DNA of 64,000 nt from Conoideocrella luteorostrata (Eukaryota > Ascomycota > Sordariomycetes > Hypocreales > Clavicipitaceae), in NCBI GenBank assembly GCA_032433595.1, contig JASWJB010000182.1, positions 24,407 through 88,406 on the forward strand, in the 5' to 3' direction. Each line of letters begins with the position of its first letter. The first letter of the stretch is position 1. Positions 1 through 64,000 of this stretch are shown in pieces. The notes below the pieces were generated by a model, which was not told the DNA's origin, did no database searches, and worked only from the letters and a program-made list of their open reading frames with translations. Position numbers and translations under genes: made by a program.

Positions 1-2376
1 GCATTGGGAAGCCATCGTAGTGCATGGAGTCTCGAGCTTGGATACATGAGCACTAAGCCATGTTTTCCACTCGACTGAACTCGCTGCCGAGACGTCATGG
101 CCATGGAGTGGTGCCGGAACACTACTCAGATGGTCGGATTCGGCATTTTCCATGGTGTTTTCGACGACAGGAGAAGATGTAACTCCTGCCGGGCAGCTAG
201 TTGTCAGGTCATCTGTAGTAAAGGAATAAAAGCTCTCGGCGTAGGTCAGGCGCAGGTCCCTCTTAGATCCCATAGTGCTTGGACGGCGTGTAGGCAGACT
301 CAGTGCCGACAGAGTGCTCAAATATCTCGTATCTAAGGCGTGAGTGTGTTCTGTGTCTTGGTGCTCATTCATACTTCGCTGAAGTGCTCGGCGGTAAGGA
401 CTCGTAGTGCGAAAGAAGTAGTTGTTCAAGCTGGGAGAGAACATCGAGTTCTTGTCAGTCTGTTTGGATGGTTGTTTTGATGCTGATTCTGGAAGAGGGA
501 TTTTGGTCGGAGACAGACCCCTCCCATCCCCTGCTGTTGGATCTGGATACGCCTTATATGACGATTTCCTCGAAGTGCTCTCGCCGTCTACTTCGTCTTT
601 GCTACCCCTGGAAGACGAATCAACTCTCGGCGATGCAACCTCTCTTGAATCTTCGAAAACATCGTCGTCGTCGGTCCCTATCCCTCGAACCGTTGCGGGG
701 GACCACGCCTCAGTTCTGTCCAGGGAGCTCTGTCTCGGCGGTACCGTTTTGTCGGGCAATACATGGACGGAATCAAGCTTGTGCACGTTGTTCTCAGCAT
801 TCGAGTCATTCTTGAGCTTCTTCATCAGTGCCGAGTACACTCTTTGGCTATTTGTCGCGAAGGTCGGAACACAGTGGTCAACGGCTGAAGCTGCATGTTC
901 TTGATGGCCGATGTGAGAGGATGACGGAATATGCATGCCATTTTCCTTGATAACGGACAAACGTTGGTACTCCCGCTCTTCACTCGTGCCGTAGCTGACA
1001 ACAGTATTCGCTGTTGAGTTCGTCCAGCTTGTGATGCGAGACTTGTCATCCAGGTCAATGTTCTCGTCATACTGAATACTCTCTAAACTTCCTTGACGAG
1101 AACGCATCTGCTGATACGATGGAACCGCATGAAGCGACGGAACGTGCGATGTGACTTTGGACATTGATGCTTCTTCAGCCGGGGACGTGTCAGTGAGATG
1201 GCGAAAACTGTCACTATCTGTGTCATGAAGTTGATTGGTCCTTGTCTCGTTTCCACCTGTGTCGGTATTTTTCGACTGGCTAAACAACTTGCCCAACTTG
1301 TTCCTCACAGTTCTTGAAACTCGCCTTACGGTGAATCGTATCCCAGCTGGTTTTTCAGCTGCCGTGGTATTACCAGAGAAGGCTGAAGAAAGCGCAGCAC
1401 TGTTGTCACTGCTATTGCGACGTGACGTGGATGTTTCTAGAGAGCCTCCCTGTTGACGATGCTTGGTGCGGAAAAACATGGATGAGTGTGACTTCAAGCG
1501 ACGGAAAGAACCCTTAAGAGGGGTTTCTCTTATGGGATTGATGGTCCCGTTTTGGTTGCTGACAGCATCATGGGTGAGTGATTGGGTTTTCCGGTAATCG
1601 AGGCAGCTCATTGACTTTGGTGCTCGCAGACTTCGTCGGATTGAGTACTGCAACATCTGATTTTGGCGATGCTGCATCTGTAAGTCTGAAGGTATCATTG
1701 GCGACCGTTGTGCCGGTATGGGCTGGATTTGGCTGCCAACATAGCCTGGTATTGAAATAACAGACTGGCTATGCATTGACCTGGATTTTCCAGGAGTTCT
1801 TAGAGGAGATGCCACGGGGGCTGGGGTTATCTGTCCTGTTTGGTAATCACTATCTGAATGGGCGATGGAATAGTTACTACTTCGAGAGGAAGAAGAAAAT
1901 GCGAATGACTGTCCATAATTCGAATCATTTTGATATGTAAGTTGGCTAATGTTGCCTTCCAGCTGACTTGTCCTGGACGCAACCGGTCGAGATCGATGGA
2001 TGAGTACCACGGGCTTTGCTCTGGCAGCAAGTTGCCGTCTCGGTCCAGCCGTTGGACCAGTGAATCTCACGCTCTGTTCCCTTTTGACGCTCTCATTTGG
2101 CCGCCCTGAAAACCGGCTATCAACGCTCTTGCTTCTGCGGAGTATCGCCGCGCGTGAGTCCTTGCACTGGCACGCGGTTCGTATAATGTGTCTGTGGCAA
2201 TCATTGGCTCGGTGATATGAAAGGTTTGCTGCAATGTGGGCATCTCTCTCTGTCATTGCCGAGTCAACATGGACTGAGCAGTCAAAGGGTTGTCGGGCTA
2301 TGGTGCTTGTGGACTTGCTTCGGCCAAGCGGTCGTGTATGGGTGCTACGGGTACTGTTGCGTCGCAGCATCGTCAT
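1..2376 (-). CDS. Ser/Arg-rich conserved fungal protein of unknown function, 3' end cut by window edge
   Basis: One uninterrupted minus-strand frame runs from an ATG at 2376 to the window edge with no stop, giving 792 visible codons; the C-terminus lies outside. Upstream the frame is closed by a TAA at 2418-2416 with no other ATG, so this start is preferred unless an upstream exon exists. The protein is dominated by Ser, Thr, Arg and Gln and looks largely disordered. Denser blocks are a basic stretch near residue 345 (VRRVSRTVRNKLGKLF), an acidic block near 440 (DENIDLDDKSRITSW), and a short motif near 510 (RVYSALMKKLKN). No enzyme domain or membrane segment is visible. I have seen similar blocks in hypothetical proteins of filamentous ascomycetes, so I take it as real and conserved, but its role is unknown. 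It lies upstream of nothing else on this strand in the window. Confidence 0.8.
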   Translation of the reverse strand, partial: MTMLRRNSTRSTHTRPLGRSKSTSTIARQPFDCSVHVDSAMTERDAHIAANLSYHRANDCHRHIIRTACQCKDSRAAILRRSKSVDSRFSGRPNESVKREQSVRFTGPTAGPRRQLAARAKPVVLIHRSRPVASRTSQLEGNISQLTYQNDSNYGQSFAFSSSSRSSNYSIAHSDSDYQTGQITPAPVASPLRTPGKSRSMHSQSVISIPGYVGSQIQPIPAQRSPMIPSDLQMQHRQNQMLQYSIRRSLRAPKSMSCLDYRKTQSLTHDAVSNQNGTINPIRETPLKGSFRRLKSHSSMFFRTKHRQQGGSLETSTSRRNSSDNSAALSSAFSGNTTAAEKPAGIRFTVRRVSRTVRNKLGKLFSQSKNTDTGGNETRTNQLHDTDSDSFRHLTDTSPAEEASMSKVTSHVPSLHAVPSYQQMRSRQGSLESIQYDENIDLDDKSRITSWTNSTANTVVSYGTSEEREYQRLSVIKENGMHIPSSSHIGHQEHAASAVDHCVPTFATNSQRVYSALMKKLKNDSNAENNVHKLDSVHVLPDKTVPPRQSSLDRTEAWSPATVRGIGTDDDDVFEDSREVASPRVDSSSRGSKDEVDGESTSRKSSYKAYPDPTAGDGRGLSPTKIPLPESASKQPSKQTDKNSMFSPSLNNYFFRTTSPYRRALQRSMNEHQDTEHTHALDTRYLSTLSALSLPTRRPSTMGSKRDLRLTYAESFYSFTTDDLTTSCPAGVTSSPVVENTMENAESDHLSSVPAPLHGHDVSAASSVEWKTWLSAHVSKLETPCTTMASQC

Positions 2377-3248
2377 GTGCCAGCGAAGTGTAGTACGCGT
2401 AATTAAAGGTCGACGTTAAATATCCGATGGTTCGCTGCTAGTATACATTAATTTGAAGAACGAAAAGTATCAAGTAAAGGTAATCTGTGGTGACCTAGAG
2501 TTCATGTGGTATCAAAACATTAAGGCAGATGGATCCTTTGTGAACCGGTATCGACGTGACCAAAACCAGGAAGATCAACGAGAGACGAGGTGCGTGCAAG
2601 CGTGCCTGCATATGCGAGAAGCAAAACGCAAGAAGCCAGAAACAAGAAGCAGGAAGTAAGCATCTTCCAGGAAAGTCGTATCCTTGTAGCAGGGGGAGCT
2701 TTGAGCTTTCCCTCGTTTCGACATTGGGACAAGTGGTGAAAATTATCGAGCCCGTTCACCAAAAGAGTCATTCTGCATGGCCTCCTTCCACACTGCTCGT
2801 AAGCCCACGCAGCTAATTCCGCCTCACGCAAGGCCTGTCAGGTCATTCGATGTGCCCTGGTCCAGACCAAAGCAGGGACGCCCATTGCTTGGTTCTCTAT
2901 CCCTGACACATCGCCCACATTCACTCAGCCCGATATTGGTAGTCAATCTTCTTTAGTCCAAGCATGTGTACATTGGAGCTCGCAAACGTACAGTAGAAGA
3001 GAAATGTATTGATGCGACTGTGAGCTACCTGTTACACGCAGAGATCTGCCTTCCCCCTTGCGGGTGTGGTGATTTGTGATTGGAGCTTGGGGCGAAAAAC
3101 AAATCACTAGAACAAAAAGAACCAAATAAGCGATTAACTCTACACCTCAATACGCGTCTGGTACCCAAAAGAAATATTATCACTGTCCCGATGCTAATAT
3201 CATGTGTAATTTCCAAATAACACAAGTTGCCACGTATATTCCATGCTC
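2377..3248. other. Non-coding interval between two minus-strand genes
   Basis: This should hold the promoter of the Ser-rich gene and the 3' flank of the vacuolar protease gene. Short open frames here have no recognisable protein character. I see no repeat or RNA gene. Confidence 0.5.
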
Positions 3249-4937
3249 TTACAGAGGGATCTCAGAGAGGAAGTGCTCAATCTCTTTGTCGATGACGTTG
3301 TGAACTTTCTCAACAAACTTCTCGGCCTTGCCGCCAACACTCTTGACACCCTTGACAACCTTGCCGGAGATTTCCTTGGCCTCATCCTTAGCAACCTTCT
3401 CAATCTTCTTCAGCTCAGACACCTGGGATGTGCCCTTGTAGCCACCAGCAGCAACAATCTTGGAATAATTATTACAGCCACCACCGTTCCAGGCGAGCTT
3501 GTTAGGGGTATCTTTAGGGATATCGGAGAGAACGCCTTCGGTGGAAATCTTGACAAGAGTTTCCTTAAGCTCCTTGGGAGTGATGGCGGCAACGGAATAC
3601 TCGGAGTCGCTGGCGGGCTGAAGAGAGAGGTAGTAGGCGAGGAGACCACAGATGTGGGGGGAAGCCATTGAAGTACCGGAGATGGTGTTGACAGCATAAT
3701 TGGAGCCGATCCAGGTGGACAAGATATTGAGGCCAGGACCGAAGATATCAGTACACTTGCCATAGTTGGAGAAGTAGGCACGGCTATCGTCCAAAGCAGA
3801 GGCGCCGACAGTCACGGGGAGCTCAGCTGCGGCCGGGGAGTAATTGCAAGCATCGGCATTGTCGTTACCAGCAGCAACAGCAAAGTGTACGCCAGCCTTG
3901 ACGGCGGCATTCACGGCGGCGTCGAGAGCTTGGGTCTTGCCACCGCCAAGGGACATGTTGGCGACGGAGCCCTTGAAACCCTTGCGCTTGCCGTCTTTAG
4001 CATCCTTGACCTGCTTAGTGTGGCTGGTAACAGCAAATTCAACACCCTTCACGACATCGGCCATGCTGCCAGAACCGTTGGAGCGGAGAACCTTGACGGC
4101 ATAGACGTGAGCCTTCTTGGCCACACCGTACTTCTTGCCGGCTATGGTACCAGAACAATGAGTTCCGTGGCCGTTGCCATCCTCATCCTCATCACCATCA
4201 GGAATAGTCTGGCCCCATTTAGCACGACCCTCGAAGTCGACGTGATTAATGTTGGTACCAGTATCAATGACATAGGCGTCAACACCTTCACCCCCCTCGG
4301 TCGCGAACAAGTACTTGTTGTATGTACTGAACTTGAGGGAATCCCGGTGGGAGATACGGGCAAGACCCCAGGGAGCCTGCCTCTCGGTTTCACCTGGATC
4401 ACACTTATCCTCTTGGATTGAGTGTTCAGAGGTGACGGGCACCATGGTATGGACGATAGTGTCTTTCTCGATGTACTCAACCTGCACGGAATCAGTGCCT
4501 GATATGAAAATAGTAGAACAATTTGGTGACAGTGGCCATGCCATCATGACGATATATCAATTAGGAATACTTACATCAGGATGATTCCGGACCTTCTCGA
4601 TGACTGACTCGGCGAAATGACCAGAGTAGCCCTTGAAGCCGTCAATGTTATAGGTGTGCTTCATGCCGGTGAAGGCGTCCACAATGGAAGACCCCAGACC
4701 TCGCTTGCGAAGCTCAAAGCGGTCCTCTTCACCATCGTTGTGGATATCCTCGACCCAGGCGTGATGCTTGTTGGCCTTGGTCGAATCGACGTGGTCCTTA
4801 AACTTGATGATGTAGGAGTCTGGGACGACGTTGGCGTGGACAGAGCTGAGAACGGGAGCAGATTCTCTGTGAATAGTCTCGGTACTGAATGCCGCCTGGG
4901 CAACAGCCGCGACGGAGAGGGCAAGAACGGTCTTCAT
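3249..4937 (-). CDS. PRB1: Vacuolar subtilisin-like serine protease (protease B / cerevisin type), precursor
   Basis: Model: exon 1 4937-4575, intron 4574-4482 (GTAAGT...GTGCAG), exon 2 4481-3249; 531 aa. The splice joins HPD to VEYIEKD, the usual junction at the end of the I9 propeptide. In order: signal peptide (MKTVLALSVAAVAQA), inhibitor I9 prodomain to about residue 130, then a peptidase S8 domain. The catalytic triad is visible as Asp about 194 (YVIDTGTN), His about 226 (GHGTHC) and Ser about 392 (SGTSMASPH), with the oxyanion Asn near 327 (AAGNDN). Length and the C-terminal KLAWNGGGCNNY block match vacuolar protease B of filamentous fungi (Aspergillus PepC/Alp2 group, Metarhizium Pr1H group), which degrades proteins in the vacuole and matures other hydrolases. 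The last 60 residues form a Lys/Glu-rich, probably amphipathic helical tail. Secretion instead of vacuolar sorting cannot be excluded from sequence. Confidence 0.95.
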
Positions 4938-7890
4938 GATGTTATTGAAGAAGATAACAATTGTGGTTTGGTTGTTTGGTTGATGTTTGATGTTCGATGT
5001 TGGTGTGGTTTAACGGGTGAGAAGCTACACAAATGCCAAACGTCGGTCTACCGGCGACACAAACGCAAAACGAGATGCAAACACAGCCGGAAAACGCAGC
5101 AGAGCGCAGTTTGTATCCCCAACCTGATGAACTCAGGTAATTGGAGATGGGTTGGAGAGGGTTAGGATGGAGATGGAGATAGAAGGAGGAGAAGGAGGGA
5201 GAGTCGGTGGATGACGAGGCACGGTTTGAGGAGGTAGATAAGGTAAGCTCAGCGGAGTGACAAGCCAGGCAGAAGGCAAAGGCAGCTGGCTGCGAGACAG
5301 TGGAAGCAGGCGTGGGCCGATGGCGGCAGTGACGCATCCATCGGCGAGCCTGGGGTGGGCATGGCGCTGGCAGCGGGCGCATAAGGCTCTATCAGGTTTA
5401 GCGCAAGTTTTGCACCTTGATCGCTGGGGCACGCGCCCAACCCAGTGGAGCCCAGGGTGGCACCTGGCCATGGACACTTCTGGAGAAGGACAGAGTGGTT
5501 CCCATGGCGATACGAGCGCATGCGGAGGACAAATTACGTGACTCTTTGCAGCATGGTTTGGCCAGCCCCTGAAGGGCTAAGTAATTTGTCCCCCTCATAG
5601 AGCGATAAGCCAGCCTGCCAGGCACAGATACGGTGCAGGAATGAGACATGCAGTCGGTAGTATGGCGAGAGCGGCCGCCTTTCTTGCGTGCACGGTGCCC
5701 ACAACATCTACCTAGGCAACTCAGGTCTTCTACGCTAGCAGGCATGTACAGGTACACAATACGCACATGAAGCAGGACGCAACAACATCTTTCCTGCGAA
5801 TATCTACCATGGACTTCACTGGTTGCTGCGAGGCAGCGCAGCACAGTCAGCCTAGATCTGACATGGAGACTGCTCTGCGGAGTATCCGGGTAACGTTATT
5901 GCCTCACTTTCCTGGCCAGCAACGCGCGCGAGGTATCACTACGTCAGACAGATAGTTGCCTCGCGTAAGTACCTAGGACCCCGGCCGCCAGCTGCATGCG
6001 CTTATGGTCTGCGGCGATTCGAGCTACAGCCAGCAGGGTACCGCTCCCAGCATGTCTCGGATACCGAGCTACAAGGCAGGCTGGGTGGGAGGCAAGGGGC
6101 ACGAGGAGGCTGTTCGATAAGGCACCCACTAGTGTGGCTCGTCACACGGGGTCTGGCATGAGACACAACCGTTCATTTTGAGAGCCAGATTCGCCAGGAC
6201 AAGAACAATATGGCATTGCACTGAGGCGTGGTCTTGACAACACCAAAAGTTCGTGTATGACGACGTCCATGGCAGATGACTGTCAAGAGCCTTCAGAAGT
6301 CGCTTGGTGGATGCCATTCCTGTGGCAATCCAGGTCCATTCATGGCCAGTGTCCGGCCGAGACAAGCACTGAAATTTAACACAGCCCGTCGAATCTATTT
6401 ATTGTACTTCGTACAGAGTAACTGCTTTCGTCAAAACAATTACTGTGCATCTGGACTCTTCAATCTGAACACAAGTCAATACTGCCTTCTGAGCACATTT
6501 TGCGGGTCTCAGGGAAGCAAAAAATCGATCAAAGCAAGCTAGAACCTCGGGCAACCCTTGTGGCGGCATTCTATTTTTGTTGTGAGTACACCATTGCGAC
6601 ACTGATATAATCAATCGCCTTAACTGCTTCGATCTTGACCATATCCTCGCGCTCGGGAGAAGCGACACCGTCTATTTATTGTACATCGATAATGCGGGGG
6701 AAGTAGCAACAAGCCGCCGATTGGGTGAAGGCTGGCTCAAATGCTCCCTTCTCGTGGAGAAACTTTAGCCTGCTGTGACTAGTCGCCCTCATGACCTATC
6801 AATTGGTCCGTCATCAGGAAGTACCTGGCACGTGCCGGTCCAGTAAGGTGCGCGCCATGGCCATAGAATGGCGAGGTTGGTGTTGTTGTGTCGCCTGTCA
6901 ATTCGGCATTTACTCATCGTACCGCAATACATATTGGTACTGGCATGAGAAGGTCTGTACGGAATACGGAGTAGCTAGTCATGTATATGTTTGAGCCGGC
7001 CTGTGTTGAGCTTCATGAGTCCTTAAACCAAAGCATGAAACAACTGCATCATGCACCCTGACCTGCGTCGATCCACCAGGCCAAATGCGGAACACCTTTA
7101 TCGAAGACCTGCCAATAATGCCCATGGCACGACCCGTTGACAGCTAGTATGATAACGGCGTATCGCAGATATCATGACATAGAGCAACTGATCGGGCATT
7201 GAATTTGTAGTTTCAAGTACAAATGACCGGCGCCTTGTCCCAACATCACTCACGGCCGTCCTACCCTGTATCTGCAGCCTCTCCGATTTTTGCACAGATG
7301 AAGTGAACACATCTTTGGAAAAGAAAAGAAAAGCACCAGGGTCTGGATGCAAAGCAGTTAACTTCAAAAACAATCGCAAAATTATGGCATCCTGCCTTGT
7401 TAGCACAGTAGCTTCAGCAATGTGGCCGATCCTACGGGCGTGACGCATAACGGCTTGGGACGGCTCCGCCACAAAAATGCAATCCACAAGTCGACGACTC
7501 GGGGAAGCGGACGAGTGACGTTGGTAGTTAGTTGTAGTTAGCAGGCTTCCCACTTTAAGCTTCTGACGCGTTTCGATTGCACCGAATAGCTTCCTTCAAT
7601 ACAGAATTTTGTCGATTGGTTCGTCTGACGAATACTCATTCCGCCTCTGGGCTTCCCACCCACTATTTTTAGCCTTGGACATTCGCAAGCGCAGCAAGTG
7701 CAAGCGACATTGACTACCCACCACCAAGCTCTTGCCCGTTAAAGAAATCCCCGCGCCTCAACGTCGGCTCCAGACTCATCCAACCCGTTTGTCTGGCCTC
7801 TCCATGCCGCCACAGTCCTGACCGAAGCCTGATCCCTTGAGGAGGGCTCAGGACAAGCCTTGGAATGACCCCGGCTTCTAAAATACAAAG
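4938..7890. other. Long non-coding interval upstream of the BEACH gene
   Basis: About 3 kb lies between the protease start (minus) and the BEACH gene start (plus), so both promoters are inside. A pyrimidine/purine-biased stretch at 5150-5260 inflates open frames on the minus strand. Scattered ORFs up to 151 codons show no family features and I treat them as chance. One exact TACGGAGTA lies at 6965-6973. Confidence 0.5.
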
Positions 7891-10800
7891 ATGACCATGT
7901 CGTCTACCCCCCGGCGTTATCGGTCCTCGACCTCAGCCTCAGCCTCGACGCCGACCACAACTTCTAAGTCCTTCGAAATCTTGCGCGACCTCCTTGAGCG
8001 ATTTGCGACTGCGACATCCTCGTTAAGCGAAAATAAATATCCAGATATAAGCAAACTCGTCCGGATATTGAAAGACGTCGAGCAACATGTATCCACATCG
8101 AATGGGTCAATCCTACAAGATGATTTCCGTCATGCCCGTGGCTTTGAGGCTGTCCTCGATGCTCTGCGATCTTTCTCGGGATTTTACGATCCCCACAAGA
8201 GAGGCGAGTCGGACATGATGTCGCTATTCAGACTCTTAGGAGCTAGCTTGAACGTCTTATCATCTGCGTTGCGGAACCATTCCGGCAATAAAAGGTTTTT
8301 TCGCTACCGAGTCGCTGGTGGTGGATGGGAAGCATTGGAGCAGGTTATTGCAAGCATAGGCTTGGGAGGTGCTGAGCCAGATCCTTGGGTAAGTTGTCAC
8401 GTATCAGGCAAGCTACTTGCATTTGCTTTTGATGACGAGGCTTTGGATCTTCTCTGCCAATCCATCGGCCAAGCCTTGCGTCAGGAAACGGACACTGCAC
8501 CACCACCTGCCACCTCAAGCACGAGTTCGAGCCAGGAAAAGCCTCTGTCTGATGATGGCGATGATCAATGGGATCTTGTTCTGGCTCGCTCGGTTGAGAA
8601 CATTGGGCCCAGTGTGCGAGAGATTATCAAGTCCACATCTGTAATTCGGTTTCCTGAGATTCTCAGAGCAGTCGTTAGCTTTTGGATGTCAATCCCAAGG
8701 CAAGCTGGTGCACAAGCTACACCAAGCTCTGTTTTCGTGCTGGAAACTATTCTTTGTGCCATAACGGACTCGATGTATAACCGCGCTGCTGTTCATTCAA
8801 CCGGTGTCTTGTCTCAATTCCTGCAAGCCGCCTTCAGCGAGGGAGTATCACTAGCACCTCCAGAGCGCGAACGATTACTTGCTATTTGCAAGTTGCTCAT
8901 GTTTCTTGGGGTCAATCAGCCTGCTGATACACAGTTCCTTCTATCGGCTGCAGGATCTGAAGCATCCGACTTTTGCTTGGAAATGATGTCCAAGTACGCT
9001 GGCCCATCATTCTTTCAATTTGACCTTTCCCTACACGGATATTCCTCTCTCGAATTATCTACTCTTGGACGATCGTTTCCTCCGCAATCCACGGCAGGAT
9101 ACACTTTTACGGCGTGGTTCAGGGTTGAGAACTTTGACCCTGCTTCTCACACAACTATCTTTGGCATATTTGACTCCTCCCAGACATGCTTTGTGCTCAT
9201 GTACCTGGAGCGAGATACACACAACTTCATATTACAAACTTCTGTCGTTTCGAACAAACCCAGTGTGAGGTTTAAGTCTGTTTTCTTTCGTGAAAAGACG
9301 TGGTACCATATCGCAATTGTGCATCGCCGACCTAAAACTATGACTGCTAGCAAGGCATCTCTTTACGTCAATGGAGAGTTTGCAGAACAGAGTCGCTGTA
9401 ACTATCCACTTTGCCCCCCATTGTCTAATACCCATAATGAAAGTTTTGCGTCATTCAACTCAAACCATAACAAGACAAATGCCGTTCAAATCTTTCTGGG
9501 TACACCGAAAGACCTGTCTGGGAAGGTTGGCCCTGGACAAATTTTGTCTCGATGGTCTTTGGCTTCCGCTCACTTGTTCGAAGATGTCCTTAGTGACGAC
9601 TACTTGGCAGTGCACTACGGACTTGGCCCGCGATATCAAGGAAATTACCAAGACAGCCTTGGCGGTTTCCAGACATATGAGACATCGGCGACGCTTGGTC
9701 TCCGTAATGAAATAACACATCCAGGAAAGGACGAGAACTCTGATATCTTGCGCGCGATTCGCGAGAAAGCAAGTATGCTATTACCGGAATCTAAAGTTAT
9801 GCTTAGCATACTTCCTACTGCTACTTTCCCGGAAAACATACAAAACCTGGATACTGGTTTGCTGCGATCCCTTCCACGATTTGCGACGCGGAATCTGTTT
9901 CGATTGTCCAACCAGGAAGGTGCTCCGTTAGCAATTAACTGCGCTGTTCCAAGCCTCCCGGATGCATTGTTTAGAGCACAGGGCATGGCATCTTTTCGCG
10001 GAAACCCTATTGTTGCGGTACCCTCATATCTTGACGAAAATCTCTGGCGACTGGCGGGATTTACGCCACTGGCGTTAAAACTTCTGGAGAGAGCCACAAC
10101 TGTCGAGGAAACCGTCAGAGCCATTGAAATCATGTTCCATTGTATCCGAAAGAGCTGGCGTAATAGTGAAGCCATGGAAAGAGACAACGGTTATGGCATT
10201 TTCGGCATGCTCCTTCGTTTTAAGGTTGGCTACGGCAGCCACATAGCAGGCGAACCGGCGGCGTTTAGATTGTCAATCTCCGGCGAAGATCGTGACAGCT
10301 TGTTGTTCCGCGTTCTGAGCTTGATTCTCGGCTTCGTCGGTTATAATCATGCGGAGTCGATTGAATCTTTTATTGTGAATCCTCTAGCATACCGGATCCT
10401 TCTCATCGATCTTGATATCTGGAGAAAATCCGCCCCACGTGTGCAAGAGTTGTACTATAAACAATTTTTGACATTTTCAGTAAATAGCAAGCACCATGAG
10501 TTTAACGGCAGAAGATTGACACGAATGAGTTAGTCTGTCAGAACCTTTCTTTCAATGAATTCATAACAGGCTAATGTCGTTCTGCATAGGGATCGTAAAA
10601 CGGTTACTAGATGCCATGAAAGGCGAAGCCGTCTCTGAAGACGTCGCGACGCACTTCATGCTTGCTTTTGAAGTGCTAGTCAAATCGAACTTGAGCCAAG
10701 AGGTCATGCGATCTTTGTCTCTGTTCATTACGTACGCTTTTCACACACCACCTGCGTCTCAGTCGCGTAGCCCGAAAGCTCTTTCCTCCATGTCGCGGCC

Positions 10801-13800
10801 TGGTACGCCCGGCGCCATGAGGAGGGGTGCGCCGGATGTCATGGGAGCGACAACACCAACAGCTGGAACTAAGTTTCTGACGAAGAGACAGCTTGGCACG
10901 CGGGTACTCGGTATGTATTCCCGCATTCTGTGTGAAAAAGGGAACTTGAATCACATCAAGAAGTTTGCCAGAACGGTTACAAACAAGGTGCGTCAACTTC
11001 AGATCACTTCCATGAAGGCTTCTCTAATCATTTTGAAGTGGCTGCTGTATCTTCTAGCAGAAGATGACGCAGAAGTTGTAATGCAAGGCTGCAGAGTACT
11101 TGCTCGGCTGCTTGTATCTCATGGATCTGGCTATACATCAAAATTTGCCGGTAAATCCGGTGGCTTTACTATCATGGCGAATAGATTGAAACGATTCTGG
11201 GGCAATACCAAGCTGTGGCCGATATGCTTCAGTATTCTCTTTGGCTATGATTCTGCCAACATTAATATGGAACAAGGAGTCGACCCGTCTTCTCTGCTCG
11301 CTCTCTTTTCTAAGCGAAGAGTGGTATATCCGGAATCTCTGGTCATTATAACCTCCATGCTTCAACACGGACTCAAGGACGCAGTGAAGCGTCAAGATGA
11401 CCCTAATTCTCCTACTAAGCGCAGTGGAAACAATGAGCCCGCCTGCGGGAATTCAGATCTATCAATAGCCATAGCAGACAAAGGTAAGCCACGTTCTTGA
11501 CCTACCCCTTTCCTCATATTGTGCTAACATGAGGAGCAATAACAGTATCAAGCGAACGCGAAGCCTCGGAAATCCAAGAAGATGTCTTACTTCGAGTTAT
11601 ACGCTTTTTATTGGATCTCCATGAGCGATCGCCGGACTTTCGAGACTTTGCTCTCTCGTCGGAGTGGATCCGGATGCTCCTCATAGCAGTTTACCCTTGC
11701 GTCGTTAGCACTGACACCGTAACACCAGAGGTTGAGCTGAACTCGCGAGATTCGGCCCTGACTTTTGACGGTACCGATGTTATTATTCGACCAATGGGTA
11801 GCGGCTCCGCCCCTACACCAATTGTTCGAACCAGCAGCGTTGATGTTTTGCCATCACCGCAATCAACTCCTCCTAAAGGCACTCCACTGCGAAGAGCATC
11901 ATCGTTTGTTCTCTTGACAACCCATAAAACCACTTCCGCGGCTCGCTCGCAACCGGAATTGACCCAACCACAAATCAAGGATGCAAGTGAACAGTTGTCT
12001 GGTGGGCCAATCCTCGAAGGAGTATTGGAACTTGTACTGCGAGTGTTTTTAGATCAAGTTTGGAACCGAAAAGACTTCTCCGGGTTTGCCCTGTTCACTA
12101 AAGTTCCTCCGGGATTCCAGGAACACCAGGCATATTTCGAATCGTTTGTGTTAAAGAGGCTGATTGGTCAGGTTACTTGCAACATACATCTCAACCAAAA
12201 GTCCCTCTGCGAGCCTCGCATATTGACCAATATTTCGCGGCTTTGTGCACAGATGTCTGAAGCCATTTTCGAAGGGTGGTTTATTGATGGTGTTGAGGTC
12301 ATGATTGACTTTAGCGGCTCCGTTTTGGAGTATTTGCAGCGTCCGGATATTTCGAAACTTAAGAGTGTTCGTCTGTGTAGTCAAGCTGTATCAACCATCA
12401 GAAACTGTCTGCTCAGAGTCATTCTCCTCAAGCTTTCTGACATAGACAATGGGCAAATTGGGGAGAGAGCAGCCAAAGACTTCATGAATAAGCTTGCGTA
12501 TTGGCAAATGTCGATCCTTGAATGCTTTGGCTATGACGACGAATATCTTAGGCTCTTTTGGTACCAGTTGTACATGAAACTGATTGATGATAAAACGTCC
12601 ATCCGGGTCGCTGCGGCCAACTTCTTAAGGATTATTATGGTGCAGAAGCCCGAAGAAACAGTGGCGCTCATACGATCATGCATGACCCCAGACCAACGAC
12701 AACTATCTCGGGATTTCCAAAAGCTAACCGAGGTAGATGATGACACGTTTGTCCTCTGGGTCGATAAACATAGACCATCGCTGGATGGACTCTTCTTCGG
12801 AAATATGGCAAAAACTTGGGAGGATTTTGTCAGCGTTGAAAACCAGCGGACGCACGAGACCGCTAGGAATCGACTCAACAAGCGCAAAGATAGGCTGAGG
12901 TCGTGGTACTCAGAAGTGGTCACCGCTGACAGAATCCTTCTTAACCACGACGTTGGCAACAGTGCATGGATGAAGAGTATATTCAACTCGGAGTACTTCA
13001 AGTACCAAAGGCTCCTCCAGGACCAGCAGGATGACATGGCTTACCTAGGAGCGGCCTATCGCAAGATGGAAAAGGACTTGAGGCGGCCGGGTGCCGTATT
13101 CAGTGAGTCTTCTGCATTGAACTGGAAGCTCGATAGAACCGAAGGCAGAAACCGAATGCGCTTAAGGCTGCTTCCAGATGCGTCGGGCATTGGGGAAAAG
13201 TATCAATCTAAGAAAAAGGCGATGGAGGCCGCTTCTGTGCCACTTAGAGTCAATACTGCTATCAAAACCGATGCATCCGCTAGAATGCCCAGCCGTGCTT
13301 CGCTATCCACTAATGCTACTGCCCCGAACGATAACATGACGGTTGAAACTGATTCCGCTGCGAGTAAACACGATTCCGCTTTTATGCCTGAGGACGACTT
13401 TGAGCTGGTAGATGACCCGAATGAGCCAGTCGACGGGGAAGAGACATTTGAGGACAAGAATCGGAAGGTGATGCGCCGATTAGAGCAGGGAGACCAAGTC
13501 CAGGCTGCTTTTAACATGTCTCGAATCACTGGCCTCGAAGCCTGCGAAGGCATTCTCATTGTCGGCAAAGATGCCTTGTACATGATGGACAATGTTTTCC
13601 AGTGTGCAAGCGGGGACATTGTCAATGTTTGGCAAGCACCTCAAGAAGAGCGAGATCCCTTTACCATGGTTGTGACTGGAGCCAAGACGCTCGAAAAACG
13701 TCAAAATGCGGGAATGCGCGACCAAGACTCTCGCCACTGGAAGTGGCACGACGTGATTAGTTTCTCGAAGCGACGGTTTCTTTTCAGAGATGTGGCAATT

Positions 13801-16003
13801 GAAATCTTCTTCACCGATGGCAGGAGCTATCTGCTTACAATGATTAACTCTACCACTCGAGACGAGGTGTATGCCAAACTCTTAAATAAAGCTCCACATA
13901 CAAATACAACCAACGCCTTGCCAAACCCCGAGGATGCTTGGCGACTTGAAGCACTAAAGACTTTTGACGAATTCCCCCAAGGCTTTGGCGCCGGCCTGGG
14001 GTCGAGAATAGGGACTCTCTTCAATTCATCACCATCGAATCCAATCGTGAAGCGATGGCAAAAGGGTGAAGTGTCGAACTTTCACTATCTCATGATGGTC
14101 AATACAATGGCTGGGCGTACCTTCAATGATTTGACGCAATATCCTGTTTTCCCGTGGATTCTTGCTGATTATACAAGCGAAGACTTGGACCTCGAGGACC
14201 CGGCAACGTTCAGGGACTTGTCGAAGCCAATGGGTGCCCAAACACAGTCCAGAGTCCCAGGGTTCATGGAGACATACAGTGCGCTAAAGGAGATTGGACA
14301 AACACCGTTTCACTACGGCACTCACTATTCGTCGGCCATGATTGTAAGCTCATACCTCATTCGACTGCCCCCTTTCGTTCAATCGTATCTTCTTGTCCAG
14401 GGCGACAGCTTTGATCACGCAGATCGGCTGTTTCAATCTGTCGGTGACGCGTGGGCATCTGCATCCTCCAAGAATAAGACAGACGTGAGAGAGTTGATTC
14501 CCGAGTTTTTCTGTCTTCCCGAATTCCTGACCAATATCAATGGCTATGATTTTGGCCGTCGACAGAGTACTGGAGCTAAAGTAGATCATGTCAAGCTTCC
14601 TCCTTGGGCAAAAGGCGACCCCAAAATTTTTATCGCAAAACACCGTGAAGCTTTGGAAAGTCCGTATGTAAGCGAGAACTTGCATCACTGGATTGATCTT
14701 GTGTTCGGATATAAGCAAAGAGGAGAGACTGCTGTGGAGAACCTCAATGTTTTTCACCATCTTTCGTACGCGGGTGCGAGCGACTTGGACAGGATTACTG
14801 ATGTCAATGAAAGGGCTATAACAGCTGGCGTGATTCATAACTTTGGACAAACGCCACACCAAGTTTTCACGAAACCACATCTTTGCCGGGAATACAACCA
14901 AAGCCCAATCAGAAGACTAGACGCTTCTATTTTCTCCCTCAGCTGCTTGCCGCGACCGCTGCTAGGTAAAAACTCTGTGCATGCTGACTATTTTGTTATT
15001 GCCAAACTAACCTTGGTTTAGAGAGTCATGAACGAGTGGCGTCTTTAGTCTATGCGCCTAAACTAGATCGACTGTTGTGTGCTTCTCCATTCCGTCTCAA
15101 TTTCGCGCCATACGACAAGTTTCTCGAATGGGGCTACGCCGACAGTAGCATCCGATTCTTCTTTAGCGATAATCGAAAGGTAAGCTTCCTCCTTGCGTCA
15201 CATATTTCTCAGATGACTGACATATAGCAGCCTGCTGGATTATATGAGAATCTCCACATAGGACAAATTTCGTGCGCTTGTTTTGCAGACTCCAAGACAC
15301 TTATCACTGCGGGTGAGGATTGTGTGGTGTCGGTGTACACAGTACACACAACCCCTGGTAAACCAGTAGAGCTTGTTCCAAGATCGAGTGTGTTTGGCCA
15401 CAAGACGCTCGTTACAGCCATTGCGGTCAGCAAGGCTTTCAGTACTTTTGTCACGGCTTCAGCGGATGGACAGGCTTTCCTCTGGGACCTCAACCAGCTC
15501 ACATTTATACGCAAGCTTCCCTTGGTGCGACATGTGGAATGCGCAGCCATGAACAATGTTTCTGGAGAGGTGTTACTTTGTTCAGGCCCAAATGTCCTTC
15601 TTTACTCATTGAACGGAGCGCTCATCCTGGACCAAAATGTCTGCGCAGAGGGGGATGATTACGTGCATTCCTGCGCGTTTTACGAAGGTGCTGGTAACGA
15701 GTGGCTTGAGAATTGTCTTATCTTTACTGGCCACAGTAAGGGACGAGTCAATGTTTGGCGAAAATGTGTTTTGGCGGGCAGGTGGACCTTGGAGTTGCTG
15801 AGAAGGTTGGATCATGCTGATTCTAAGAACGACAAGGAGGAGAATACCGATGCCGGAATTACGTGTATAGCGCCAATGCCGACTTGTATATATACAGGAG
15901 ACGAAGATGGCAGGGTGGTAAGGTTACATGCTGCAAGTGCTATTTTCTATCGTGCTGACAATGTCTACAGTATGAGTGGAACTTTGGACGAGGAGACCGA
16001 TAG
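7891..16003 (+). CDS. BPH1: BEACH-domain WD40 protein (beige/LYST/Bph1 family)
   Basis: Six exons: 7891-10528, 10590-11483, 11546-14965, 15022-15179, 15228-15917 (acceptor could be 3 nt later), 15971-16003. All junctions keep frame, giving about 2,610 aa, the usual size of fungal beige homologues. Visible order: N-terminal armadillo-like region; a concanavalin-A-like lectin domain at about 373-565 (TAGYTFTAWFRVE); a PH-like BEACH-associated domain at about 1826-1956; the BEACH domain at about 2008-2260 with the typical NTMAGRTFNDLTQYPVFPW and LTNINGYDFG blocks; and C-terminal WD40 repeats from about 2370 (TASADGQAFLWDL, IFTGHSKGRVNVW). The family acts in vesicle fusion and fission, endolysosomal size and membrane-protein sorting; yeast Bph1 affects vacuolar sorting and wall integrity. 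The terminal exon encodes only ten residues, completing a VYEW blade end. The gene faces the complex I subunit gene tail to tail. Confidence 0.96.
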
Positions 16004-16450
16004 AGTCTGGTATTCTCTGGCCGAAAGGGGCGAGCCAGCCACGACAGCTTGCTGTCTTTGAAAGATGATGACTGCACGCGATACCATCTAGACACTAAAC
16101 GTTAACGGCCGCATATGACGACATAGCATGCAATGGGGTTTTTGGAACAACGTAGATTTGGACATGGCAACGGTGGGCTCTCTCCAAAAGACTTTGGGGC
16201 GGTGACGCAGCCGATATTTCGGGAATTGTTTGTAGACGAAGTCAATTTCAATAAAAAAAATATATGGCATTGAGTGCATGTGGATGGTATTATTGGGCCC
16301 CATCCTCGGCAATTTTGGTACTTTGGACTCGAAAAGAGCCGTTGGTTTTGTACACGTATCACGACAGGGGTGCGCATCGTCGTGCTGGAATCCCTATCAT
16401 TGTTCATCTCGTCCTCCTCCTCCCTTGTCTCCTATAGTTTCGTTTCGCAT
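16004..16450. other. Short convergent 3' interval
   Basis: Shared 3' flank of the BEACH gene (plus) and the complex I subunit gene (minus). It contains an A-rich run near 16251-16262. Nothing else is recognisable. Confidence 0.5.
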
Positions 16451-16773
16451 CTAGTCATCGTAGCCAGCCAATTGTTTCCGTGGACCGTTAGGAACTAAAA
16501 AATCGAGTCAGTCCAGCCTCTCCCGGTTACCGGTCGCACATGTCTTTCAGTTATCGGCATTGGTATGCTGGGAACAAGGCATAACTCACCGGGATATGTA
16601 ACTGGCACAGGTGCGGGGTCAACATCGCCGAAATACTTTCGAATTGGAGGCACAATAGGCATGGCAATCGGGCCAGCGGCACCAATCATGACGGACCAGA
16701 AGAGGGCGGGACGCTCGCGAGCAGCCCAGCGGCAGTACTTCAGGGGCGTGGACCAGAAGATAGGGGTGGACAT
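16451..16773 (-). CDS. nuo9.5: NADH:ubiquinone oxidoreductase 9.5 kDa subunit (complex I accessory)
   Basis: Two exons: 16773-16590 and 16494-16451, with a 95-nt intron 16589-16495 (GTGAGT...TTTTAG). Splicing gives 75 aa ending PNGPRKQLAGYDD. The start MSTPIFWSTPLKYCRWAARE, followed by a single hydrophobic segment (about 24-42, SVMIGAAGPIAMPIVPPIRK) and a proline-rich PVPVTYP tail, matches the small fungal complex I subunit NUO-9.5. It is a one-helix accessory subunit of the membrane arm in the mitochondrial inner membrane and contributes to NADH oxidation and proton pumping only structurally. There is no cleavable presequence, as is usual for this subunit. Without the second exon the reading frame would run on into non-conserved sequence, so the intron is well supported. 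It is divergent from the OST48 gene. Confidence 0.9.
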
Positions 16774-17252
16774 GATGGCCTGTGAGCGGATAGAGAGTCG
16801 GTTAGCTGACGGATTGGTTCGTAAGTAGGAAGTCAGACGTGAGGGCGCTGTACTCTACGGGGCTGGGAGGTTGTTGGCATAGACCGACGAGATATCCGGA
16901 GCTTTGGTGGACGAGTGCAACTGGTGATGAAAAGGTCGCCGGAAAAAGTCTGTTCCGAGAGGTTATGCACGGCGGCCGAAACGGAGTACGGAGTTGCACC
17001 CAGTAAGTCGCTAGCAAGCCGGGCACTAACTAGCGCAGCAAAAGCACACACCTGTCGTCAACCCCCCCACACGAGACGTAGCTCCAGCGAGGCTACGTAT
17101 CCCCAAAGCCAAGGAGAGGCTTCCGCTTAAAGAGAACAGCTCGGCTCGGACAAGTTGCGTCAATAACCATCCTTACCAGCCTCGAATTGGTCGCGCGAAT
17201 CACTCTGAAGCGGAGAATACATAATAACAAGCGGTGGAGTGACAATTTCATC
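16774..17252. promoter_or_regulatory. Divergent promoter between nuo9.5 and WBP1/OST48
   Basis: These 479 bp separate the two start codons on opposite strands, so both promoters and 5' leaders must lie here. I see no clear TATA box. A near-copy of the TACGGAGTA motif lies at 16981-16995. The AG just upstream of the nuo9.5 ATG could be a 5'-leader splice acceptor. Confidence 0.6.
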
Positions 17253-18827
17253 ATGTGGTCGATTTTAAGCGCGGCCATCTTTCTCTTCGCCGCTGCAGTG
17301 TCGGCTGCAAGCACGGCTGGAAATCGACTGCTCGTGGTGCTGGATGATGTTGCGGAGAAGGATAACTACAAACAGTTCTTTGGGGACTTGTCAGGTAAGA
17401 GTGGCCGGTCCGTTGACAAAATTGTCTCACTATTCCAGGAATTGGCTCATCATCGGAGCAATTGAAAGTGCTGACCAGAAGCTTGCAGAGAGAGGATACC
17501 AGATTACCTACGAGACACCGAGAAGTGAACATGTCAAGTTATTCCATTTAGGGGAGAGGACATGTGATCATTTGGTGTTTTTGCCGGCCAAAGTTAAGGG
17601 TAAGTTTTTCTTATGTTGCTACAACTTAGCTGTTGTTTATGCTGACAAAGATAGCTCTCGGTCCAAACTTGACACCTAATATCCTCGTCGACTTTATCAA
17701 CGCGAAAGGCAACATCCTCGTTGCGTTGTCTTCTACAACCCCAACTTCCTCGTCCCTGACATCCCTCCTAGCCGAGATCGACATTGCGCTTCCCGCTGAG
17801 CGGACTGGCACTGTCGTTGACCATTTCAACTACGATACTGTCTCTGCTGCCGAAACCCACGATGTCCTCGTTCTCGATGCTCCTACCAATGTTCGTCCCG
17901 GGCTCAAGAATTACTTTGAAGTTCCTGGTGTACTGTCTTTCCCTCATGGCGCCGGACATACTCTTGGCTCTGGTGCCCTCCTGACGCCAGTTATTCGCGC
18001 TCCTTCTACGGCATACAGCTACAATCCCAAGGACCAGGCCGACGCCGTTGACCCAGAGGAGCTGTTTGCTGCAGGTAAGCAGCTCGCTTTGGTATCAGTC
18101 TTCCAGGCACGCAATTCTGCTCGATTGTCGATTGTGGGATCCGCTGAAATGCTCCAGGACAAGTGGCTAGATGCAAAGGTCTCCCGGCCTGAGGGCAAAA
18201 AAGTCACGCCTGAAAACCGCGAATTTGCCAAGAGACTTTCTGGCTGGACTTTCCAGGAGATTGGTGTTTTGAGGGTGAACAAGATTGAGCATCAGCTCAA
18301 GGGGGATAATGAGACGAACCCTGAAATCTATCGTATCAAGAACGATGTCGTGAGTTAAACCGCTGGAGTCGTCTGAGAATGTCATTTCGAACTAACATGG
18401 CTTGCAGTCCTATAGTATATCTCTCTCCGAATATTCCTGGAATTCCTGGGAGCCCTACACTGTCCCCTCTTCCGACGAGCTCCAACTTGAATTCTCCATG
18501 CTGTCGCCATTCCACCGCCTGAACTTGAAGGCCATATCTGTTGTTGCTGGATCTGCCACCGTCTACGGCACCACTTTTACGCTGCCTGACCAACACGGCA
18601 TCTTCAACTTCAAGGTCAATTACAAGCGCCCCTTCCTGACGTACCTCGAAGAGAAGAACACCGTCAGTGTGCGCCACATTGCGCACGATGAGTGGCCCAG
18701 AAGTTACGTTATTTCTGGAGCCTGGCCTTGGATTTCGGGCATTGCGGCGACAGTGTCTGGATTTGTGGGATTTTGTGCCATTTGGATGTACAGCAAGCCT
18801 GCTGATCTGAAGAGCAAGACTAAGTAA
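17253..18827 (+). CDS. WBP1: Oligosaccharyltransferase 48 kDa subunit (OST48/Wbp1)
   Basis: Four exons: 17253-17394, 17489-17599, 17655-18349, 18408-18827; 455 aa, normal for the family. The first intron acceptor at 17488 was chosen because it restores the conserved DLS-ERGYQITYE join; an earlier acceptor gives a frameshift. Start at 17253 gives a signal peptide (MWSILSAAIFLFAAAVSA). Conserved blocks follow: LLVVLDD, FHLGERTCDHLVFLP, ALGPNLTPNILVDF, and FPHGAGHTLGSGALLTPV. One membrane segment near the C-terminus (about 423-443) is followed by a cytosolic tail ending in Lys at -3 and -5, an ER retrieval pattern. The protein is a non-catalytic but essential subunit of the ER complex that transfers the lipid-linked glycan to Asn-X-Ser/Thr. 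Confidence 0.95.
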
Positions 18828-20108
18828 AGCGTCCAGGGGGTGGATGATGACCAATGGCGAAAATGTACGATTCAGATGGTGGGTGTAAGGAGTGTAGAGT
18901 CCATGCGCATAGGAAAATGAGTGATAGATTACGTTGTGCTGTGGATAGATGGAAGCATTTACTGAAACAGCATGATTGACATTAAGACATAAAAACAGGA
19001 GTATGTATTGCGGGTAATAAATACACACATCTAAGAACAAGATAACAGAAATTGAAAGTTGCCCTCAGATTAGCTCTCTTACGTTCTCACTGACAACGCG
19101 CGACCCGACCCTCTCAGGCCGTGGACATACTCCATTCGCCGCTGTTGCCTGCAAATTTGGCTTTTTGGACGGTTGATCATCACTGGGCTCTTTCTGTTTG
19201 TTTCGTTCCCCCCTCCCTCCACCTTTCTTTAACCAGCCTGCTCCGATTGAAAACTACAATTTCGTACATCATACTTTTTCATGCTTTAGACCGATGATAT
19301 AAAGCGATGAAGAAGTTATCTTGTGGATGCATGTCTGTCATTGCGGCCTGTGGGTTAAAGGGGTGTGGAAGGGATAGGATAAACTGCTCAGATCTCTGTT
19401 CTTAGGCCTGGTCCTTTGCGTGGCGGTTCGTTGGGATACCTGTTGATGGGTAAAAACCGGCCAGGCATCGTTTCGGCGTGATGGTTATCTTCACCGCAGG
19501 TTGGTGCGAGAGGGACTTGATAATGACTTGGGGGGAGTTAGCGGGGGTCCGTTTGAGATTTAAGGCAATGAGGAGAAACAGAGAAGCAGAAGTAGAAAAC
19601 AAGCACTTGCTTCTCTATGCTTTTTCTTTTTCTTTTCAACTCGTCTGAAGATGAAATGCAGACTGCATATGTTTGAATCGCGAGAGAGTTCAGCTCTCTG
19701 TGGTTGAATGCGATGCGATGTCCTGACTAGTAATGAACAAAGGGGGTCACTATTTCGAAGCATGAGAGATGACAAAGCGGCGGAAATATCCGTTTAAATA
19801 TCTCTTGGTATTCAGATAGCTTGGAGTGCACCATGCTTGATGGTAGAAGTTTTGCAAGTGGAAATTCCAAAGGAGAAGAGTGGTGTGAGTGTAGGCTGAG
19901 TTGGAGACAGACTGAAAGTTCAACTGTGCAGAAGAAGGGTGGAGGTGGGCTGATAGATATGGTTAGTGCCAATGTGAAGCCCCACTTTTACTTGTCGACA
20001 CTTGTGAAGCTGCAAACCTGCGCATAGCATCCTTAAGCCGCCAGTCACTGGGAAATACGTCTTCTTCTCCTCGGCCATTTAGCATCTCACCGTCCAGAAT
20101 CCGGCAAA
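18828..20108. other. Non-coding interval between WBP1 and ISY1
   Basis: Holds the 3' flank of WBP1 and the promoter of ISY1. A CT-rich stretch occurs around 19195-19245. No convincing ORF or RNA gene was recognised. Confidence 0.5.
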
Positions 20109-20909
20109 ATGGTAATCAAACTAAACCTCAAACTCCACAAAATTCCAAGAAATGTTAGCTGACCCCTCCGCCAGGCGCGCAACTCAGAAAAAGCCCAATC
20201 CATGCTCTTTCGTTTCCGCGAAGCCCAAGCCGCAGAATTAGGTATCATCGATGTCGGCCGCTCCCGCCGCCCCAAGCTCATCACAGAAGTTGAATCCGTA
20301 CCCCTCTGCGAAAAATGGCGCGGCCAAGTCCTCAAGGAGATCTCCCGCAAGGTCTCGCGCATCCACGATCCGGTGCTAAGCGATTACCAGATCCGCGATC
20401 TCAACGACGAGGTCAACAAGCTGATGCGCGAAAAACACATGTGGGAAGTGCAAATACGGAATCTAGGAGGGCCGAATTACATGCGTTCGGGTGGCAGAAT
20501 ATACGACGAGGAGGGACGGGAAATACCAGGCGGTGGGAAGGGGTACAAGTATTTTGGGCGGGCGAAGGAGTTGCCTGGCGTGAAGGAGTTGTTCGAGGCG
20601 GCCAAATCGAAGAACCAGCAGGACAAGAAGCCGTTGGAGGATAAAAGGGAAATTAGGAGGAACGTGGATGCGGCGTATTACGGGTATGCTCCTGGGGAGG
20701 AGGACGACAAGTTGCTGGAGTATGAGGCTGAGAAGGAGAGGCAGGCGTTGGCGAATCTGTTGAAGAACGGGCCACAGGAGCCACCCGAGGGGTGGGAGCC
20801 GTTGCCTGGGGATAATGGAGATGGTCAAATTTGGAGGTTGCCGACGATGGAGGAGGTCCAGGAGGAGCTGATTGAGAGAAGGAGGCGGAAGCTGCTGGAT
20901 CAGCTGTAA
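20109..20909 (+). CDS. ISY1: Pre-mRNA-splicing factor ISY1
   Basis: The coding sequence starts with an exon contribution of just ATG (20109-20111), then a 63-nt intron 20112-20174 (GTAATC...CGCCAG, branch-like TTAGCTGACC), then 20175-20909; 245 aa. The splice produces the family N-terminus MARNSEKAQSMLFRFREAQA, which cannot be obtained from any ATG in the downstream exon without losing conserved residues. Further conserved blocks are GRSRRPKLITEV, EKWRGQVLKEISRKVSRI, LSDYQIRDLNDEVNKL and IRNLGGPNYMRSGG. ISY1 (yeast Isy1/Ntc30, S. pombe Cwf12) belongs to the Prp19-associated complex and helps position the branch helix in the first catalytic step of the spliceosome. The C-terminal third is Glu/Arg-rich and ends ERRRRKLLDQL. 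Confidence 0.95.
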
Positions 20910-23900
20910 TGAGCTCTCGCTCAATCGTTCACGACTTTTTATTCGGCTAATGACGGTGTGGGAGAGTGACTCGGAAGCTAGGTGCAAAGGATATACCTAA
21001 ATGAACACAATGGATTCAATTCTAGCCACTGGTGTTGTCTTTATTCACAAAAGGCGCGTGTTTGGCCAGGCAATTGATCCGGCGTGCAGGATGAGCACAA
21101 CGGATGTAGTCGGACACGATAGCTCATAAAGGAGCTCGTCTACATCTGTTGGCCTACGTGGTATTCTGAGTCGAGCCATCTATGCTGCAAATAACAGTAT
21201 AGGGCAACTCTAGGTGGTATACGGGCTACTGCAACTCACGCATGATGGGCATCGACCACGTTGCGAAGGTATTGGTGGAGCAATAAGTTTGCATCTGGGA
21301 ACACGGAGTGAATTTCATATTCCTGTGGCGTTATTGCTGTGAACTTCAAAAGCGAAAGGCTGTACGGAGTACCCCGTCCTTGAATATATTTGACTTTCAG
21401 AACGATGCATTGCGATGTTGTAATTCTGAGTGTGTGTTAGTAAGTATCGTTTAGCATAGGTCGCCCGATTTTATTTTAAGGCATTAACAGGAATATGTTT
21501 TCTACTGGCGACCGCGTTAGGCGCACGTCTGACGGATAGTTGACCGGGACTGCAGAATTCATGCGACAACCACAGCTTCTTTGCCGCTGCAGAGAGAGTG
21601 TACTAGTAGGATATGGAGCAGCTGCATCGAGCACATGCCCAGCTACCTGTTTCAGGTTTCGCCGTTCGGTGATGTGTACTCCGTGCAATAGAACCATTAA
21701 TATATACAGCACACGGCCAGCTGACGATGTGATACTGGTGCGTATGGCGGCGGTTGCTCGATGCCTATGGGGCATTAGTTACTGCCGACCACACGGCCGA
21801 CTTATGCCTAATAGGAGGGGGGGGGGTTGCGGTTATTTCGCATTAGTTTCTCTACTTCTCTTATTAAGAATAGTACTCCGTAATAATAGTAGCATTGTAG
21901 CAGCCGGTAGGGTTAGGAGGAGGAAATGGTCGCCGTCTACCCCGTTCTGGCCCTGCATTGTAGGTTAATCCACGTTGCCTGCATGCTTAATTGGGCGTCT
22001 ACAGAGTGTTAGTGAGGGGATTGCTCACCATGTGCCCCTGTCGTGCTCACTCACATGAATGCATCGTACTACAACTGCGTTAGGGGGGCAATTAAAGGTA
22101 ATGAAAGCCCCCCAGTCGAGCGCCTAATTGGTTGGCAGGGATGCTTAGGAGCGGCGCCATTTCAGGTGCGCTCACCTGAGGCCATACTCGATATAAACAC
22201 TGCCCGTCAACTAGTGGCCGAGGAAAGTACTCCGTATATACAATTAGAGGCTGGAGACGAGGCTGGACTCGGTGTTCAGCCTATACGGAGTACTCACTAG
22301 CTAATTAACTAATCTTGGACCCTGTGGCGCCAATGGTTCACGGGCTTGGCTTCGGTGACAAAGGTCTGTGGGCATGGCATGGGCTGACTGGTACCTGCAT
22401 TGCCGTTGGAAAATGGAGAAACGGACAGGTGAGTGTCACAAAGAGCCATGTGTGCATTGCATGCATGCATGCAGACAGAGCCAAGCCTGCAACGATGCAA
22501 GGTAACCACCCCCCCACCAACATCCCCATGTGATATGCTGGCGGTTAAATAGTCCCCGGGCTTCCAAAAAGATCTTTGCGATTGACGAACCGCGCACCTA
22601 CTTCGTACAGTATCTGTAGATCGTCATCACACAATCCTCGCGGAGGGCAGGGATGCGACTTAGTCAAGAATGAGGGCGCAGGATGGAAGGGCAGGGTTGG
22701 AAGGGCAGGGTTGGAAGGGCAAGGTTGGCAGGGCAGGCAGGCAGGCAGGCAGGCAGGGTAAGGGGTCTTTGCGCGCTTGTTCAAGGAAATCAGGGGAGTT
22801 TTTGTACCGAAGCAGTCAGTCATGAGTACGGAGGAGGAAGAGCCCGACTCCATTGGTTAAGAAAACTAATGCAGTAAGTACGTACTCCGTAGTACTGCAC
22901 GCACCAGTAATAATATTACTATGCTTTTGGGCAATTTGGGAAGCGCGCTACAGCTCCGAGCTGCGGGTGGGCAGGCCATCGAATGGGAATGGATGGATGG
23001 AAGGATGGACGAATGAACAAAATGAATCCCTGCAGCAACATGGTATTGCCTGGATTGGCTCTCGAGCGCTCCATCTCGTGGTTCGTCTGGTTCAACAGGG
23101 CAGCTGGTTGGCTGGTTGACTCCTTCCCGCCGTGCCCCCCACCTCCTCATAACCTCACATCGTCCACCTACTTGCCAAATGGTTTTAGCCTCATTTGGGG
23201 TCTCACTCCTCCCTCGGCTGCCATTAGTCGCTTTCTCAAATTACGCACTGAGAAGACGTGGACGATGGATGGCTCGCTCATTCGGTAGGGCTTGAGACAT
23301 GGTGCTATTTGCCCGTCCATATTGTACTCGTATTGGCGGTGAGCACGGAGGATGGATGGAGTGAAGGGACCAGCTTTGTTTTGGCTGTATTTTATTTGTG
23401 TATATTGTACGGAGTGCGGAGGGAGTGCTCTGTATGTCCTCGAAAGAATACGATGGACCAGTTCTCCTTCACATCCTCCACACTGCTGGCGCCGGACTCC
23501 ATGCTGTAGCTACAACTAACGTACGTTGGGTCCAGCGCCCACATCGTCGTCACCGCTGTTGCCCCCCCTCGTTTCCTACCCGCCTACGGAGTACTTGCGC
23601 TATCGCAAATTCCTTCTCCCATCGTTGCTCGTATCCATGGCAGGGAATTCTTCGTCGCTCGTATCTTCTCAAGTTGCCTTCTGTTGCTGAGGTAGTGCTT
23701 GCTGTGTATATCGGCGCACTCCGTCCACTCCTTGATTCATTCTTTTACTATCCTTAACTTTTGCCCAGGCATTCATAATACGAGAGGAATCAAGCAGCGC
23801 CAGCGCGCGCCGGATCACCAACTTGCTCATCACAAATTTCTCAGCAGAATCTGATACGAATCGCCTCCAAATCTCTATTTAATTCGGCCTTTTTGAATAT

Positions 23901-24191
23901 AGCGCGCTGAATATTGGGCGGCATGCTCGAATAAGCATCGCGATCAGTGACGTTTCTTCAGTTTCTGCCCAACCACGCGCGCTTGTGCCATACAACGTCG
24001 CTTCATATACTCGTCTACCATTACTGGATTCTGTAATACCACCTCGAGAGATTACCCATTTTTCAGCTACTTCGTCATCCCGTTTAATTCGTGAGTAACT
24101 GATCGCCGACGTCATTTGGCCGGACCGTTGGTTACTGATGGCTCGACAGTTTAATTTTAATAGAACCTCCAAGAATAAATAAACTTTCGCA
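20910..24191. other. 3.3-kb non-coding interval with clustered short motifs
   Basis: No gene could be supported. Six exact copies of TACGGAGTA or its complement lie here (21363, 21874, 22228, 22284, 22883, 23585). Homopolymer G runs (21816-21825), an alternating GCATGCATGCATGCA stretch near 22458-22472 and a GGCA repeat (listed separately) are present. The many small ORFs lack codon or family signal. Confidence 0.5.
22685..22758. repeat. Tandem 14-bp repeat grading into a GGCA microsatellite
   Basis: Three head-to-tail copies of GGAAGGGCAGGGTT (22685-22726, the third with one change) run directly into GGCAGGGC followed by about six GGCA units up to 22758. It lies in non-coding DNA. Confidence 0.9.
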
Positions 24192-26435
24192 ATGGTTTCG
24201 TTCTTTGGACTCAAACTGGGCAGCGACAGGAAAAAGGCCCAGTATGCTCATCCACAAACCCCCACCCCGTTGTTCCCTCTAGTCATATCATTGCTCCCCG
24301 TAGCCAAACTCTACTAACACGGACCTCGTCCTAGAACCAAGGTGCAAACCAAGTCGCCGCAAAAATGGGAACGCGTCAACCAAAATACAATGGGGGAGGG
24401 CCGGTATTTTAATCATAACTTCTCGCGACCGCAACTTCCTGCTTCAACTTCACGGCCAGGCACCTCGAACTCGACCCGGAGCATCTCCAATTGGCGCTCT
24501 GTATTCAAGAACCCAGCCCTGACTTCATCCATGGTCGATTTGGCCCCTCCTGGACGGCGACGACCGAGTGTAGGCAGCTTGCGGCATGCTGCATCGGATA
24601 TGAACCTCAGACCCGGGACGGCCTTGCCCACTGCTTTGGGTGGCAGTGGGCTTCGACCCGGAACACCGAGCAGACCAGCAAGCTCCAAAAAGGCAGGATG
24701 GGTGAATCCATTGGATGTTCACTTCTGCAAGGACCCTGCGAGCAGCCGGCCGGGGACGGCTCTTGGGCCAAATACTGCCGCTTTCGCCGCCTCACGAGCA
24801 CCTCCTACTCCAACTTCCCCGAGAAACTTTTTAGGCAATTTGGATCTGGGGCCAAGCGCTGGAGGGAGTGAAGTGAACGCACATACTGCGACAAATCCTT
24901 CTTCTACTTTCAATGGTCGCAAATCGGACGAAGAAGTCACCGCCCAAAACGGTTATCCGTCACCACCACAGTCAGACAGAAACTCTGACAGAGCATTTTC
25001 GCCAGTAAATGTTCCGAACTCTGACAATGGCCACTCGAGTAGCAAGCGTAATGCTCCAAGCGGGCTGAGGAAAATGGATGTGCAGGGACCCAAATCACTG
25101 CCCAGTCCAGCTCCCTCTGTCCAACGAACAAGTGAAGATCGTTCGGAAGGGCCCATCATTCGAAATGTTCCCGCAAGGCGTGAAACCATGGCCTTTCACC
25201 AGCCTCGAAGAGGAAGTTTTGCGTTGGATTTTGAAGGGCCGCAGCGGGCAACTCTGATGCCCTCGCCTAAGGAGGGTTTTACTGGCAACTTTGCTGACTT
25301 TGATTTCGGAGAAACTGTAGCTAAGACGATAAGCAACTCGAGCGCAAAAGGGGAGAAGCCCAGCTGGGGGGAAGAGAGCGCAAGACCTGGCAGAGACAGC
25401 GTGTCTTCAGACTCCACAAAGGAGTCATTTCGCGAGATGCCGTCAAATAACACTCCCAGCAGTTATTCGGTATTTGCAGCAACACAAATGGAGCGAGAGC
25501 AGTCGAAATCTCCAGCGCCAACGCAGGCTTCGGAAGACCAGGCTGCCAACTCATCATTGATCGACCAGCTTCCTAAGCCTCCCCGAGCAACCGGCCGACA
25601 ACCCACTGGTGCACCCCCCACAGCGGCGCAAAGTCATCCGGGATTGAACAACGGACTCAAAATCAGCCAACAACAGGGTTTCCAGTCACGCTTTGGTTCA
25701 ATCACCTCATCACGGGCTGCACCACCACGGCCGCTACGACCTGTTACTGCATCCGCGGCAGAGCAAACTCAATTGAGCCCTAGGAGCCCTTATGGACCTC
25801 CAACGGTTGCCAACAATAGTTACATGAGAGACGATGTACCGCCACCGCGACCGAAAGATGTGGTACCCTTGAGCCCCTTTGGAAGACCCGCCATGAAAGG
25901 AGATTTTCCCGTTTCGAAAGGTTTGCCTCGCGGTAGACAGCCAGGACCACTCCAAGCGCATCCTCTACCCACACCCACAGACGAGGACATCAGTTTTTCA
26001 CTCCAAATATGGCCGGATTTTGAACAATCTGAGCCACGCCGATCAGCTATCCCTGCTCCACTAACACCTGCCCGTCCGCACACGAGCCATGCAGCAGGAC
26101 CTGGAATCGCTACGCCTACTTCAGCCAGCGCACCACGTATACCCAGTCCCACATTTCCGTCGCTGGCCAAGTCTATATCAAGTTCCAGCAGCACATTCGG
26201 CCAATCATTCGAGATCAATTTCGACGAGCCTTTTAATTCGCCGACATTGGGCGGCTTCCCGTCTCTGGATCGCCAACCAAGTACAAATAGTGAGGGTGGC
26301 TCGAGACGTATGGAGGCCAAGAAGGCGCCTCCTCGACCGGCACCGGTAACCTTGCCTCCATCGTCGAATAAAGGGCTCGGCTCGGCACCTGTGAAATCGC
26401 CGGTCGTGTCGGAATTTGCCGCGACGTTCATTTAA
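24192..26435 (+). CDS. Pro/Ser-rich conserved fungal protein of unknown function
   Basis: Two exons: 24192-24241 and 24335-26435, with a 93-nt intron (GTATGC...GTCCTAG); 716 aa. The short first exon encodes MVSFFGLKLGSDRKKAQ, and splicing joins it to TKVQTKSPQKWERVNQNTMG. The rest is low-complexity: Pro, Ser, Ala and Arg-rich, with repeated SRPGTA/RPGTP-like phrases at about 75-130, PPRP/APPRP segments, and the final KKAPPRPAP region. It looks disordered, with many SP and PPxP sites, so phosphorylation and SH3 binding are possible (inference). There is no signal peptide or membrane helix. The conserved N-terminal block and intron position look like a conserved ascomycete protein of unknown role. 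Confidence 0.85.
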
Positions 26436-27246
26436 GATGATGGGAAGTGGAAGATGGCGGCGCGGACCGTATGTGATGAGGAATGACTTTTATGCAATTA
26501 AATTGCTCGGCTGGCTGGATTGGTACAGGAAGGGCGGGAATATCTTGGGGTGTATTGAAGGGTTGAGTTTTTTTTTTTTCATTTTTCATTTTTCATTATT
26601 TTTTGTTCACATGTGGTTTGTAGTCATCGTTTTGTATATACTTGTTTTTGTACATAGCATACTGTCTCATACAATATGAGTCAAATTCACTGTCATCTCA
26701 CTTAACAGTGACATACCGTCGGCTTCATCACATGAGTCGCTGGAATCCGGAGTAACAAAAGCACATATAGATTATGCAGTCGCGCAATGTATGCATACAC
26801 GAGAGCTGTGCCGGCTCCGGCCTTCCCTTGTTGCGACTCGGACATCGAACAACTTGCAAAGCTGTGGGTTAGTACCAGCACTTGTGAATGAGGTTAAGTT
26901 TGAAGAGGTGCTTTGTATCGTAGAGCTTGATTTGAAATTCTAAAGAGGGAGAAAAAAGAAAAAAAAATCGGCAGAGCTGTACATCGCTTTGCAAGTCCTC
27001 GTCCCGTCCAAGTCATTGGTGACGTACAGTCGCGCAAGCAGCACGTGAAATGATGTGCTGAGAGCTTTGCTTGCTTACTCATCGAGCGCCGTCCCCGACA
27101 TCGCCGACCCTCCGTTATTAATTATCAAATCTGGCGATGATAAAACCACTAACGTCTAGAACTTAAAATTTATCTGTAATATATATTTGTACCCTGTCAT
27201 TCAATTGTTTGAAGTGGTCCGGAACGTAAAGCCACTTGTCGCCATC
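26436..27246. other. Non-coding interval between the Pro/Ser-rich gene and cysA-like gene
   Basis: Contains T-rich tracts at about 26569-26605, probably 3' processing sequence of the upstream gene, and the promoter of the downstream gene. No other feature was recognised. Confidence 0.5.
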
Positions 27247-28794
27247 ATGGCTCGGTCTCTACTAGCAACTACCCACCATCTACATAAATCACTCTCATCG
27301 TTGTCGAGGCCGACTTCCGCCCGGCTTGTCGGCATCACCTCGCAATTATCACCTTCACATCATCAACATGGCCGCAATCTGCAGTCATCCAGGTCCTCCC
27401 GTTCGGGGACGGCTTCCAACCCTGCCATGGCATTCCCCTGTCTAGATGCTCTGGAAACCCGCTCTGCTACGCTGCAGACTCAGGCTCGCTCTTCATCAGG
27501 CCCTGAACCATCATACACCTCGGGCGCTGCGGAATCCTTTCACTGCAAGGAGCCGCTTCTCCTTGATTGGGGCGGCATTCTCCCAGAGTTCACTGTCGCT
27601 TACGAATCATGGGGCAAATTGAACAGAGACAAGAGTAATGCGATTCTCTTACACACCGGTCTATCGGCGTCTTCGCATGCCCATTCTACAGAGGCAAATC
27701 CCCAGCCTGGATGGTGGGAGAAGTTCATTGGGCCCGGGTCACCGCTTGATACGGATAAGTACCATGTTATTTGCACGAATGTTATTGGTGGGTGTCACGG
27801 CTCCACAGGACCGAGTAGCACCGACCCTGGGAATGGTGAACGTTATGCCACCAGGTTTCCGATCTTGACTATGCAGGACATGGTGCGAGCGCAGTTTCGT
27901 TTGTTAGATCACTTGGGAATTGAGAAACTCTATGCTAGCGTTGGGAGTTCTATGGGGGGCATGCAATCCCTTGCTGCTGGCGTGTTGTTCCCTTCCAAGA
28001 TCCAACGCATCATTAGCATCTCGGGATGCGCTAGATCTCACCCTTACAGCATTGCCATGCGCCACACCCAACGGCAAGTCCTCATGATGGACCCGAACTG
28101 GAACAGAGGGTTCTACTATGATGGCATCCCTCCCCATGCGGGCATGAAACTGGCCCGCGAGATCGCCACCGTCACGTATCGCTCCGGGCCTGAATGGGAA
28201 CAACGCTTTGGTAGGAGAAGAGCCGATCCCAGCAAACCGCCCGCCTTGTGCCCTGACTTTCTCATCGAGACGTATCTCGATCACGCCGGCGAGAAGTGGT
28301 GTCTCAACTACGACCCCAACTCACTTCTGTATGTCAGCAAAGCCATGGACCTGTTTGATCTGGGCCGCGAGAACCAAGTCGCTACTCTATCGCGACGCTC
28401 CGACCGAGAAAAGGACCTCGCATCAGGTTCTTACGCCCTCCCCAACGCAGAATGTAGCCTCACCTTGCCGCCCACGCCGTACGAGGAACAGGTAGACCCC
28501 CAACAGCAGCAGTTGGATGAGTCGGAGCCAATCGAGCCGGGATCACGACCTCCCGAGGATCTGATCAAAGGACTGGCTCCGTTGAGAGATATTCCCACGC
28601 TGGTGATGGGTGTGGCGAGCGATATTCTGTTTCCGGCGTGGCAGCAGAGGGAGATTGCGGAGGCGTTGAGGCTGGGCGGGAATCGGGGCGTAACCCATAT
28701 GGAGCTGAGTGAGGAGATGAGTCTGTTTGGGCATGATACGTTTTTGCTGGATTTGAAGCACATTGGGGGGAATATCAGGATGTTTTTAAGTTGA
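27247..28794 (+). CDS. cysA: Serine O-acetyltransferase of the MetX alpha/beta-hydrolase fold (CysA/Cys2 type)
   Basis: Single exon, 515 aa from ATG 27247; the frame is open upstream but has no other ATG. The first 65 residues are Ser/Arg/His-rich without acidic residues, consistent with a mitochondrial presequence. The core is a MetX-like acyltransferase: an oxyanion/[10 protein letters not shown] region, the nucleophile elbow [10 protein letters not shown] (Ser about 235), [19 protein letters not shown], and the C-terminal GHDTF His (about 496). Fungal MET2 homoserine acetyltransferases carry a different block around the GWW motif, whereas [19 protein letters not shown] fits the fungal serine acetyltransferases (A. 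nidulans CysA, S. pombe Cys2). The likely reaction is acetyl-CoA (or succinyl-CoA) plus L-serine to O-acyl-serine, feeding cysteine synthase. An inserted acidic, Gln-rich loop (about 400-440, [15 protein letters not shown]) precedes the last part. Confidence 0.85.
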
Positions 28795-30965
28795 GTTGCA
28801 TTGGGGTTGAAGTGAGCTTTGCTGGGCTTGTAGAGGATATTGGGAAGTCATCATTAGGCTGGGATGTCGAGTCCACGAGGGGAAGTGGTCGGACGCAAAA
28901 AGTTGGGATGTCAGGATGGAATTGGCGGGGCTTCATGATTGGCGTTGTGGGCGGGCGGAGTTGCTGCTGCTTGGTGTGTGAATGTGAGATCCTGGATGCC
29001 GATAGAAGGACTTTTGTGGTGTCGGTGGCTTGCTGCGAGGCACTCTCAGCCCGCCTGCTTTGCCTTACCAAACGCCCTGGACAACCTGTGAATGGGTCAG
29101 GGGCACCATTTTTTCTGATAGCGCGGCGGAAGGACTGCGTCACCTCAATTTTGTATCCATGTATAAACAGGTAAAAGGTTTTGGTTGCTTTTACTCCGTA
29201 TGCTCGACGCAAGTGAGCCCGTTTGATACATTGACTTCTCCCGCCACACAGGATCCTAGGCAATGGAATCGGGGGGCCGCTATGAGGACCACTTCTTCCG
29301 GAAAGGACAGCTACACATATATTAAAACGCAGCACCTGTTGAGATTCCTTGCGAATAACCAATACAGCTTAATAGCGGGACATAGCTCACTGTTAATAAC
29401 TTAGGGCATCATGAGCAACAGCCGAGGATACTGATGGCGCGCGCAGGTGTTTGCTCCGTACCAATAGGACTTTCTTATGCGAAGTAAAGTAACAAGTAGG
29501 AGTACTATTGCAGAGCTACTATCTAGCTCGTGTATTTAATACTGATATGCTCTATACAACTTCAAGTGGCTTGTCGTGGTGTGATGGAACGTATTGCAGT
29601 AGCAATAGGTAGGCATAGTCCTGGGGTGGCATGACCTATGACCTGTTCAGAGGTCGATTATCATTCCTGTCGAATAGTGAGGTGAGATGCAATCGAAGCT
29701 TTATCTAGCTATCGTCATTGGACGAGAGATCTTGGCTGATCAACCGGCCTGACCGCATCTCGCATGGAAGCTAGGCCATATGCGACCTCGTCTTTCCCGC
29801 CAAATCCGTATCAGCCTGCTTAACGTTTCCTCCATATGTAAAGTCGAGGATAAAGACGGCTGGAACACATTTCGCAACCCGGAACGCGGCTGCTGTGGAG
29901 AGGAGAAAACCACTTCACATCCTCAGCTGGGCGGTACGTCGGAATCACCCCGCACAACGTCACAAAAGAACTTTGGCTCTGATCAACATGCAAAAGCTAG
30001 CGCTTTTGCGCCAAAAAAAAGGAAAAAGATTGAGGGCAATGGGTTTGCATCAAAATTTAGTAATGAAAATTACACAGTTGGCGGGATCTGGGCCATGTCC
30101 ACGGAGTACGTGGTAGCCCAAGAGATCCTGGATGAAGAACACGGCCAGCCACATGAAGTGTCCGTCATCGACAATAATCATCATATGCTGGGTGGAATTG
30201 GGAAGCATAACATTGTCAAAGCAGTGCACTAGATGAATGCCAAACATCTGAAGGCAGGGTACAGACGTTTCCAAGGCGGATTTTGAACTCCAGTCCAGGG
30301 CTGGGGTGAATCTTTTCACCGCGTCACGACACATTCCCACAATTGTGGACAATTTCCAGACCTGTCCAAGACTTCGGGATTAACTGGAGAGTGGGAAAAC
30401 GGATTAAATGGCGGCTTTGGGTAGCTGCGAGCGTTGCGACAAAGTGCTTGGTAGACCATGCTTGCCGCTGTGCCGCTGTGCCGCCATAGCCTGTCTGAAA
30501 GTTTAGCTTAAGCCTCGCCAAGACCCAAGACTTCTATAAAATAGACCCGGTCCGGAGCAGCCATTCGACTTGTGCTTCTGAGTTTATAAGCACTAGTTGC
30601 CTACTCAGGAAGTAAGCTGACTTCCGCTCTCTCCCCGAGGCACCCGGCCGTGTCACTCACACCGTCACGCCGCAGTCCGGGAGACCCCTCTCAGACCGTC
30701 GGGATTATAAAAATTTATTTAAGTCTATAGAATTCGTTGAATAGTATTGAGTTTGAATAGATTGGTCAGCTGAACGACCCTGAAGCCAGCTCTGAGCGCA
30801 GTTGTTACAATCACGTTCTGTCGCCGCTCAAGCTGCGTCGGCGCATCGCAAAGAATCTCAATCTGAGAGCCCCGTCGTCACGTTCCCCAACAACTCACCA
30901 GTACTTTCGGCGACAAGAAGACAGAATTTGCGCCATCTTCGGGAAACTGACAAGAAATCATAAAT
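28795..30965. other. Non-coding, relic-bearing interval before the GMC oxidase gene
   Basis: Start of the accessory region. Apart from the nucleoside-phosphorylase relic (separate entry) I see no gene. A TATA-like CTATAAAATA lies at 30533-30542, but it is 430 bp from the next start codon; another AT-rich stretch is at 30708-30725. One TACTCCGTA lies at 29192-29200. Confidence 0.45.
29780..30232 (+). pseudogene. Decayed N-terminal fragment of a nucleoside-phosphorylase-domain (NLR-type) protein
   Basis: The last 60 codons of this open frame, from about 30053, read YTVGGIWAMSTEYVVAQEI, then DEEHGQPHEV, DNNHHMLGGIGKHNIVKAV, and then stop. This is the opening beta-alpha-beta portion of the PNP_UDP domain that begins many fungal NACHT/NB-ARC receptor-like proteins, whose usual form is YTVGWICAxSTEYVAAQxFLDE. 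Two usual core residues are changed (W to G, C to W) and the domain stops after about 60 residues; the expected GGG substrate loop and the rest are not found downstream in any frame. The upstream 90 codons are Lys-rich (APKKRKKIEG) and not recognised. I read it as a relic of an NLR-like gene, with about 0.6 certainty on family. Confidence 0.5.
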
Positions 30966-32969
30966 ATGGGGCTTTACGACAATCTGCCTTCTGGGCTGCG
31001 CGAAGTAGATGTCATTATTGCTGGAGGTACGTGCCCTTTCGAGATAATAGTAACCTGGAGCTCTACCTGCATTTCCAGCCCTGGCAAGCTAATATCGGAA
31101 ATAGGCGGCACGGCTGCATGCGTGATCGCATCCCGTCTCGCGGATGCCGACCCAGGTCTATCCGTAATGGTTATTGAGGCCGGGCCAAACAACTATAAAG
31201 AGCCGACCGTGGTCTATCCGGGCCTCTTCTTCAGTCATTTCTCGCCGGAGAGCAGAATGAACGCCGTATATACTGGAGAAAAATCGTCGGAGATTAATGA
31301 TCGCCCGCTATCCGTACTATGCGGCAGAGTGCTTGGTGGTGGCTCTACCATTAACTCGTTGATGTACGCGCGCGGCCAGAAATCCGATTACGATGGCTGG
31401 CGTACACCAGGCTGGACCGCCACAGAACTTCTGCCTTATTTCAAGAAAGTGAGTCTTTCATGTATATCGGGTGATGTTTTCGCGAGCTGATAGGTGGATA
31501 TTAAGTTTGAAAGCTACCATGGCGAAGGCGAGCCAGCTAATCACGGCTATGACGGCCCGATCCACGTATCTGAGGGAACGTACCGCTGCAACAAGGCCAT
31601 GGACGATTTGATGGGCGTCATTAACCGAGCAGGCTGGCCTGAGAATAAAGACCTACAGAGTCTAAATGAGGATGCTATTAATGGTGTGCAAAGGTCTCTG
31701 CGCTACGTTTCGACGGACGGTAAACGTCAAGACGCTGCACATTGCTATGTCCACCCCCGCCTGCGCGACGGAAAGCATCCGAATCTGCATGTTTTGGTGG
31801 AAACTCAGGTCATAAAAGTTGTTTTGCGAGAGGGCAAGGCTGTCGGAGTCGTCTGCCGACCGAACCCAGAGCTCCGGCCACAGGAAATAGATAGCCAACC
31901 GGTTGAGATTGCAGCCAGGAAACTCGTAGTCATTTCCAGTGGATCGTTCGGCTCTCCAGCAATACTGGAGCGGTCGGGTATTGGCAGCGGTCGGGTGCTT
32001 CAGCTTGCAGATGTGCCGGTCATCGAAGAACTCCCCGGTGTTGGAGACAACTACGACGACCACCAGTTCATCAACTACGCTTACAGGACGAGCCTCGGCC
32101 CCGACGATACCGTTGACCGCGTGATATTGAACTATCAAAACCAGGACGAACTCATCCGGGACAATTCTCCCATGCTTGGACACAATGCTCAAGAACTTGG
32201 GCTGAAAGTACGCCCCACGACGGATGAGGTGAAGAGTCTCGGGAAAGCGTTTCAGACAGCTTGGGAGCAGCATTTTAGTCCCAAACCTGACAAGCCGCTG
32301 GCACTCATGTCGTTCATTACATGGTATGTGCCGCATGTGGAGCGCTCTAGAGTCCCAGCTTACCGTATTTCTAGTTTTCCCGGGCATGAGCCCAACCTTG
32401 ATCCGGGCCAGTACACGGGTATGCTGTTCTCGACTGCCCACCCTTTCTCTCGGGGATACGTACACATCACGGGCTCGTCGGTCTCAGACCCCGTCGACTT
32501 CAACTCTGGCTTTTTTACGGACAAAGACGCAATAGACCTGGCGACGCATGTGTGGGGCTACAAAAAGCAGCGAGAGCTCATGAGGAGAATGAAGTCGTAT
32601 AGGGGGGAGTTCGCATCCTGGCATCCCCCTTTCCCGGCTCATTCAAAAGCTGCGTGTATCGCGACGGATGGCCCACTGCCCGATGACACCCCCGACATCG
32701 AGTACAGTGCCGAAGACGACGTCGTTATTGAGGGTTTCGTGCGCGGGAAGGTGGCTTCGCTCTGGCATGGCATGGGGACTTGCAAGATGGCGCCGAGGGA
32801 GGCGAATGGTGTCGTCGACGCATCTCTTTCCGTGCATGGGGTGGAGAGATTGAAGGTTGCGGACATGAGTATTGTGCCTGGGAACGTCGCTGCCAATACG
32901 GCCAGCACGGCGTATGCTGTTGGTGAGAAAGCGGCGGACTTGATCATCGCAGAGCTGAGTTTGAAGTAG
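30966..32969 (+). CDS. GMC oxidoreductase, alcohol (methanol) oxidase-like
   Basis: Three exons: 30966-31026, 31105-31448, 31494-32969; 626 aa. Splicing restores the FAD-binding Rossmann motif VDVIIAGGGTAACVIASRL at the N-terminus. The start MGLYDNLPSGLREVDVI and the IHVSEGTYR block resemble fungal alcohol oxidases. GMC signature 1 (GRVLGGGSTINSLMYARG) and signature 2 (GSFGSPAILERSGIG) are present. The catalytic pair is visible as His in LWHGMGTC and Asn in PGNVAANTAS. The family oxidises short primary alcohols with O2 to aldehyde and H2O2, usually in peroxisomes. The C-terminus (AELSLK) is not a canonical PTS1, so location and substrate are open; other aryl-alcohol or sugar oxidase activities are possible. 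It sits between relic-rich stretches, with an alpha/beta hydrolase gene downstream on the same strand. Confidence 0.9.
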
Positions 32970-34197
32970 TAAATAAGCATGTAGCTGCTGTGGTCATGGC
33001 TTTTGGTCTGTGGCTGCGGAAAGGACTGTGGTGATGATGATGATGATGATGATGATGATGACCAGCGTACACTGAGGTAGATGTACGAGACTCGGGGAAG
33101 GCACGGGTTCATTGAGGGAAGTTCCTAAGTTGTGATCGCATGGACTGCACTACATCTGTCGTGATAACTTGTAGTCTGTCGCGACAGCCGACGGTTTTCC
33201 CTCAATGCTGCTGATCTTAGCTTCTCGAAATAGGAATGAACCCATTTGGCGAATTTAGATGACATCGCGGTGCTGGATTGGGCTTCTAGTCACGTTGGGC
33301 GACCAAAATAGATTGCCAGGCATGCCACCAACCCGTCGCTGGTCATTTCATTTGACGGCATTCTGTGGCTCATTGTTAGCGAATGTCCACCTAATCCGCC
33401 GTCTCAATGGTCCTGCATGAAAAATTCCGAGCGCATGGGGAAAGCCCGCGTCTGGAATGGCGCCCGTTCATGGTGGGTTTTCGATCGAAAAGGATCCGTC
33501 CGGACAGCTGACTGCTCCGGTTCAGGGACGCGATGGCATGTGAGACAATGGCTAGCATCACCATGCCGCCAACGGTTTGTACGGCTGAGAGCCGATCCCA
33601 TTCGTCGGCGACAGAGTTTGCAGTGTTCCTGGAATTTGTAGCATCAGGCAATGTTAGCGATAACTTGAAACCACCACATCCTTTTAGCCATCTCGGACGA
33701 CTATTTTTATTTTTTTCTGTGAATCTTTGACTTACTTGCGTGTGTTCCAGGCCTGGTCCCGGACGGCAAATCGTCTAAGAGGCTAAAACATTGCTTCGTT
33801 GGAGCCGCTTGCTCGCGCTCGGCATGGTGATTATTGACTGGTCTCCGGTTTTCGTCCCTCACGGCAAGCTGCACGATAATCTATGGAATCCGTCAGGGGC
33901 GGCTTGTACGATTCGGAGCCGATGATCCGTGGAAGCTCAAAACGCAGCATTGTCCAGACTATATGGGTGAATCATGAGGCCGGCGTGGAATTCTGGCACT
34001 TCTAGCGTCGCGGTCTAGTCTGCCGCGCGCAAACTAATGGCATCCCAAGGAATGCGCATATCAATTAACCCGTGCTGTAAGGGGCTGTCATGGATATAAT
34101 GACTGAAGAATCCTAGATGAGTTCAACTTCGTGCGCTCTCCTACTCGCCAGCAACCCTTCCTCTCCTTTCGTCTTCAACAGTGTCATACAGTACGAC
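32970..34197. other. Non-coding interval downstream of the GMC gene
   Basis: Contains a TGA/ATG microsatellite (separate entry) just after the GMC stop and the promoter of the hydrolase gene. No other supported feature. Confidence 0.5.
33032..33060. repeat. (TGA)n trinucleotide microsatellite
   Basis: About nine to ten perfect TGA units, non-coding, about 60 bp after the GMC oxidase stop codon. Confidence 0.95.
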
Positions 34198-35550
34198 ATG
34201 CCGCCGCGGAGCTACTCAGCAGGAATTCTGCTCACCACTCTGTGCTGCTTCATCCGTCAGTCAAATGGGTACAACTACAATTTCTGTGACGAGCCCCCGA
34301 GTATCCTTCTCCCACCAAACGACACAATTCCAAGCCCGCAGATAAATCGTCGCGCAAACTGCGAGAACTTCAAAATAAGTGATGTGGGTTTTCGAAGCAC
34401 AACCTCCCGCTCCTATCCCTGTATACCCTCTTTCATGCCACTTAACTTTTGCGCTTTATGACGCATTCTAAACGATATACAGCCCCAAACATGCATTTAC
34501 CGCCCCCCAGGTTCGCAGCTTGTTTCCATTCCAGCCAGCAGGAACGGAAGCGAGAAGTTAGCCGTCTTCTTGCCCGAAGACCCGGAAACAAAAAGTGCTC
34601 AGCATGTGATGATCATAGTTCCTGGAAAACTCAGCAACGCGGGGCTGTACTGGGAAAGATTGAGAAACGTTTCCGAAGGTCTCTATGGGACACAGTTCAA
34701 TAGGACCAACCGAAAAATCCTGAACGTCTCGCCGATACTCTTCTCGGAGCGATTCACCCCAGGCTTGCGCGGCGACGATCAGCTATCGTGGGCAACTCCC
34801 CGGGGTTGGATCGCTGGACTAACTGCGGCTCATCCTGCCGGGACGAGGTTGACTTCCGTTGACGCCCTGGAAGCACTCGTCGACGAGTTTTCCAAGTCAG
34901 ACAAATATCCCATGGTCACAAATATCACCTTTGTTGGGCAGAGCGCGGGCGGGCAGCTCATACAGCGGTACGCAGCCGTCGCGAGAGACCGCCCATCGTC
35001 GCGGATCCATATTCGCTACATTCAGAACAATCCCGCAACGTGCGCCTACTTCACGAGCCAGCGGCCCACGAACGGGAACGAGACTCTGCCGTCGAAAGCC
35101 GACTGCCGAAGATCCAACACCTGGCCCTTTGGCTACCACAACTTCCCTGGCACGGCCACCGGAACCAAGTCGCCAATGGAGTACTTCCGGCAATACATCA
35201 CGCGCGATGTTGTCGCGACTGTCGGCTACAAGGACACCAACCCCTGCAGCGGCGATCAGACGTGCAGGGCGGTCATGCTGGGCGGTCACAAGCGACGCGA
35301 TCGGAACCTGATTTGGCATAGGTACATCAATGAGCTGGCCAGGACAAACGAGGACTTGACTGGGTTTCCCGGCCAGTTTACAGGCCTCCCGGATTGGAGC
35401 TCAGTGTCTCATTACAAAGTGAACTTGCGTCTTGTCGTTGCTAAAAACGAGGGCCACGAGTTTCAAGATATATTTACAACCGACGTCGGCCTCTCGGCGC
35501 TGTTTGATGACGATAACATTATGGAAGGCTATCGACCGTCTCGTATTTAG
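34198..35550 (+). CDS. Probable secreted alpha/beta-hydrolase-like protein
   Basis: Model: exon 1 34198-34378, intron 34379-34510 (GTGATG...CCCCCCAG, 132 nt), exon 2 34511-35550; 406 aa. The join reads ENFKIS-SQLVSIPASRNG. Start 34198 is preferred to the in-frame ATG at 34117 because it begins directly with a signal peptide (MPPRSYSAGILLTTLCCFI). The body has a lipase-like elbow, ITFVGQSAGGQLIQRYA, with Ser as probable nucleophile, preceded by an oxyanion-type VMIIVPGK strand, and a late His in KNEGHEFQDIF that could complete a triad. The segment CRRSNTWPFGYHNFPG has paired Cys, fitting secretion. I do not recognise the subfamily; esterase, peptidase or thioesterase are all possible. The weak donor makes the intron the least certain part. 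Confidence 0.7.
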
Positions 35551-37670
35551 ATAACTTGCAAGTTAATTGATGATTGTCAACGCCCTTACCGCGGCTTGTC
35601 ACTCGCTGAGTTGGGGACATCCCGCTGTCTCCCCGGCCGACTCTCCTGTTAATGCTGAAGTCACAGCCGAGCCAGGCGGGTCCAGTCGTTTTCGTCTCAG
35701 CACTTCAAATGAAGTCGTATAAGCGTCCTCAGGTTTGCCCGGCTTTTCAGCCGAATTGATGGAGTACGGGCTGCTGCGCCTTATACCTAGTATTCACAAA
35801 TCCAAAATATCCTTTCTTCTTTTTTTTTTGGGTAAAAGCCTCCCACTTATTGCTAATATCCGTTTGTTATCAACGTCAAACTAGATAAACGAAGGGACTG
35901 TCGGAACATGCTCATGTAGACTGACCTGCTGCAAACCACAAGCTAGACCTCTGCTCACCATGGCTTCAATAAAGACCACTAGATGGGGCATTCTTGCCAC
36001 TGGCAAATGCTTCTTTGTATGTTCTTACGATGATGTCCAATCATTTATCATTTCTGTATTTGAACTATATGCACAACAAGGATCTCAATCTCGGCTAATT
36101 GGTTCGTAGCGGGAAAGATTTATCAGTAGCTGCAGCGTGAAGGAAATACGCTATACAGTGGTTCTGCGGAGGGAGAAGGGAGTTGGGACTAGCTCGAGGT
36201 GATGACTTTCATGCCAGCTCCCGCCAAACTCGACTTCGCCCGGATGTTGGGTTGACCGCTGAAGGGTAGCAAGGATAGGCGAACTACCCCGTGAAGTTCT
36301 GGTTTACCATTAATCGCCGCTTCTATGCCTGAGAGTGACGCCGCAACGGAGCTACCGTTTCGGGCTGACCAAACACCATTGGAGTCTAGGCAGCTAGAGG
36401 CAATGGAGCAATGGCCCGGGAATAATTCGATTCCATCCGGCACCTCAATGCCGATCAATTGTTAGATTTGGAGGTGGAAACTTTAACGTCAAAACTAAGT
36501 ACGGAGAGAGCGGTTCGTCACGTAGTATTCATGACGGGGCATCCATACGTATCGATAATGTAATGGGCTGTGGGTCAGAGCACAATGGGAGGAAGAACAT
36601 AGGGGGAGTAAGATGATCTATTACTATGACTCGATGATAGCAGGTAAATTAGTCAAAGCCCTTATCTATTTGTTGACCCAAAGCACACACCCAGCACACA
36701 AGTATACGGGCCTCTGACGCGTGATCAGCAACGCAACTTCAATTCAGTACAGGGAACAGCTAGAGACTGTTACGACTCGGGTTCTGGTATAGCAGAGTGA
36801 AGGGCAAGACTTCTCATGTAGTTCGCCGCTTAGTACCAAAAAAGTAGCGCTTTTTGTAGATAGTCTTAATCTCTGACCCTCACTATAGACATGGTCCTTC
36901 TCCTCCATGTATGCTCGCTACTACCCCGCAGTGAAGAATTTGCTAGCCACATGATACTCTTCCCGATGGCCTCAGGTGCATTGCTAGTTCTACGACTCCG
37001 CGCGGGTCGTCGACGGTGGTGGTCCCTAACAGAGACCCGCATCAATTCATAGTAACCTCGTTTGTAATAAGATCAAATGGCTAAGCTGCCCAGTCCAAGG
37101 TTATCGGATATAAGCGCTCTTCAGTAAAACAATTCAAGCATGATAGGCATAAGAGCAAGGCCCCAAACAAGGGCATGATTTAAACACGGAGGGGAAACTT
37201 GTTGATCTATTTAGACGGTCTGGCTAGGACCCCTCTTATAGCTAATTTACTTGGCTTGACCAAATTGGTCGAGTCCAATCTTCACGCGAGAGCAATTCCA
37301 TCGGCAAGAGACCCTTTTTCGCCTGCACAATAACTAGGCATTAGAATTATCGGTATCTTACCGAACCGGCCCCATTAATTTTGAATACATCGAGACTAGG
37401 CCGAATTCAGCTATAAGACTACATTTTTTACTTGCTGCTAAGGGCGGCGCCCGCTGTGGGACTGTGAGGAGGAGGCCCACCGGTACACTTAGCCAACGGG
37501 TAATAGTCGAACCGCGCACCAGTGGCCGAAACCGCCATATCTACCGATTTCGGCCACACAACAAAAACCCCGCCGAGTCACCATCGGTTGAAAGCAAGAC
37601 CGACATCACCAAGACACAACGTCCCTACCGCTCGCCGGCGACTCAATTGAGCTGAGAAGCAACCGAAATC
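35551..37670. other. 2.1-kb non-coding interval
   Basis: Holds no supported gene. An unassigned minus-strand frame (36458-36189, 89 codons) has no recognisable family. The stretch also carries a possible short oxidoreductase relic (separate entry) and the promoter of the AGPR gene. I looked for an acetylglutamate kinase domain upstream of the AGPR gene here and found none. Confidence 0.5.
35960..36005 (+). pseudogene. Possible start-of-gene relic of a Gfo/Idh/MocA oxidoreductase
   Basis: An ATG in a good fungal context (CTCACCATGGCT) is followed by MASIKTTRWGILATG, the typical opening of fungal dimeric dihydrodiol dehydrogenase/xylose dehydrogenase-like proteins (RWGILATGGIA). After LATG the similarity ends abruptly and the frame closes. 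Only 15 codons support this, so it is tentative. Confidence 0.3.
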
Positions 37671-38965
37671 ATGCTCTCTGCCACCTCTGTGGCCCTGCGT
37701 GGCGGCACCCGCCGAGCCGTCCGGCCCCTCGTTACGTCAATTGCCGCTTCCTCGAGCTCGAGCCCATCCCTCGCCGGCCGACGCCAGACGCTCAACTCTC
37801 AAAACATATCCACCCAATTCCTGGCGACTCCTAGCCGACGAGGACGGGGATACGCCACTACGACAAACCCTAACCCCCCTCTAGGGAAGAAAAATGCCTC
37901 CAACGATGTTCCGTCTCGCGTCGCTCTGATTGGAGCCCGAGGATACACCGGCCAGGCTTTGATTGACCTTCTCAACGAGCACCCGTACATGGATCTTCGC
38001 CATGTGTCTTCACGGGAGCTGGCAGGCCAGGAGCTGCAGGGCTACAGCAAGCGTCAGATTATCTACGAGAACTTGGCTCCTGAGGACGCAGTTCAGTTAG
38101 ATAAAGATGGCAAAGTGGACTGCTGGGTACTAGCTCTCCCCAATGGCGTAGCCAGGCCCTTCATTGACGCCTTTGACAGCATCAACTCCAAGAGCCTTAT
38201 TGTTGATCTCTCCGCCGACTATCGGTTCGATGACTCGTGGACTTATGCTTTGCCTGAGCTTACCAAGCGTTCTGCCATTTGCCAGGCCACCCGGATCTCC
38301 AACCCTGGCTGTTATGCTACAGGTGCTCAGCTCGGCATCGCCCCCATGCTTGAATACCTGGGAGGCGCGCCTTCTATCTTTGGCGTATCGGGATATTCTG
38401 GCGCTGGCACTCGGCCAAGCCCGAATAACGATCTGAATAGACTGAAGGACAACTTGGCTCCATATTCATTAACAGGCCATATTCATGAGCGAGAAATCAG
38501 TCGCCACCTTGGCACTCCCGTCGGCTTTATGCCACATGTTGCTTCCTGGTTCCAGGGTATTCATCTTACCATCAATCTACCCCTAAATAAGACCATGACC
38601 TCTCGCGACATCCGCCATATCTACCAGGACCGATATGCTGGTGAGAAGCTTATCAAGGTTGTCGGCGAAGCTCCTCTTGTGAAAAATATTTCTGGACTAC
38701 ATGGGGTCGAGATTGGGGCATTTACTGTCGATAGTACGGGCAAGCGGGTAGTTGTGTAAGTGGTCAATAACTTCGTACATGCGTCGATTATGCTAATTCC
38801 GCCAAAGTTGCGTTACAATAGACAACCTCAATAAGGGAGCCAGCACCCAGTGCCTACGTAAGTTTCCTTGGTTCTGATATCAATTCTATTCATTCACTAA
38901 TTTATTCAGAAAATATGAATCTCGCACTTGGTTACGGGGAGTATGAGGGTATCCCTACCATGTAA
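37671..38965 (+). CDS. N-acetyl-gamma-glutamyl-phosphate reductase, stand-alone version of the ARG5,6 C-terminal domain
   Basis: Three exons: 37671-38755, 38808-38857, 38910-38965 (introns of 52 nt each); 396 aa. The N-terminus is a Ser/Arg-rich mitochondrial presequence (about 1-65, ending RRGRGYATT). It runs directly into NPNPPLGKKNASN and the NAD(P)-binding start RVALIGARGYTGQALIDLL. The catalytic Cys lies in SNPGCYATGAQLGIAP and the His in HIHEREISRHLG; the end GYGEYEGIPTM is that of fungal ARG5,6/arg-6. The enzyme reduces N-acetylglutamyl phosphate to the semialdehyde in mitochondrial arginine synthesis. Fungal ARG5,6 normally encodes acetylglutamate kinase plus this reductase in one precursor of about 870 aa. 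Here the kinase half is absent and the leader is fused precisely to the reductase. All reductase residues I can check are intact, so it may be functional. It lies in a gene-poor region, suggesting a paralogue rather than the main locus. Confidence 0.88.
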
Positions 38966-40907
38966 AGGCTCTGGCTATAGCAGATAGTTGACTTAGCTAG
39001 GACGTTCCCTAAAAAGCATTTTTCTAGTTTACATCTACTCCGTGTCTTCATAGAGGAGCTTTTCTTGCATATACTGATCTGTTAACCATATGCGTACTTG
39101 TTAATCTCCAGTATTGTTCTTTCATTTGGCACAGAAATTCCTCTGACGGGAGCGAACAACAAACAGACATGCCTGAGCGAAACCCTTGGATGACAAGGCT
39201 CGGTGAGTTGAAACCACGTCATTGGTAGCACCCAGCTCGAGGGGGCCGGCAGAATCTCATCTGGATCGAACCCTGCCTGAGCCATTAAATGTCTTGTCTT
39301 AGAAGATGTGCTCAAATGTAAGAGGAGATGAAAGTGTGTCTCGGTTGGTCACTGATTGCGACACTGTTCGGTCAGTAGATGAGGTGGAAATCACGGACAG
39401 TTTTGCAGCAGGAGATTGATACCCGTTACCATCCCATTGATGTATGAGAGCGACGCGGCGTTTTAGCGTATATTATTATTCACGTATGCACTCTCAGCCT
39501 CATTTCCCGACTGATTAGTAATTTCCTTTGCGTACGCCACCATGCCGTAAAGCGAAATGAAAAGGTCCCGAAAAGTCTCGAGCCCGAACACAACCGCTCT
39601 GCTGAGCTTCATCTGTAAATCTGTTTCAAGGTTGCGGGCGACCTGGAAAAATGTGCTGGTCCAAGTCGTCCGTAGCTTCTTTGTGGATAAAGTGCATTTT
39701 AGTCCGTACTCCGTACGAAGTAGAGAGGTGATCAATAAAGTCGTGCTTCAATATCCACTGGCGTGTGCTCCTCCTTGCCGCGGACGTGCTACCCTCATAG
39801 ATGCGCCTCGGTGGGTGTAGATGTAAAACGCCTGTGCAAGGCTGAGAACGTTGCCAATGTCTCGTGCAAATCCATCATGCAGGTGTGGAGGGGCCCTCAG
39901 GATGATGTGTAAAGTCGTCATGATCAACACGTTCATCGCTGGCCATGGACGGGTGGTGGGTAAGCCGGAGAAGGAGTTCAGATTTAGTTTTAGAGCTGAA
40001 TAACATGGGAGCTCTCCTCCTCAGCCCCTCAGCCTTTCCCCCTCATTCACAGGATTTATCTCCGCCCAGATCTTTTTCCAAATATGGACTCGGTTTCCTC
40101 ATACGGCTTTCTTTATTACCTAGTTGCCACGAGGGCTGGGGTACCGGTTCCACATGTGTCTAGCGATTTGTGCGAGAGGAATGCGGCAGTCCATAATGGG
40201 AGGAACTATGGCCCTGACCAATAGCTGCCTCGTTCGTCTCAATCGCCTTTTGCTGTAAATAATAGGTATATTCTTGAACCAGTTCGTGTTAACTTTCTTG
40301 CTTCGCTATCAGCAAGGGTTTTTTTTACCTCGTCCAATAGCTTGAACTAGATTTTAATAAACAAACTGCACACTACTTAATTGAGCTGCAATTATTCTAT
40401 CAGGTATATTTTTGGGTACTTTTTAGGTTTCGTACACCCTTTATTCCCTGATTTACTGTCTAATTTAGCACTCGTTCCGTTTGAGTCGGAAGAGAAAGAC
40501 CACCTTGCGCCGCGATCTTGGTCTTGCAGTTGTCGCATGATAGTGAGTGGACTGACTCACAACACCAAGACGGGTATAGTAACTAGCTAATATCACCTCT
40601 TGTATGGTACTTATACGTGTTTGCATTACTATGTACAGCAAGAGACCTATATTACTCGAGGGATTCACAGAAAATAAGTATCCATGTTCCGACAGGAGGC
40701 TCCTGTGCTTGTGGATCTGCTTGTTCTCTGGACCTCAGCTCTCTTTTCGTTTTCAATTTTAAATATGAACTAGAATGTAGGGCCTGTTGACTGGTGTTTC
40801 AAAATTTTACGGCCTTTTATGTATTTGGTAGCGAGAACCCGAAGCTGCTCGCCTTGCGCGGTGGAGGAGTAAGTCAACTTGGAAGACCCGCGGGAACGAG
40901 AATCCAG
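38966..40907. other. Non-coding interval between the AGPR-like and Pr1-like genes
   Basis: Small minus-strand ORFs (for example 39735-39463) resemble no family I know. TACTCCGTA occurs at 39707-39715. This interval is the 3' flank of both neighbours. Confidence 0.45.
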
Positions 40908-42408
<1,501 letters not shown>

Positions 42409-43589
42409 TTTGGATAAACGCGCGGCTTTTGCTTCCGGGACCACCTGGACATCTGACGGAGATGCTATGCAGGCTTTGGACGGCAGTACGGGGAGGCCAG
42501 AACACGCAAGAACAGCATCACGAGCGTCCTACTTATTTTATACCTGATGTCAATGTCCCCGATGCGATGCTCGGGCATGCAGAGTAGCATCGCTGCTGGA
42601 GGGGTTCACCGCATGGCTGCCCATCGCGCGTGCGCCATCTCACCTCCTCACCTTCCTCAACCATCAACGTCTGCCATGTGAATGGCCAAAGTGGCCATAA
42701 AACTCAACTGTGGTTGGGCGGCGCCTGAAAATCACGGCCTCCAGCTCATGTGCTCAGTCATATGTCTCTCTGCGGGCAAGCCACCAAAGCTCGGCACGCA
42801 GGGGGCCCGTGTAGGACACCACGGGCTGCATTGACTGACGGGTCGACGGTGGCTGTTTCATGTCAAGGGCAAAATTGGAGAAGCATGAACTTGGGCTTGG
42901 CCAGCCAGCCACATTGGTTGTCAACGCACGGAAGTACGGAGCAGAAGGGCAGGGTGGCAATTGGCTCTTGCAACGCCCGCAGCTAGGTTCCCGGCTAGCG
43001 CCATCTGCTGGCTACAGCTCCCCCACATTTCGGCGCTGCTTCCCCGCGCGCAGGATTGACAGTTGGTGTTGTGCGGCGTACGGAGCACTGCACGGAGCAT
43101 TGCACGGAGCATTGCACCGAGTAGCGACCCCGCAGCGCCAGGGCTCGTAGATTGATTGACCTGCTCGGAAGCCCCCATTCTGCTATGCGGGCTGTCAATC
43201 TAATGGTCGTGCACTCTCTGCTGGCATGACGGCTGGGTTTAGCTTATCAGTATACGGAGTATTGCAATATGCTATTCATACTTTTGGATAGTCAGTTCCC
43301 CTGAGGAAAGACAGTGCGCATAATGTGCACGGCCGGCACGGCCATTTACCTACGAAGCGTGGGATGCTGTGCCTGTGCCTGTGCCCTGTGCCCTCTGTCC
43401 CGCCGGTGCCCCCGCCTACTAGAGTTGTTCACGGCTCGCCACACAATTCGACACAAACGGTGGAAGCAGCATTTTCCGTGGACAGTTGCCGCCGAGCCCC
43501 TTAGCATAATAACTACGAGATGCTCTACTCCGTACGCAGGCCGATTTCGTCGACATCATAGGCGCAGGGAAAGCTTAGGATTCGTTGAC

Positions 43590-43795
43590 TATGCTGCTGC
43601 TGCTGGCGATGCCACTTACGAAGCTCTTGTTGCCTGCTGCTGGCGATGCTACCGACGAAGCTCTTGTTGCCTGCTGCTGCTGCTGATGGCGATGCTACTA
43701 ACGAAGGTCTTATTGCCTGATATTGATGCTGCTGCTGCTGCTGATGGCAATGCTACTGCTGATGCTGATAATCCTACTGCTACTGCTAATAATTT
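43590..43795. repeat. Imperfect CTG/GCT-rich tandem repeat
   Basis: Runs of GCT/CTG alternate with a repeated phrase GGCGATGCxAC...ACGAAGCTCTTGTTGCCT, seen at 43618, 43655 and (diverged) 43701, then decay into GAT/ACT/GCT triplets. On the plus strand one frame reads Ala/Asp-rich (AAAGDATYEALVA), so it may derive from a repetitive coding region, but the frame is broken. Confidence 0.8.
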
Positions 43796-44371
43796 TACGA
43801 TCATCTTATATGACTCTTTTGTTTTTTTCCCTCCCGGGGGCCTGCCGGGGGCGAGCTTATGCCTGCGGTAACCCCCGCCTCGGGCTCCACGGGCTTCTTC
43901 TACAGCAGAATCTCACCGCCTTGTTTCCGTATCTTAGGGGTTCCTTAACACCACATCTTCGCGATGCAATACATCACGGTTCATCGCGAATTCCATTGAC
44001 AAATCAAACCGATTGGAGAGAGGCACAAAAATTGGATAGCATAGGTGCCAGCCCATTAAAGATGCAAAACGGGGAGCTACGCTTCTCCCTGCTCTTGCCA
44101 TCGCCTTGCGTGATCGCAAATCTCAAGCAAAGCTCCGCTTGCCCTGATATAGATTCGATTCACAGTGGGGGCTAGTCGTGTACCCGCCGCCGCTGGACAA
44201 AACTCTAAATGCAGCCAACACCGCCTCCCGCCGTGTTTATCGCGTCCCGTCTTCCGCCAATGAGCAAGGGCGAGGAGCCTCGAAAGGGAATGGGGGAATG
44301 GTCGCCGGTGACCGTTACGGGAATGTGCAGTTGCTTCAATACATTGACCAATTACAAGAGCGGTTTCGTCG

Positions 44372-44517
44372 GGAAAGCGGCGTAATACTTGTTGATTGCA
44401 TTTCGGTCATATTTGCTTTTACATAAATCTATGGAGCATGCCAAGGAAAGCGGCACAATACTTGTTGATTGCGTTTCGGCCATATTTTCTTCTACATAGG
44501 TCTATGAGCATGGCAAG
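44372..44517. repeat. 73-bp direct tandem duplication
   Basis: The unit starting GGAAAGCGGC at 44372 recurs at 44445 and includes AATACTTGTTGATTGC(A/G)TTTCGG, TCTACATA/TTTACATA and TCTATG(G)AGCATG. The copies differ at about ten sites, so the duplication is not recent. Confidence 0.85.
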
Positions 44518-44978
44518 TCCTCAAGACCTTTTCACCGCTTCTAAGAGGGAACTTGGAAATGTACCGCCGTCTAGCCGCGATACCTTCATGAAGTCCCAAG
44601 GGCGCAGACTGCTGCAGCCGCTGTTGCTCTTCATGCTCATATCGACTCTCAGGACCACCATCATGACGCCAAGGCGTCGTAGTTTTGTCGATAGATAGGC
44701 GGAACGAGCGTCGTTGCTCGGCTGAGCCACTTTTCGCCCTCATGCGAACGCGTCCTAGCAGGTAGCCGCCACTCCCGCGGCTACGGTTGCGGCGTAGGAG
44801 GTTCAATGTGCGACCGTACCGGCGTCGGAGTCAAGGTCATCGTAGTGTGGGTCGTATTCTTCGGGTCCTTCGTCGTGTCATTCGTAGCCGAGGCCAGCAT
44901 CTGCATTCCCCAGTCAATTGGTATCGAAGTGAAAAGCAAAGTCGATTGTACACGGGATTTCGTCGCTTGGTCTTTCAT

Positions 44979-45178
44979 CTGGCTTCGTGAGAATCACTGT
45001 TTGGCTCGACGTGAGGCCGTTCATTGTTCAGGACATCGCCATCGCTGCCGGGGTTGCTCTCAGCATCCACCTGGTCTGGTTCGCGTTAGTATTGGGTTGG
45101 TTTCGGCATCCACCTTTGATCTGGCTTCGTGAGACTCACCGTTTGGCTCGACGTGAGGCTGCTCATTCTTCAGGACAG
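44979..45178. repeat. 142-bp-period direct duplication
   Basis: A 57-bp segment beginning CTGGCTTCGTGAGA at 44979 recurs at 45121 with about five differences. Between them lies related CATCCACCT sequence. It is non-coding as far as can be seen. Confidence 0.8.
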
Positions 45179-46039
45179 TTCTGCTGCTGTTCTCGTTATC
45201 TAGCTGGCTTAGCTCAAGTTAGTATTTTGTCAGGAAGAAAAGAACACACCAAACAACCTGTATAGCTAGTTGTACTATTCGGTATCAATTGATCAAATGG
45301 TTGGTGCACTTAGGTTGCCTTTATCTTGTGGTGTAGGTTGCCCGTATAAATGCGGACGGGTTCGCAGGTCAAGGTCGTAAATCAGAATTATAGGGCGCCG
45401 GTTTGCTTCTCAATTGAACTTGTGGTCTTGTGCTTCTGTATTTGATCAAATGGTTTATGTACTTAAGCAGTCAGTATTAGTAATAACAGTCTTTTAAAGG
45501 CAAAGTAAAAAATCCCAAAGTGTTGATTTTGCTTCACGAAGAAGGCATGGTTTCGTTTTATTCTGAGGGCAACTATGTTGACTATAAATACACTGATCAA
45601 AAGCTGACTAACGTCTTTTCTGCAAAAGAGCAATCTTTCCTCCACGTAGCTACCCTAGGGGTGCTCAAATTCCCGCACAAAGTATCAGTGCCTTTGACAT
45701 CTTTCCCGGCCTTTGGTTCTTAGGTGGTTCTCACCCGCTAGATGCCCTTGGTCGGAAGCCATAACACAACGAGGAAGCGGCCGGGGATAGCCAGCGTAGG
45801 ATCGCAAGGAAACGCAATAGTTTTAACGGATAAGCCTGGCGAGAATGATAGAGCAAGAATTCAGAGGTAGCGCATAAATAAATATCTGGATTAGGTTTGC
45901 CAAGCGGTTCCCAAGCAATAATCATCTCGTTTCCATCAAATTCGCTCTGTCGCACGTATTAAACGGGTTTCGAAGCAGGGAATCGATTGGTCGATGCGGC
46001 GCTTCGAATTCGTCGGACGCATACGGGGAAGTCAGTATT

Positions 46040-47830
46040 GGCAATTCACTTACGTCCGCAATGGCCTTGGAATTGTGCTGGTCGTGCAACACAGATGAGA
46101 CATTTGACTTCCTCTGGACAAGTGTCGCTGAAATGCCCGAAGTTCTGACAGTCATAACAAAACTTGTCGGCATTGGCCAGATGGAATAATCCGCCTACCG
46201 TTTCGATGTAATCCATGTAGTCCTTGAATATGTTGGCTACTCTACCCCGTCGCCCAAGTCAAATTCGTCCCGTGCAGCAGGAATTTCGCATAACTGAGTA
46301 ACAATATCATGTATAGGATGCATCCTGGTGTGCTGGTCATAGTTCAGCAGCCCTTGCTCACTGCTTAGTTTTTGGAGCATAACGCGCCGATAAATTTCTT
46401 CTAGAGCAGCTAAGGACGGCAATTCTCTTGGAGCTGCATGGTCTTCTGGTTGTAGGTAGCGGCGAACGGAGTCGTAGACTGATTGTAGTTTACGCGGACA
46501 TTCCTCCCACAAAACTAGTTGCGTAGGACAATATTTATCTTTCGGAGCGGGAATCGTTCCTTTGGTCGAGTGAGAAGGATGTGCTATTTTCGGCTGTCGA
46601 TACAGACGGTGGCAATGAAAAATAAACTCGTCAAAGCTGGTAGGTCTTGATCTCTCCTGAGCCTGCTGAAGTTCCTCCTGGTCTTTAAAAGCTCTTTGTT
46701 GCCGATTGTGATGTGACCCATTTGTGCTCGGGATAGAGCAACATTGATGCGTGCTAGATCGCGGGTGAAGCCAATGCGTGAAGATCGCACAAGTGAAAAG
46801 ATCACAAATTCTGCCTCAGCGCCTGCGGAATCATCCACTGTACGTACTGAAACGAGGTCTGGGTGCATCTCGCGAGCGGAAATCTCATTAATATATAATT
46901 GAATAAGGTGTTTCTGTTGCTTGTAAGGTGTCACAACAAGAACTCGTCCCGCGCGTATTGGTTTGCACTGAGATTTTCACATCTTCGTTTCGGGGAAGTT
47001 GTAAATTCTGGACCACAAACCTCGCGATTTCTGCGGCAAGACGTGCTTCAGATTCGTTGGTGTACGAATTCCCGACGCGAGTTTCGTTGGAGTCAGTGGT
47101 CATGATTAAATGATTGCCTTGGAGTTCAGGTGTAATGTCTAACATCCAATCATGGACCTTTGTCAAAGCTGGTGTGCCTGCTCGTTTGACGATTTCCATA
47201 CGTCCCTGGTATACACGCGCTGCAATAAAGCCAGCAACGTTTCCCTCGGTGCGATGGTTATGAATGAGTCTGACCGTTGCTGCATTCATATACTCTACGC
47301 GTCGGAGCAAGCTTGTTCCAGTCTGATCAACCATCAATTTAGAACATCAAAACAATTTTCGATATCCTGCAGTCTGTCCACCTGCTTGCGTAATTTCTTC
47401 AGTCCTTGGAGGGCTTTGCCAGACATTGTCTCAAACTGCTGACGTAGGTACGCCTTGATGCTGATTTGAGACGGGGATTGGGAGAGCTTGTTCTTCTCTT
47501 GCCCCTCGGAACCCGGATGGAAGCCGCTTGTGAAGAAGCCGAGCGTTTTGATGAGAGTCTGTATCGTTCAGTCGACCTCATTGACACTCGTCTTGGAGAC
47601 GAAAGATGGTACAACCGCTACCAGGAGGCCATATAGGTCTTCCGACTTTGTAGTTCGGGAGGACGGTTCCGTTTGGTAAGCTTGGGGCATTCTTGTACCT
47701 GCTGTTGCTTGTAAGAAAAAAGCATCTTCAAGGGCTAGAGAATTTCTTACGCATAACGTTTATAGCGTCCTCTCCTTGAGAAAGAAAGTTCGTGTTGGTC
47801 TTCGGAATACTTTAAAACGAGGCATGATCT
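46040..47830 (-). pseudogene. Broken UPF1-like (SF1) helicase with C-terminal zinc knuckle
   Basis: Reading the minus strand from about 47830: a fragment beginning MPRFKVFRRPTRTFFLKE soon hits a stop. A later frame with an internal TGA at 47568-47570 continues through SISIKAYLRQQFET-like helical sequence to a stop near 47350. The next frame (from 47337) has QTGTSLLRRVEYMNAATVRL, SF1 helicase core sequence. A frame change near 46940 is needed to reach RVLVVTPYKQQ and then DLARINVALSRAQMGHI (motif VI). The segment SVRTVDDSAGAEAEF matches motif V but has Ala where Gln is usual. After a further frame change comes LWEECPRKLQ and finally a CCHC knuckle (CYDCQNFGHFSDTC) near 46160-46120. At least three frame breaks and one stop make it non-functional as one protein, unless several introns are missed. 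Related genes act in RNA surveillance or silencing. Confidence 0.7.
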
Positions 47831-49345
47831 GCACAAGCTTGCAATAGTCTTGTTGGTAAAAGAAAACTAGAAACAGAGACGAGAAAAGCTCTGCCTTTTT
47901 ATACTTTTATGGCTGAGGATGCAGTGAATCACGAATTGCTCAGTAGGCGATATCACATGCCTGGCTTGCTGACTTGAATGTGAATTATAAGTGAAAATAA
48001 AGCTATGATCATACGATAGAACCTTTATGGCCAAGATATATTTGTTGGAACCCTTCCTTCAAGCAAGCACAATAGTAAACATGCACAATAGGGAGCAAGC
48101 ACAATAGACTGCGCCCGCCTGCTTGTGAACAGGTGGTTGGGGAGAGTGATTATGCGCCCACTTGATTGTGAACAGGTGGCGAGGGAGAGTGACTATGCGC
48201 CCACTTGATTGTGAACAGGCGGTGAGGGAGACTGATTATGCATCCACTTGATTGTGAACAGGTGGCAAGGGAGAGTGATTATGCGCCCGCTTGATTGTGA
48301 ACAGGTGGCGAGGGAGTGTGATTTTGAAACGCCCCAGAACAACCATGTCGCTGTCAGCGGGGTTGTTCCAGCTCGGAGATGGGATGACTCCAGGATGACA
48401 TTCCTGAATGCAAAATAACTGACACAGAGCTCATGAACTAGTGTTATTGAAAGATTTGAACTGAAAAGCGTTTATGGGGGTTATTTAAGAGGGATATCTG
48501 AGAAGGATACTTATGAAGGAGAAAACGTTTCACCGGTGCTCATAATGCCATTGGAATTCTAAGAGTAGCTTGAGTCGCGTAGCAGCTCGTTTACGTACTG
48601 TAAGGGATTAAGAGAGCCAATACTAAATGGGAGTTTTCCGGAAAGTCCAGCGCCAACGTCATACGACATAAACGAGCACAAGTCACAATCACCGGATCAT
48701 AGCCCAAAACCGCGTCGTTGAGAGCAAAAATAGCCCTTGTTGGGAAGGAAGGTGTAGCCCCAGAGGACTCCAAGAGGACCCCGAAGGCAATCGAACCTCA
48801 GTGGGCTCTGTGATTCGGCTATCAAACGAGCCATGGCTAGGTATGAGGCGGAACGGCTGTGACGAGTGCACATGATACTGTACTTCACCCTTACTGAGTC
48901 ATCCAAATTTCTTGCGTCTCATTTTCTCTCCTCGCGAAGAATAGTCCGAGAGCAGACGAGAAAAGGGATATCTTGACCGCTCCACCGTTCAAGACGAGGA
49001 TGGAAGTCAGACCGCTCGCCTGAGTACTTCACGCGACCGACAGCATTCATAGCACCATCATCATGGGACTTCATCCATAATCAGATTTCATTCAGCTCAT
49101 TTAATTGCATAGTGTACAGGATGTTACATATCTCAGCCATCGTTCACAAGTAATTCCAGTCTATCCAACGATTTCTTGCTAGCATAATCACAACATGAAA
49201 AGAGATATACCGGATCGTGAATGCGAAACATTCTCTTTTTTCACAGCTTTTCATTCACACTTGAGTCTATACGCGAGCTAGATACGTACATAACTTAAGT
49301 TTATAATACCATCTCTAATGTTTCCTCTTCGATGTCGAAGCTATC
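47831..49345. other. Non-coding interval with a 43-bp minisatellite
   Basis: Apart from the minisatellite (next entry) there are shorter echoes of AGCAAGCACAATAG at about 48061-48110. Small minus-strand ORFs between 48591 and 48906 show no family features. Confidence 0.45.
48124..48338. repeat. 43-bp minisatellite, five copies
   Basis: The phrase TGTGAACAGG recurs at 48124, 48167, 48210, 48253 and 48296, exactly 43 bp apart. The unit continues with TGG(C/T)GAGGGAGAGTGATTA and TGCGCCCACTTGAT. Copies differ at one to five sites. 43 is not a multiple of three, so a conserved coding repeat is unlikely. Confidence 0.95.
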
Positions 49346-49945
49346 TCACATGACGACCACTGCGTCATCGCCTGATTGATCCCTAGCAAATGTAGCCCCT
49401 TTCACGTAGTTCTCCTCCACGAACACTTTGCCGCGGTTCTTTGGCATTGTCCTTACAAGACTGTAGGCAAAAAACGTAGTCCGTTGACTAGTCGAACGTG
49501 CCGTGCCTGTGGGTGACCGCCTGCCAGTGTTCTCCTCGGGAGAGACATTAGCATCCTTCACGGTCTCGATCCAGGTGACCCATTCAAATACTTCTTCACG
49601 TAATCTTTGCGAAGAGGGTTCGCGGGCTCGAAGAATGGATGGGCCAACATCGCCTTCATTCGTAATCTCAAAGAATTTGTCAAAGAATTTCTCAACATGT
49701 AGCATCACAGACCACATGGATTTCATCAAAAATTCCATTGCGTTGAATGTCATAGGATTGAGAACGGATTGCCAGCTAGGTATTTCATGCTTGCGACTCT
49801 CGGTTGGCGGGATAGGATCGACAGTGAGGCCGGAAATCCCGCTCTCGGGGTTTGCTGGATTCTCGATGATATGTCCGAGTTCCGAATTATCAGGATGGAT
49901 GGTCCCGCTTGGCGGTATGGAATCGGATGGTGCGATCGAAGGCAT
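49346..49945 (-). CDS. Orphan ORF, 199 aa, function unknown
   Basis: A single-exon frame from ATG 49945 to a stop at 49346. The N-terminal 65 residues are Pro/Ser/Ile-rich (SIAPSDSIPPSGTIHPD). The middle has a helical, aromatic-rich block (about 68-95, FNAMEFLMKSMWSVMLHVEK and FFDKFFEI). The C-terminal third is basic and Ser/Thr-rich. There is no signal peptide or membrane helix, and no family is recognised. A TATA-like sequence and a 29-bp tandem repeat lie upstream in a plausible promoter/leader position, which slightly favours a real gene. It sits in a repeat-rich accessory zone, so it may be lineage-specific or a chance ORF. Confidence 0.45.
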   Translation of the reverse strand: MPSIAPSDSIPPSGTIHPDNSELGHIIENPANPESGISGLTVDPIPPTESRKHEIPSWQSVLNPMTFNAMEFLMKSMWSVMLHVEKFFDKFFEITNEGDVGPSILRAREPSSQRLREEVFEWVTWIETVKDANVSPEENTGRRSPTGTARSTSQRTTFFAYSLVRTMPKNRGKVFVEENYVKGATFARDQSGDDAVVVM

Positions 49946-50010
49946 GATGACACACCCGGTTTCAAAATGATGAACGTCGTATTATGGAGAGGTCTTGTCT
50001 GGGAGATGTT

Positions 50011-50114
50011 TGGGAGTAGAGTCCAGGACAGAGAATGCTTGGGAGTAGAGTCCAGGACAGAGAATGCTTAGGAGTAGAGTCCAGGACAGAGAATGTTTGG
50101 GGGTCGAGTCCGGG
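50011..50114. repeat. 29-bp tandem repeat, three full copies plus a diverged fourth
   Basis: Units start at 50011, 50040, 50069 and 50098, exactly 29 bp apart; the core is GAGTAGAGTCCAGGACAGAG. The fourth copy is partial (GGTCGAGTCCGGGA). It lies 65-170 bp upstream of the orphan ORF start on the minus strand. Confidence 0.95.
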
Positions 50115-50123
50115 ATATATATA
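50115..50123 (-). promoter_or_regulatory. TATA-like element upstream of the orphan ORF
   Basis: The minus strand reads CTATATATATCCC here, about 170 bp before the ATG at 49945 and just upstream of the 29-bp repeats. If used, the repeats would fall in the 5' leader. The assignment rests on sequence only. Confidence 0.3.
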
Positions 50124-50932
50124 GGGGGGGGAAAGGCCCATTTGAATCAATGTTCGGAACAAGGTCAGAGCAGCCCGAGCGTCACAGCGACCTCATTACG
50201 GGCCTACGCAGTCATGAATGGCATGGTTGAACAGGAATCACCTTAAGGCGGTAGTTCACCGGACGCCTAGTGTTGTTCCACTCTACCCATAAGATATTTC
50301 CGTAGAAAATACGCTCATGGTGGCAAATTTTTACCCCCAGTTGCCTCATCGCTGTTCACTGCAACCCCTTCAGCCTTCCAGCAACTGCTTTGTCGTACAT
50401 TGTCGAGCAAAAAGTCGGTGTGGAATATTATGACAGCAAAGAAATTTGCACTCAACATCCACGTAATGCCGTGAGTCACCATCCTCAACAGCAGAACATA
50501 AATTTTGCCACTGTACCTGGCGCGTAACAACTGCTCCAGCGCCGCCATAATTATAACCACATATCTGCTACGGATTCGTGTTTGTACAACCTAGATACTA
50601 ACTTATGCGCACTCGTGCTTAATCATGAAGCTATTAATCCCTTTACACAAGCTCTTTAGTAATAAGTCCTTGCTTGCAAGTCCGATGGCGGATACTCTAC
50701 CTGACGATAATGTTATAGTACGTTCACGGCCGTAGCGGGCTCCACCGTAAGGACTCTTCGATTGCAGTCGAACGTTATACACTCAGAGCTGCTGAGGTTT
50801 TGACTGCCACACAACACAAATCCCGCTAGCCCTAGAGTACTATGAATTGGAACTGTTGGTCAATGTTCTCCGGCAGGGTATAGCTGGCATGTAATATGTT
50901 TTTCACTTCTGTGTAGCCCAGCGAAAAGCCCT

Positions 50933-51622
50933 CTACGGAGTGCCCAGCTCTAGTGGCGTTTTCATTATCATATCACACAAGCAGCTGGCCTTGTGTCCCG
51001 GATTACGCTCCCAGTCTGGCCGGAATTGCTGAATCTCCTGTCGACTTTCGCCACAAAAGAGACAGCGTTGAAGAATTGGCTGATCGCGAAACATACCATT
51101 CTCCACAAGGTCGCGACGAATCCATTCGGGGTGGCTTCTTACCACATGATCATCTAACTCCTTCCATGTTGAGAATACGCTGGGCGGGCAGGACCGGGAT
51201 GTCCGACAAAGTATGCAATGCCATCGTGGCAGCGTGTGCTGTGGCATGTGGTATCTCCAGTCTTTATATGAATTCGTGCAGTCGAATGGACAGCTACATG
51301 AGTCCGCCACGCAGAAGAAAAGGCTAGAAGTCATGAGTCTGATGGCCCCTGGTACGATTGATCGACTGAGTTAGCTGCAAAGTAGAGATAAAAGCGACAC
51401 AGTGGCTCAAACTCACCACCTCTAGCACTCCGCAGCAGCTTCCTCTGCTGGGCAAACCAGGAAACAATATGGACAGATAAAAACCTTGTCATTATGGTCC
51501 AGCTCAGGCATCCCGGGATATTCGCTCGCTAAAGCGTTCCCAAATAGGACAGATCCCGCCGATCTCTTCGTTGTTACTGGATGCTTCGCTGACGATGCTG
51601 CTTGGTTAATTTCTTTGTCCAT
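50933..51622 (-). pseudogene. C2H2/Cys-rich zinc-finger fragment of a fungal NACHT/ankyrin-associated type
   Basis: The upstream frame (51622-51422) ends with DKVFICPYCFLVCPAEEAAA, then EC and stop. The downstream frame (51334-50933) has CSCPFDCTNSYKDWRYHMPQ, WHCILC and a HVVRSHP-type His pair. Together they resemble the Cys-rich zinc-finger block (ICPYC...W..H...CxxxxC...W..HE..H...W.CxxC) found in many fungal proteins with NACHT or ankyrin domains. A donor/acceptor pair (GTGAGT...TTTGCAG) exists between the two, but stops lie on both sides of it, so the parts do not join in frame. A relic is most likely; the downstream ORF alone (133 aa) could still be expressed. Confidence 0.5.
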
Positions 51623-53002
51623 AGACTTCTTCTTTAAGAATTCCGTTACCGGTTACAACGATTTGATTTCCGATATCGTTTCATCCGAAACCAGGGTAAG
51701 AGGCGGCTTCTTGTCCTCAGCGTCGGCCATTTTGTAAAACTTGACTTAGACCTACGTATCAGGTGAAGAACGGCTTCAAAAAAGGCTTGGTTGGAGAGCA
51801 GACGGGGTGGAGCACAGAGCCATGCGAGCTTGATACGAAGTAATATCCTCCAGGAATAGTGCATGCTTGCTGCAGGATGACATGTAATGACTGATTCACC
51901 ATGGCACCGTGATCCAGGCGTTGCCGGACTTCATTATGAGGATAAATGGAAACGATTACAATGGGCTACAAAAGTTCTCACTACGATCCGTGATGGTAGT
52001 AACAAAGCCTCGTGCTGAGCACATAGAGCACAACACTTAGGTCAAAGCTTCATTGTTCGACTATAACAAATGCATAAAAACCCATTATATACGGGAGAGA
52101 GACCGAGATATGACGAAATCAGAGACTGTCCAAGGCTACAGTGTGCGGGGATTGTCGCGCAATTAGCTTGAGCATGTTCTTTCTGTGTTAACAAAGATGA
52201 TCCAGATGTAAACAAGCATACAGATGTGACGAAGTATCTGCGACACTCTCCGTCAAGTTAAAGGAACATTTGGGACAATTTTCTCCAGCAATAATAGAGT
52301 ATCTGTGGCTACTACTAGTGACTAGTGGGGTGATTAGTACCCAAATAGCAATTGTAGTCGGGCAATTGAGGGTCACAGATTCTCCAATAGACATGTACAA
52401 CATGACAACTTCTGGTTATCTTAAATCTGTCATGTTTCGGCATTCACCACAATTTCCCTATCAAGCTTCTTAAGAACGTCACCTTTCGACGCGAAACCGG
52501 ACATCGACTTGACTTACACAGAGAAACGACCAATTTGAACCATTTAAATGCATCATTCACACAATTAGTGTGAAGTTTCGCCTTTTGCTGAGTTTTATGA
52601 CAACCCGTGTAAAGGTTTTTGCGCAGTGACTGATTGACAGCACACCCATACCATGTCTTATTCATTCTTACATGTAGCCCTCCGAGATATCATCGCGGTT
52701 GAGAGACAACGGTATTCGCTAGCAATAGGCAATCTTGTACGACGAGCAGCCTCGTTGTCTACGTGACATATTTTTGCAGTATGCTTCGTTAATCCTAGCG
52801 AAACCGCCAAAGACAGCCTGTCACATTCCTCACTTGGAGCAGGTAGACCATGACGTCATGGCGATGGGCCTTACGACATTAATGTAGCGCCATTTCTCCC
52901 CAACTGACCCCGTTTGAACTTCTCCCTCCTCCTATCACGCGCTGGCTGGATCATAGATGAATTGCGTTTCGGTTTTGCCATTGTTCGGTTTTGTTAAGTC
53001 GC
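51623..53002. other. Non-coding interval upstream of the cystatin gene
   Basis: Two minus-strand ORFs (52665-52444 and 52403-52188) contain Cys pairs (ENCPKCSFNL) but no recognised family and no clear splice join. A short hydrophobic leader frame starts at 52957 and is discussed with the cystatin gene. Confidence 0.4.
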
Positions 53003-53432
53003 ATGGATCCATCCATTGTTCCAGGGGGCTGGTCGGATGCCAATGCCACAGACAAATTTGTTCAAGAAGCGGCAGAATTCGCTGTCACAGAGTTGAACAA
53101 ACTATCAGACTTCAAGGTTGCATACCATTTAGTTAAGGTTGTCGATGTTCAGACCCAGGTTGTGGCCGGGTCCAATTACAAGATGAACATTGTGAGTTGT
53201 GTTCCGACAGCAGCTACATCAGAGTTGTTTTATTTCAGAAACCAACACAGTCCTCCTGACACATAACAAACAGATCATATCAGACGCGGCATGCAAGAAC
53301 ACGGTAGCTACAAAGAACAGTAATTTGAAAAGAGAGGGCCTTAGGAAAGAGTATGCTGTAACTGTTTATAGTAGGCCTTGGGAGAATTATAAGGAACTGA
53401 CCAGTTATAAATGTACAAGGGAGCACGCATAG
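53003..53432 (+). CDS. Type-2 cystatin-like cysteine-protease inhibitor
   Basis: Two exons: 53003-53191 and 53274-53432, with an 82-nt intron (GTGAGT...AAACAG), phase 0; 115 aa, the length of a mature cystatin. All three inhibitory elements are present in order. The N-terminal Gly pair is in VPGGWSDA (8-9), the first hairpin QVVAGSNYK is at 52-60, and the second hairpin Pro-Trp is at 98-99 (VTVYSRPWENYKELTSYKC). The block QEAAEFAVTELNKLSD forms the expected central helix. Cystatins wedge these three parts into papain-like proteases (cathepsin L/B). Only two Cys (70, 110) remain of the four usual in type-2 cystatins. As drawn there is no signal peptide; a hydrophobic leader starts at 52957 but one base out of frame. 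Cystatins are rare in ascomycetes and this one looks most like animal, especially insect, secreted cystatins (recall-based). An alternative first donor exists but gives a poorer join. Confidence 0.85.
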
Positions 53433-54184
53433 ATGAAGAGCCTAGGTAACGACAATTTAGCTTAGTCGCTTTATTGAGTTCATAAGTTTTCTTCGTTACT
53501 CGTGGACTAGTCCGAATTTCTAATATTACAGTATTTGATTCCAACTATACCCTGCTGGAGAAGATTAGCTAACAGCTCGATATTTAGGTTATAGTTCTAT
53601 ATTATACATCGAGGTGTAAACATAGTTTGGTGTAAAGCTGCAGTTCGCCCATTTGTTCCGTGTTGCGGGTCAGGAATGTCCCTGAGCTACCACGACCGAA
53701 AGTGCCGTAAGTGTGAAACTATTCCATTTTCCTCTTCAGAACAGTACCAGCACAGCCTATCGCAAGAAATAGAATCCTTAATAATCCTTGCCCTGCCTCC
53801 CTAAACTCCCTTTCACTAGTTGCAATACCGTGCACGTCGAAGCAGTGTCGTATTCTCAACGTGCTAGTTCACTGGGCATCAGTCATGGCACTACAGCCAA
53901 TCTAATCTGGTCAGACTTGACTATCGCGAGGGAATGTCATCAGACGCTTAAGTACGTAACATAGATTACAATCAAGAGCTCTGATTGATCTAAGGTTCTT
54001 CATTCCCCTGGCTATGTTACTTTCCCCTAGGGCTGGTGTCCCAATTTCACGCCAAAAACATATAAGCCGCCCGCTCGCTAATATAGAACAAAACAACTAG
54101 CACCCTCCACATCTCTATAAATCCAACCTGTACCATGGATGCACCATTAATGGCGCAAGTCCTTGACTCAAATGCCTATAGAAT
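53433..54184. other. AT-rich non-coding interval
   Basis: Lies between the cystatin gene and the 3' end of the Zn2Cys6 regulator gene. No supported ORF, repeat or RNA gene. Confidence 0.5.
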
Positions 54185-56094
54185 TCATGCCAATACAGGA
54201 CACGGCTCATCAAAGCAATCCTCCCAGCCTGTCTTGCCCGATGCCCAAAACGCCTTTAACTTATTCAGAGTTATCGTCGGGCCACAATAAGATTGAGGTG
54301 CAACACTTATTTTCCTCAGGTAATCCTCAATGGTCGCCTGGTCGGAGGGTTTCCCATCAACGAGAGCCACTCCAAGGACTGCCAGCGGCCAAGACAAGTA
54401 TATTTTGGTGGGTCGAATATCCATTGCTTGACAGGCCTGCCGCATAAGCTTATCTCGAATCGCCACTTTCGTTTTTTGGTACGACGCTGCAGTGGGTGTC
54501 TCATGTGTCTGTGGGGAGTCGCCTTCAGCCGGAGGAGGGCTTGACATCGGCGGCGGCGGCAACGATAATACACCATACAAGGTCACGGCGGTCTTGAAGA
54601 TTTTACCAACAAGAACCATTTCCGGCTTTTGGGGCACAGGGTACGGTTCAATCCAGTTTTCAGGGGAGAAGCGTTCGATGTCGACGAAGATGTCACGGGC
54701 AAGCGGCCAGATAACGTCCTTGTATGAAACAGTTGCGGCTAATTGGGTTCGTAACCGATTGATTTGTATGATATTCAGGAACAGGTGAGTAGGACATGGC
54801 ATCTCGGAGTACATGGTCTTGGAATAAACGGCGCACAATTCGGGTGTTGTCCAACTAGCGAATCCTTGTATCTGATCTGTGGCAGGGCTGGTTGTGTTGG
54901 CCATGGTGGCAATACTAAGCTCAGAAACAGTCGTCAGTTTCTTTGTGACTCGGGCGAAAGCAATCAATAACGTTGCTTACATCAAGATGAGTTGTATAGC
55001 CAGTATTGGCGATGGTCCGCCTTCGCTCAAATCCAACACTCTCAGCACACCGCCATAGAGACGTATAAGAGTTGCGCAGCCTTCTATGTGGGGTCTCCAG
55101 GTCGGACTAAGTAGCGTAAGCTGTGCAAGTTAGTCGAGCTGACGGCCAATGAAACCAGAGTAGACAGGGCATTCCGATTTATCCATACCTCGACATGCAG
55201 AATATCCATAATTCTGTAAAATACGCCAATGGCTGGCTCTGGGCTGTTAATGAGACGGTTGACTCTATCAAGAGAATGTGTCATGTGAAAGTAGAACCTG
55301 GCCCATATATGAGCGAGCGAGACCAGTTGGTCAGGAGCTGGTAAAACACCACGTTTTCTGCATGCAGTCTTGATTCGATGAGCAGTTACAACCATGAGGA
55401 AGCTGTGTTCAATGATGATTGTAGGTGGTCCGACGAATTGGTTATCAAAATCGCTGCTTCCGAGCGAATTTGAAAGGTGCTCTGGAGCCATTACCTCGAA
55501 TACTAAATCAGATGGCCGCATTAGCCCTCCCATATCCAGAAGCCGCATTTGCTACCATCAGATGAGGGATGTGCTTTAACCAACAGTATCTGACGCCTTC
55601 AACAATGTCCCAACCCGGCGGTTTCAGTTCAGGAGACTTCGAAGAGCCAGGGCTTTGAGATTGTGACTGAAGCCGCCATTTTTCTACAATTTGCTGCGGG
55701 GATATTGGAGGGGTAGGCTTTTTGTCTTCGCTGTGCTGTCCCTTATTCTGCGAGTCTGTTACTGCTGGTGGTGAAGGGGTCGCATACTCGCACCATCGTC
55801 CACGGGAGATGCACTGTTTGCAGTGCGGCTTTGCCTCGTCGCACTTGATTCGGCGAGCTCTGATCTTGGAGTAAGCGGGGGTACATACATGCGCACGCGC
55901 ATAGGAAATGGCTGTTGGCTTCAAACGAACCGACAAGTCTTGCACCCTGTTGTTACCTTGGGCGCCCAACGCTTCTGACGCGGCCCTGTGCGCTTGATCT
56001 CTGCCGTAGACTGGGATCTTGCGTCAGGAACATGCACCGGGATAGGGTTCCCTTGGCCGTCTTGCAGATGACCTGTGGATTCTTCAATCTTCAT
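54185..56094 (-). CDS. Zn(II)2Cys6 transcription factor, with one frame problem
   Basis: Exons: 56094-55931, 55859-55189, 55120-54981, 54914-54185. Splicing exon 1 to 2 restores the binuclear zinc cluster TTGCKTCRARRIKCDEAKPH followed by CKQC, which contacts CGG-type DNA half-sites; the intron lies inside the cluster, as is common. The rest is a fungal TF middle region (LLSPTWRPHIEGCATLIRLY; DIFVDIERFSPENWIEPYPV) ending at PCPVLA. Introns at 55188-55121 (with GACTAAC branch) and 54980-54915 are well formed. Near 55555-55570 the frame of PHLMVA must shift by one base to reach LLDMGGLMRPSDLVFEVMA. Either a base was gained in GCAAATG, or a very short 43-nt intron (GTCAGA...GGTAG) is removed. With either repair the protein would be about 550-567 aa. 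It may regulate nearby accessory genes (inference). Confidence 0.8.
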
Positions 56095-56743
56095 CTTTAA
56101 TTTGCTCAGCGCCTAGGCGATCTGCACACCGGGTTGGTAGGCCGTGTGGCTTGTGAGCTTATTCACATTGGACTCAAAAGCCATTCACCGTTTGCCATGC
56201 TTCGGCCGCACAAGGTGATATTCCACACTAGCGGGAGGAAGTACCGAGCGGGGTCATTCAATCAAAGTGGCCTCACAACGGGGTTCATGCCCCACCACTG
56301 ACGCACTTCTCGTTTATCGGTTGAGTGCTGGACGGAGGCTGCACATGGGTTGGCTGAGAATATGATGAGGGTTGGTATAATCATAACGAACGGAGAGGGG
56401 CTGCAGAAGCGGTCAGCCATGAACTCGGAAGTACGTGGGCTTCCTGTCACATTCCATCGCAACGCCAGCCAAATCGCAATCGGTCATCGCGGTTGTCATC
56501 ATTTATGCCTCAACCTTCGTGCTAGTTTCCGCTCAGTGCGATTAGTCAGCAACTCAATAAACATATGCCTGCAACCAGTTGTTACAGCATCGACAGGGAA
56601 AAAAAGAAATGCATCTTATTAATAAAAGCAACCGTTGACCACAGTGTACAGGTTTCATGCTCTCTCTGTCTACAAGGACGGGCTACTGTACAAGGACCAT
56701 TCTGCATCTTGTCGCTCCAAATATGAACTACCGCATTTCTCCG
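56095..56743. other. Promoter of the Zn2Cys6 gene and 3' flank of the next gene
   Basis: Both neighbours lie on the minus strand, so this stretch should contain the regulator's promoter. No further feature was recognised. Confidence 0.5.
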
Positions 56744-58028
56744 CTACACAGCCCAATACACGTCAATCTTTACATAGTCCACAGAGTTTACCCACGACGG
56801 GAATCTTGCCTTTCCCCAAACAGTAACAACATCGCCCATGCGTAGATTTCGCACGAATGACCCATCGCCAGTCGCTCGTCCCCGTCCTTCGTCATCAAGA
56901 GCCTTCCCAGCATCCGAATTCGCCTTGACATCATCTAGATATGACCAGGTGACTGCCTTTTCTTGCCATTCCCTCGTCGCAGTCCTGTTCCGCTGGATTT
57001 CCCATTCCGGCTGTCCCTCCAGCGGATGGATATATTCGTATTCATCCTCGTCATATGCATTATTAGCATTGCCATGCATATGAGTCTCATCGTCACCCGC
57101 ATAAGCAGTATTATCCAAGTTCTGAGCATTCTCACTACTTCGTTTGCTTCTGATTTTGGGATGAACGGGTCGAATGCCGCAAACAGGAAGCGCAGGCGGT
57201 TTGGACTCGGCCAACTCTTGCCGCACATCGCGAGTGCATTGTGCATTGCCTATAATTACATGTATTAGACGTGCATATTCTGTCGTGACGATTTAGTAGT
57301 ACTTGCAAGTTTGTTCAGCGTCAAATCGCTCCAGTCCAGCTTCAAACCACGTCGAAGAGGCTTTATAGGTCCCCGCTGAGTCGTCCCGATTCGACCAGCC
57401 TTGGTCATGGCTCTTTATTGTAAAGACGACCTTCCGGACCGGGTTTAACAACCGAGGTGTCGGGTATTTAGCCATCTTCGCAAAGTACGTCGGGTCGCAA
57501 TCGATGTTTCGAGGAAGTGGCTTGGCCTCTCGGGTATCGTAGGCAAGCTCTTTGGCTAAAGAGGTTCCCCCTTCGATGCCTGTCAACCCCACGGGGTAAG
57601 ATCGAAGCTGTCACAACAACAGGTCAGCTCACTTCAAAAACGGCGTGTACAACTATACAATGGCCACAAACCAAGAACTTGTCTTCTTCCGGGGAAGATC
57701 CAACGATTCGCAAACTGTCTTGGTGTTCTGCTTGATAGTCGATCACATTGGTCGAATGAGCCCAATACTCAGCGTAGTCAAACACCGCATCAACTAGGTC
57801 TGCGGGTAATTTGATAGAGCGCATAAGCATAATGCGGGTTACAATAATATCGATAGGAGTCGGGCGGTAGAATCCATCATCAAAACCTGTCTCGTCAGAT
57901 GGTTGACGATCATTTGACTGGGACGTCGCTCCTAGCTGCAACTGCCTGAATCGATGGAGCAGCATGTTAGACGTTATGTGCGCCATGATCAAACTCAGCA
58001 AAATCACAGAGACGGAGTATTGCAGCAT
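56744..58028 (-). CDS. Conserved fungal protein of unknown function with F-box-like segment
   Basis: Three exons: 58028-57672, 57607-57307, 57249-56744; 387 aa. The second intron (57306-57250, 57 nt) is best read as GC-AG: the donor GCAAGT restores the join EQTC-NAQCTRDVRQ, whereas the nearby GT donor loses the frame. Conserved parts: SIKLPADLVDAVFDYAEYW (about 72-89, F-box-like), SYPVGLTGIEGG, a beta-rich centre (RKVVFTIKSHDQGW, STWFEAGLERFD), and a strongly conserved end (RNRTATREWQEKAVTWSYLD; GDGSFVRNLRMGDVVTVWGK; FPSWVNSV.KIDVYWAV). I recognise this only as a widespread ascomycete protein without assigned function. The first 25 residues are hydrophobic, but later in-frame ATGs (codons 15, 22) are alternative starts. 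An acidic, Asn/Tyr-rich insertion lies in the third exon. Confidence 0.82.
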
Positions 58029-60371
58029 GTGCTATTCTCAAGGGTTATTCTTGCAGCAAGCAAATCTGGGTCAGGCCTGATGGAAATCGCGCGACTTTGT
58101 TCTTCGGAACGTTGAAGAATGACAACTCAACCTTGGCAGGTCGACGTCAACGTCGGCGCCACGTTCTGTAGCTCCCAAACTGTTTTGAACGGTGACGTAA
58201 CAAGGGGTTTGTTTCCGCGACTTGCCAAAGTGTCATTTTCGATTAAAGGCGGGGGGGACGCGCGCTCCTACCAGACGGTGGCGACATATTTCAGAACAAG
58301 CAGGTTGGCGTCTCATTCCAGGTAGATAGCCAACATGGGTTATTTGAAGCCAAATACGATGCTCCATTCTTGGTTCATAGTTACAGAGCCTCGTCCACAT
58401 CAGTGAAGCTGATGTTGTCGGAGGCAATGCTCGGGTGAGATTCTCCAAAATTGGCCCCGGGAAGAAGGTCGTCATTCGCCCCACCATGATGACCATTGGT
58501 TAATCCCCGCCTACCCTGAAGCTGGAATGTCGCTACATCAGCTTGTTGTGTCTTAGAGTCTAGGTTGTACTTTAATTGCCAGGTCAGATCTAGGGCTAAT
58601 ATCATATGGGGATGCTATAACGAGAAGTTGGTTATTTGATTTCCTCGCGGTATCCGACTGTCAACTTAGTGTACGTGCTGGTTTTTGTCGGTGAATGTGA
58701 CGGTGTCAAGATTGCTTTTTATTTTTAAGTTTTTTTTTTGGGGGGATTTTTTCCTCGGAAAATACCGCACATCTTCTCGTGGACAGACGAAAAATTGTTA
58801 CCGCTCGCAGCAACAGTAACTTGCGCGCGCCACGTGAGAGTACGTTTAATCTCAACAAGTTGGTCTACGTTTGAAGTCCTCTCCTTTGCCATCGACTTGG
58901 GCGACAACCCAAAGCCAAGACCGTTGGATTGTGGAATAGATATGATGATGGTGGTCAATCTATGGGTGACCACAGGGTGGGTAACCTCCGCGGCGGTTTG
59001 AGAAACCTCACCAACTTGCTCCGTATTAGTTACGGAGTAGTAAGTACGGATTGGTACCGCGTGGTGCTTCTCCACCGCTCGACTCCATGGTTTCCACCCC
59101 TACCTCGGCACTGGGCCGGATGAATTGCAGGTGAACCTACGGAGTGCGCTGTATTCCTTACTTACTTGCAAACGGTTAACGGCACGATTCTCTGCACCGC
59201 CACGCCGGCTAAATATTAGCGTGATAACTGCTCAAGACTTGCCCCTCCGCCAGCAGTGCTCTGACAGCTACAAAATAGTCGCGCATCAAGTTGTGTTCAA
59301 CATGCAGCAGAAATGGCACGCATTCAGTCACACCTGCTTGAAATGTCTTAGATGTTAACCGACACCTTGCATGTTGAGCATCAGCTACGCACATCCATGG
59401 CGCGACCAAGTTGCATGATCTGCAGCCGCCCGCGGCCATTGATGGTTGATCTAGTCTGGCATCGGTGACGATGCGGGCGCTGTGTATGCATGGCTTTGTG
59501 CACACCGACCCTTTGCCGCGCATCCGGGCCACTCTCTGTTAATACAATAAAACAAGAAAAAAAAAAAAGCCTCAAGAAGGAAACGGAGCTTATCAGGGTG
59601 ACACGCATATCCGAAACTGGGGTAATGGTGTTGCTCGAGACCGCCGAAAGCACCATGAAGAGCATGTCATCGCGGTGTGGAGGTTCACGCTATGAAAAGC
59701 TTGTATGCACATAATGGCTCGATTCCGACCTTCGGCATTTGCCCGCGCTCATGCTAGGGTGGTTTGTCTTTCTTTTTTCGAGCAATGTTACTACGGCACG
59801 CGAAAAAATGGATTGAGGCTGTGCTTGAGCTCCCTTGGTTGACGGCGCAAATTTGTATTCTGCCTGACTCACCCGCCTACAGCAGACTACGGCCAAATTC
59901 TGTTTATCAATGGAACACCGCGCCCAACCCACACCCACCTCGAGATGAAAAATATTTTCGCGCAGACTCTCTCATCTTGATGCTAAACCAATTCCGTTCT
60001 CTTTTTCCCTCTCTTGTTCTGGACATCTTTCACTTCTGAAAGCTTTGCCCAGCAGCTGAACATAGTCGCCTTGAGATACACCTTTGCAAACCTTCCCGTG
60101 CCTAAAACTCCTTTCCCAGCAGCTCATCGCATGAGCTGTTACATCGCAACACTGGAGAATATTACAAACAGAGATCAAGCAGTCGTGGCGGCGACTGCAG
60201 CATCCCAGCTACAACCTACGCGGTTCCGACCGCCATAGGATCTAATTCCAGGCATATCACACCAACATCAGTGCCCCTGATCGTTACTTCGTCGTTACGC
60301 ACAACGCGCGGTACCTATAAACACCTATACTGGCATGAAGACCGTTCCATTCTAGCAGCATCATTCTCGCA
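58029..60371. other. Divergent intergenic region before the Mg2+ ATPase gene
   Basis: Holds the promoters of the minus-strand conserved gene and the plus-strand ATPase gene. A T-rich/G-rich run is at 58727-58745, an A run at 59557-59569, and TACGGAGTA at 59031-59039. The small ORFs have no family signal. Confidence 0.5.
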
Positions 60372-63300
60372 ATGCCCGTCTTCTCCAACTTCTCCAGCAA
60401 GGCTGGCTCACCGAATCTGATGGACCGATGGTTAAACCGCCTCGGATTCGTGCGAACGACTTCATGGCCTGCCAACATGTCATGGCTCAAGCTGCCGCCG
60501 CTTGCCAAAGACTCCTCTGCTGAGGCTGTCCTCACGGCTTTTGCAGGCATGGAGCCGGATATTGTGCTCAATCATTTGCAGACTCACAGGGATGGCCTTA
60601 CTGACGAGGAGGCTGATGTCCGCCGATCCATCAAAGGGCCAAATATTTTGCCTACTCACACTGCCCCTTCTTGGATCATCACGCTTCTAAAGGCCATCCC
60701 GAATCCGTTTAACGTCTTGCTGATTGTCTTGGCTGTGTTGAATGCTGCGATTCCTCCAGGATCCTGGGTACGTTGATCTGACAGACGTGAACCGGGCGAC
60801 AATACACTGACCAGACTCCACGCTTTAGAAGGGTTTTACTGTTCTGGTTGTCATGGTATTTATTTCGGTGCTCGTACGTTTTTGGCAAGAATATCGGAGC
60901 AGTGTTGCCGTATTCAAGCTTCAGTCGTCAGTTTCTTACAACCTCCAAGTTCGTCGCCAGCCCAATATGTCCGTAGACCTGAAGATTCCCACATCGGGCA
61001 ACGAGACGCGTAAAACTGTCGCAGAAGCTGATCTTGTGCCGGGAGATATTGTTGTACTCTCCCCTGGATCCGTCATGCCTGCTGATTGCCTGGTCCTGGA
61101 GTCATCTTTCCTTCGGGTAAGTCAGTCGACATGGACTGGCGAGAACGACCCGGTTCCTAAGACAGCGAATGTGTCCGGTGAAAAAGGTTTGAATTTATTC
61201 GATCTGAGCAATATTGCATTCATGGGGACCAGTGTCGTCTCTGGCAACGGAGTCGCCTTGGTCCTTCGAACTGGTGCCGGTAGGTTTAGAACACTGCGTC
61301 GACTTAGACCTTAACGCTAATCATCAATTTTAGACGTTCTCGTTGCAAACATGGCTAAAGATTTGAAGAAAAGACGGCAGCCGAACTCCTTCCAGCTTGG
61401 TATCCGCCACGTCAGCTACATGTTGATTGGATTTATGCTTGTCATGGTCCCATTGGTAAATTGACCCTTCTTCTTAAAATGATCGAAAATATCATTAATA
61501 TGATACTGCAATAGGTATTGGGAATTTCTGGTTACACCACAAAGGACTGGCAGAGTGCTGCTACGTACAGTATTAGTGTCGCTGTCGGGCTGGTTCCAGA
61601 AATGCTGCCGGCCATTGTCAATGCCAACCTAGCTCGAGGTGCATATGTCCTCTCCAAGATGAAGGCCATCGTCAAAAGATTGGACTCTGTCCAGAATTTG
61701 GGAGCGATGACTATTCTCTGCAGCGACAAGGTATGTGTGATGCATGGCTTCTGCTCCCAAGAAAGTAAGCAATATATTAACCTTTCTGCTTCAGACTGGC
61801 ACGTTGACAAAGGACGAGATTACTCTCTGCAAATTTCTCGACTACACCGGCGAAACCAATGTAGACGTCTTGAAACTTGCAACGGTCGACTCGGTCGTCC
61901 AGGGCTCGAATGGTAACAATATTGACGGCGCCATTTTGGATTATCGAATGGCGGATGGCCAGCCGGTCAATACAGCGCAACACCAAAAGATTGCCGCGAT
62001 TCCCTTCAACTTTGAGCGTCGCCGATCCGCTGCCGTAGTTAAGGGTGCCACTGGTACTAATCTACTCATCGTCAAAGGCGCTTTCGAAGAAGTTCTGCGC
62101 ATTTGCTCTTTTGTTCGACAAGGGGGCGTGACGCTGCCATTCGACTTTCAGAAGAAGCACATGCTCATCGAACGGGTCAATGCGCTAAACAAAGATGGAT
62201 ACCGTATTCTTCTGGTTGCGGAGAAGAGAATTGGTGACGTCGACATGGAGGACGAAGACGGTCTGCATGGATTGGAGCACAACATGGTCCTCGAGGGCAT
62301 GCTTACCTTCATTGACCCGCCCAAAGACGATGCCGCAGAATCCATTGCTCAGCTGAAAGACCTTGGCGTAGAGGTCAAGGTTCTTACTGGTGACGCTCTT
62401 TCAGTGGCTGTGAATGTATGTCAGCGTCTCGACCTTGTTAGCCGTGATGACGCCGCGGATGATGATGATGTGCAGGCCATCACTGGACCAGAACTGGCTC
62501 TGCTAGAGGGAACGGAGGAATTCGACTCTGTTGTCAAGACATGTAAGGTGTTTGCCAAATTGACTCCGAACCAGAAAGCCTTGGTCATTGGCAGCCTTCG
62601 AAAGGCTGGCCACTGTGTTGGCATGCTTGGAGACGGTATCAACGACTGCATTGCGCTCAGAAAGGCAGATGTTGGTATTTCAGTTGACTCTGGGGCCAGC
62701 GTGGCCAAAGACTGTGCTGACTTGGTGCTTACGGAGAAGGGCCTTGACATTATGGTGACCAGTGTGACTACAGGACGTCTTACTCACGGCAACACTATCA
62801 AGTACATCAAGATGGTGGCATCGTCCAACTTTGGCAACGTTTTCAGCATACTTGCGGCTTCAGCCTGGCTACCATTCACTCCGGTACGTGTGCGCATCTG
62901 CCATATAAACATGAACAAGCAGCGACTGACGTTTTGGTAAAAGATGCTCGGCATTCAAATTTTGGCACAGAATTTACTGTACGACATTAGTCAAATTGCC
63001 ATTCCTTGGGATCGTGTCGACCCGGAATATCTGAGGACACCAAAGACATGGAAGACATGGGGTATGTTGCGGTTCTAACATACCGTAAATGGACATTGAT
63101 TGGACTAACCACTATGGTAGATTTGCTGCGCTTCGTCGTTATTCTTGGGCCAACAAGTTCGGTCATCGACATTCTCACCTTCACACTCGGCTGGTTCTAC
63201 TACGGCATCAAGACTGCCAATGATGAAGTCGCTGTGAGACAGTTCCAAACTCATTGGTTCCTCCAGGGGTGAGTTCTTCCCCGCCAAGCATCGTGGATTT

Positions 63301-63593
63301 TCTCACTAATGACCGGCAGACTTCTGACGCAAACCCTCATTGTCCACCTCCTGCGAACTGCCAAGCTGCCCTTCATACAAAGTCGCGCTGCTATGCCCCT
63401 AGCACTGTCTACCGGGGCCATCATGGTCATAGGCTTTGTGATGACCTGGATTCCGCCAATCCAGCGCGGTCTGAGCTTCGCCCAGCCCGCTCCAACGTAT
63501 GTTGGATTCCTTGTCGCAGAGCTTATCTTGTACTGCGTGGAAGTGCAGGTTGTCAAGATGATTTACATCAGGATCTTTGGAACTTGGTTGTAA
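60372..63593 (+). CDS. mgtA: P-type IIIB magnesium-transporting ATPase (MgtA-like)
   Basis: Eight exons: 60372-60767, 60829-61279, 61334-61455, 61515-61730, 61795-62883, 62944-63061, 63121-63268, 63320-63593; all frames join, 937 aa. N-terminal cation-ATPase domain (about 45-100), then two helices and the actuator domain (VPGDIVVLSPG, TWTGENDPV with TGEN in place of TGES). After helices 3-4 comes CSDKTGTLTKDE, phospho-Asp about 394, split by an intron after the Lys. The nucleotide domain follows, with NFERRRSAAVV, then the hinge LTGDALSVAVNVC and GDGINDCIALRKADVGISVDSG. The C-terminal helices include PFTPMLGIQILAQNLLYD, characteristic of bacterial MgtA/MgtB. These pumps move Mg2+ inward at the cost of ATP. 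The final residues CVEVQVVKMIYI also fit the family. The gene is intron-rich, so any transfer from bacteria is old. Confidence 0.94.
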
Positions 63594-64000
63594 AGTAGGC
63601 CGATCTGGGTGCAAAAAGTACGACGTAGGAGGGCGGATAACAACAACAGGCCCGGTTCAACATGGGTATGTTTTGAGGGCGGACACATGTTCAAGGGAGT
63701 TTCAACAGCCCTTGCAAAAGCTAGATTGGGTATTCTGTGCTCTGATTTCTGAATTAACAATTTGCGTTCTGATTTTTGAATTAACAATTTGCTTTTTGTG
63801 CTTGGAAGATGTAGAGGATGACAAGTCTCTGCTAGAGCTACATGGCAAAACCTCCAATGTCAGTCGGATTAGATGAGCTGCCCGTAGCTGGATATTGGAG
63901 ACTCCCAGGACCAGCTCCCGTTTGCATGCGCTCCCTTCCGTGACTGATGAATATACTGGGTCTGAACCTGCCTGTACGTCTTCCGAGAATTGAGCCTCGA
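63594..64000. other. 3' flank of the Mg2+ ATPase gene
   Basis: No gene supported. A 25-bp phrase TTCTGATTT(C/T)TGAATTAACAATTTGC is repeated at about 63743-63767 and 63768-63791. Confidence 0.5.

Follow-up and report, generated by a model that had tools for sequence, protein, structure and literature searches.

Fungi are described as having lost cystatins and stefins alike, and both families were absent from the ∼100 fungal genomes covered in the available excerpt of Kordis & Turk, 2009 (PMC2784779). In the open-licence PMC literature, judged mostly by titles and the opening lines of abstracts, we found no description of a fungal cystatin, and six peptide words of the protein reported here did not occur in that literature. 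Stefins are set apart from true cystatins by a Leu instead of Trp in the second binding loop (excerpt of PMC9986714). Animal-derived or animal-like proteins of other families are on record for Metarhizium: the sterol carrier Mr-NPC2a was acquired from an insect (excerpts of PMC4626037 and PMC7776561), and removal of an animal-like serpin of M. brunneum lowered virulence in flies (excerpt of PMC13236867). In Fusarium oxysporum, the N-domain of the FOLD effectors is structurally cystatin-like (excerpt of PMC10942635).

We analyzed a window of 64,000 nucleotides, the last 64 kb of an 88,406-base contig (C182) of a filamentous fungus, with a cystatin gene that stops about 10.6 kb short of the end of the contig. 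The initial annotation, made from the letters alone, had called a cystatin unexpected in such a fungus, which agrees with the excerpted survey of ∼100 genomes.

Gene structure and cystatin identity

When codons and stop were checked in the window sequence, the two-exon, 115-residue reading of the initial annotation was borne out at its exact coordinates: 115 codons and a stop on the forward strand (Table 1). The intron length is not divisible by three, and the exon-1 frame, if read through, runs into a stop within it, so the full cystatin domain requires splicing. The splice sites are canonical, and removal of the intron is predicted.

The product matched the Pfam Cystatin family PF00031 over residues 8–99, covering model positions 1–92 of 92, with an E value of 2.3e-17 and 63.5 bits against a curated cut-off of 22.2 bits. 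Exon 1 alone reached 46.1 bits in a six-frame search of the genome. In phmmer searches, 43 distinct sequences of solved structures were matched at E≤0.1, with animal cystatins near 1e-15; the top match was Ornithodoros cystatin-2 (3l0r, E 1.2e-15), followed by 4it7 (E 3.8e-15), which we take to be Ascaris CPI. The match is far beyond chance, and the gene is a real cystatin. Its Gly pair, QVVAG and Pro-Trp form the usual three-part wedge and stand in the correct order, just as had been noted from the letters. All 15 invariant columns of a five-row tick/Ascaris alignment are kept, the query itself being counted in the invariance. Across the whole genome (46.4 Mb; 46,424,744 bases in 620 contigs) the cystatin family was matched once, by this gene.

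Table 1. Features of the cystatin locus and its surroundings; positions are those of the 64,000-nucleotide window.
Feature	Position	Strand	Remarks
Short interspersed repeat, 58 bp	52546..52603		400 bp upstream of the ATG; 81–88% identity, on 11 other contigs
Exon 1	53003..53191	+	Residues 1–63: N-terminal Gly pair, helix, first hairpin; PF00031 positions 1–55
Gly8-Gly9, N-terminal binding element	53024..53029	+	From the sequence; invariant in the five-row alignment
QVVAG, first inhibitory hairpin	53156..53170	+	Residues 52–56; from the sequence and alignments
Intron, predicted	53192..53273	+	82 nt, GTGAGT...CAG
Exon 2	53274..53432	+	Residues 64–115 and stop: Cys70, Pro-Trp hairpin, Cys110
Pro98-Trp99, second inhibitory hairpin	53376..53381	+	From the sequence and alignments
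Repeat stretches	53487..53578		53487–53561 also on contig C161 (76% identity); 53532–53578 inverted at 50850–50896
Zn2Cys6-type fungal regulator, in pieces	54185..55969	-	Zn_clus 55508–55969; Fungal_trans_2 54185–54967 weak, below cut-off

Type-2 frame and relatives

The stretch from VAG to Pro-Trp, measured in every row to whichever Trp pair comes last, is 41 residues long in the query, 41–50 in 33 scored animal rows and only 21–27 in 16 plant rows. Cys70 falls exactly at the Cys1 place, the 14th residue after VAG in 35/36 scored animal rows; Bursaphelenchus is the sole scored animal row with no cysteine there, one of the 15 tick rows was unscorable and the mite row was left out of the count. 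None of the 16 plant rows has a cysteine at this place. Cys110, 11 residues after the Trp, corresponds to Cys4 and is found at the same distance in the scorable rows of three ascarids, 14 ticks and five vertebrates. The Cys2 and Cys3 places are taken by Ser79 and Tyr90, and the majority of the aligned rhabditid nematode rows likewise have a Tyr at the latter place. Because of the loop length and the placement of Cys1 and Cys4, the frame is, on sequence grounds, that of animal type 2. The query thus has the long second half between the hairpins that marks type 2 (I25B) but lacks the two disulfides from four cysteines, retaining Cys1 and Cys4 while one partner of each has been replaced. It shares the missing leader and missing disulfides of type-1 stefins (I25A), yet carries Pro98-Trp99 where these have Leu, and the short, cysteine-free second half of a phytocystatin is not its own.

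No signal peptide was found in the open reading frame. Five upstream-exon models, ATG-led, with GT-type (and GC) donors, AG acceptors at 52965–53026 and introns of 45–900 nt, were not convincing by hydrophobicity and eye; a short hydrophobic ATG-led stretch starting at 52957 is in a frame other than the cystatin's. Of the complete type-2 cystatin first proposed, the class stands as regards loop length and the Cys1/Cys4 places, though not as regards the two disulfides and the signal peptide, and the word complete is unwarranted because Cys2 and Cys3, of the four type-2 cysteines, are replaced and the search for a signal peptide found none.

The query alone, searched against 5.8 billion proteins, recruited two candidates by shared words, neither of which matched at E≤0.001. 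Recruitment was by shared 5-letter words among candidates of 63–201 residues, a length range that excludes multidomain insect cystatins; we estimate that a relative of this length with more than about 55% identity should share enough words. Profiles were built from rows chosen among ticks, a mite, nematodes, a toad and an unnamed source. A tick and Ascaris profile gave 345 matches, the best 120 of which were mostly ticks, and a query-centred profile of nine short motif rows gave 212. The best 120 of the 212 begin with Toxocara, an unnamed row, Ascaris, Aphelenchus and a Caenorhabditis; intermingled plants and ticks follow, and vertebrates rank lower. Since the Toxocara protein supplied two of the nine motif rows, its rank is partly built in. 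There was no fungus-named row among the best 120 of either search and no insect-named row either, although insects may be missed by this approach. A viral carrier of the cystatin was looked for in IMG/VR, by protein and by alignment scan, and no relative was confirmed.

The best pairwise scores were nearly equal for nematodes (186), ticks (176) and plants (175). Over residues 62–96 the best nematode row reached 52, and ticks, vertebrates and plants stayed at 30 or below; shuffled maxima had a median of 31, with 95% at 40 and none above 50. Residues 1–56 scored best against vertebrates (113), then plants (104) and nematodes (99). The run YSRPWENY is common to the query and Cylicocyclus. Judged by the score of residues 62–96 and this run, the affinities of the protein would lean to nematodes, with residues 1–56 going against them.

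Our main tree held 57 rows (the query and 56 of 213 fetched homologues) over 127 columns, with no insect row; the 157 homologues kept out were mostly near-copies and unnamed rows. The query, whose end branch measured 1.08 changes per site, stayed unplaced in this tree. The best tree set it with plants at a support of 71/83, not starred, and AU tests rejected none of the alternatives (nematodes 0.262, ticks 0.377, vertebrates 0.362). With animals only (38 rows) the query fell next to ticks (78/67), a placement flagged for long branches, and AU tests without plants rejected neither nematodes (0.137) nor vertebrates (0.303). An animal donor appears more likely, an invertebrate being the likelier source. 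The initial annotation had suggested a recent capture from an insect and had proposed a database search and a tree as checks. These returned neither a fungus-named nor an insect-named row among the matches listed and left the query unplaced, and an insect source is not supported; nor does a recent date find support, because no close relative was found: nothing matched the query alone at E≤0.001 and the end branch is ∼1.1 changes per site. Transfer from an animal would most likely be old or far-travelled.

Probable residence in the fungal genome and rival explanations

The cystatin gene lies between repeats of the same genome. The upstream repeat, discrete and ∼60 bp long, contains a CACAC...GTGTG palindrome and has copies in both orientations, and its flanks differ among the six copies that we aligned. 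The downstream one begins 55 bp past the cystatin stop and belongs to a second short dispersed repeat (50850–50896 and 53532–53578; ∼804–895 on contig C161), inverted across the gene. A Zn2Cys6 gene lies about 2 kb away on the right side, which also holds a P-type ATPase, and the left side has an AAA_12 helicase split over two frames, together with a subtilase, an ArgC-like gene and a Beige/BEACH gene. These fungal domains, along with the initial annotation, are the ground for taking the organism to be a filamentous ascomycete. With the repeats 884 bp apart on the two flanks, a chimera could have formed only through two separate joins within that span, and the repeats together with the nearby Zn2Cys6 gene make one unlikely. 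The cystatin gene is very probably resident in the fungal genome.

The GC content of its coding sequence (0.44) is below that of all 12 long window open reading frames compared (0.48–0.62), and its GC3 (0.48) is below that of 11 of the 12 (0.47–0.77). The comparison of base composition with the flanks that had been suggested was run, and 0.44 matches the local background of 0.43–0.44. No strong RIP-like skew was seen in dinucleotide ratios around the gene. The zone had been described as rich in repeats and relics; the repeats and the split helicase are there, though to a modest extent. The helicase (46584–47346, reverse strand) is probably either a relic or a gene interrupted by an intron. Subtilase genes or pieces lie at 3249–4547 and 41160–41741, both on the reverse strand, and the closest solved structure to the former is the serine protease 3f7o, which we take to be that of a nematode-egg fungus. 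Tandem repeats occupy 48110–48323 (43 bp, 5 copies) and 50006–50115 (29 bp, 3.8 copies), and a Cys/His-rich open reading frame at 50933–51370 (reverse strand), with no Pfam match, has two weak relatives in the genome (27–28% identity).

Animal-to-fungus transfer is our best current reading of the sequence evidence, and the alternatives were weighed against it. Assembly chimerism or contamination with animal DNA is improbable: beyond the two joins required, the genome has just one cystatin, and nematode cuticle-collagen and arthropod-cuticle families found no match in it, a weak indication since no control genome matched either. Capture of a plant cystatin is more improbable still. It would account for the plants beside the query in the unstarred tree and for up to 53% identity over 81 aligned residues with an unnamed plant-like row (P0172), as well as for the query's AEFAVTELN, which we take to be like the plant helix motif. 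Against these likenesses, none of 16 plant rows has the long second half or a cysteine after VAG, and over residues 62–96 plants do no better than the shuffled median whereas the best nematode row does.

Two further explanations are unlikely but deserve more weight. In one, slightly the more credible, an animal cystatin was indeed transferred but lost its leader and now drifts without use, non-functional or barely expressed. The missing signal peptide, the loss of both type-2 disulfides with one partner of each replaced, and the gene-poor, repeat-bearing surroundings fit such a copy, while the open frame, the canonical splice sites and the full set of invariant columns in the tick/Ascaris alignment count against it. 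In the other, a rare fungal cystatin was inherited vertically, lost in most fungi and elsewhere overlooked or too diverged. An old independent lineage would have the long end branch and the want of close animal relatives that we observed, and annotation may easily miss short leaderless genes; this has to be set against the excerpted 2009 survey of ∼100 genomes with no cystatin (PMC2784779) and against profile searches whose best 120 matches each named no fungus.

Proposed function and comparison with known systems

No domain of the C1A papain family was found in the genome at E≤0.001 (two candidates scored; a control was matched in 3 of 14 genomes), and a bleomycin hydrolase (C1B) was clear at 502 bits. 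With no C1A match in the fungus's own genome, the target of the cystatin is more likely to be a foreign protease, though the fungus's bleomycin hydrolase may be one. Judged by its binding elements, the protein would inhibit papain-like proteases. The role first suggested, a secreted blocker of host cathepsins, is unsupported as stated because no leader was found.

We put at about an even chance the explanation in which this single resident cystatin came by horizontal transfer from an animal type-2 cystatin, is leaderless and more likely has a foreign target. A type-2 gene of an animal, more likely an invertebrate, would have passed to a filamentous fungus, whose copy came to be without both type-2 disulfides and a recognisable signal peptide. 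Lacking these, the protein would work as a leaderless, stefin-like inhibitor in the cytosol, or else would be released by lysis or unconventional secretion, and its likelier targets would be proteases from another organism, be it host, prey, plant or competitor. The narrower version, in which an invertebrate and perhaps nematode cystatin was made leaderless and disulfide-free, aimed at foreign papain-like proteases and put to use by a fungus with no C1A proteases, we regard as a tentative possibility.

If borne out, an animal-plan cystatin resident in a filamentous fungus would clearly depart from the reported fungal loss of cystatins and stefins and would add another likely animal-to-fungus transfer to that of Mr-NPC2a. 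A route from a secreted, disulfide-bonded inhibitor to a leaderless one would be shown as well. Mr-NPC2a and the Metarhizium serpin, as described in the excerpts cited above, are precedents in hypocrealean fungi for an insect-derived gene and an animal-like protease inhibitor, respectively; they belong to other protein families, neither being a cystatin. The likeness to the excerpted FOLD effectors is structural only, whereas the query is a cystatin at the sequence level with inhibitory motifs.

Among cystatins proper, the nematode type-2 proteins (Ascaris CPI, 4it7, and those of Toxocara, Aphelenchus, Cylicocyclus and Caenorhabditis) have the same three binding elements and, like the query, Cys1 as the 14th residue after VAG and a long second half; the better full-length rows show 31–39% identity over 100–105 aligned residues, and Cylicocyclus has both NYxMNI and YSRPWENY in common with the query. 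At least nine nematode rows are without Cys3 and Cys4, and 13/14 keep the Cys1-Cys2 pair, the two cysteines left in the query being Cys1 and Cys4. Tick cystatins (OmC2, 3l0r; the sialostatins; mialostatin) include the best solved relative (E 1.2e-15) and share the length and an ELTSYKC-like end, but all 14 scored rows have two disulfides and most, by reading of the sequences, have a leader-like N-terminal extension, both unlike the query. Type-1 stefins, considered together with the cystatin-like fluke stefins (excerpt of PMC9986714), resemble it in having neither leader nor disulfides, and differ from it in that the fungal protein has the Pro-Trp and the long second half of type 2.
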